From assembly GCA_017435865.1 (NCBI GenBank), contig JAFSEF010000119.1, forward strand, positions 1 to 36,781: a stretch of DNA of 36,781 nucleotides. The letters run 5' to 3'. Numbering within the stretch: position 1 is the stretch's first letter; every line of letters starts with the position of its first letter. Under the pieces are notes generated by a model. That model was not told the origin of the DNA. It saw nothing but the letters and a program-made list of their open reading frames with translations, and did no database searches. A program made the translations under genes and the position numbers. This DNA comes from Clostridia bacterium (lineage in GTDB: Bacteria > Bacillota > Clostridia > Oscillospirales > Acutalibacteraceae). This document shows positions 1 through 36,781 of this stretch, one piece after another.

Positions 1-79
1 CCTTTGTTCGTGGGAGCAAGCAAATCAAAACACCCTCGAACCATAATTTGCAACAGAAAGGATAAGCAACTGCAAGTGT

Positions 80-112
80 GCTGAAAAGTATACTTGCAGT
101 ATATTTTTCAGC
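80..112. repeat. 15-bp stem-loop upstream of the hipB-like gene
   Basis: GCTGAAAAGTATACT (80-94) pairs with AGTATATTTTTCAGC (98-112) around a TGC loop, with one G.U pair. No U-run follows, so it is not a typical terminator. It lies just upstream of three operator-like palindromes and may be a transcript end of an unseen upstream gene or another protein site. Confidence 0.6.
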
Positions 113-118
113 ATAAAA

Positions 119-136
119 TATACCTTTTCGGGTATA
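119..136. promoter_or_regulatory. Operator-like palindrome 1 (HipB-type)
   Basis: TATACCTTTTCGGGTATA is a dyad with arms TATACC/GGGTATA. It is the most upstream and most divergent of three similar sites ahead of the hipB-like gene. Family knowledge: HipB represses its own operon by binding several short palindromes with pyrimidine/purine arms. Binding by this protein is inferred. Confidence 0.55.
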
Positions 137-169
137 ATGTTGTGTAATATTATTGTGTTGACATGAATT

Positions 170-187
170 TATACCCAATCGGGTGTA
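170..187. promoter_or_regulatory. Operator-like palindrome 2 (HipB-type)
   Basis: TATACCCAATCGGGTGTA is identical over all 18 bases to the copy at 211-228, 41 bases downstream. Each copy is preceded closely by a TTGACA hexamer (158-163 here). The duplicated promoter-operator unit suggests cooperative repression. Confidence 0.65.
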
Positions 188-203
188 AAGTAAGTAAAAT
201 TTA

Positions 204-232
204 TTGACACTATACCCAATCGGGTGTAAAAT
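204..232 (+). promoter_or_regulatory. hipB-like promoter with operator 3 in the spacer
   Basis: TTGACA (204-209) and TAAAAT (227-232) are separated by 17 bases. The spacer is almost filled by the palindrome TATACCCAATCGGGTGTA (211-228), so a bound repressor would block RNA polymerase. A start seven bases after the -10 falls on the A of the ATG at 239, predicting a leaderless transcript. Confidence 0.7.
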
Positions 233-238
233 GTGTGT

Positions 239-439
239 ATGAATACGATTGCTATATTTATCAAACAAAAAAGAAAAGAAGCAGGGCTGACGCAAGAGGA
301 ATTTGCAGTCCGGTCAGGGCTTGGACTTCGTTTTGTGCGTGAATTGGAACAGGGCAAAGAAACCGTGCGCATGGACAAGGTCAATCAGGCTCTTGCCATG
401 TTCGGAATGCAGGCTGTACCTGGAATAAAGGAAGGATGA
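239..439 (+). CDS. HipB-like XRE-family transcriptional regulator (y4mF type)
   Basis: A 66-residue DNA-binding protein made of one helix-turn-helix domain. The stretch QKRKEAGLTQEEFAVRSGL is the HTH, followed by LRFVRELEQGKETVRMDKV, which is characteristic of the HipB-type antitoxins of the couple_hipB/y4mF group. ATG 239 is preferred over GTG 233 because family proteins begin just before this point and the promoter would start transcription at 239. No ribosome binding site precedes it. In the family, HipB represses its own operon and neutralises a HipA kinase. Here no hipA follows: the gene overlaps a dipeptidase gene. It may be an orphan antitoxin, a solitary repressor, or have a hipA outside the window. 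The three upstream palindromes are its likely operators (inference). Confidence 0.85.
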   Translation: MNTIAIFIKQKRKEAGLTQEEFAVRSGLGLRFVRELEQGKETVRMDKVNQALAMFGMQAVPGIKEG

Positions 440-444
440 CTGTT

Positions 445-1863
445 ATGCACTTTAATGAATATATCGACTCCCAAAAAGACCGTTTTCTTGCTGATCTTGC
501 ACGGTTGGTAAAAGTACGCAGTGTCCGCGAGGATGCAACAGCAGATCACCCTTACGGGGACGGTCCTGCAAAAGCACTCGATGAAGCCATTGCAATCTGT
601 GCGGAACACGGTTTTGACATGAAAAACCTCAATTACCATGCAGGCGAAACCGATCTCGGAGAAGATCCCGCTTTACTGATTCTTGCACACCTCGACGTTG
701 TGGATGAGGGTGAAGGTTGGACAAAACCGCCCTATGAAATGACCGAAGAGGACGGAAAGCTCTACGGCAGAGGCACCATGGACGACAAAGGGCCTGCTCT
801 GGCTGCCCTGTATGCCATGGAAGCGGTCAGAGAATGCGGCATAAAGTTAAACAAAGGTGTCCGTCTTGTGCTCGGTTGTGCGGAAGAAACAGGCAGCGAA
901 GACATGGAATACTACTTCAAAAACCGTCCCGCACTCCCCTATTGTTTCTCTCCCGATGCTGCATATCCGCTGATTCACCTTGAAAAAGGCAGATTCGCTC
1001 CGTATTTTTCAAAATCATGGGATGCAGTCAACATCATTCCCCGTATTATGCGTATTGACGGCGGCACAACACCGAATATTGTTCCCTGCAAGGCAAGTGC
1101 CGTTGTGTTGGGTCTTACCGCCGCACAGGTGCAGCCCGTGTGTGATGCATACAAAGAAAAAACAGGTGCAAACTATGTGCTGACCGAAGAATTCAACTGC
1201 GAAGGCGGTGTCTGCTGCAAAAAACTTGTCATCACTGCCGAAGGTGCAGCTGCCCATGCAAGCGAACCTTACAAAGGAAACAATGCACAGACCGCACTTC
1301 TTGCACTGCTTGGTGCTTTGCCGCTTGCCGATACACCCTGTACACAGGCTGTGGCGGCACTCAACCGCTTGTTCCCCCACGGTGACACTGCGGGTGAAAC
1401 GGTCGGCATTGCCATGAAAGATGACATTTCGGGGGATCTTACCTTCAATTTCGGTGTCCTCAGCATGGACGAAACAGGCTGTACCGCCTGCTTTGACAGC
1501 CGTGTTCCCGTGTGTGCAAACAAAGAAAATGTGTTCGACGTTGTCGCTGCCGCATTGCAGAAAGAAGGCTTTGCACTGCACGAGGATGCCCACATGATTC
1601 CTGCCCACCACGTACCCAAGGACGCTCCTATTGTTCAAACGCTGTTGTCCGTATATGAACAGTACACCGGCGAAAAAGGCGAAGCCTATGCCATCGGCGG
1701 CGGTACGTATGTGCATGACATTGAGGGCGGTGTCGCTTTCGGTTGCGAAATGCCGGGTGTTGATTACCGTCTGCACGGTGCGGATGAATTTGCCGACCTC
1801 GACACCTTGCTGCTGTCAGCCAAAATGTTTGCCGAAGCCATCGTCCGCCTGTGCGGAGAATAA
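445..1863 (+). CDS. Sapep (PepV-like) M20 family metallo-dipeptidase
   Basis: A cytoplasmic zinc or manganese dipeptidase of about 472 residues that releases amino acids from peptides taken up by the cell. Metal-ligand motifs of the M20 fold are all visible (numbering from ATG 436): H85 in AHLDVVD, D117 in GRGTMDDKGP, the catalytic pair E150-E151 in CAEETGSED, D174 in SPDAAYP and H447 in RLHGADEF. The IGGGTY motif near the C-terminus is typical of the PepV/Sapep branch. ATG 436 overlaps the stop of the upstream regulator, but the purine-rich AGGAAGG at 429-435 touches it; ATG 445 lies nine bases beyond that site and is the better start. The gene is translationally coupled to the HipB-like regulator and so probably under its control, an unusual partnership. 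Full length; a terminator follows at 1918. Confidence 0.92.
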   Translation: MHFNEYIDSQKDRFLADLARLVKVRSVREDATADHPYGDGPAKALDEAIAICAEHGFDMKNLNYHAGETDLGEDPALLILAHLDVVDEGEGWTKPPYEMTEEDGKLYGRGTMDDKGPALAALYAMEAVRECGIKLNKGVRLVLGCAEETGSEDMEYYFKNRPALPYCFSPDAAYPLIHLEKGRFAPYFSKSWDAVNIIPRIMRIDGGTTPNIVPCKASAVVLGLTAAQVQPVCDAYKEKTGANYVLTEEFNCEGGVCCKKLVITAEGAAAHASEPYKGNNAQTALLALLGALPLADTPCTQAVAALNRLFPHGDTAGETVGIAMKDDISGDLTFNFGVLSMDETGCTACFDSRVPVCANKENVFDVVAAALQKEGFALHEDAHMIPAHHVPKDAPIVQTLLSVYEQYTGEKGEAYAIGGGTYVHDIEGGVAFGCEMPGVDYRLHGADEFADLDTLLLSAKMFAEAIVRLCGE

Positions 1864-1917
1864 AAAATATTCTATATCAACCCCCCCGTCCCCCAATCTC
1901 AATATCATTAAGTTAAG

Positions 1918-1958
1918 AAAAACCGAGTTTCACAATGTTGTGAGGTTCGGTTTTTTTT
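1918..1958 (+). terminator. Rho-independent terminator after the dipeptidase gene
   Basis: AACCGA (1921-1926) pairs with TCGGTT (1947-1952), with an inner CACAA/TTGTG stem, followed by eight T residues from 1951. It closes the regulator-dipeptidase unit. Confidence 0.85.
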
Positions 1959-2002
1959 GTAACTTTTTTCAAAAAACACTTGACAAACAGAATAAAATGT
2001 GA

Positions 2003-2034
2003 GCCTTTTTGTTAACTTTCGTTAACAAAAAGGC
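2003..2034. repeat. Perfect 14-bp inverted repeat between convergent genes
   Basis: GCCTTTTTGTTAAC (2003-2016), a TTTC loop, then GTTAACAAAAAGGC (2021-2034). It lies between the plus-strand terminator and the end of the minus-strand ligase gene. The U-rich sequence is inside the stem and no clear U-run follows in either direction, so terminator function for the minus strand is possible but not typical. Confidence 0.6.
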
Positions 2035-2083
2035 CCAGACTGTCGGCTCCTTTTGCTTTTGCTTTTTATAATATGTTCATTCT

Positions 2084-3265
2084 TTATTCGGATGCGAAGT
2101 TGGTGAAATAACCCTGTACAAGAACGACGGGTGTACCTCTGTCACCGCTGCCGCTTGTCAGGTCACAAAGGGAACCGAGCAGGTCGGTCAGCTGTCTGGG
2201 TGTGGTTCCTTCGGACTGCATATTGCCGACAAGGTCAGCATCCTTGGCACGGATTTTTTCACGCATTGCCTGTGCGAGTGCTTCACCCGACAGATCGGAA
2301 AATTCGTTGTCTGCGAAGTATTTCATCTTCAGCTCATTGGGCGTACCGACAAGACGCGGTGTGTGTGCGGGAGAAACCACGGGGTCTGCCAGTTCCCAGA
2401 TCCCGCCGACGGGATCCTTGAAACAACCGTCACCGTAGACCATGCATTCGATATTCTTACCGGTGACTTCCTTGAGTTTTGCGTGCAGATCAGCCACAAA
2501 AGCGGCACAATCTCTGGGGAAGAGTTTTACCTTGTCATCGGTTGCCTTGTTGGAACCGAGCAGGCCGTATTCGGACCAACCGCTGCCGTCAACGCTCTCG
2601 TTGAGAATCTGGTCGATTCTCCAGATGTTGGCATCCGCATCGGCTGCTCTGAGTCTTCTTTCGGTGCGGAAACGGCTGTGAATGTCGCAGCACAGGACGT
2701 TCTTGGTATAATTGAGAATGTACTTGGGATCATTGGAGAACAGGATTTCGATGTTGTCACCGAAGCTCTTGTAATATTCGATGTAATCCACACCCGTGAA
2801 ACGGTGTACGGTATTGTTGCCGAACACAGCACGGAAACCTGCTTCATCGAAAGAATCGGAATAGGGATTGACACCCTTTTCGTCTGCTTCATCAATGCTT
2901 ACAAGCTGGTTGCCGACTTCGTCACCGGGATAAGAAAGCTGCACATACAGCTTTTCGCAGGACATGGCAAGACCTTTGAGCAGAACGGAAAAACGGTTAC
3001 GGCTGAGAATGGGGAAAACAATACCCATATCCTTACCGCCGAGTTTGGCTCTGACATCGGCTGCGATCTGTGCGGTGGTAGCATAGTTACCCTGGGTTCT
3101 GCCGACTACAGCTTCGGTAACACCGACAATATCACCGTCATGGAAGCTGAAACCGTCGTTTTCGCTTGCAGCAAGAAGGCTCTTGACAATCTCGCCTGCA
3201 AGGTCATCGCCCTGCTGGAAAATGGGACAGATAATACCTCTGGAGGTAACGCCTGTTGTTCTCAT
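2084..3265 (-). CDS. Coenzyme F420:L-glutamate ligase-like protein (CofE/FbiB fold)
   Basis: A 393-residue soluble protein resembling the F420_ligase family. Supporting stretches are FHDGDIVGVTEAVVGRTQGN (residues about 40-59), which matches the CofE pattern of a GD core with a ser/thr-glu strand, and VYGDGCFKDPVGGIWELAD in the C-terminal half, where CofE binds metal and nucleotide. CofE adds glutamate to F420 with GTP. No other F420 biosynthesis gene is in the window and most Clostridia are not known to make F420, so the real substrate may be another gamma-glutamylation target (inference). Start: ATG 3265 with AGAGG nine bases upstream. It lies 61 bases after the Xaa-Pro peptidase gene on the same strand, so cotranscription is plausible. 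Confidence 0.7.
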   Translation of the reverse strand: MRTTGVTSRGIICPIFQQGDDLAGEIVKSLLAASENDGFSFHDGDIVGVTEAVVGRTQGNYATTAQIAADVRAKLGGKDMGIVFPILSRNRFSVLLKGLAMSCEKLYVQLSYPGDEVGNQLVSIDEADEKGVNPYSDSFDEAGFRAVFGNNTVHRFTGVDYIEYYKSFGDNIEILFSNDPKYILNYTKNVLCCDIHSRFRTERRLRAADADANIWRIDQILNESVDGSGWSEYGLLGSNKATDDKVKLFPRDCAAFVADLHAKLKEVTGKNIECMVYGDGCFKDPVGGIWELADPVVSPAHTPRLVGTPNELKMKYFADNEFSDLSGEALAQAMREKIRAKDADLVGNMQSEGTTPRQLTDLLGSLCDLTSGSGDRGTPVVLVQGYFTNFASE

Positions 3266-3326
3266 TTGTGATAACCTCTATTCTTAAACTAAATTTTAAA
3301 CAATATAAATACGACACCTGTGCAAC

Positions 3327-4397
3327 TTACAGACAAATCAGTTCCTTGGGACAGTTGGTGAGGTTGCGGCAACCGTCGGGTGTGATGAGTGCCATATCCT
3401 CAATGCGTACACCGAATTTGCCGGGCAGATAAATGCCGGGTTCAACGGTGACAACGTGCCCTGTGTGCAGAATCTGCTTTGTTTTGGGGCTGAGTCTGGG
3501 TTCTTCGTGGATTTCAACACCCACGCTGTGTCCTGTACCGTGGCCGAAGTTTTTGCCGTAACCGGCTGCTTCAATGATATCTCTGCCTGCTTTGTCGGCA
3601 TCGAATCCCGAAACACCGTCATGCAGTGCCGCAAGGGATGCCGTCTGTGCGGCAAGCACGGTTTCATAGACCTTTTTCTGCTCGTCGGTGGGGGTACCGA
3701 TGAACACGGTACGGGTCATATCCGAATGATACCCGTTGACAACGGCACCGTAGTCCATGGTCAGGAAGTCACCGTTTTCGATTTTTTTATCGGTCGGGAC
3801 ACCGTGCGGCATGGAAGAATTGGCTCCGCTGACACAGATGGTTTCAAAGGACAGGGCCTGTGCACCGTGGGAAAGCATATAATAATCGAGTGCGAGCTGA
3901 ATTTCTTTTTCGGTTTTGCCGACCTTGATTTCACCGAGGATATAATCGAATGCATCCTCTGCGATCTTCTGGGCGGCAAGAATATACTGTACTTCTTCTT
4001 CGCTCTTAACGGCACGCTGGCTCTCAATGAGTTCTGTGAGAGTGTTGCTGTCATCAAGGGTGATTCCGGGCAGGTCGTTGCAGAGCTTTTTGTAAGCACT
4101 GACAGTTATGCGATCTGCTTCGATGAGTACGTTTTTGATGTTTTTTTCTTTGAATATGGCATTGAGCTGACCGCTCAGGTCCGTGCTGTCTGCCACGGGA
4201 CAGGCTGTAATGGTTTTGCCTGCAGCTTCGGTGTAACGGCTGTCTGTCCAGAAACAGGCATAGCCGTCTGCACAAACAAGCAAACAGCCGTCGGTGCTGG
4301 GGAATGATGTATAATAAAGACGGTTGACCTCGCTGAAAATGAGGGCTGCATCACTTTTTCCTTGAAGCGTTGCGGATAAAGCTGTGATTTTCTGCAT
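3327..4397 (-). CDS. Xaa-Pro aminopeptidase (M24 family)
   Basis: A 356-residue cytoplasmic metallopeptidase that removes an N-terminal residue preceding proline. Residues 1-125 form the creatinase-type N-terminal domain (FWTDSRYTEAA near 49-59). The pita-bread catalytic domain carries all five metal ligands: D215 (MDYGA), D226 (HSDMTRT), H290 (GHGTGHSVG), E319 (VEPGIY) and E333 (RIEDM). ATG 4397 has AAGGAA about eight bases upstream. The open frame extends to 4553, but that extension is the yqeG coding sequence read in another frame. The start overlaps the 3' end of yqeG by 47 bases, indicating translational coupling in one operon. Confidence 0.92.
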   Translation of the reverse strand: MQKITALSATLQGKSDAALIFSEVNRLYYTSFPSTDGCLLVCADGYACFWTDSRYTEAAGKTITACPVADSTDLSGQLNAIFKEKNIKNVLIEADRITVSAYKKLCNDLPGITLDDSNTLTELIESQRAVKSEEEVQYILAAQKIAEDAFDYILGEIKVGKTEKEIQLALDYYMLSHGAQALSFETICVSGANSSMPHGVPTDKKIENGDFLTMDYGAVVNGYHSDMTRTVFIGTPTDEQKKVYETVLAAQTASLAALHDGVSGFDADKAGRDIIEAAGYGKNFGHGTGHSVGVEIHEEPRLSPKTKQILHTGHVVTVEPGIYLPGKFGVRIEDMALITPDGCRNLTNCPKELICL

Positions 4398-4899
4398 TTC
4401 TTTCTTTCCTTCTTTTTTCGAGGTATTCGCGTTCCTTTTTGCGTTCTTTGCGGAATTTTTCTGCAAACAGTTTTTCGGGTTCAAAGGGTTCGACCTTGAC
4501 AGAAATGGCACCTGCTTTGTTGGCACCCATGACATCGGTAAACAACCTGTCACCGATCATGGCAATTTCGGACACATCCACATTGAGCATTTTTGCAGCT
4601 TTGAAAAATGCGGAAGTGTGCGGTTTGTCCGCCATGGAAATCCACGGCAATTTGCCGAATTTTTTACTCAGCCACCAGGCACGGATGGTGTAAGTATTGG
4701 AAATGATGATAACAGGAAAACCTGCCGCACGAACATCACGCAGCCATTCTTTGACACCGCCGGGAGCGTGCATGGTGCTGTCAAGCACGGTTGTGTTGTC
4801 AAGATCGACCGCCACCGCTTTGGCACCCATCATTCGAAGATCCTGCAAGGTGATGTCCGTTATGCGAGCATATTCATATTTGGGATATGCGTCATGCAT
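4351..4899 (-). CDS. yqeG: YqeG family HAD-IIIA phosphatase
   Basis: A 182-residue HAD-superfamily phosphatase. HAD motif I is VDLDNTTVLD, motif II is IIISNTYTIRAWW, and motifs III/IV are ADKPHTSAF and MIGDRLFTDVMGANKAG. This set matches bacterial YqeG, a conserved Firmicutes protein often next to translation or shikimate genes; its substrate is not settled. The C-terminus is a highly basic tail rich in KERKKE/KRRKER. GTG 4908 is possible, but GGGTGG at 4905-4910 sits five bases before ATG 4899, which is preferred. Located downstream of rpsU and its terminator, so it may depend on readthrough. Its 3' end overlaps the peptidase gene by 47 bases. Confidence 0.9.
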   Translation of the reverse strand: MHDAYPKYEYARITDITLQDLRMMGAKAVAVDLDNTTVLDSTMHAPGGVKEWLRDVRAAGFPVIIISNTYTIRAWWLSKKFGKLPWISMADKPHTSAFFKAAKMLNVDVSEIAMIGDRLFTDVMGANKAGAISVKVEPFEPEKLFAEKFRKERKKEREYLEKRRKERNAENHSFIRNASRKK

Positions 4900-4974
4900 A
4901 CAAACCACCCTTTCTTTTCCATTGTAAAGAATACATCCGGAAGCTTGCGAAATCCTTTACTTCAGGTCGATTCC

Positions 4975-5012
4975 GAAAAAAAATTGAAACGGACCTTCCT
5001 GTGAAGGCCCGT
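4975..5012 (-). terminator. rpsU terminator
   Basis: ACGGACCTTC (4989-4998) faces GAAGGCCCGT (5003-5012) around CTGT. The single A/C mismatch becomes a G.U pair only in minus-strand RNA, and the run of A from 4979 gives a U-run on that strand, so it terminates rpsU. Confidence 0.9.
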
Positions 5013-5021
5013 TTTGCATTT

Positions 5022-5198
5022 TTACTTATACTTGCGTTTACGAGCCGCTTCCGATTTCTTCTTTCTCTTAACAGAAGGCTTCTCGTAATGCTCTCTCTTG
5101 CGTACTTCCTGGATAACTCCATCGCGAGAGGTCTGGCGCTTAAAACGTCTCAGCGCACTGTCGAGAGATTCGTTCTCTTTAACTTTGATCGTACTCAT
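5022..5198 (-). CDS. rpsU: 30S ribosomal protein S21
   Basis: A 58-residue basic ribosomal protein of the small subunit that acts near the anti-Shine-Dalgarno region of 16S rRNA. The translation begins [20 protein letters not shown] and continues with a conserved [23 protein letters not shown] core and a Lys/Arg-rich tail ending KRKYK. Length and sequence are typical of Firmicutes S21. ATG 5198 is preceded by the strong site GGAGGGAGG. The gene has its own consensus promoter (5262-5290) and a strong terminator, so it is expressed largely as a single gene even though yqeG follows on the same strand. Confidence 0.97.
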
Positions 5199-5261
5199 TC
5201 TCTATTCCCTCCCTCCGCTTACCGCGTGGGTACTAACATTCTTGTCATTTGACACTTCGAT

Positions 5262-5290
5262 ATTATACATCACGCATTGACGGCTGTCAA
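5262..5290 (-). promoter_or_regulatory. rpsU promoter
   Basis: On the minus strand, TTGACA (5290-5285) and TATAAT (5267-5262) are both perfect consensus hexamers with a 17-base spacer. This is the strongest promoter match in the window, as expected for a ribosomal protein. Confidence 0.92.
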
Positions 5291-5360
5291 TATTTTTTTC
5301 GTCTTTTCCTGTATTTTTTCTTAAATTTTTTATCTGTGTTTTTCGTTTTAAGAATAATCA

Positions 5361-5389
5361 TTGCAAAAACAAAGCGATTATTGTATGAT
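5361..5389 (+). promoter_or_regulatory. GH43 gene promoter
   Basis: TTGCAA (5361-5366), 17 bases, TATGAT (5384-5389), about 37 bases before the ATG of the glycosidase gene. Confidence 0.7.
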
Positions 5390-5425
5390 AATGATAGGAT
5401 AAACAATAAAGAAGGAGAAATTAAG

Positions 5426-6430
5426 ATGTTTACTATACTCAAAACGTTTTTCATTACCCTGCTGGCACTTCTCGGACTTGTACAGGGCGAAGCAGACAGA
5501 GCCCCCATTGACACTTCCAACGGCGGTGATCCTGTCCTCATTGAAGATGCAGGAAATACATATTATACATTCACCACAGGCGGCGGTGTAGATATATGTA
5601 AAATTGAAAGCATTGACAACACAACCGTCACCGACCGTAAAACCGTTTTTTATGCAGGCCAAAACGGAACGGTAAAAGATGTCTGGGCACCCGAAATCCA
5701 CAAAATCGGCGACCGCTGGTATATTCTTTCCTGTGCACTGTTTTCGGAAGAAGCCGCAGGCAAAGGCAGTATGCCGAATGCAGAAGAATACACCGAGCAC
5801 GATGACTGGTACCGCTACGGTTTTGTACTGGAAAGCAAGACGGAAGATGTGTTCGGCGAATATGAATTCAAAGGCATTCTTGCACCCGACGGCATGAACA
5901 ACATCGACGGCACCTATCTGCAAAAAGACGGCAAACTGTATTATGTCTGCTCTGCTTACACCAACATTGCAGAACAAAACATTTATATTTGTGAAATGGA
6001 AAACCCCTATACCCTGAAAGTCAACGAAGACGGCAGCAACGGAGCTGTCCGCCTGTCAAGACCTTTCTATAAATGGGAAAAACAAGGCTGGTCCGTCAAC
6101 GAAGGTCCTGCGGTGCTGTACAACGGGGATGACATTTTCATCGTCTATTCCGCAAGCGGTTTCAGTTCGGGCAGCTACTGCATGGGTATGCTGACACTGA
6201 CAGGCAACAATGTGATGAACCCGTTGCATTGGTACAAATCCCCTATACCGGTGCACAATCACCGTCCCGAAGCAGGTATTTTCAACGCCGGTCACTGCTC
6301 ATTTCTCTACCGTGAAGACGGCAGTATATATATGGTATACCATGCGACCGCAAATGCCGACTTCCATGCATCACCGCGTCTGACCCACATCAAACCCGTC
6401 GCCTTTGTCATGGGTGTTCCTGTTTTCTGA
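5426..6430 (+). CDS. Secreted family GH43 glycoside hydrolase (arabinosidase/xylosidase type)
   Basis: A 334-residue exported beta-propeller enzyme. Residues 1-21 form a signal peptide (KTFFITLLALLGLVQG). The three GH43 catalytic acids are visible: D35 in NGGDPVLIED (base), D161 in NNIDGTYLQKDGKLYY (pKa modulator) and E216 in VNEGPAVLYNGDDIF (general acid). VWAPEIHKIGDRWYI (86-100) and GHCSFLYREDGSIYMVYHA near the end are also family hallmarks. The family cleaves alpha-L-arabinofuranosyl or beta-xylosyl linkages of plant polysaccharides with inversion; the exact substrate cannot be read. ATG 5426 is chosen for AAGGAG eight bases upstream; the open frame reaching 5249 has no site and would bury the signal peptide. 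Single gene with its own promoter; no dockerin or carbohydrate-binding module is attached. Confidence 0.92.
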   Translation: MFTILKTFFITLLALLGLVQGEADRAPIDTSNGGDPVLIEDAGNTYYTFTTGGGVDICKIESIDNTTVTDRKTVFYAGQNGTVKDVWAPEIHKIGDRWYILSCALFSEEAAGKGSMPNAEEYTEHDDWYRYGFVLESKTEDVFGEYEFKGILAPDGMNNIDGTYLQKDGKLYYVCSAYTNIAEQNIYICEMENPYTLKVNEDGSNGAVRLSRPFYKWEKQGWSVNEGPAVLYNGDDIFIVYSASGFSSGSYCMGMLTLTGNNVMNPLHWYKSPIPVHNHRPEAGIFNAGHCSFLYREDGSIYMVYHATANADFHASPRLTHIKPVAFVMGVPVF

Positions 6431-6554
6431 TTTTTTTCACTTTTTTTGATTTTTTTCAGAAAATGTGTAACACTTTCCTTTTTGCCGTGTATACACAGAC
6501 GAAGAGAACAAAACATCTCAACAAAAACACAAACATCAAAAAGGAGATTTTACC

Positions 6555-6893
6555 ATGACTATGACAAATGAAAGAATCGAAGCCCTCACCGAAACCCTTG
6601 TAAATGACGCTGCTTTTGCTGCTGAACTGTTTGAAATGGATGCAACCGCTGCTGCAAAGGCTCTGGCCGCAAAAGGTTTTGACTTCAGTGCAGAAGAACT
6701 CAAAGCATTCTCGGCTGACCTGCAGGCATACCTTGCCGAAACCGAAGAACTCAACGAAAATGATCTCGAAGACGTAAACGGCGGCTGCCGTCCCTGTCCT
6801 CCTCCCTGCCGTCCCCGTCCCTGCCATCCGCACCGTCACTACCACTACGGTCGCTTCTGCGGTCATGTACACTATCGCAGATGCAGATGGTAA
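6555..6893 (+). CDS. Nif11-type leader RiPP precursor with Cys/His-rich core
   Basis: A 112-residue precursor of a ribosomally made, modified peptide. Residues 1-77 are a Nif11-like leader: LTETLVNDAAFAAELFEMDA, then FDFSAEELKAF, then an acidic end ELNENDLEDVNGG. The double glycine at 76-77 is the usual cleavage site for C39 peptidases of exporter ABC proteins. The 35-residue core (78-112) holds six Cys (78, 81, 85, 90, 102, 110), six His (91, 93, 95, 97, 104, 106), eight Arg and seven Pro, and no acidic residue. AAGGAG at 6541-6546 lies eight bases before ATG 6555. A terminator follows at 6935, so it is transcribed alone. No maturase, radical SAM enzyme, cyclodehydratase or exporter is in the window. 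The product is unknown; metal binding or thiol crosslinking is inference. Confidence 0.85.
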   Translation: MTMTNERIEALTETLVNDAAFAAELFEMDATAAAKALAAKGFDFSAEELKAFSADLQAYLAETEELNENDLEDVNGGCRPCPPPCRPRPCHPHRHYHYGRFCGHVHYRRCRW

Positions 6894-6934
6894 GCACCCG
6901 GGACTAAATATCGGATCAATAAACAAGAATCTGC

Positions 6935-6973
6935 AAAACGGACTCCGCAAAGAATATGCAGAGTCCGTTTTTG
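6935..6973 (+). terminator. Terminator after the RiPP precursor
   Basis: AAAACGGACTC (6935-6945) pairs with GAGTCCGTTTT (6961-6971), ending in a T-run, with a short inner GCA/TGC stem. It separates the precursor from the kinase gene. Confidence 0.85.
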
Positions 6974-7003
6974 CGAAATATGAATATTTTTGCTTGATAC
7001 CAC

Positions 7004-7032
7004 TTGCATCTTTGTTTGTTAAATGGTATAAT
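7004..7032 (+). promoter_or_regulatory. Kinase gene promoter
   Basis: TTGCAT (7004-7009), 17 bases, TATAAT (7027-7032), about 38 bases before ATG 7071. Confidence 0.75.
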
Positions 7033-7070
7033 TATTAAAAATATTTTTAAATTTGTTTGAAGGCGATAGT

Positions 7071-9539
7071 ATGAAATATTGTTATCACTGTATGTCCCCC
7101 AAAGACGGTGCGGTTTGTGCGGCCTGCAACAAAGCAGATCCCGAGTCAGTTCCTGCCCACCGTCTGCAACCGGGTACAATCCTCAACGGTCGTTTCATGA
7201 TCGGCACAGCCCTCGGTGAAGGTGGTTGCGGCATTACCTACATCGGACGGGATACCAATCTTGATATCAAGGTCGCCATAAAGGAATTTTACCCCAACGG
7301 TTTTGCAAACCGCAACAATACCGTTTCCATGGAAGTCACCCACAACACGGAAGAGAAAAAGAACTTTTTTGAAAAAGGCAGAAAAGACTTCCTGAAAGAA
7401 GCACGCATTCTTGCAAAATTCTCGGGAGAAGCCGGCATTGTGGATGTGCGTGACCATTTTGAAGCCAACAACACCGCCTACATTGTCATGGAATACCTCG
7501 AAGGAACGGATCTTCGCGGCTACTTGCGGCAAAAAGGCAAGCTGTCCCCGGAAGAAACCATTGACCTGCTGCTGCCTGTTATCAGATCGCTTGAAAAAAT
7601 CCACAAAGACGGTCTCATTCATCGCGACATCAGCCCCGACAACATCCGCATTGTCGGCGGTATGGTCAAGCTCATTGACTTCGGTGCTGCACGCGACATT
7701 GCCTCTGTCACCAACAAGAACAGCCTTTCGGTCATGCTCAAACCGGGGTATGCCCCGATGGAACAATACAGCCGCAAAGGCAAACAGGGTTCCTGGACAG
7801 ATGTGTATGGTCTTTGTGCTACCATTTACAAATGCATCACAGGTATCACGCCCGAAGATGCCACCGACCGCATTCAGGCAGACGAACTGAAAAAGCCGTC
7901 CGAACTCGGTTGCAACATCACACCTACCTTTGAAAAAGCATTGCTCAAAGGGTTAAGCGTATCTGTCGAAAACCGTATAAAAACCGTATCGGAACTGATG
8001 GATGCGATTGACGGTAAAACAGAAATAAGTGATTTTAATGCGGATGATAAAACCATTTTTATTCCCGAAGATGAAAAAACAATCATAGAAACCGAAAACT
8101 CGAAAACAATTTCAACATACGCTGTTACATCTGTTCCATATGTACATGACACTCCCAATAACAAAAAAAATTCAAAAAAAACATTGCTCACAATAGTTGC
8201 GATTATAGTCTTTTTGATACTGACTGCCAGTGTGTTGCCGTTTATCTTTTCGGAACAAGAAACAATCAGCAATAAACCAAAAACAACCGAACCGATTAGT
8301 GAAAATGATACTGTACTCAATATTTATGTGCCTGATGAAATACTTTCCGAGACAAATGTGCCCATTGCAACAACACAACCCACAACACAACCCACAACAC
8401 AACCCACAACACAACCCGCAACACAACCCGCAACACAACAGGCAACAACTGTCTCTGTTTCCTCTGCAACAACAACCGCTACTACTCCTGTTACTGTTGC
8501 AGAACCTGTCAACACAACCGCTACTACTCCTGTTACTGTTGCAGAACCTGTCAACACAACCGCTACCCCTGTCATTACAACTACAAAACCCGTTACCACA
8601 TCTGCAGCTCCCATTACCACAACCATTCAGAAAGTAACAGTCATTGACTCAGGTTCCTGTGGTACCAATATCCTTTGGCAGCTCGATGATGCAGGATTAC
8701 TGAAAATTTCAGGCAGCGGAACAATGAGCAATTACACGGATGACACTCCTGCACCGTGGTATGATTACAATGAAGCAATAACAGAAGTAACGCTGTCAAG
8801 CGGCATTACCTCCATCGGTGATTATGCATTTTATAACTGTGAAGCAATCCGTTCCGTGGCCATCCCATCCGGTATAATCTCTATTGGTGCCTTTGCTTTT
8901 AATGGTTGCGATGCACTTGCATCCGTTTCCCTGCCGTCAAGCCTAAATAGCATTGACAAACTGGCATTCGGTGGCTGTGACATTCTGAAAAACATCACAA
9001 TTCCCGCAAACGTGTCAACACTCGGTGAGTTTGTTTTCTATAAGTGTTTTGCCTTACAGTCCATCACCGTTGAAGCTGCCAATGCGAACTACAGTTCCAA
9101 AGACGGTGTGCTTTATAACCAATCCCAAACCGTTCTGATTTGCTATCCGGCAGACAAAGCGGACAAAGAATTTGAAATTCCAGCATCTGTGAATACCATT
9201 GAAGATTTTGCGTTCATTTCCTGCAACAATCTGCATGAGCTGACATTTAACAGCAACACCCACATCACAGAAATCGGTGCAAACTCTTTCATGTCCTGTA
9301 TTTCTCTGCAAAAAGTTAAACTTCCGGAAACAGTAACATTCATCGGCGAATCTGCTTTCAACGGTTGTCTGAATATGAATACCATTTATTTGCCGACAAG
9401 TTTAAAAACCATTGACATCAATGTTTTCCTGGGATGTACTTCCCTGAATACGGTCGAATACAGCGGTTCCTCTTACCAATGGCAAAACATTTCCATCGGC
9501 ACAAACAATGATAATCTTATCAATGCCTTCAACAGATAA
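7071..9539 (+). CDS. Membrane Ser/Thr protein kinase with zinc ribbon and extracellular BspA-type LRR domain
   Basis: An 822-residue transmembrane kinase. A zinc ribbon (C4, C7, C16, C19) precedes a Hanks-type kinase domain (about 39-313): glycine loop GEGGCG (50-54), K71 in VAIKEF, HRDISPDN at 184-191, and DFGAAR from D203. The HRD-I-SPDN loop marks a Firmicutes clade of such kinases. Residues 325-340 (DDKTIF, DEKTII) look like autophosphorylation or FHA-binding sites (inference). One membrane helix spans about 370-394. Outside lies a Thr/Pro/Gln stalk with TQPT repeats and two perfect 14-residue TTATTPVTVAEPVN repeats, then a BspA-like LRR_5 domain from about residue 540 with motifs such as ITSIGDYAFYNCEAI. 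This domain probably senses an external ligand. ATG 7071 has GAAGG seven bases upstream. Monocistronic, with its own promoter and terminator. Confidence 0.93.
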   Translation: MKYCYHCMSPKDGAVCAACNKADPESVPAHRLQPGTILNGRFMIGTALGEGGCGITYIGRDTNLDIKVAIKEFYPNGFANRNNTVSMEVTHNTEEKKNFFEKGRKDFLKEARILAKFSGEAGIVDVRDHFEANNTAYIVMEYLEGTDLRGYLRQKGKLSPEETIDLLLPVIRSLEKIHKDGLIHRDISPDNIRIVGGMVKLIDFGAARDIASVTNKNSLSVMLKPGYAPMEQYSRKGKQGSWTDVYGLCATIYKCITGITPEDATDRIQADELKKPSELGCNITPTFEKALLKGLSVSVENRIKTVSELMDAIDGKTEISDFNADDKTIFIPEDEKTIIETENSKTISTYAVTSVPYVHDTPNNKKNSKKTLLTIVAIIVFLILTASVLPFIFSEQETISNKPKTTEPISENDTVLNIYVPDEILSETNVPIATTQPTTQPTTQPTTQPATQPATQQATTVSVSSATTTATTPVTVAEPVNTTATTPVTVAEPVNTTATPVITTTKPVTTSAAPITTTIQKVTVIDSGSCGTNILWQLDDAGLLKISGSGTMSNYTDDTPAPWYDYNEAITEVTLSSGITSIGDYAFYNCEAIRSVAIPSGIISIGAFAFNGCDALASVSLPSSLNSIDKLAFGGCDILKNITIPANVSTLGEFVFYKCFALQSITVEAANANYSSKDGVLYNQSQTVLICYPADKADKEFEIPASVNTIEDFAFISCNNLHELTFNSNTHITEIGANSFMSCISLQKVKLPETVTFIGESAFNGCLNMNTIYLPTSLKTIDINVFLGCTSLNTVEYSGSSYQWQNISIGTNNDNLINAFNR
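8371..8443 (+). repeat. 12-base tandem repeats encoding TQPT units
   Basis: About six 12-base units of the type ACACAACCCACA encode consecutive TQPT/TQPA tetrapeptides in the extracellular stalk of the kinase. Units differ at one or two bases. Confidence 0.85.
8472..8555 (+). repeat. Two perfect 42-base tandem repeats in the kinase stalk
   Basis: Positions 8472-8513 and 8514-8555 are identical and encode TTATTPVTVAEPVN twice; a partial third copy starts at 8556. Identity at the DNA level points to recent duplication by slippage. Length changes keep the frame, so the stalk can vary. Confidence 0.9.
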
Positions 9540-9554
9540 TCCACACCACACAGA

Positions 9555-9590
9555 CGGCTGATCTGCACGAATCGGCCGCCTTTTTGTTTT
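9555..9590 (+). terminator. Terminator after the kinase gene
   Basis: CGGCTGAT (9555-9562) pairs with ATCGGCCG (9571-9578) with one G.U pair, followed by CC and a T-rich run. Confidence 0.85.
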
Positions 9591-9620
9591 ATAGGTTTTT
9601 CACGAAAAAAGGGGGATCAA

Positions 9621-9654
9621 AAAAACTTGTCAGCAGAAATTGCAAAAACTTGTC
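9621..9654. repeat. Short direct repeat upstream of typA
   Basis: AAAAACTTGTC occurs at 9621-9631 and 9644-9654, 23 bases apart, ending eight bases before the proposed typA -35 hexamer. Its role is unknown. Confidence 0.45.
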
Positions 9655-9662
9655 GGTTTCTA

Positions 9663-9691
9663 TTGCTTTTCAGGCGCAATGGTGGTAATAT
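9663..9691 (+). promoter_or_regulatory. Probable typA promoter
   Basis: TTGCTT (9663-9668), 17 bases, TAATAT (9686-9691) preceded by TGG. A weaker match than others in the window. Confidence 0.45.
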
Positions 9692-9737
9692 AAAATGCTG
9701 GTAATAATATTTGAATATTTTAATTGAAGGTGAATAT

Positions 9738-11558
9738 ATGAATCCCATTCAGGATCGCAGAAACATTGCCATCATTGCTCACGTTGACCACGGTAAGACC
9801 ACGCTTGTGGACAAAATGCTGCAGCAGTCGGGTATTTTCCGTGCCAATGAGCAGGTTGCTGACCGCGTGATGGACTCCAATGACCTTGAACGCGAAAGAG
9901 GCATTACCATTTTGTCCAAAAATACATCCGTCATTTTCAACGACACCAAAATCAACATCGTTGACACCCCCGGTCACGCTGATTTCGGCGGCGAAGTCGA
10001 ACGCATCATGATGATGGTTGACGGCGTGTTGCTGCTTGTTGACGCATTTGAAGGCTGCATGCCGCAGACCCGTTTTGTTCTCAGCAAGGCACTGGCACTG
10101 CGTAAAAAACCGCTTGTTGTCATCAACAAAATCGACCGCCCCGGTGCCAGACCCGAAGAGGTCATTGACGAAGTGCTTGACCTGTTCATTGAACTGGGTG
10201 CTGACGAAGATCAGATTGAATTTCCCGTCATTTACGCTTCGGGCAGAGACGGTTATGCAGGCACCACCCCCGACGTGCGTGACGGTGATATGCGTCCTTT
10301 GTTTGAAGCCATTCTTGAAAACATTCCGGCTCCGCAGGGTGACCCCGATGGCCCTCTGCAGCTTTTGTTCTCGTCGCTTGACTACGACGATTATGTCGGC
10401 AGAATCGGTGTCGGCAGAGTGGAAAGAGGTTGCATCAAATACGGTCAGAATGCCGTACTGTGCCACACCGACGGCACAAAGAGCAATGTCAAGGTGTCCC
10501 GTCTGTATGCATTTGACGGTCTGCGCCGTGTCGAGGTCGAAGAAGCTCATGCAGGCGATATCGTATCGGTTTCGGGTATTGAAGGTCTCAACATCGGTGA
10601 AACACTCTGTGCTCCCGACTGCATTGAACCGCTGCCCTTTGTCAAAATTGACGAACCGACCATCTCCATGAATTTCATTGTCAACGACAGTCCCTTTGCA
10701 GGCCGCGAGGGTAAATTCGTCACTTCCCGTAACATCCGTGCAAGACTGTTCAAGGAAGTGGAAACCAACGTCAGTATGCGTGTGGAAGAAACCGAAACCA
10801 CCGATGCTTTCAAGGTCTCGGGCAGAGGTGAACTGCATCTGTCCATCCTCATTGAAACCATGAGAAGACAGGGATATGAGTTCCAGGTTTCCCGTCCGAA
10901 AGTTATCTTCAAAGAAATCGACGGCGTACTGCATGAGCCCATGGAACTGCTTATTGTTGAAGTTCCGCAGGACTATGTCGGTCCCGTTATGGAAAAACTC
11001 GGCTCCCGCAAGGGTGAGCTTGAAAACATGGGTGCCCGCGACGGCGGCACAACCCATCTTGAATTCAAGATCCCTGCAAGAGGTCTGATTGGCTACCGTT
11101 CGGAATTTTTGACCGACACCAACGGTTACGGCATCATGAACAACCTCTTTGCAGGCTACGAACCCTACAAGGGTGATATCCAGATGCGTGAACGCGGCTC
11201 CATCGTTTCGCACGAAACAGGTGAAAGCACCGCTTACGGTCTGTGGAACGCACAGGACAGAGGCAGACTGTTCATCGGTGCAGGTGTGGACGTATACGAA
11301 GGCATGATCGTCGGCGAATGTGCCAAGAACGAAGACCTTGTCTGCAACGTCTGCAAGAAAAAGCAGATGACAAACACCCGTGCATCCGGTTCGGACGAAG
11401 CACTTCGTCTTGTACCGCCCTCCAACCTGAGTCTGGAACAGTGCATGGAATTCATCGGTGACGATGAACTGCTGGAAGTCACCCCCGTTTCACTGCGTCT
11501 GCGTAAACGTGTGCTGTCCAAGGAACTGCGTCTGAAAGCCGAACACAGAAAGAAATAA
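9738..11558 (+). CDS. typA: Translational GTPase TypA/BipA
   Basis: A 606-residue ribosome-associated GTPase of the EF-G class, used in ribosome assembly and growth under stress. The GTPase domain begins [20 protein letters not shown]. Motifs are G1 [10 protein letters not shown]2 RERGITI, G3 [12 protein letters not shown]4 NKIDRP and G5 SGRDG. EF-G-like domains II, III and V follow, with the TypA-specific C-terminal domain ([27 protein letters not shown]). Length is normal. ATG 9738 has GAAGGTG six bases upstream; the open frame from 9711 adds residues not found in the family. zapA follows after 57 bases with no terminator, so the two may be cotranscribed. Confidence 0.97.
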
Positions 11559-11615
11559 ATCGGCACACAAATTATTTCAAATGCAACTTGCTGCTGCATT
11601 GCAAGAGGTGTAATG

Positions 11616-11993
11616 ATGGAAACAAAAAGCACTTTAAAAATAACCGTCGGCGGTCAGAACTACACCATCGTAGCCGCCGGACGTACAAACGAAGCCAAAG
11701 CTGCGTCCTCCGAGCTTGACAAAAAGGTCAGCCGCATCCTCAAAAGCAATCCGTCCTGCACTTACACACAGGCGGTTGTTCTGGCTGCTTTGGATTTCGC
11801 CGACACTTCAAGGCAGGCCATCGACGAAGTCGAAAAACTGCGCAGTGAAATCCGTGCTTATCTGGAAGATTCCGCCAAGGCAAAAACCGAACGCGACAAG
11901 GCACTGCGTGAACTTGAACGACTGAAAGCAAAGGTCAACAAGGCACAACGCGACGACACCACCGGCAACCTCTGGAGCAGCACAGAGTTCTGA
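11616..11993 (+). CDS. zapA: Cell division protein ZapA
   Basis: A 125-residue cytoplasmic protein that promotes FtsZ bundling at the division ring. The N-terminal part (TLKITVGGQNYTIVA; EAKAASSELDKKVSRIL) matches the ZapA fold, followed by the helix AVVLAALDFADTSRQAIDEV and a long charged coiled coil (about 70-112) that forms the tetramer. ATG 11613 and ATG 11616 are adjacent; AGAGG at 11604-11608 is better spaced (seven bases) to 11616. A strong terminator follows. Confidence 0.88.
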   Translation: METKSTLKITVGGQNYTIVAAGRTNEAKAASSELDKKVSRILKSNPSCTYTQAVVLAALDFADTSRQAIDEVEKLRSEIRAYLEDSAKAKTERDKALRELERLKAKVNKAQRDDTTGNLWSSTEF

Positions 11994-12013
11994 TTGAAAC
12001 CACAATAAACATC

Positions 12014-12056
12014 AAAACACGGTTGTAAGGAACCCCTTTCAACCGTGTTTTTTTTG
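12014..12056 (+). terminator. Terminator after zapA
   Basis: AAAACACGGTTG (12014-12025) pairs perfectly with CAACCGTGTTTT (12040-12051), with an inner AAGG/CCTT stem and a run of eight T. Its symmetric A-run may also serve the convergent minus-strand gene. Confidence 0.92.
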
Positions 12057-12086
12057 TAATAAATTATTTTAATTGTTGAACAATGA

Positions 12087-12635
12087 TTATTCGGTTTCGG
12101 AATCCGTTGGTTCGACCACTGTTTTTGTTTTGAACACAAACAACTCATTCGCGAGCAAAATGGCAGGCAGTGTAAACCAGAGTACAGCTATCACCGCACG
12201 CATCGGCAGAATCGGCAAAATATTCAAAACTGAGGTTGTCAGAATATCGGAAAAATATTCCTGCGGCTGGGTAAAGACGTATGCAATCTGCCCTGCTATA
12301 TAAAGAACAACCTGCAGCACATACAAAATGCCGGGCAGATGGCGGATTTTCATAAGTTTTTCTTTTTTTGTACCGAGTTTTTCGATCAGTGCACTGCACA
12401 CAATAACAGCAAGAATGATGTATGCGACAGAGGAGATGAGCATCACAGCAAGATTAATCAGACCGGTCACCACCGTTCCCTGCATATTGGGCACTTCAGC
12501 GGAAGCGAATGAACCAAGTACATACTGAACAAGACCTGTAATGGCATAGATGGCATTTTTGATTCCCGTTGCAGCCTGTAAAAACAGGTATGCAATAAAT
12601 GCTGCTGAAAAGATTTTTGCAGTTTTTGCTTTCAT
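12087..12635 (-). CDS. Four-helix membrane protein of unknown function
   Basis: A 182-residue integral membrane protein that I do not recognise. Hydrophobic stretches at roughly 10-30, 55-83, 100-120 and 135-165 suggest four membrane helices, with a charged cytoplasmic loop LGTKKEKLMKIRHLPG near 88-103 and an acidic C-terminal tail EPTDSETE. ATG 12635 has AAGGAG eight bases upstream. It faces zapA convergently and lies downstream of, and on the same strand as, the small XRE regulator, separated by 193 bases. Confidence 0.75.
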   Translation of the reverse strand: MKAKTAKIFSAAFIAYLFLQAATGIKNAIYAITGLVQYVLGSFASAEVPNMQGTVVTGLINLAVMLISSVAYIILAVIVCSALIEKLGTKKEKLMKIRHLPGILYVLQVVLYIAGQIAYVFTQPQEYFSDILTTSVLNILPILPMRAVIAVLWFTLPAILLANELFVFKTKTVVEPTDSETE

Positions 12636-12828
12636 AATAAATCTCCTTTTTTTGTTACGGTATACTTTTTGTTTCCGTTAGCTGCATTTTAACATAAGTT
12701 GCAAAAAGAGTAAAGAACAAAAAATGCAAAAAACAGACACATTTTTCGCAAAAAGTGCAAAATAAAAAAGGAGCTGCTCAGGCGGGCTTCACGCAAATCG
12801 GTGTTTCAGTGTGCCCCTTTGTGTATAT

Positions 12829-13071
12829 TCAGTTTTCAAGACCGTCAAAAAAGTCATCATAAGTACAATTATATAATTTTTTCAACTGCACCAGCACACT
12901 CGCACGAATGTTCAGTTCACCTGCTTCATATTTTGCGTAGGTCGTTCTGCCAATGTCACAGCCTTGCAATTGCAGCTGTGCACAGAGCTTTTCCTGCGAC
13001 AATCCTGCTTTTTTGCGAAGCCTTTTCAGATTATCTCCCATATTCAGATCGCGTCTGATTTTCTGTTCCAT
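12829..13071 (-). CDS. Small XRE-family transcriptional regulator
   Basis: An 80-residue protein consisting almost only of one helix-turn-helix: MGDNLKRLRKKAGLSQEKL, then CDIGRTTYAKYEAGELNIRASVLVQLKKLYNCTYDDFF. This matches the Cro/CI-type HTH of small Firmicutes regulators. ATG 13071 is chosen for AAAGGA nine bases upstream; the open frame to 13155 lacks a site and family similarity. Dyads in the upstream DNA (13092-13108, 13146-13165) are candidate autoregulatory operators. Target genes are unknown. Confidence 0.85.
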   Translation of the reverse strand: MEQKIRRDLNMGDNLKRLRKKAGLSQEKLCAQLQLQGCDIGRTTYAKYEAGELNIRASVLVQLKKLYNCTYDDFFDGLEN

Positions 13072-13091
13072 GCAAATGCATCCTTTCAAAA

Positions 13092-13165
13092 TTGACCTGT
13101 ATTGGTTACAACTGCATATATTTTGTGCTATACTTGAACAAAATATTGACCGCAATACTGGTCAA
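13092..13165. promoter_or_regulatory. Candidate operators of the XRE gene
   Basis: TTGACCGCAATACTGGTCAA (13146-13165) is a dyad with 6-base arms. A related half-conserved site, TTGACCTGTATTGGTTA, lies at 13092-13108 just upstream of the regulator start. TTACAA (13106) and TATACT (13129) with 17 bases also form a plus-strand promoter-like pair between them. Confidence 0.5.
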
Positions 13166-13284
13166 AAAAAAACGGGGGTTTTCATTTTTTCAGACATCAG
13201 GATTCACCACGCACAATTCTTCCCGAACTTGAAAAGACCATTGAATATTTAATTGCGGAAAAAACAGTCATTGAGCTTGCATAA
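13150..13284 (+). pseudogene. Possible 3' remnant of a protein-coding gene
   Basis: A plus-strand frame without a start codon reads QDSPRTILPELEKTIEYLIA and ends in a TAA at 13282. The composition looks like real coding sequence, but it is short, has no start and the upstream dyad intrudes. It could be the decayed end of a gene lost next to the regulator, or chance. Confidence 0.25.
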
Positions 13285-13293
13285 TTATTGCAT

Positions 13294-13323
13294 TCAAAAA
13301 GCCGCCCTCGTGTGAGGACGGCT
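13294..13323 (-). terminator. Terminator of the malate operon
   Basis: AGCCGCCCTC (13300-13309) faces GAGGACGGCT (13314-13323). The mismatch becomes G.U on the minus strand, and the A-run before 13300 gives the U-run there. Confidence 0.88.
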
Positions 13324-13337
13324 CATTTTTATAAACT

Positions 13338-14507
13338 TCAGATGCGGGCGACGCCTGTATCTCTTGCTGCCTTTGCAACGGCGGCTGCGACGGTGGGACC
13401 GACGCGTTCGTCGAATGCATGGGGGATGATATAATCGGCAGTGAGTTCTTCGTCGGAAACAAGGCCTGCAAGTGCAAGAGCTGCAGCAACCTTCATTTCT
13501 TCATTGATTTCAGATGCACGTACATCCAAAGCACCTCTGAAGATGCCGGGGAATGCAAGAACATTGTTGATCTGGTTCGGGAAGTCGCTTCTGCCGGTAC
13601 CGACAACAGCTGCGCCTGCTTCTTTTGCAAGGTCGGGCATGATTTCGGGAACGGGGTTAGCCATGGCAAGTACAATAGCATCCTTGTTCATGGACTTGAT
13701 CATATCCTGGGTGACAACGCCTGCTGCGGAAACGCCGACGAAAATATCGGTGCCCTTCATGGCATCGGCAAGAGTGCCCTTGCGGTGTTCATTGTTGGTG
13801 AAGTCAGCAATCATCTGCTTGCCGGGAGCGAGGTCATCACCGTCACAGATAATGCCCTTGCGGTCGCAGACAAAAATGTCCTTGACACCGAACTTCTTGA
13901 GCAGCTTTGCGATTGCAACACCTGCAGCACCTGCGCCGGAGAATGCGACGGTGCAATCTTCAAACTTCTTGCCGACGAGCTTGAGCGCGTTGACAAGTGC
14001 ACCTGCACAGATGATGGCAGTACCGTGCTGGTCATCGTGGAAGATCGGAATATCGGTGCAGGCTTTCAGCTTTTCTTCGATTTCGAAGCAGCGGGGAGCC
14101 GAAATGTCTTCGAGGTTGATGCCGCCGAAGGAACCGGAAATGAGCTGGCAGGTACGGACGATTTCGTCAACATCCTTGCTCTTGATGCAAAGCGGGAAGG
14201 CGTCAACACCGCCGAATTCCTTGAACAGAACGCATTTGCCTTCCATAACGGGCATACCGGCTTCGGGACCAATGTCACCGAGACCGAGAACTGCTGTACC
14301 GTCGGTGATAACTGCGACCATGTTCCATCTTCTGGTCAGGTCATAGCTCTTGTTGATATCTTTCTGAATTTCAAGGCAGGGCTGTGCAACACCGGGTGTG
14401 TATGCAAGGGAGAGCTTTTCTTTGTCGTCAACCTTTGCACGTGCAACAACTTCTAATTTGCCTTTCCATTCGGCATGCTTTTTGAGTGATTCGGTCAAAT
14501 AATCCAT
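13338..14507 (-). CDS. Malic enzyme (NAD(P)-dependent malate decarboxylase)
   Basis: A 389-residue cytoplasmic enzyme that converts malate to pyruvate and CO2 with reduction of NAD(P). Key residues are visible: catalytic Y36 in AYTPGVAQP, K91 in GKCVLF, metal ligands E133-D134 in NLEDI and D158 in HDDQHGTA, and a Rossmann motif GAGAAG (191-196). It is the short bacterial form without a phosphotransacetylase extension. GAGAGG lies about eight bases before ATG 14507. It is 14 bases downstream of the Ldh_2-type dehydrogenase gene, so the two form an operon acting on malate. Confidence 0.95.
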   Translation of the reverse strand: MDYLTESLKKHAEWKGKLEVVARAKVDDKEKLSLAYTPGVAQPCLEIQKDINKSYDLTRRWNMVAVITDGTAVLGLGDIGPEAGMPVMEGKCVLFKEFGGVDAFPLCIKSKDVDEIVRTCQLISGSFGGINLEDISAPRCFEIEEKLKACTDIPIFHDDQHGTAIICAGALVNALKLVGKKFEDCTVAFSGAGAAGVAIAKLLKKFGVKDIFVCDRKGIICDGDDLAPGKQMIADFTNNEHRKGTLADAMKGTDIFVGVSAAGVVTQDMIKSMNKDAIVLAMANPVPEIMPDLAKEAGAAVVGTGRSDFPNQINNVLAFPGIFRGALDVRASEINEEMKVAAALALAGLVSDEELTADYIIPHAFDERVGPTVAAAVAKAARDTGVARI

Positions 14508-14521
14508 TTTTATTACCTCTC

Positions 14522-15634
14522 TTACTTTTCCCAGGGGAATACATACTTGGTAAGACCAAGATCGTCACGGACTTTGCAGATTTCAGCCTGCACGGATTCG
14601 TTGATGGGCACACCGGAATCTTTTCTGGAAAGCCAGATATCCCATTCCTTTTCGCCTGCGGAGTAGATTCTGTCCTGACCGGGAGCTTTCTTGGAAGCAC
14701 GGACACTGCGGATGATTTCGCCTGCTTTTGCACGGGTAAGCTCTTCACCGAGGAAGTGGCCGGTGTCGATGGCAATGAAGAAGTGACCAAGGTGATAGGG
14801 AACCTTTTCGCCGTTTTCACCCTTGCCGTCAAGAGCCTTACCGTAGTTACCGTCCTGCAGAATTGCGGAAAGCATTTCAACGACCATTGCGTAACCGTAG
14901 CCCTTGTAGCCGCCGAGAGCTTCGCCAATACCGCCGAGAGTGGTCAGAGCTGCCGTGCCGTTGCGGATCTGCTTGAGAGCTGCACCTGCATCGCCGGAGA
15001 TTTCTTCACCGTCAAGACCGATGATGGTGCCGGGATGAACGTCTTCGCCGATTCTTTCGTAATATTCAACCTTACCGTTCTGGGTAATGGAAGTTGCACA
15101 GTCAATAACGAAATCGAAATCTTCGTCAGTGGGGATGCCGATGGTCAGCGGGTTGGTACCGAACATACCTTCAACACCGAAGGTGGGAGCAACGGACGGA
15201 CGGGCATTGGTGCCGGTGATGCCGATGCAGCCGGCTTTTGCAGCCATGGATGCGTAGTAACCTGCAATGCCGTAGTGGGTGGAGTTGCGGACTGCAACCA
15301 TACCCATGCCGTAGGTCTTTGCCTTTTCGATTGCCATGCTCATGGCCTTGTAGCCGATGACCTGACCCATACCGTCGTGACCGTCCACAACTGCGGTACA
15401 GGGAGTTTCACGGATGATTTCAAAATTGGTAACGGGCTGCTGAATGCCGTCATTGATGCGGTCAATATAAACAGGTTTAAAACGGTTTACACCGTGGGAT
15501 TCAATGCCTCTGCGGTCGGATTCAAGAAGAACGTCGGCAACAATCGCAGCGTCTTCAGCAGGAACACCGACACCTTTGAAAGCATCGATAACAAAATCGT
15601 TAATGGTTTTCCAATCAACAATTACTTTGGGCAT
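14522..15634 (-). CDS. Ldh_2 family malate/L-lactate dehydrogenase
   Basis: A 370-residue NAD(P)-dependent 2-hydroxyacid dehydrogenase of the Ldh_2 family, unrelated to Rossmann lactate dehydrogenases. Visible motifs are DRRGIESHGVNR with catalytic H47, AVRNSTHYGIAGYYA, TGTNARPSVAPTFG, FGTNPLTIGIP and a KGYGYAMVVEMLSA block. Family members oxidise malate, lactate, sulfolactate or ureidoglycolate. The neighbouring malic enzyme makes malate the likely substrate (inference). Start ATG 15634 has a perfect GGAGGT seven bases upstream. First gene of a two-gene operon with its own promoter. Confidence 0.92.
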   Translation of the reverse strand: MPKVIVDWKTINDFVIDAFKGVGVPAEDAAIVADVLLESDRRGIESHGVNRFKPVYIDRINDGIQQPVTNFEIIRETPCTAVVDGHDGMGQVIGYKAMSMAIEKAKTYGMGMVAVRNSTHYGIAGYYASMAAKAGCIGITGTNARPSVAPTFGVEGMFGTNPLTIGIPTDEDFDFVIDCATSITQNGKVEYYERIGEDVHPGTIIGLDGEEISGDAGAALKQIRNGTAALTTLGGIGEALGGYKGYGYAMVVEMLSAILQDGNYGKALDGKGENGEKVPYHLGHFFIAIDTGHFLGEELTRAKAGEIIRSVRASKKAPGQDRIYSAGEKEWDIWLSRKDSGVPINESVQAEICKVRDDLGLTKYVFPWEK

Positions 15635-15675
15635 AAGAAAGACCTCCGTTTTTTATTCCATTTTTATGCAATTGT

Positions 15676-15704
15676 AGTATAACACCAAAACATTGGTTTC
15701 GCAA
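15676..15704 (-). promoter_or_regulatory. Malate operon promoter with a palindrome in the spacer
   Basis: On the minus strand TTGCGA (15704-15699), 17 bases, TATACT (15681-15676). The spacer contains ACCAAAACATTGGT (15684-15697), a dyad with 5-base arms that could be an operator. Confidence 0.75.
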
Positions 15705-15745
15705 TAGTGATTTTGTCTTTTTTTTAACACATTTTATGCAGGCCG

Positions 15746-15774
15746 TTGCACATTGAGAAAAATGATGGTATAAT
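15746..15774 (+). promoter_or_regulatory. EEP-nhaC promoter
   Basis: TTGCAC (15746-15751), 17 bases, TATAAT (15769-15774). The leader to ATG 15864 is about 80 bases and holds only a weak CTGC/GCAG hairpin. Confidence 0.85.
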
Positions 15775-15863
15775 GCCTGTTGCAGGTTGTGCACGTCTGC
15801 ATCCGCAGAAAAAAAGACAGATGTAAAAATATAAAAAATATCAAATAAAAAGGGAATGAGAAA

Positions 15864-16778
15864 ATGAAAAAAATGAAAATCGTCAAAGGTGTTTTCGGCG
15901 GTCTGGGTGCTGCCGTACTGGTTGGTGCCGTTGTGTTTACGGGGGTATTCCTGGCACCGTATGCAGGCTACAAAAAGAATCAGTCTCCTATTCTGACCCA
16001 AACACCTGCCGACACGGAAGAACTGCGTGTAATGAGTGCAAATGTACGCTGCGTGACACCTTTTGACCTGCTTGAAAAAAGCTGGTTTCACCGTGCAGAC
16101 CTGCTTATGCAAAGCATCGAAAAACAGGCTCCCACCGTTATCGGCTTTCAGGAAGTGAGCAAAACGCATTACAAATACCTGTGCACACGTCTGCCGATGT
16201 ATGATTCCGAGATCACTTACCGTGACAATTCCGCCCTCGCGGAAGGCTGTCCGATCTTTTACCGCACAGACCTCTATACCCTCATCGACAAGGGTACCTT
16301 CTGGCTGAGCGAAACACCCGATGAAATGAGCAAATCCTGGGGTGCTGCATTCAACCGTGTGTGCGGTTATGTGATTCTTGAAACCAAGTCCGACAACATC
16401 CGTTTTGTGGTCTTCAACACCCACCTTGATCATGTCAGCGAAGAAGCCCGCATCAACGGCATCGGTGTTGTGATGGACAAAATCGAACAATTCGGCGGCA
16501 TTCCTGCCATCCTCATGGGCGACATGAACGCAAACGAAGGCACACCGACTTACCTGCGTGCAACCGAAGCGTTTGCGGATGCTCGTCATGCAACCGACAA
16601 CACTTCCGACCGCGAAACATTCCAGAACTGGGGACAGAAAGCAAAGATCATCGACTACTGTTTTGTATCTGCCGAGGATTTCACTGTCAACAGTTTTGCC
16701 GTAGTGACGGACACTTACGACGGTGCACACCCGAGTGACCACAATCCGCTGTCCGTCAGCCTGACTCTCAAAAAATAA
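15864..16778 (+). CDS. Membrane-anchored endonuclease/exonuclease/phosphatase family protein
   Basis: A 304-residue protein with an N-terminal membrane helix (about 8-35) and an extracytoplasmic EEP-fold hydrolase domain. Catalytic residues of the fold are all in place: N60 (SANVRC), E97 (GFQEVS), H187 (NTHLDH), D220 and N222 (GDMNAN), and H293 (SDHNPL). EEP enzymes cleave phosphodiesters or phosphomonoesters in DNA, sphingomyelin or inositol phosphates; the surface location argues against a DNA repair role. AAGGG lies nine bases before ATG 15864. The antiporter gene follows after 11 bases, in the same operon. Confidence 0.88.
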   Translation: MKKMKIVKGVFGGLGAAVLVGAVVFTGVFLAPYAGYKKNQSPILTQTPADTEELRVMSANVRCVTPFDLLEKSWFHRADLLMQSIEKQAPTVIGFQEVSKTHYKYLCTRLPMYDSEITYRDNSALAEGCPIFYRTDLYTLIDKGTFWLSETPDEMSKSWGAAFNRVCGYVILETKSDNIRFVVFNTHLDHVSEEARINGIGVVMDKIEQFGGIPAILMGDMNANEGTPTYLRATEAFADARHATDNTSDRETFQNWGQKAKIIDYCFVSAEDFTVNSFAVVTDTYDGAHPSDHNPLSVSLTLKK

Positions 16779-16789
16779 GGATTCTTGCT

Positions 16790-18097
16790 ATGACGGAAAT
16801 TCTTGTTCTTGCCGCATTTGCTGCGGCACTTTTTGTGTGCGTAGCACTGGATGTGTCGGTGCTCATTGCCCTTTGCATCGGCTTTTTCCTGTTTTTCGGC
16901 TACGGCCTTTATAAAAAGTACAGCCCGAAAGAGGTGTTTTCATTTGCCCTCACGGGGATGAAAACCGTTAAAAATATTCTGATCACTTTTCTGCTCATCG
17001 GTGTGATCACCGCTTTGTGGAGAGCCTGCGGTACCATTCCCTACATTGTGTATTATGCGACCGCCTTGTGCTCACCGCAGGTGATGGTGCTGCTCACTTT
17101 TTTGCTGTGCAGCCTCATTTCGTTCCTGACGGGCACTTCCTTCGGAACAGCCGCAACCATGGGTGTCATCTGTGTGACCATGGCCAACAGCATGGGCATT
17201 CCTATTCTGTTTTCGGGCGGTGCGGTGCTTTCGGGTGCTCTGTTCGGTGACCGTTGCTCCCCGATGTCCACAAGTGCACTGCTCGTAAGCACACTGACAA
17301 AAACCAACCTGTTTCACAACATAAAAAATATGTTCCGTACCTGCATTGTGCCGCTGATACTGACCATCGGCATCTACGGAGCAATCGGCTTTTTCATTCA
17401 GCCGCAGGGAAACGGGACCAATGTGCGTGAAATATTTGCCGCACATTTCAACCTGCATCCTGCCATGCTGCTGCCTGCCGCGGTCATTGTGGTGCTGTCG
17501 ATTTGCAAGGTCAATGTAAAAATTGCCATGTCGGTGAGCATTGTTGTCAGTACGGCAGTTGCCCTGACAGTACAAAAAATACCGTTTACCGATTTGCTGC
17601 AGACAGCATTGCTCGGATTTGCAACAGAAGATGCAGAACTCAGCCGTCTGCTGTCGGGCGGCGGTATGAAATCCATGATCAATGTAATTCTCATCGTCTG
17701 CATTTCCGCCTCGTTTTCGGGGATGTTCGACGGCACGCACCTGTTGGATGCCTTACAGACAAAAATCACAAAACTGGCAGACAAATCTTCCCCCTATATT
17801 GCGGTATTGCTGACGAGTATTCTCACTTCCGTCATCGCCTGCAACCAGACACTTGCCATCATGCTGACCCATCAGCTGAGCATCAAAGCCGAAACCGATT
17901 CCGAAAAAATGGCATTGCACCTTGAAGACACGGCGGTGGTGGTGTCTCCGCTTGTACCGTGGTCCATTGCAGGTGCCGTACCTCTTGCCTGCGTGGGTGC
18001 ACCGAATCTGTGCATGCTCACGGCAGTATATCTGTACTTGTTGCCCCTGTGGCGGCTGCTTGGAGAATGCAGACAAAAAATGAAAGATAATAAATAA
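16790..18097 (+). CDS. NhaC family Na+/H+ antiporter-like transporter
   Basis: A 435-residue polytopic membrane protein with about eleven hydrophobic segments. Family signatures are LWRACGTIPYIVYYATAL, FLTGTSFGTAATMGV and GALFGDRCSPMSTSALLVS, which match the NhaC motifs around the ion-binding site. Such transporters exchange sodium for protons, or malate/lactate in related MleN proteins. AAGGA overlaps the upstream stop region and lies eight bases before ATG 16790, so it is coupled to the EEP gene. Substrate is uncertain: the malate operon lies just upstream in the opposite direction, so a malate/lactate exchange role is possible (inference). Confidence 0.88.
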   Translation: MTEILVLAAFAAALFVCVALDVSVLIALCIGFFLFFGYGLYKKYSPKEVFSFALTGMKTVKNILITFLLIGVITALWRACGTIPYIVYYATALCSPQVMVLLTFLLCSLISFLTGTSFGTAATMGVICVTMANSMGIPILFSGGAVLSGALFGDRCSPMSTSALLVSTLTKTNLFHNIKNMFRTCIVPLILTIGIYGAIGFFIQPQGNGTNVREIFAAHFNLHPAMLLPAAVIVVLSICKVNVKIAMSVSIVVSTAVALTVQKIPFTDLLQTALLGFATEDAELSRLLSGGGMKSMINVILIVCISASFSGMFDGTHLLDALQTKITKLADKSSPYIAVLLTSILTSVIACNQTLAIMLTHQLSIKAETDSEKMALHLEDTAVVVSPLVPWSIAGAVPLACVGAPNLCMLTAVYLYLLPLWRLLGECRQKMKDNK

Positions 18098-18180
18098 ATT
18101 GCAAATTATTATTATCTCCTAATGATTTTCGTGCGGTGCTGAAAAGATTAAATATTTCTTTATAATTCAAAATAAAAATA

Positions 18181-18210
18181 TTGACAATGTGTCTGAAATT
18201 CCTGTATAAT
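18181..18210 (+). promoter_or_regulatory. Lipase gene promoter
   Basis: TTGACA (18181-18186), 18 bases, TATAAT (18205-18210); both hexamers are perfect consensus. Confidence 0.88.
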
Positions 18211-18246
18211 TATAAATAGTAATTTACAGAACAGGAGACTGCGCAT

Positions 18247-19542
18247 ATGAAACGCTTTATCAGCATTGTTCTTACCCTTGCCATTCTTTGCTGCACACTG
18301 CTTGTTCCCGTGGCGGCAGCCGGCAACAACACCGTCGAATTCGGCGGCAAAACTTATGACGTAAGCAACGAACATCCCTGGGTTTTTGTCCACGGTATGG
18401 GCGGTTGGGGTCCCTACAGCGGTTCTTCACACGAAACCATGCCTTACTGGGGCGGTTGGGGTGATTCCGAAGGCGATATCATCAAGATGTTCAACGATGC
18501 AGGTGTTGAAGCTTATGCCGCGACAGTCGGCCCGTTCAACAGTGCATGGGACAGAGCCTGCGAACTGTATGCACAGCTGACAGGTACTGTAGTTGACTAC
18601 GGTGCAGCACACTCTGCAGAACACAACCATGACCGCTACGGTTACGATTATTCCGACCGTGTACTCATGGGTGAAGCATGGAACCCCGAAAACCCCATCA
18701 ACCTTGTCGGTCACAGCTTCGGCGGTCCGGCTGTCCGTCTTTTTGCTTCCCTGATTGCTTACGGCAACGAAGCAGAAATGCAGGCAACGGGTGAAGACAC
18801 TTCCCCGCTGTTCAAAGGCGGTTACGAAAAAGCCATCAACGCTGTTATTACCTTCGCAGGTGTACACAACGGCTCCCCCATTGCAAACATGGTTTATGAC
18901 TGCAAACCCATTATGTTCATCATTGCTGTCTTTGCAAACCTGATGGGTGTCATCTTCGGCAGAAATGCAGTGATGTGGGATCTGCAGCTCGGTCACTTCG
19001 GTCTGACCGCACGTGAAGACCAGCAGAAAGCAAAGTTCAATTTTGCAGCCATCAGAAACTTTGCCGCAACCAAAGACAACTGCGGTTATGACATGACACT
19101 GCGCGGTGCAATTGAACTCAACGAACAGATCAAGCTTTCTCCCTACACCTATTACTATTCCTACACCACCATCGCAACCGAAGAAACCTGCATGGATACA
19201 CAGGTACCCATCCTGTCCACATTCATGATGTTCTTCCCGACGGCAACGCTGCTGGGTATGACCAAAGGCATGACCCTGGACGGTGTGTATCTGGACGAAA
19301 ACTGGGCACTCAATGACGGTATCGTTCCCTATGCCAGTGCCATTTATCCCGCCTGCGATGCAGACACAGCCCTGTCATATTCCGCCGAAAAAGAAGCCGG
19401 CAATCAGATTGAACCCGGCAGATGGTACTACATGGATCCGATGCTCGGCTTTGACCACTTCGACTTCTGCGGCACCATTGATTATCCGACAAGCTTTGAA
19501 GATTTCTATTACACACTGATCGGCACTGTGAACGGTCGCTGA
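18247..19542 (+). CDS. Secreted lipase of the staphylococcal/thermoalkaliphilic Bacillus type
   Basis: A 431-residue exported alpha/beta hydrolase. Residues 1-25 are a signal peptide ending in AAA. PWVFVHGMGGWGPYSG (44-59) is the oxyanion loop, VGPFNSAWDRACELYAQLTG (94-113) and VDYGAAHSAEHNHDRYG (116-132) are hallmarks of family I.5/I.6 lipases, where the Asp/His cluster binds zinc. The catalytic triad is S157 in GHSFGG, D357 in NDGIVPYAS and H404 in GFDHFDF. It hydrolyses acyl esters of glycerides. AGGAG lies nine bases before ATG 18247. Monocistronic with a consensus promoter and a terminator, so probably well expressed. Confidence 0.92.
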   Translation: MKRFISIVLTLAILCCTLLVPVAAAGNNTVEFGGKTYDVSNEHPWVFVHGMGGWGPYSGSSHETMPYWGGWGDSEGDIIKMFNDAGVEAYAATVGPFNSAWDRACELYAQLTGTVVDYGAAHSAEHNHDRYGYDYSDRVLMGEAWNPENPINLVGHSFGGPAVRLFASLIAYGNEAEMQATGEDTSPLFKGGYEKAINAVITFAGVHNGSPIANMVYDCKPIMFIIAVFANLMGVIFGRNAVMWDLQLGHFGLTAREDQQKAKFNFAAIRNFAATKDNCGYDMTLRGAIELNEQIKLSPYTYYYSYTTIATEETCMDTQVPILSTFMMFFPTATLLGMTKGMTLDGVYLDENWALNDGIVPYASAIYPACDADTALSYSAEKEAGNQIEPGRWYYMDPMLGFDHFDFCGTIDYPTSFEDFYYTLIGTVNGR

Positions 19543-19560
19543 TCGATCATAGCGAAAAAA

Positions 19561-19595
19561 AACGGACACGGAGAGTTTTTCTCGGTGTCCGTTTT
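19561..19595 (+). terminator. Terminator after the lipase gene
   Basis: AACGGACAC (19561-19569) pairs with GTGTCCGTT (19585-19593); an inner GAG/CTC extends the stem. The T-rich tail is short, so some readthrough to the next gene is possible. Confidence 0.8.
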
Positions 19596-19649
19596 GAAAA
19601 TATGCAGACGGAGCAAACAGACTCTCGCTGCCTGAGGAGAGAAAAAAGA

Positions 19650-22600
19650 ATGAAAAACAGGAAAGAAACTGTTTACACCATCGCAACCGCTCACCTTGAC
19701 ACTTCATGGCTGTGGCTTCTGGAGCAGACCATCGACGATTATCTGCCCGATACCGTAAAGCGAAATCTGGCTTTTATGAAAAAGTATCCTGCCTACAAGT
19801 TCAATTTTGAGGGCAGCTACCGCTATGAACTCATCAAGGAATACCACCCTGCTTTGTATGAAAAAATGAAAGAAGCCATCCGCACGGGACAATGGAATGT
19901 CTGCGGCTCGTGCTACGAAAACGGGGACGTCAACATTCCGTCACCCGAAGCACTCATCCGCAACATCCTGTACGGCAACTCCTTTTTTGAAAAAGAGTTC
20001 GGTGTGAAATCAAATGACATCTTTCTGCCCGATTGTTTCGGCTTCGGCAAAGCACTGCCGTCCGTTGCGGCACACTGCGGACTCAACGGGTTTTCCACAG
20101 GCAAACTGTTCTGGGGCAGCAGCGTTCCGATTCCCTTTGACACCGGCAGGTGGGTCGGTGCAGACGGCAAAGGTATTTTTGCAGCCCTGATGCCGTTTTC
20201 CTACACAACCGCATTCAAGGATGTACGCCAAAACAAACGCATCCTTGAAAAAATGGCAGATAACAAAAAGAAAAATATGCCCGGGTTCACCCTTGCTTAT
20301 CACGGCAACGGTGACAGAGGCGGTGCACCGTACAAAGGCTCTGTAAAAAGTGTCATCAAGGCACAGAATGAGAACGCAACGCACGATACGCAGATCCTGT
20401 CTGCCTCAACAAATGAATTTTTCGATATGCTCGATGCTTTACCCGAAGCCGAAAAACAGAAGCTTCCCGTTTATGACGGCGAATTTCTGCTGACAGCTCA
20501 CGGTGCAGGCAGCTACACCTCCCGTACGGTCACAAAACGCTGGAACAAACGCTGCGAATTGCTCGCCGATGCTGCCGAACGGTTTTGTGCAGCAGCTTTT
20601 GTCAACGCACTTGCAGCATATCCGCAGTACAAACTGGATACAGCATGGAAGCAGGTCATTGCCCACCACTTCCACGATGACATCACAGGCACTTCCTTTG
20701 AGGAATGTTACAAGAGGAATCACAATGACTATGTGCAGGCACTCAACACATTCTCGGTTGAACTGACCGCAGCCTGCCATGCACTTGTCAATGCCATGGA
20801 CACGTCTTTTGTAAAGGGGACGGCAGTCGCAGTCGCCAACCCTCTGCAGGGGGCAACAGACAGACTCTGCACCGCAAAAGTGCACCTGACAGATGCAGAT
20901 GCGTACCACACCGTGTATGACAAAGACGGCAACATCTTACCCTCCCAGACAAAAAGACTGTCCGATACCGAATGCGAAGTCATCTTTACCGCTGCAGTGC
21001 CGTCCTGCGGAATTGCTGTTTTTGATGTTCAACCTGCACAAACGGCGTACACAACAGACACACAACTGCACATCACACAAAACAGCATCGAAAACAAATA
21101 TCTGCGTGTACAGCTCAATGACAACGGAGAAATTGAGAGCATCTGTGACAAAGTCCTCGGCAAAGAACTGTTCAGCGGTCCCATTCAACACACATTGCTG
21201 CCCGATGTACACAGCTTTGATTGGCCTGCATGGGAAATCAGATACGAAGACATCTGTGCAAAACCTTTTACACAGGTACAAAAGAAATCCGTCACGATCG
21301 AAGAATGCGGACCTGCTCTGTGCACACTGAAAATTGTCAGCAAAGCAGGCAATTCCGTTTTCACACAGCTTGTTTCTCTGGGCAGCGAAAGCCGTTTTGT
21401 ATCCGTTTACAACGAAACCGACTGGCGTGAAGAAGCAGCTCTGCTGAAAGCCACATTCTCCCTCACCGCCAAAAATGAAAAAGCGGACTACGATACAGGC
21501 ATCGGCTGTGTCAGCCGCGGTACAAATACAAAAACTCTGTACGAAGTTCCTGCACAGAAATGGGCAGGCATCCGTGATACGGACAACGAATTCGGAGTCA
21601 GTGTGTTCAGTGATGCAAGAACAGGTTGGGACAAACCCGATGCAAACACCCTGCGACTGACCTGCGTGCACACTCCCCTTGCGAACTATCGCTGGGAATG
21701 CTCGCAGCACATCATGGACATGGGGCTCAACCGCTATTCGTATGCCGTTATGGGACACAACGGAAATGACAACGCTGTCAGTGCATATGCAGATGCTTTC
21801 TGTATGCCCGTATACAGCTTTGTGACCGATGCCCACAAAGGCACATTGGAACCTGCATACAGCTTTTTCAGACTCAACAACGAAAATGTCCGTGTACTTG
21901 CCCTCAAAAAAGCACTCGATTCCGACAACATCATCCTGCGTGTAGCCGAGTGCACCGGAAAACCGATTGCAAATGTGCAGGCAAGCTTTGCTGCACCTGT
22001 CCGCAAAGCTGCAGAAGTGCGTGGTGACGAAGTGCTTTTGCAGGAAATGAACGCCGAAAACGGCAATCTATGTTTTGACCTGCAGAAAAATGAAATCAGA
22101 AGCTTTGCCCTGGCATTTGACAAAAAAGAAATCATCTGCAAGGATGCACCGATTGCACTTCCCTGCAATGCGGTCGGCATCACCGATGACAACAACCGTG
22201 CTCTCTCCACATTGCCGCAATCCGTCAGCATTCCGCGTGAACTTCTGCCCGAAAAGCTGCTGTCAGGCGGTGTCACATACCATTTTGAAACCACAAACAA
22301 AAACTGCCTGCGTTGCGACGGCTCCGTCCTGCACATCGGCAGCGGATATGACAGTGTCTGCCTGCTGCTGACCTCACTTGACGGCGACAAACAGGTCACT
22401 TTCACAGTCGGCGACCAAAAACACACCGTCCTCATTCCCGATGCGCACGAAGCACTCGGTCACTGGGATTTGTTGCAGCAGGGACTGACGGGTTACATCA
22501 AGCCTGTTCCGCAAGCATTCACCCTGTCGCACACGCACCACAAAGACGGCAACCTGACCGCAAAACAGTTTTATCTTTTTGCGGCAGAAATACCGCTTGC

Positions 22601-22949
22601 AGGGCAAGAAGAAATCAGATTGCCCGATGACAAGCAAATTGTTCTTTTTGCAGCCACGGCAATACGCAGCAGCACCGTGTTCTTAAAAGGCTGCGACCAC
22701 TCCGACACCCTCACAAAACGCACCTTTGACTACACATTTTCCGACTATGCAACAAAACATATGCTGCCTAACAAAGCGGAACGATTCCTGAATCGCATTG
22801 TGGACCACACCCGTACTTTCAACATCAAGGCAGGCGAGTTCTGCAACAAATATGCCGTCAATGAAATTTACTTCATCCTGCGGCACACCAAAGACAAGCT
22901 CTTTTACAACAAAGCGGTGCAACACATCACCGACCAACGCAAACAATGA
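19650..22949 (+). CDS. Family GH38 alpha-mannosidase
   Basis: A 1099-residue retaining alpha-mannosidase, probably cytoplasmic since no signal peptide is seen. The zinc ligands H15 and D17 lie in TAHLDTSWLWL; GSCYENGDVNIPSPEALIRN (86-105) is the second conserved block; the nucleophile is probably D128 in FLPDCFGFGKALP; and HHFHDDITGTSFEE (339-352) carries the third metal ligand. The remaining 700 residues form the usual GH38 middle and C-terminal beta domains. The family releases mannose from alpha-mannosides such as N-glycans and yeast mannan. ATG 19650 has AGGAGA nine bases upstream; the earlier ATG at 19602 lies just past the lipase terminator and is rejected. Located in a stretch with several glycan enzymes. 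Confidence 0.93.
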   Translation: MKNRKETVYTIATAHLDTSWLWLLEQTIDDYLPDTVKRNLAFMKKYPAYKFNFEGSYRYELIKEYHPALYEKMKEAIRTGQWNVCGSCYENGDVNIPSPEALIRNILYGNSFFEKEFGVKSNDIFLPDCFGFGKALPSVAAHCGLNGFSTGKLFWGSSVPIPFDTGRWVGADGKGIFAALMPFSYTTAFKDVRQNKRILEKMADNKKKNMPGFTLAYHGNGDRGGAPYKGSVKSVIKAQNENATHDTQILSASTNEFFDMLDALPEAEKQKLPVYDGEFLLTAHGAGSYTSRTVTKRWNKRCELLADAAERFCAAAFVNALAAYPQYKLDTAWKQVIAHHFHDDITGTSFEECYKRNHNDYVQALNTFSVELTAACHALVNAMDTSFVKGTAVAVANPLQGATDRLCTAKVHLTDADAYHTVYDKDGNILPSQTKRLSDTECEVIFTAAVPSCGIAVFDVQPAQTAYTTDTQLHITQNSIENKYLRVQLNDNGEIESICDKVLGKELFSGPIQHTLLPDVHSFDWPAWEIRYEDICAKPFTQVQKKSVTIEECGPALCTLKIVSKAGNSVFTQLVSLGSESRFVSVYNETDWREEAALLKATFSLTAKNEKADYDTGIGCVSRGTNTKTLYEVPAQKWAGIRDTDNEFGVSVFSDARTGWDKPDANTLRLTCVHTPLANYRWECSQHIMDMGLNRYSYAVMGHNGNDNAVSAYADAFCMPVYSFVTDAHKGTLEPAYSFFRLNNENVRVLALKKALDSDNIILRVAECTGKPIANVQASFAAPVRKAAEVRGDEVLLQEMNAENGNLCFDLQKNEIRSFALAFDKKEIICKDAPIALPCNAVGITDDNNRALSTLPQSVSIPRELLPEKLLSGGVTYHFETTNKNCLRCDGSVLHIGSGYDSVCLLLTSLDGDKQVTFTVGDQKHTVLIPDAHEALGHWDLLQQGLTGYIKPVPQAFTLSHTHHKDGNLTAKQFYLFAAEIPLAGQEEIRLPDDKQIVLFAATAIRSSTVFLKGCDHSDTLTKRTFDYTFSDYATKHMLPNKAERFLNRIVDHTRTFNIKAGEFCNKYAVNEIYFILRHTKDKLFYNKAVQHITDQRKQ

Positions 22950-22990
22950 CCGCCTGCAACAAACGAAATAACAGAAATCACAAGTGCAAA

Positions 22991-23028
22991 AGCCGGCCAC
23001 GGACAATCCCGTGACCGGCTCTTCTTTT
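22991..23028 (+). terminator. Terminator after the mannosidase gene
   Basis: AGCCGG (22991-22996) pairs with CCGGCT (23015-23020) and CACGG with CCGTG inside, with one mismatch, followed by a broken T-run. It lies between convergent genes. Confidence 0.78.
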
Positions 23029-23071
23029 GTTTTGTCTTTTGTTATGCTTTCGTAAATGCACGACAGTTTAC

Positions 23072-23904
23072 TTATTTCAATATCTCCAGACCGACCGCAG
23101 CACGCAGAATCAGTCGGGCATCGGCAGCTTCGAGTTGACCGTTTTTGTCGGCATCGGCAGCCTTGGTTTGTGCTTCGGTGAGTGTTTCCAACTTGACCGC
23201 AGCACGCAGTGCAAGACGTGCATCGGCAGCTTCGAGCTTGCCGTTGTTGTCGACATCACCGAGGATAAATCCGAAGATTGCAAAATGAATGGTCACCTGA
23301 TCGGAAAAAGTGTCTTCCTGCATGGCAATTTTGTTCCACATTTCTTCGCTGCCGTCATAGTAAACATCTTTCAGTGCTTGACAACCGGCAAAAGCTGCAT
23401 TGCTGATGCTTGTCACACTGTCGGGAATGGTGACGGTTGTCAGTGCGGCACAGTTGAAAAAGACATTGTCAACAATATTTTTCACCCCTTCGGGAATGAC
23501 AACGACGGAAAGATTTTCACAATATGCAAAAGCTGCTGTTCCGAGGTTGCTCACACTTTCGGGAATTGCAACAGATGTCAACGATTTGCAACCGCAGAAG
23601 GCATCGTCCCCAATACTGATTACACTATCGGCAACGGAGACATCCGTCAACGCAGAGCAATCATAAAAAGCACCGTCAGCAATGTTTGTCACACCGTTTT
23701 CCATGACAACCTTTTTGATCGTATTGTCCCATTTATTCCCGTCTGCCGGACGATAATCTTTCATAGGTCCGGTTCCAGAAATGGTCAGCACACCGTCACT
23801 GTCCTGTGTCCAGGTCAGGTTCTCGCCGCAGGTACCTGCTTTTACGATTGCAGCAGCATCACTGCAACAAGCAGTACAGACAAAGCTTTTTTGAACGATA
23901 TCAT
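23072..23904 (-). pseudogene. Secreted BspA-type LRR protein with type I dockerin, frameshifted after the signal peptide
   Basis: ATG 23904 follows AGGAGG by six bases and begins a convincing signal peptide, ISFKKALSVLLVAVML, but that frame stops at TAA 23845-23843. The mature protein continues in another frame (AIVKAGTCGENLTWTQDSDG), which is open to 23072 but has no start codon before an internal ATG at 23791. One base lost or gained near 23848-23860 would join them. The body is BspA-like LRR_5 repeats (VTNIADGAFYDCSALTDVSV and relatives). The last 63 residues are a type I dockerin with two calcium-binding repeats, LGDVDNNGKLEAADARLALR and ADADKNGQLEAADARLILR. It would bind a cohesin on a scaffold or the cell surface. 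True decay and an assembly error both remain possible. Confidence 0.8.
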
Positions 23905-24021
23905 AAACATCCTCCTCAATTAAACAGCAAAATCATACTATTACTTTACTATTATAAGATAAATAAATCAATACATTTTCCATTTATTTCTCGTTTTAAA
24001 TATTACCATGTGCAGAATGCG

Positions 24022-24052
24022 GAAAAAAAAGCTGCACCGCAAAGGGTGCAGC
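24022..24052 (-). terminator. Terminator of the exported metallophosphoesterase gene
   Basis: GCTGCACC (24031-24038) pairs with GGTGCAGC (24045-24052); eight A residues at 24023-24030 give the U-run on the minus strand. Confidence 0.92.
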
Positions 24053-24100
24053 AAGATTGCTTTTTTACATTATATTTACATGTCGTTTGCTTTGTCAGGA

Positions 24101-25102
24101 TTATTCCGTAACGAGGTCGATGGTGTAAACTGCATTGGTGAACCATTTGTTGGTGATGAAGTTACGGGGTCTGACAACGACCTGATCTTCATATACTTCC
24201 ATCTGCATACCTGTGGCGGACCAAGGGTAACCGAAGGAATTAACAATACCGTAGGTGGGCAGAGAGATGTAAGTAACACCGTTTTCCTGTTCGACATTTG
24301 CAAAACCGGTGACTTCGGCTGCGGCTTCACTCTTGATGCCGCCGTGGATGTGACCGGAGATGTAGAACACGTTTTCGTATTTTTCCATCACAGTCTTGAC
24401 GTCGTTTTTGTCAAGTTCAATACCGCTGTCGGGATACACGATTTCCTGTCCGTTCATACCGTCCACAGGCCAATGGCAGACAACAAACGCAGGCGAACCG
24501 TCGGCGGTGGCACGGGCAAGCTCGCTGTCAAGGAAAGCAAGCTGCGTTTCGGAAATGTCCATACCGTCCCAGTGACCGCCGTCGATGACTTCGTCACCGA
24601 GAACGATGAAGGTATAGCCGTTGAGCTCATAGCTGTAATAATTATCGTTGGCTTCGATGCCGAGATATTCATTGTTGTAACGGATAAAGTTTGCCTTGGC
24701 TTCTTCACGGGTGATATCGGTCACATCACGGTCACCGACATGGCCGATGTCGTGGTTGCCTGCCGCGGAGATGACAGGTACAGTGCTGTGCTTGGAAAGA
24801 ATCTCATAATATTTTGCAAGGGACGGCTCGTCTGCATAGTTTGTCAGGTCGCCTGCGATGATAACACCGTCGATTTCTGCCTTTGCACCGTTGAGGTTGC
24901 GAAGACCTGCGACCATGAATGCCTGACGGAAGAGTTCTTTTTCTTCAATATGTGTGTCGGACAGCATTTCGACCGTCAGCAGACAATCGTCACGGACATT
25001 GTCGATAACAGGCAGTTCAAAGCCTGCATAGGGCAGAACTGTCAGGAAAATAGCAAGCAAAAAGGATGTGAAATTGGCCATAATGGATTTAAAAACCGAC
25101 AT
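24101..25102 (-). CDS. Exported calcineurin-like metallophosphoesterase
   Basis: A 333-residue protein with an N-terminal signal or anchor helix (about 8-30) and a calcineurin-like phosphoesterase domain. The two-metal motifs are present: D49 and H51 (LSDTHIEE), D85 (IAGDLTNY), N116-H117-D118 (AAGNHDIGH), a later CHWP histidine and GHIHGG. The enzyme acts outside the membrane on phosphomonoesters or diesters; its substrate cannot be read. GAGGGAA lies six bases before ATG 25102. It is expressed alone: its own promoter lies at 25155-25183 and a strong terminator at 24022. Confidence 0.9.
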   Translation of the reverse strand: MSVFKSIMANFTSFLLAIFLTVLPYAGFELPVIDNVRDDCLLTVEMLSDTHIEEKELFRQAFMVAGLRNLNGAKAEIDGVIIAGDLTNYADEPSLAKYYEILSKHSTVPVISAAGNHDIGHVGDRDVTDITREEAKANFIRYNNEYLGIEANDNYYSYELNGYTFIVLGDEVIDGGHWDGMDISETQLAFLDSELARATADGSPAFVVCHWPVDGMNGQEIVYPDSGIELDKNDVKTVMEKYENVFYISGHIHGGIKSEAAAEVTGFANVEQENGVTYISLPTYGIVNSFGYPWSATGMQMEVYEDQVVVRPRNFITNKWFTNAVYTIDLVTE

Positions 25103-25119
25103 TTGTATTCCCTCGCTTC

Positions 25120-25159
25120 AAAATCAAAACTTCTTTGTTTACAAAGATAATTTGATTTT
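25120..25159. repeat. 40-base dyad over the metallophosphoesterase transcription start
   Basis: AAAATCAAA (25120-25128) pairs with TTTGATTTT (25151-25159), and CTTTG (25133-25137) with CAAAG (25142-25146), with symmetric 4-base internal loops. It overlaps the -10 hexamer, so it may be an operator or a 5' stem-loop of the transcript. Confidence 0.6.
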
Positions 25160-25183
25160 AGCATATTTCTTTGACAGTTACAA
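25155..25183 (-). promoter_or_regulatory. Metallophosphoesterase gene promoter
   Basis: On the minus strand TTGTAA (25183-25178), 17 bases, TAAAAT (25160-25155) with an extended TG one base before the -10. Confidence 0.72.
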
Positions 25184-25194
25184 GCCAATTTGAA

Positions 25195-25237
25195 AAATTT
25201 TCCCTCTTACAATTGAGAAATTTTCCCTCTTACAATT
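25195..25237. repeat. Two 20-base direct repeats upstream of the metallophosphoesterase promoter
   Basis: AAATTTTCCCTCTTACAATT occurs at 25195-25214 and again, identical, at 25218-25237 (period 23). The copies lie 12 bases upstream of the -35, a position suited to an activator, and just past the end of the CDF gene. Confidence 0.8.
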
Positions 25238-25244
25238 CCACATT

Positions 25245-25880
25245 CTATTCCGTCGGCTGTGTTTCCTGCCGTCTGCTTTGTCCGCAAAGGGAAACAGCCG
25301 ACACGACCAGTATGCCGCCCAACAACAAGCGAGCAAGTGCATCTGCCCACAGGCACTGCAGAAAAGCCGCACCGACACTGATGAGCACAAGCAGCGACGA
25401 AGCACAGTCTGCCCGATGATGAAACGCATCGGCAAGCAGCATCGGATTGCCTGTTCTGATGGCATACCTCCGCGTGAACAAAAACATCATTGCCTTGACC
25501 GTCATGCAGACGGCACCTGCCGCAACCGCAGCCGTACCGGGAATTTCCCCGTTGCTGCCCTCGGTCAGCAGCACAATACCGCCGTACATCATCCTGAGTC
25601 CTGTTCCTGCAATCAGCACGGACAGCAGGCAGATCACAGCTGTCTGCAAACGCTTTGCAAGAATTCCGGGATGGTTTGCAGCATAACCGATTCCCGACAA
25701 CACAAGCACCGTACACAGGGTATCCGCTGCAGAATGCACGGCATCGGACACCAGCACGGGACTTTTTGCCAAAATGCCTGTTACCGTTTTGAGCAGCACA
25801 AGCAGAAAATTCAGCACAATATTCAAAACCGAAACACGCATCGCCTGCTGCAAGGGCGTACGATTTGCGGAATTATACAT
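25245..25880 (-). CDS. CDF family cation transporter lacking the cytoplasmic domain
   Basis: A 211-residue membrane protein of the cation diffusion facilitator family. Six hydrophobic segments are seen. The metal site is built from two HxxxD motifs: H49/D53 in SDAVHSAADT and H154/D158 in ADAFHHRADCASS, the arrangement of zinc-type exporters. The protein ends in a short basic tail, SLCGQSRRQETQPTE, right after the sixth helix, so the usual C-terminal cytoplasmic domain of about 80-100 residues is missing. ATG 25880 has GGAGGGG six bases upstream; longer starts are not supported. A MITE-like element lies 55 bases upstream in its leader region. Family members export Zn, Co, Mn or Fe(II). Confidence 0.85.
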   Translation of the reverse strand: MYNSANRTPLQQAMRVSVLNIVLNFLLVLLKTVTGILAKSPVLVSDAVHSAADTLCTVLVLSGIGYAANHPGILAKRLQTAVICLLSVLIAGTGLRMMYGGIVLLTEGSNGEIPGTAAVAAGAVCMTVKAMMFLFTRRYAIRTGNPMLLADAFHHRADCASSLLVLISVGAAFLQCLWADALARLLLGGILVVSAVSLCGQSRRQETQPTE

Positions 25881-25894
25881 GGCATTCCCCTCCG

Positions 25895-25921
25895 CTTCAT
25901 CGTATGCACAAAAAGATGAAG
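25895..25921. repeat. Small inverted repeat in the CDF leader
   Basis: CTTCATC (25895-25901) and GATGAAG (25915-25921) form a 7-base stem just upstream of the CDF ribosome binding site. No known riboswitch pattern was recognised. Confidence 0.4.
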
Positions 25922-25935
25922 TGTGCAGCAAAAAT

Positions 25936-26032
25936 GGTTTTTCACGGAAAGTTGGGGAAGTAAAACAAATTGAGGTTTATCGGGGAAGTAGCCGTCCCCA
26001 TGATTGACTCCCCCAACTCTCCGTGAAAACCC
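25936..26032. mobile_element. MITE-like element with 26-base terminal inverted repeats
   Basis: The 97-base element begins GGTTTTTCACGGAAAGTTGG and its right end, read in reverse complement, begins GGGTTTTCACGGAGAGTTGG. The two 26-base ends (25936-25961 and 26007-26032) match at 23 positions. The flanks are GCAAAAAT (25928-25935) and GCAAAAAA (26033-26040), a 7/8 match resembling an 8-base target duplication. An inner GGGGA/TCCCC pair (25982-25999) is present. No coding sequence fits inside, so it would need a transposase elsewhere. The termini and 8-base duplication recall ISL3-type elements, but that assignment is tentative. Confidence 0.65.
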
Positions 26033-26070
26033 GCAAAAAAAACCGCAGTCTGTGCAGCTGCGGTTTTTGT
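26033..26070 (-). terminator. Terminator of the DUF2804 gene
   Basis: AACCGCAG (26041-26048) pairs with CTGCGGTT (26058-26065); the A-run at 26035-26042 supplies the U-run on the minus strand and a T-run at 26064-26068 could serve the other strand. Confidence 0.88.
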
Positions 26071-26091
26071 CTGTATAGGGATTATAAAATC

Positions 26092-27180
26092 TTACCATTT
26101 GTTTTCGACATATTCGCAGAATGCGTACATGTCTTTGATTTCGAGCTTTGTGCCGTCGTCAAGTGTCACGTCACCGTTCCACAGACCATGCACCTGATGG
26201 GTATGCATACGGGCAAGATTGAGTACGTTCAGATCGGAGTGATTGTCATAGAACGGGGTCATGGTGAGGTTGAAGCGGCCGTCTTCGGAAATGAATTTCC
26301 ACTCGTTCATGAATTTATCGGGTTTGGGGAACACTTCCACATCCACCGCACCGATTTTGTGTGCTTTGCCGTCATAGAACAGGCAGGTTTCGGTAGCGTT
26401 TTCTTCGTTACCGATGGCCCAGGTAATTTCAAAGCCGAACACATGGCGTTTACCGTCGGCATCCTTGAGGTAGGTTGATCCGTTGCCCCAGTACCAGACC
26501 ATTTCGTGCGGAGTGTTGACTCTGCCCCAGTCAAGTGCACAGAAGGTATCGGTCTTTTTGAACACATACACGGTGTTGCCGACCTTGAATGTACCCTCAC
26601 AAGGCATACAGTTCTGCTTTGTGGTCATGAAATAACGGGTGGGATAATTGTCAAACGGCAGAACGGTGGTGATGTTTTCAAGTCCTTCTGGAATATCCAT
26701 TTTGAAATTGCATTCCACGAAAGAGCCTTTGTACGGTTTTTTGAAGTAGAGTGTTCTTCCGGTTTCGGTGGTATCGAACACAACGTGTGCAGAACCGACA
26801 TCCGCCGAAAAATGATTCGGGACATCACCTTTCGGTGGCAGGATGTATTTGCTTTCGCCGCCGAGGAACAGGCTTGTGGCATCGGCAATGGTCTTGCCGT
26901 TTTTCAGATCCACAAGCTTTGCAGCCACATAACCGCCGACGGAAATGTTGGCAAACGAGATCTGCACCATGTAGTCCTTGTTTCCGAGCTGATAGAAATC
27001 CCATTCCTTTTTTCGCATTTTCGGAGAAGAAAGCGTTCTGTCATATTCAAAAACATTGTGTCTTGCCCATCCTTTTGCAAGCAAGGTGCCGTCGGGAGCC
27101 AGCAAGGGAGTCGGTTCGGTGTATTCGGTTTGCTTTGACTTGTAGGACCATTCATTGAAAGGGATATAGGTTCTCTTCAC
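26092..27180 (-). CDS. DUF2804 family protein
   Basis: A protein of about 362 residues resembling the DUF2804 family, whose function is not established. The hallmark is CALDWGRVNTPHEMVWYWGN (about residues 220-240), followed by GFEITWAIGNEENATETCLF and an Asp/Glu-rich beta-strand end. No signal peptide is seen. Two GTG starts are possible: GTG 27189 lies only one base from GAGGA (27191-27195), whereas GTG 27180 lies ten bases away and is preferred; no ATG fits. It follows the second metallophosphoesterase gene on the same strand but has its own promoter. The beta-rich structure and neighbours suggest a lipid- or glycan-related role, which is only inference. Confidence 0.78.
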   Translation of the reverse strand: MKRTYIPFNEWSYKSKQTEYTEPTPLLAPDGTLLAKGWARHNVFEYDRTLSSPKMRKKEWDFYQLGNKDYMVQISFANISVGGYVAAKLVDLKNGKTIADATSLFLGGESKYILPPKGDVPNHFSADVGSAHVVFDTTETGRTLYFKKPYKGSFVECNFKMDIPEGLENITTVLPFDNYPTRYFMTTKQNCMPCEGTFKVGNTVYVFKKTDTFCALDWGRVNTPHEMVWYWGNGSTYLKDADGKRHVFGFEITWAIGNEENATETCLFYDGKAHKIGAVDVEVFPKPDKFMNEWKFISEDGRFNLTMTPFYDNHSDLNVLNLARMHTHQVHGLWNGDVTLDDGTKLEIKDMYAFCEYVENKW

Positions 27181-27210
27181 AAAAATCACTTCCTCAAAGT
27201 ATTTTTATCT

Positions 27211-27240
27211 ATTATACCACACGGTCATCCGTGTCTGCAA
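27211..27240 (-). promoter_or_regulatory. DUF2804 gene promoter with a palindrome in the spacer
   Basis: On the minus strand TTGCAG (27240-27235), 18 bases, TATAAT (27216-27211) with a TGG extension. The spacer is the perfect dyad ACACGGTCATCCGTGT (27219-27234), a likely repressor site. Confidence 0.72.
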
Positions 27241-27247
27241 GACGAAA

Positions 27248-28312
27248 TTAAAGATGTGTCTGACGGATAAAATAGTTCAGACCGCCTTCCAGCCAATCAG
27301 GTCGGCGCATTGCTTTTTCACCCATGATCGCCATAAGTTTAATATGCTTTGTTTCCAGTGTACCGTCCTCATAAATATCAATAACTCTGCCTCCGCGTAC
27401 ATCGTCATGGGCCGACATATCGTAGCCCACACAGGCATCGTAACCGAGGATGATGCCGCAGTATTTACCGTGATAAGCATTCATATGCTCATGACCACAG
27501 AAAATCCCTTTGACGTCACCGCGTTCCAGACAAGCCATGAAAAGACCTGAGTTGAGTTCCGAGCAACAGACAGCTTCCCTTTTTTCACCATACATATCGC
27601 ATTCTTCGGGATTGCGGAAGATGAGATTGAATTCCAGAATGGGATTGTGCATAAACAGCAGTGCGGGTGCTTTGCTGCCGTTCAGGTGTTCGAGTTCTCT
27701 GGATTTGTTGTAATACCACATGACCTGCGAGAAAAACGGCATGGACTGTACACTGCGTGAACCGAACGCAAAGGGCAGCAACATATTATTGTCTTCTTCA
27801 CGGATGCCGAACTGCTCAAAATAGTCCGAAATCTCACGGTTGGAGTCAAGTGCAAAAAGATTGTACGCAACCTTGTCCGAATCATGGGCATAAACGGGAA
27901 TGCAATAGTTACACACACCGAACAGATCTTCGGGTCCGCGTTGCGAAAAACAATGCGGTATTTTTTCATACACGGTCTGCTGTTCTGCCGTGGTCATTTC
28001 ACTTTCGCGGTCATGGTTGCCGTAGACGTGTGCCCAGGGAATATTCCTGCGTAGAACAGGTTCCATGATGTCGGTAAAAGAGGTATAAAGATATTCCTCA
28101 CTTTTGCCGATGCACTGATCACCGCCGACCATCACAAAATCGGGATCGGTTTCCGTTACCAGTGCTTCAATGGCTTCTTTGATCTTCGGAGAATACGGGT
28201 TGCCGTCCTCAAAACCTTTTCGGCGGTACCCTGCATGGAAATCAGATATCATAAGAATACGAAATCTACCGTTGCTGTTGAAACGCAATTGTTTGTTTTT
28301 AATATCGTACAT
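27248..28312 (-). CDS. Calcineurin-like metallophosphoesterase (cytoplasmic)
   Basis: A 354-residue metallophosphoesterase without a signal peptide. Motifs: D24 and H26 (MISDFHAGY), D65 (VGGDQCIG), N99-H100-D101 (VYGNHDRES), a later FMHNP histidine and CGHEHMNAYHG. The layout resembles the Dcr2/purple-acid-phosphatase-like branch. ATG 28312 has GAGGTG six bases upstream; the upstream TTG extension is rejected. It is divergent from the GH31 gene, sharing a 159-base intergenic region, and upstream of the DUF2804 gene. Confidence 0.88.
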   Translation of the reverse strand: MYDIKNKQLRFNSNGRFRILMISDFHAGYRRKGFEDGNPYSPKIKEAIEALVTETDPDFVMVGGDQCIGKSEEYLYTSFTDIMEPVLRRNIPWAHVYGNHDRESEMTTAEQQTVYEKIPHCFSQRGPEDLFGVCNYCIPVYAHDSDKVAYNLFALDSNREISDYFEQFGIREEDNNMLLPFAFGSRSVQSMPFFSQVMWYYNKSRELEHLNGSKAPALLFMHNPILEFNLIFRNPEECDMYGEKREAVCCSELNSGLFMACLERGDVKGIFCGHEHMNAYHGKYCGIILGYDACVGYDMSAHDDVRGGRVIDIYEDGTLETKHIKLMAIMGEKAMRRPDWLEGGLNYFIRQTHL

Positions 28313-28344
28313 CCTGCACACCTCTTTTTTGTTTGTACGCTTCA

Positions 28345-28372
28345 AGCATACCACACTCAACGCAAAAAGCAA
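28345..28372 (-). promoter_or_regulatory. Probable promoter of the cytoplasmic metallophosphoesterase gene
   Basis: On the minus strand TTGCTT, 16 bases, TATGCT. Moderate match only. Confidence 0.45.
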
Positions 28373-28407
28373 TATTTTTCTGCAGCATTTTTATACTTTT
28401 CTGCAAG

Positions 28408-28436
28408 TTGACTTTCTCTTTTCTTCGTTGTATACT
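28408..28436 (+). promoter_or_regulatory. GH31 gene promoter
   Basis: TTGACT (28408-28413), 17 bases, TATACT (28431-28436), about 35 bases before ATG 28472. Confidence 0.8.
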
Positions 28437-28471
28437 GATAAGGATATGAAAAACTGATAAGGAGTATCACC

Positions 28472-30874
28472 ATGGATACCTTTGCAAAGAGATTTCAGAT
28501 TGAATGTTCCCCGTTGGCACCTGCCGAACAGGTTCTTGTGTACGGTAACACAAGATTCACCGTCCTTACGGACTGCCTGCTGCGTGTTGAAAAACAGGAT
28601 GAAGAAATGTTCTGCGACGAACCGACACAAAGTGTATGGTTCCGCGATTTTGCACATCCGTCCTTCACGGTTGCCGAAGTGGCCGACACCGTTCAGATCA
28701 GAACCGCAAAAGTCACTTTTGTATATTCATTGTGTGAAAACAAAATGCTGCGTATTGTCCTGCCGGGCGGCAAAAACGTAACCGATTTCAAAAAGGGCAA
28801 CCTCAAAGGCACCTGCCGTACACTGGACATCACAGCAGGTATCATCACACTGACCGACGGTGTTTGTTCAAGAAACGGCGTGGCATTGCTTGATGACAGC
28901 ACCACACTTGTCATGAAAACCGACGGCAGCATCCTGCCGCGTGACAACAAGGGCAATGACGTTTATTACTTTGCTTACGGCAACGATTACATCGGAGCCA
29001 CCACCGACCTGTACAAGCTGACAGGTAAAGTACCGCTGATTCCGCGTTATGCTCTGTCCAACTGGTGGAGCCGTTACAAGGCATACACACAGGATGAATA
29101 CCTCAACCTGATGGATATGTTCAAAGAAGAGGAAATTCCCGTTACCGTTGCAACGGTGGACATGGACTGGCACTGGGTCAACATCAGAAAGAAGTTCGGC
29201 AAAGACAGCCACAAACTCTCCATGCACAGAAACTTCATGGAATATGTCTACGACGTATGGTCAACAGGCTGGACGGGTTACAGCTTCAACACCGAACTCT
29301 TCCCCGATCCCGACGGCTTCCTCAAAAAACTCAAGGACGACGGCTACCGCGTGACCTTCAACATCCATCCGTCCATGGGTGTTCGCTGGTTCGAAGATCA
29401 GTATGTGGAAATGTGTCAGGCCATGGGCATGAATCCGATGGAAAAGAAGCCTGTTGCATTTGACATCACCGATAAAAAGTTCACCGAAAACTACTTTGAT
29501 ATCCTGCACCGTCCCTTTGAAGAAAAGGGGGTCGATTTCTGGTGGATCGACTGGCAGCAGGGCAAACATACCGCTGTCAAAGGACTGGACCCGCTGTGGG
29601 CACTCAACCACTATCACTTCCTTGACAATGCAAAACACGGCAACCGCCCGCTGATTCTTTCCCGTTTCTGCGGTGCCGGCAGCCAGCGCTATCCTCTCGG
29701 GTTCAGCGGCGACACCACACAGACCTGGAAGAGTCTTGACTTCCAGCCCGGATTCACCGCAACCGCATCCAACATTGCCTACCCGTGGTGGAGCCATGAC
29801 ATCGGCGGTCATTGCATGGGCAAAAAAGATGACGAACTGTATGTGCGTTGGGTACAGCTCGGTGTGTTCAGCCCCGTTATGAGACTGCACTCCACCAACA
29901 ATGATTTTGCAGGCAAAGAACCCTGGAACTACAGCGGTCCTGCCGGAAAAGCCGCAACCGATGCACTGCGTCTGCGTCACAAACTCCTGCCCTATATCTA
30001 CACCATGAACTACCGTACACACAACGATTGCAGAGCCATCTGCGAGCCGATGTACTACGCATATCCAGAAGAAGAAAACGCCTACACACACAAGAACGAG
30101 TTTTTCTTCGGTACAGAACTGATCGTTGCACCCATCACCGAACACACCCACGTACGCACCAACCTCGCAGGTGTGGATGTGTGGATTCCCGAAGGCAGAT
30201 ACACCGACATTTTCACCGACCGCATCTATGAAGGCAAGCAGACCGTCCGTATGTTCCGCGACATCGACAACATTCCCGTACTTGCCAAAGCAGGTGCCAT
30301 CATTCCCATGAGCACCAACGATCGCAAAAATGACTGCACCAACCCTGCAGAATCGGACATTCTCATTTACAGAGGCAACAACACCTTTGTAATGTATGAA
30401 GACGACGGCGAGTCCCTCAATTACAAGAACGGTGCCTTTTTCAAAACTGCATTCACCGTCTGCGAAGAAGGCAATAATGTTACTTTCACCGCCGAAAAAG
30501 CAGAAGGCGACAGCAGCGTTGTGCCTGTCAACAGAACCTGGCATTTCATGTTCAAAGACATTGTCAGTGCCGATGTCATTGTCACAATCGGCGGCAAGCG
30601 TGCCAAAACCGAACTTACAAAATGCGGCAAAGGCATCTGCATGAGCGTTACTGCCGGTGCAGACGAAAAAATCAAGGTCATGCTCAGCAACTGCGTTGCC
30701 CTCACCAACGAGGACGAAAAGGTACTGATGACAAGAACCATCTCCAAATACCAGATGTCCACCGACCGCAAGGGCTTCATGTTCGGCAGCATTGTAAAGG
30801 GTAAAAAGAAAATCAGCAGCGTCGCCGAAGAATTTGCAGGACCTCTCGAAGAAATCAAGAAATTATACAGATAA
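28472..30874 (+). CDS. Family GH31 alpha-glycosidase
   Basis: An 800-residue retaining alpha-glycosidase, probably cytoplasmic as no signal peptide is seen. An N-terminal beta-sandwich (about 1-180) precedes the (beta/alpha)8 barrel. The nucleophile is D360 in DFWWIDWQQG and the acid/base D414 in GFSGDTTQTW; other family blocks are PRYALSNWWSRYKAYT (191-206) and PWWSHDIGGHCMGK. A beta-rich C-terminal domain starts near 590. GH31 covers alpha-glucosidases, alpha-xylosidases and others; the WWIDWQQG type is common in gut glucosidases, but the substrate is not certain. AAGGAG lies seven bases before ATG 28472. Monocistronic, closed by a perfect 15-bp terminator stem. Confidence 0.94.
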   Translation: MDTFAKRFQIECSPLAPAEQVLVYGNTRFTVLTDCLLRVEKQDEEMFCDEPTQSVWFRDFAHPSFTVAEVADTVQIRTAKVTFVYSLCENKMLRIVLPGGKNVTDFKKGNLKGTCRTLDITAGIITLTDGVCSRNGVALLDDSTTLVMKTDGSILPRDNKGNDVYYFAYGNDYIGATTDLYKLTGKVPLIPRYALSNWWSRYKAYTQDEYLNLMDMFKEEEIPVTVATVDMDWHWVNIRKKFGKDSHKLSMHRNFMEYVYDVWSTGWTGYSFNTELFPDPDGFLKKLKDDGYRVTFNIHPSMGVRWFEDQYVEMCQAMGMNPMEKKPVAFDITDKKFTENYFDILHRPFEEKGVDFWWIDWQQGKHTAVKGLDPLWALNHYHFLDNAKHGNRPLILSRFCGAGSQRYPLGFSGDTTQTWKSLDFQPGFTATASNIAYPWWSHDIGGHCMGKKDDELYVRWVQLGVFSPVMRLHSTNNDFAGKEPWNYSGPAGKAATDALRLRHKLLPYIYTMNYRTHNDCRAICEPMYYAYPEEENAYTHKNEFFFGTELIVAPITEHTHVRTNLAGVDVWIPEGRYTDIFTDRIYEGKQTVRMFRDIDNIPVLAKAGAIIPMSTNDRKNDCTNPAESDILIYRGNNTFVMYEDDGESLNYKNGAFFKTAFTVCEEGNNVTFTAEKAEGDSSVVPVNRTWHFMFKDIVSADVIVTIGGKRAKTELTKCGKGICMSVTAGADEKIKVMLSNCVALTNEDEKVLMTRTISKYQMSTDRKGFMFGSIVKGKKKISSVAEEFAGPLEEIKKLYR

Positions 30875-30930
30875 AAACACACCATTCATACAGAAAAAGT
30901 ACAGCATAAAAATCAAATAATGAACGAAAC

Positions 30931-30967
30931 AAAAAATGTCAAACACATCGAATGTTTGACATTTTTT
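30931..30967 (+). terminator. Terminator after the GH31 gene
   Basis: AAAAAATGTCAAACA (30931-30945) pairs perfectly with TGTTTGACATTTTTT (30953-30967), symmetric enough to act in both directions. Confidence 0.92.
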
Positions 30968-31106
30968 GTATATATTTGCTTTTTTCCCTCTCGGACTACC
31001 TTTTTTTCGTGGCAAAGAAAAGGGCATCCGGGAACCTTCGCCAGCATGGTTTTCTTTCCTGTTTAAAAATCTTCGGATTATTATTCTCATCCTGTTTTCT
31101 GATTGT
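30968..31106. other. Gene-free stretch upstream of the phosphodiester glycosidase gene
   Basis: The gap between the GH31 gene and the next gene is 364 bases. Apart from the terminator and the promoter region, this part is T-rich with a few short open frames that lack ribosome binding sites. No RNA gene or riboswitch pattern was recognised. Confidence 0.5.
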
Positions 31107-31146
31107 TTTTGTCATATTTTACAAATGTTTTGTCATATTTTACAAA
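31107..31146. promoter_or_regulatory. Two 19-base direct repeats, Pho-box-like, upstream of the promoter
   Basis: TTTTGTCATATTTTACAAA occurs identically at 31107-31125 and 31128-31146 (period 21). Inside, hexamers TTGTCA (31109, 31130) and TTACAA (31119, 31140) alternate every 10-11 bases, continuing in phase to the -35 TTGACT at 31151. Family knowledge: PhoB/PhoP response regulators bind direct repeats of about this size and spacing. The order on one face of the helix suggests an activator site. Confidence 0.65.
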
Positions 31147-31150
31147 CATA

Positions 31151-31179
31151 TTGACTATAATGATTTTTTTTAGTATAAT
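31151..31179 (+). promoter_or_regulatory. Promoter of the large surface enzyme gene
   Basis: TTGACT (31151-31156), 17 bases, TATAAT (31174-31179). The leader to ATG 31239 is about 53 bases. Confidence 0.88.
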
Positions 31180-31238
31180 GAAAATAGTGTGACCTGTCAG
31201 GGGTTCGCTGTTATAAAAGATGAAAGGATTGGAAATCT

Positions 31239-34200
31239 ATGAAGAATCGAAAAATGAGCAAATCTGTTCTTTGTGTCTTGCTTTCCGTGCTCATGGTGTT
31301 TACTGTTTTCGCTCCGATTACAGCCTTTGCAACATCAGTGGATGAAAGCAAACTCCAGGAAGGCACGTTGCTGACGTCAAAAACGGAATATGCGGTAGCT
31401 CCCGGTGTAACCGAAGCGCGTATTACGACCAATGACACTACCGGCCTTAATCAGGTTACGGCCTATGTGCTTGAAGTGGATATGGCTAACCCCTATACAA
31501 GCATCATTGCCGGTTACAAAGATGATAACGGCAGCAATCACGGTTTCGCAAGAGTTCGTGATCAGGCATATTCTGCAGAAGCAAAGCGTGGCGTCAATGT
31601 TGTCGGCGGCATCAATGCAGACTTCTTCAATATGCAGACCGGCGAAACACAGGGTGCCCTTGTTATGAACGGAACTGTTTATCATGCAGCATCCGACAGA
31701 CCGTATTTCGGTGTTACCAAAGACGGTCAAGCCGTTATCAGCACCGGTAAACTGACTGATGATATCGTTGAAGCTGTCGGTGGTCTTTGCCTGCTCGTTC
31801 AGAACGGTGAAGTCACACAGGATGCATACACCAACGGTTATGGTGCAATTCTGAATCCCAGAACTGCTGTCGGTATCAAGGCTGACGGAACGGTGCTTAT
31901 GTATGTTTGCGACGGCAGACAGGCTCCTTATTCCATCGGTCAGTATTTTACAGACCTTGCACACAGTCTGGTTGCTCTTGGTTGCGAAACTGCACTGTGT
32001 CTTGACGGTGGCGGATCCACAACATTCGTTTCACAGCACGAAGGTTCCGCAGAACTTGTCTGCAGAAACAGACCTTCCGACCAGGTTGAAAGAGAAGTTT
32101 CTTCTTCTCTGCTTGTTTGCTCCTCTGCAAAGCCTTCCGGCGTGTTTGATCATGCAACGATTGCTCCCAATAACAATATTTATACTCCCAACGCAGTTGT
32201 GGAATTCACTGCAGTTGGCGTTGACTCTGCCGGTTATGAAGCTGCTCTTCCTGCTGACGGTAAGTTTGAGCTTGCTGATGATTCTTTCGGTACCATTACC
32301 GATGACGGTGTTTTTACCTCCAACGGAAAAATCGGTACTGTTACTGTGAATTATGTTTCCGGCGGTGCTGCATGCGGTACTGTTTCTGTTGAAGTGCAGA
32401 TCCCCGATACACTTTATGTCGGCAATGCAGAACAGGCTGTCGGCCCCGGTGTCACCACCGATTTCGGTCTTGTTGCAAAATACAATAACAGAGATGTCAT
32501 TATGCATGACGGCGACATCAACTGGACCATTGTTGATTCCATCACAAATGATAATCTGAACGGTGTTGCAGGTACATTCAATGGTCTGACCTTTACAGGT
32601 GCTGAAGAGAATGCATATAATACATTCATCACAGCAACCCTTGCATGCAATGCAGCACTTTCTCAGAAGCTGACTGTTTTCATCGGTTCCAAGCAGACCA
32701 TGCTCTATGACTTTGAATATGTCACCGGTGAAGAAAATAAGGATGCTGAAAATTACATTCCGTCCTTTGAACTGCCTGTTAACGGCGCAAACTGGCTTAC
32801 CGCAAATGGTTACAGCGGCTACAGAGGCAGAGCCGAAGAACTCTACAATGAAGGATATCCTCTTTACATGTGGCCCAATGCTGCTGTCAGCAATGATACG
32901 GTCGCGATTGATGTCGTTTCTGCTGCAGACGGTGAGCCCGTCCGTTTTGGCGACAAGTCCCTTCGTATCTCCTTTGACTATTCCTCTTATAACTATTCTT
33001 CCAATGCAAACTTCTATCTTCGTACAACCGTTCCTGCTTATGCATTCGAAGGTTCTCCCACTGCCATCGGCGTATGGGTTTATGCTCCCGAAGGCACATC
33101 CAATTATCGTTTGTATCTGAACTGTGCTCGCGGCATGACAGTTGAAGCGATTGAAAAGGGTATTGCACACACGGCTCAGTCCTATCAGTGTGTCACAGAC
33201 AAAGAACCCGGTGTGCTCGGTATCAATTGGACCGGTTGGAAATATCTTGAATTTGACCTGACCGGTGTTGAAACAAGTACCAGTGACTCCAATATCGGTC
33301 CTGCTTATGCTCCCTTCGGCCTCAATCCCGGTGCCGGTATCTTCTGGATTTCCTATCAGCCTGCACACATGGGCCAGCCCACAGCTGATACCATTTATAT
33401 TGACGATATTACCCTGATTTACGGTGCCAATACTTCGGATACCACGAACCCCACTGTAAATTATGTCGGCGATATGACTTCCGAAATTGTTGACGGTGAA
33501 ACTGTTTTCACTTCCAACACCAACACATTCAAAGCTGTTTATGCAGATACTGAAGACAAATACATGACCGGCATCAACGATGCAGCTACAAAGATGTACA
33601 TCGACGGTGTTGATGTCACAGATAAGTGCTACATCAATGAAGGCGACGATGAAATTTATTTCTATGATGCAGTTCTTGCAGACGGCGTTCATGTTATTGA
33701 AATTGAAGTTGCTGATATCTTCGGCAACGTAACAACCGATATGCGCTACTTCACCATTGACAGTAAGTCTGATGATACGGAAGTTTCCGTTGTTGCAGAT
33801 TCTGCTCCCGTTCTCGGTGAAGATTACACTATTTCTGTTGTCACAAACAATGCTGCAGATGTTCTTGCTGCAGATGTAGTTGTCAAAGTTCTTTCCGACT
33901 ACACAAGCTATTGGAGAAATACAAGTGTTGTTCCTGCTGAAAACTATGAACTTGACGGCGAAGCTGTTTATAACAGCATTCGTGATACTCTGACTTTCAA
34001 GGTCGTCAGAAAAACTGATGCAGATGCAACCAAGGATACCGGTGTGATTGCAAACATCGTAACTGCTGTTCCCGCCGATGTACCTGATTCTCTTGCGGTC
34101 ACCCACAGAATTGCAAAGGGTGCACTTACCCTTGCAAGTGAAAATGCAGAAAAGTATACTGCAGCGTTCTCCGGTAAGATCACCAATGTAACGATTGCTC

Positions 34201-36554
34201 CCTTTGCAGTGAGTTCCGATGTTATGGTTGTTGGCTCTGCAGGTGGATACATCTACGTTAAGGACAACGACGGCAATCCTGTTGAAGGTGCAAATGTTTA
34301 TACCGCTGAATCAGAATCGATCGGTGTGACAGATGCAGAAGGTAAGGTGTTTACCGCTGCTTATGTTGCTGATGTTGTCAGCTTCTCGATTTATGCAGAA
34401 AAAGAAGGCACTCTTTCCTTCATTTACAAGTCCCAGAGCCTGAAGCCCGGTGCAGATGAAAACGGTGCTCCCGCTTATGTAATTCTCAATGCTGCACAGG
34501 ATGCTGCAACCCAGCAGAGCATTTCCTGGATGGCAAATCCGCTTGCAAGCGAAGCCAAGGCAATTGTCAAGTATGCAACCAAGGCTTCTTATGATGCAGA
34601 CGGCGAAGCAGCATTTGTTGAAGTTGAAGGCAACAGCTATCTTGATACCATGGCTGCTACCGGCAACATTGCAGAAAACTACGCTGTCAGATTCAACGCT
34701 GTAACCATTACCGGTCTTACTGAGAATACAGAATATTCTTACATTGTCGGTGATGGTGAAAAATGGTCCGGTGTTAAGACATTCAAAACAGAAAAAGACG
34801 ATATTGATACCAACTTCATCGTCTTCGGTGATATGCAGAACAAAGACACATCCAATGCAGACGCAATCTTCGCTGCTCTTGATGCAAGTGATGTAAATTA
34901 TAGCTTCGGCATTCAGACCGGTGACGCAGTTGACAATGCAGGTTCTTATGCATACTGGTCTGCTGTTGGTAATGCTTTCTCCGGTGAATACAGTGGCACA
35001 ATCGATATGGTTCGTGTCCTTGGTAACCATGAATACACTGGTGATGCCAAGGGTATCAACGCAGCTCATTATTACAATCTTCCCGGCACAACCGACGAAG
35101 CTCCGTTGGCATATTCCGTTGAATACGGCAATGTCTATGTTGCCGTTCTCGATTATCTGCCCAATACCAATGATGTGCAGGCTGCTGCTGACTGGCTTGT
35201 TGAAGACGCTTCAAAATCCAATGCAATGTGGAAAGTTCTCACCCTGCATCAGCCGCCCTATTACACCAATATTGGTGGCGGTTCCACAAGAGCCATGATG
35301 GATATTCTTGTCGGTGCAGTTGACGAAGCAGGTATTGATGTTGTCTTCTCCGGTCATGACCACACCTATGCAAGAAGCTTCCCCGTAACAGCCGGTGAAA
35401 AGAATGAAAACGGTACCGTTTACTTCATCTGTGCTGCTACCAATCCGGAAAAGGATTATCAGCTTACAAAGAACCCCGCTATCCATGAGGTCGCTTCCGG
35501 GGACTATCACTCTATTTATCTCACTGTCAGCACAACAGACACTGAAATGTCTATCAAGGTTTACAACTACGATGGTCAGGATCACGCACTCTTTGACTCC
35601 TGCACAATCACTCGTGAAGTCACTTGTACCGAAAGCGGTCACGACAATGTTTGTGACGGCGAAAACCTGATCTGTAAGGTCTGCGGTTACACAAAGCCGG
35701 TCGGTAACTTTACCGGTTTTGTTGCCAATGCAACAAGCGGCAAGAATATGTATCTCCTTGGTGGTACAGTAATGACAGGTTGGTTCGTTCTTGGTGAAGA
35801 GAACTATCTGTTTGATGAAAACGGCGAAGCCATGAGCGGCACAGTCGAATACGAAGGCTTTACCTACGAATGCGATGAAAACGGTAAGCTCAAGATGGGT
35901 GCTCTTGTTCAGAATGAAGACAAAACATATTCCTATTATATCAACGGCGTTTCACAGGAAGGCTGGTTCTACCTGAATGATAGCTGGTATTACTTCAGAA
36001 GAGCCGACCACAAGACCTATATCGGTTCGCTGATTGTCTACAAGGATGAACACAGCCCCGGCATGATTTATAAATTCGGTGCAGACAGCAAACTTGTCAG
36101 AGGCGCATTTGTCGAAACAACGGACGGCACATCTTATTATTGGGGTCCCGATGTTGCAACCGGCTTGATTACAATTGACAACAAGCTGTATTATTTCAGT
36201 CCCGAAAATACTTACATGCTGAAGAACGACAGCGTCGAAATTGACGGAATTGTTTATGCATTCGGTGCAGATGGTGTCTTTGCTCACTACGGTGCACATA
36301 TCGATGAAGATGGCGATGAAAAAGGCCTTTGCGACATCTGCTTCCCGAAACCTGTAAGAAAGCTCGGTGACATTGACGGCGACTATAGAGTTTCTTCCTC
36401 GGATGCTCGTCTTGCATTGCGTTTTTCTGTTAATCTTGAAACATTGACAGAAAAACAGATTCTCTTTGCAGATGTTGATAAGAGCGGTACGGTCGATTCG
36501 TCTGATGCTCGTCTGATTCTTCGTGCAGCTGTCGGACTTGAAAAACTTTCCTGA
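31239..36554 (+). CDS. Secreted phosphodiester glycosidase (NAGPA) - metallophosphatase fusion with wall-binding repeats and dockerin
   Basis: A 1771-residue surface protein. Residues 1-31 are a signal peptide ending AFA. Residues about 70-300 form a NAGPA-type phosphodiester glycosidase domain (GINADFFN at 124-131, NPRTAVGIKADGTVLMYV, CLDGGGST with D256), the fold of the human mannose-6-phosphate uncovering enzyme. Beta-rich modules follow (about 300-1080), including galactose-binding- and carboxypeptidase-regulatory-like ones. An FN3-like segment (about 1090-1190) leads to a purple-acid-phosphatase-like domain with D1198, D1229, N1263-H1264, H1337, H1373 and H1375 (FSGHDHTY). After a Cys-rich linker come cell-wall-binding repeats (about 1490-1690; GWFYLNDSWYYF) and a type I dockerin (1709-1771). 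AAAGGA lies ten bases before the ATG. Probable action: remove a sugar from a phosphodiester, then the exposed phosphate (inference). T-ending codons dominate, unlike its neighbours. Confidence 0.9.
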   Translation: MKNRKMSKSVLCVLLSVLMVFTVFAPITAFATSVDESKLQEGTLLTSKTEYAVAPGVTEARITTNDTTGLNQVTAYVLEVDMANPYTSIIAGYKDDNGSNHGFARVRDQAYSAEAKRGVNVVGGINADFFNMQTGETQGALVMNGTVYHAASDRPYFGVTKDGQAVISTGKLTDDIVEAVGGLCLLVQNGEVTQDAYTNGYGAILNPRTAVGIKADGTVLMYVCDGRQAPYSIGQYFTDLAHSLVALGCETALCLDGGGSTTFVSQHEGSAELVCRNRPSDQVEREVSSSLLVCSSAKPSGVFDHATIAPNNNIYTPNAVVEFTAVGVDSAGYEAALPADGKFELADDSFGTITDDGVFTSNGKIGTVTVNYVSGGAACGTVSVEVQIPDTLYVGNAEQAVGPGVTTDFGLVAKYNNRDVIMHDGDINWTIVDSITNDNLNGVAGTFNGLTFTGAEENAYNTFITATLACNAALSQKLTVFIGSKQTMLYDFEYVTGEENKDAENYIPSFELPVNGANWLTANGYSGYRGRAEELYNEGYPLYMWPNAAVSNDTVAIDVVSAADGEPVRFGDKSLRISFDYSSYNYSSNANFYLRTTVPAYAFEGSPTAIGVWVYAPEGTSNYRLYLNCARGMTVEAIEKGIAHTAQSYQCVTDKEPGVLGINWTGWKYLEFDLTGVETSTSDSNIGPAYAPFGLNPGAGIFWISYQPAHMGQPTADTIYIDDITLIYGANTSDTTNPTVNYVGDMTSEIVDGETVFTSNTNTFKAVYADTEDKYMTGINDAATKMYIDGVDVTDKCYINEGDDEIYFYDAVLADGVHVIEIEVADIFGNVTTDMRYFTIDSKSDDTEVSVVADSAPVLGEDYTISVVTNNAADVLAADVVVKVLSDYTSYWRNTSVVPAENYELDGEAVYNSIRDTLTFKVVRKTDADATKDTGVIANIVTAVPADVPDSLAVTHRIAKGALTLASENAEKYTAAFSGKITNVTIAPFAVSSDVMVVGSAGGYIYVKDNDGNPVEGANVYTAESESIGVTDAEGKVFTAAYVADVVSFSIYAEKEGTLSFIYKSQSLKPGADENGAPAYVILNAAQDAATQQSISWMANPLASEAKAIVKYATKASYDADGEAAFVEVEGNSYLDTMAATGNIAENYAVRFNAVTITGLTENTEYSYIVGDGEKWSGVKTFKTEKDDIDTNFIVFGDMQNKDTSNADAIFAALDASDVNYSFGIQTGDAVDNAGSYAYWSAVGNAFSGEYSGTIDMVRVLGNHEYTGDAKGINAAHYYNLPGTTDEAPLAYSVEYGNVYVAVLDYLPNTNDVQAAADWLVEDASKSNAMWKVLTLHQPPYYTNIGGGSTRAMMDILVGAVDEAGIDVVFSGHDHTYARSFPVTAGEKNENGTVYFICAATNPEKDYQLTKNPAIHEVASGDYHSIYLTVSTTDTEMSIKVYNYDGQDHALFDSCTITREVTCTESGHDNVCDGENLICKVCGYTKPVGNFTGFVANATSGKNMYLLGGTVMTGWFVLGEENYLFDENGEAMSGTVEYEGFTYECDENGKLKMGALVQNEDKTYSYYINGVSQEGWFYLNDSWYYFRRADHKTYIGSLIVYKDEHSPGMIYKFGADSKLVRGAFVETTDGTSYYWGPDVATGLITIDNKLYYFSPENTYMLKNDSVEIDGIVYAFGADGVFAHYGAHIDEDGDEKGLCDICFPKPVRKLGDIDGDYRVSSSDARLALRFSVNLETLTEKQILFADVDKSGTVDSSDARLILRAAVGLEKLS

Positions 36555-36570
36555 TTCTCAGCTTATAATT

Positions 36571-36605
36571 ATGAAGGTTTCCCGCTTGGGAAACCTTCAT
36601 TTTTT
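36571..36605 (+). terminator. Terminator after the large surface enzyme gene
   Basis: ATGAAGGTTTCCC (36571-36583), loop GCTT, GGGAAACCTTCAT (36588-36600), then a T-run. Perfect 13-bp stem. Confidence 0.95.
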
Positions 36606-36640
36606 GTTCTGCACGAAACGCTTGGGCTTTGTTTTATGAA

Positions 36641-36781
36641 AAAACAAATTGGAGTTTATCGCTGACTTTTGACTGTCGTCAGTTATTAAAAGTTTTGGTC
36701 AAGCTTTTCACAAAAGCTTGCGGGGTCAAGGGGCAGAGCCCATTGTCGCCCGTCGCAACGGGCGAAATCCTTTTCCTTACA
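36641..36781. repeat. Stem-loop-rich intergenic repeat at the window edge
   Basis: It starts with AAAACAAATTGGAGTTTATC and contains ACTG/CAGT with flanking ACTTTT/AAAAGT, a perfect CAAGCTTTT-CAC-AAAAGCTTG hairpin (36700-36720), then GGGGTCAAGGGGCAGAGCCC and CGCCCGT-CGCA-ACGGGCG (36747-36764). Similar palindromic intergenic units are common in Clostridia (from memory, not checked). No open frame with a ribosome binding site is present, and the element runs into the window end. Confidence 0.55.

What the first reader, a model, noticed from the sequence alone, without database searches (positions are those of the whole stretch)
31239..36554. One secreted polypeptide with a phosphodiester glycosidase and a phosphatase
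The sequence shows an NAGPA-type domain (GINADFFN, CLDGGGST) followed in the same chain by a complete two-metal phosphatase (D1198, D1229, NH1263-1264, H1337, GHDH). In animals, uncovering GlcNAc-1-P-6-mannose exposes mannose-6-phosphate. A fusion that also removes the phosphate would strip capped phosphoglycans such as yeast phosphomannan, host phospho-N-glycans or teichoic acid in two consecutive steps, while wall-binding repeats and a dockerin hold it at the surface. A GH38 mannosidase lies about 8 kb upstream. I do not know of a described enzyme with this domain order.
Basis: partly seen in the sequence, partly recalled or inferred. Interest (0 to 1): 0.82.

Follow-up and report, generated by a model that had tools for sequence, protein, structure and literature searches.

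The report
Secreted sugar-phosphate uncapping enzyme plus phosphatase
A gut bacterium makes one long secreted protein that carries two enzymes, one that should clip a sugar off a phosphate link and one that should remove the phosphate; the same pairing occurs in other bacteria and has been mentioned in print, but I found no report that tests what it does.

Summary
The ORF at 31239-36554 (+, 1771 aa) has, in order: a signal-like N-terminus, NAGPA, a conserved jelly-roll-like module, Ig-like parts, a purple-acid-phosphatase-type phosphoesterase, wall-binding repeats and a dockerin. It is not unique: 20 of 42 loci fetched from public genomes carry both enzymes in one frame, as do two plasmid records and at least 13 of 300 family genomes, the window's included. 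A 2024 paper on B. subtilis ShfP says that such phosphoesterases may be fused to NAGPA. Core residues are kept in at least 20 of 21 aligned fusions, so both domains look live. A different phosphoesterase is joined to NAGPA in other genomes. The GH38 link finds no support (0 of 46 loci, in the DNA held); a GH31 gene directly upstream recurs in 2 of 46. Taxa and contexts point to bacterial surface phosphoglycans rather than yeast or host glycans. Two-step action on one substrate is plausible but untested.

The parts
31239..36554 (+). Whole gene, 1771 aa, NAGPA to dockerin
31239..31334 (+). Signal-peptide-like N-terminus (about residues 1-32, basic then hydrophobic, ...AFA)
   Evidence: read from the sequence; no predictor run
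31596..32117 (+). NAGPA / phosphodiester glycosidase domain (residues 120-293)
   Evidence: Pfam PF09992 1e-35; place also; 3ohg, 6pku matches
32694..33473 (+). Conserved jelly-roll-like module (residues 486-745, motif INWTGWKY); motif also in NAGPA-only, phosphatase-only and GHL10 proteins
   Evidence: no Pfam or PDB match; the fold name is inference
33516..33788 (+). Ig-like region (Big_13 called in 14 of 22 and 13 of 21 aligned members, not in this protein itself)
34473..34790 (+). Pur_ac_phosph_N (FN3-type) domain, residues 1079-1184
   Evidence: Pfam PF16656 4.6e-12
34812..35369 (+). Two-metal calcineurin-like / PAP-type phosphoesterase, residues 1192-1377 (GDMQ, GDAVD, GNHE, H1337, GHDH)
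   Evidence: Pfam PF00149; profile match to PAPs 1.6e-20
35760..36293 (+). Choline-binding / cell-wall-binding repeats (about residues 1508-1685)
36363..36518 (+). Dockerin type I
28472..30874 (+). GH31 glycosidase gene directly upstream, same strand; pair also in L037 and L096
27248..28372 (-). Separate metallophosphoesterase gene
24101..25102 (-). Separate metallophosphoesterase gene
19602..22949 (+).

Best explanation
A secreted, surface-attached two-enzyme protein for taking apart phosphate-linked glycans of bacterial cell surfaces (its own wall or capsule polymers, or those of neighbours). The NAGPA domain hydrolyses a sugar-1-phosphate diester and frees the sugar, leaving a phosphomonoester on the acceptor; the PAP-type domain then frees inorganic phosphate. 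The conserved jelly-roll-like and Ig-like parts between them hold the polymer or space the domains, and wall repeats plus dockerin fix the enzyme at the surface. Shown: domain order, conserved core residues, spread of the fusion, surface-protein architecture. Inferred: that both domains are active, that they act one after the other on the same molecule, and the substrate class.
For: Domains and order. NAGPA N126, D128, D256-S260 and phosphatase D1198, Q1200, D1229, N1263, H1264, H1337, H1373, H1375 are kept in at least 20 of 21 fusions aligned to the window protein. The pairing recurs over Clostridia, Bacillales and Lactobacillales. NAGPA is also followed by a Metallophos domain without Pur_ac_phosph_N in Cohnella, Paenibacillus, Caloramator, Metabacillus and one family genome (Pfam in 5 proteins); four such phosphatase domains form a clade (99/97) outside the first type, and their NAGPA domains also lie apart, more weakly (92/93). 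Surface context: polysaccharide genes around the Pseudobutyrivibrio copy, a GDPD gene directly downstream in one congener, GHL10-dockerin and SLH-cohesin genes downstream in Sedimentibacter, a GHL10 protein with the same middle motif. The own genome has one Glyphos_transf place and many metallophosphoesterases.
Against: Flanking genes differ between lineages. In the same genome a paralogue keeps NAGPA, repeats and dockerin but lacks middle and phosphatase, and one of the four genomes of the genus (G261) showed only separate short NAGPA and phosphatase matches: the steps are separable. Middle plus phosphatase occurs without NAGPA, in Bacteroidales for example, and such domains nest among the fusion's phosphatases. 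The fusion is patchy: at E <= 1e-40 only one of 397 other genomes over the phylum gave both halves, a second being likely by motif. NAGPA is promiscuous in fusions (prok-TelC, PMC12419801). The trees are unrooted, so the number of joinings is open.
Confidence: 0.45

Rival explanations
1. Two enzymes with separate jobs on the same surface: NAGPA removes glycosyl-1-phosphate decorations while the ShfP/PhoD-like phosphoesterase cuts phosphodiesters (teichoic acid, eDNA, lipid head groups); co-location, no sequential chemistry.
For: The ShfP paper predicts this kind of role for ShfP (section 7). Asp replaces the purple-acid-phosphatase Tyr. Each enzyme occurs without the other but with the same middle motif.
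Against: The two domains stay together over several orders and NAGPA is joined with two phosphoesterase types.
Confidence: 0.3
2. Uncovering and dephosphorylation of yeast phosphomannan or host phospho-N-glycans.
For: NAGPA resembles the uncovering enzyme; a GH38 gene lies nearby; two close relatives come from sheep and deer gut samples (L037, L039).
Against: GH38 not seen near any related locus in the DNA held (0 of 46); fusion present in Bacillales and lactobacilli; polysaccharide-gene context in Pseudobutyrivibrio.
Confidence: 0.08
3. A ShfP-like developmental or signalling protein of spore formers.
For: ShfP is a forespore protein; the fusion lies upstream of a gerA-type operon in Fictibacillus (Pfam for L051; same clusters in L052 and L054) and some 5 kb from one on a Metabacillus plasmid.
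Against: Present in Levilactobacillus, which does not form spores (recalled); the gerA neighbourhood was seen only in these Bacillales.
Confidence: 0.1
4. One or both domains are inactive binding modules.
For: Some NAGPA relatives without this phosphatase have changed core motifs, e.g. LDGGNS in L019 and L027.
Against: Core residues kept in at least 20 of 21 fusions.
Confidence: 0.07

Closest known systems
ShfP (YvnB) radiation of secreted calcineurin-like phosphoesterases (PMC11488536)
   Same: Secreted, Ig-like domains, Pur_ac_phosph_N FN3 and wall-binding modules; the paper states that members may be fused to NAGPA (section 7 read)
   Different: B. subtilis ShfP as described has LTD plus seven Ig domains and no NAGPA; no NAGPA fusion was assayed in the section and passages I saw
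NAGPA / DUF2233 phosphodiester glycosidases (uncovering enzyme, bacterial 3ohg)
   Same: NAGPA profile 1e-35, N/D/DGGGS motifs
   Different: Here joined to a phosphatase and surface anchors; substrate unknown
Purple acid phosphatases
   Same: Pur_ac_phosph_N plus Metallophos order; profile match 1.6e-20
   Different: Asp in place of the motif-2 Tyr, GDxQ in motif 1
PhoD / GlpQ teichoic acid hydrolases
   Same: Phosphoester hydrolysis at the Gram-positive surface; PhoD has an FN3 plus calcineurin-like domain (as told in PMC11488536)
   Different: No glycosidase domain (recalled); only 2 of 21 members of alignment A2, the window included, match PhoD, best E 0.0059
NAGPA + prok-TelC surface proteins of Bacillota (PMC12419801)
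   Same: NAGPA in a two-enzyme surface protein with Ig and wall-binding parts (one text passage seen)
   Different: The second enzyme is a lipocone (TelC), not a phosphatase

Membership tests
NAGPA (PF09992) phosphodiester glycosidase | Profile match over the curated cut-off | tested here: met
   123.9 bits against 25
NAGPA (PF09992) phosphodiester glycosidase | Core motifs shared with solved members (N..FF, RTA.G, LDGGGS) | tested here: met
   Alignments to 3ohg, 6pku, 6u11; the catalytic role of these residues is recalled, the source papers were not held
NAGPA (PF09992) phosphodiester glycosidase | Hydrolysis of a sugar-1-phosphate diester | not testable with these tools
   needs assay
Calcineurin-like two-metal phosphoesterase | Five metal-binding motifs | tested here: met
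   GDMQ, GDAVD, GNHE, H1337, GHDH
Purple acid phosphatase (strict sense) | Metal-binding Tyr in GDxxY (role recalled) | tested here: not met
   Asp1232 at that place; Asp in 20 of 21 relatives, Glu in L042
ShfP radiation | Secreted calcineurin-like domain with Pur_ac_phosph_N FN3 and surface-binding domains | tested here: met
   Domains agree with the description read
ShfP radiation | Phosphoesterase domain groups with ShfP in a tree | not tested
   ShfP sequence not fetched
Cellulosome-type dockerin protein | Dockerin in a genome with cohesins | tested here: met
   47 dockerin places; 5 cohesin places, 4 over the cut-off
Cellulosome-type dockerin protein | Dockerin binds a cohesin | not testable with these tools
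   needs experiment

The most novel reading that the evidence does not exclude
A self-contained phosphoglycan-stripping enzyme: one chain whose first site unmasks a phosphomonoester and whose second site, brought near by a shared glycan-binding middle, removes it. It would be a conserved Bacillota route to harvest both sugar and phosphate from sugar-1-phosphate-linked surface polymers, here part of a dockerin-bearing set in a genome unusually rich in metallophosphoesterases.
Probability: 0.27. Interest if true: 0.68.

Novelty: new member of a known kind. Interest (0 to 1): 0.42.

Why it matters
Sugar-1-phosphate diesters are common in bacterial surface polymers (general knowledge), and enzymes that dismantle them are little studied as far as I know. 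A recurrent fusion of an uncovering-type glycosidase and a phosphatase gives a ready candidate for such a pathway, with named strains (Fictibacillus, Levilactobacillus, Terrisporobacter mayombei DSM 6539, Longicatena caecimuris DSM 29481) in which it can be tested. It would also help to say what bacterial NAGPA proteins are for.

Tried and rejected
GH38 as a functional partner: not supported, absent near the 46 loci with a match to the fusion and in the earlier check; many of these loci are short, some are the same genome twice, and some hold only NAGPA-only or phosphatase-only relatives. Assembly artefact: rejected by recurrence. Conserved operon across the whole family: not found; only genus-level or pairwise links. 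Identifying the middle by solved structures: no hit for residues 486-745, three chance-level hits for 850-1000, one chance-level hit for the whole middle. First guesses for two neighbour genes were on the wrong strand (23027-23923 + and 24008-25150 +); the genes are 23072-23791 - and 24101-25102 -. Number of independent fusions: the trees separate the two types, but both carry the same middle motif, so one ancestral NAGPA-middle core with an exchanged phosphoesterase is equally possible. Ascertainment: the loci were fetched with six peptide patterns, among them INWTGWKY, NADFFNMQ and FGDMQNKD, so the frequency of the middle motif there is biased, and for loci fetched by the other two so is part of the conservation of those motifs. 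Literature searches for a studied NAGPA-phosphatase protein gave only the ShfP statement among listings and passages seen; the phosphomannan search listed nothing relevant; the DUF2233 and PhoD/GlpQ papers are not held. That GHL10 includes the E. coli peptidoglycan hydrolase DigH is recalled; the DigH paper found does not hold the family names I searched it for.

Full report
Observation. The window holds one ORF of 1771 aa at 31239-36554 +. Pfam finds NAGPA (120-293, 1e-35), Pur_ac_phosph_N (1079-1184), Metallophos (1192-1377), choline-binding repeats and a type I dockerin. The N-terminus reads as a signal peptide (sequence only, no predictor). The NAGPA part matches the solved bacterial DUF2233 protein 3ohg and the uncovering enzyme. 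The phosphatase part matches purple acid phosphatases, weakly alone and clearly with a family profile (6gja 1.6e-20, 2qfp 1.7e-14). It differs from true purple enzymes in having Asp1232 at the Tyr position and GDxQ in the first motif; Asp is there in 20 of 21 relatives and Glu in L042.

Spread. A pattern scan of the genome-contig collection (one genome for each of 84,980 species) gave 42 loci. Of these, 20 loci with 21 ORFs carry NAGPA and the phosphatase in one frame: gut and other Clostridia, Terrisporobacter (two in tandem, L041), Longicatena, Caproiciproducens, Sedimentibacter, Sporolactobacillus, Levilactobacillus (2), Fictibacillus (3), Peribacillus and Paenisporosarcina (2). Two plasmid records have it too (Pseudobutyrivibrio, Metabacillus), annotated 'phosphodiester glycosidase family protein'. 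In 300 genomes of the window's family, the window's own included, I count 13 with both halves in one open frame, read from the listed rows (G000, G003, G025, G043, G076, G080, G170, G187, G190, G205, G242, G263, G289); the list was cut, so this is a lower bound. Of the four genomes of the genus there, three have the fusion; G261 showed only separate short matches. In 398 genomes drawn over the phylum, only G693 besides the window's showed both halves at E <= 1e-40; the G563 frame also bears a NAGPA motif (L081), so it is probably another. The fusion is widespread but patchy.

Conservation. In the 21 ORFs aligned to the window protein, N126, D128, D256-S260, D1198, Q1200, D1229, D1232, N1263, H1264, H1337 and GHDH 1372-1375 are identical in at least 20. 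Exceptions seen: L042 has GDHE and Glu at 1232; L060 is the most divergent. Alignments A3-A5 used 16 rows (the window plus 15 of the 21; L057, L060 and four near-duplicates L047, L050, L051, L052 left out); A2 left out L057. The middle is not an arbitrary linker: residues 486-745 form a module with the motif INWTGWKY, several invariant positions over the 16 rows and 41% mean column identity. It has no Pfam or PDB match. The motif also occurs in proteins with NAGPA but no phosphatase motif (L055, L056, L068, L070, L071; Pfam checked for L056 and L068), with phosphatase but no NAGPA (L058, L059, L061, L062, L064; Pfam checked for L058), and in a Clostridium rhizosphaerae protein whose enzyme is GHL10 (L076). 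These loci were partly fetched through this motif, so only the variety counts, not the frequency. A search of 150 family genomes with the module's profile matched 13, the fusion genomes and weaker relatives among them. I infer a binding role.

A second kind of fusion. In Cohnella, Paenibacillus, Caloramator, Metabacillus and one genome of the window's family, NAGPA and the middle motif are followed by Metallophos without Pur_ac_phosph_N (Pfam for L063, L065, L069, L072 and L122; L066 judged by motif and tree). Four of these phosphatase domains (L063, L065, L066, L069; first motif mostly DxH, last motif GHLH) form a clade (99/97) outside the clade of 21 first-type domains and 6 NAGPA-free ones (97/93). 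L072, L060 and the NAGPA-free L073 sit outside on long or open branches, and NAGPA-free domains nest among the first type. The NAGPA tree separates the two types more weakly (92/93), with L060 on the second type's side. Root and losses are unknown, so I claim no number of origins; but two phosphoesterase types behind the same glycosidase favour a shared purpose.

Context. Directly upstream lies GH31 (28472-30874 +, 364 bp gap). A relative at 53-55% identity lies directly upstream of the fusion in L037 and L096 as well: 2 of the 46 loci with a match to the fusion; GH38 was found in 0 of 46 (many loci are short, some are one genome twice, and some hold only partial relatives). In one congener (L039, the same contig by length as L100) the next gene downstream is a GDPD glycerophosphodiesterase. 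In Sedimentibacter (L044) GHL10-dockerin and SLH-cohesin genes follow. On Pseudobutyrivibrio plasmid pNP95 the gene lies among glycosyltransferases, an O-antigen ligase family protein and acyltransferases, with an IS110 transposase next to it. In Fictibacillus it precedes a gerA-type operon. The own genome (85% complete) has 47 Metallophos places; among 60 family genomes it scored 44 against a median of 7.5, the highest of the 60, though it is also among the largest. It has 47 dockerin and 5 cohesin places, one Glyphos_transf place and no GHL10 match. A paralogue on another contig keeps NAGPA (85%) and the C-terminal repeats with dockerin (83%) but lacks the middle and phosphatase.

What is in print. 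PMC11488536 (section 7 read; [quoted passage not shown] PMC12419801 (one text passage) describes NAGPA with prok-TelC. My searches listed no study of a NAGPA-phosphatase enzyme; the library lacks most subscription journals, and the DUF2233 and PhoD/GlpQ papers were not held.

Judgement. The protein is real, recurrent and very probably bifunctional. Its most likely role is on bacterial surface phosphoglycans, with sugar release followed by phosphate release (0.45). The main rival is two unlinked activities on the same surface (0.3). The mannose-6-phosphate reading has little support (0.08). The kind is known by architecture and, as far as I found, unknown by function, so I score interest at 0.42.

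Noticed in passing
G000 (whole genome of the window): 47 Metallophos places; highest of 60 family genomes (44 scored there, median 7.5), an unusual expansion of phosphoesterases.
   Followed up: partly
G000:C114:39815-43354 -: Frames of 1264 aa on this strand hold two Metallophos places and a dockerin, apparently one protein.
   Followed up: no
L004 517-2394 - (G000:C121): Paralogue of the fusion with NAGPA, wall repeats and dockerin at 83-85% identity but without middle and phosphatase.
   Followed up: partly
L044 9866-17583: Sedimentibacter: fusion with a dockerin-like C-terminus (sequence only), then GHL10-dockerin, then SLH-cohesin; looks like a small surface complex.
   Followed up: partly
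L089 (Pseudobutyrivibrio plasmid pNP95): Fusion gene among surface-polysaccharide genes on a plasmid.
   Followed up: partly
L019, L027; L021, L025, L031, L032, L034, L035: NAGPA relatives without this phosphatase whose core motifs are changed: LDGGNS in the first two, CDGGGS with a changed NxDFF stretch in the others.
   Followed up: no
L078 9059-12516: Kribbia: NAGPA and middle-plus-phosphatase lie in two overlapping frames; left as found.
   Followed up: no
window 7053-9539 +: Protein kinase domain followed by BspA-type leucine-rich repeats in one protein.
   Followed up: no
window 23072-23791 -: Protein with repeats that look leucine-rich (sequence only) and a dockerin.
   Followed up: no
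L041 8514-21613: Terrisporobacter mayombei carries two fusion genes in tandem.
   Followed up: no
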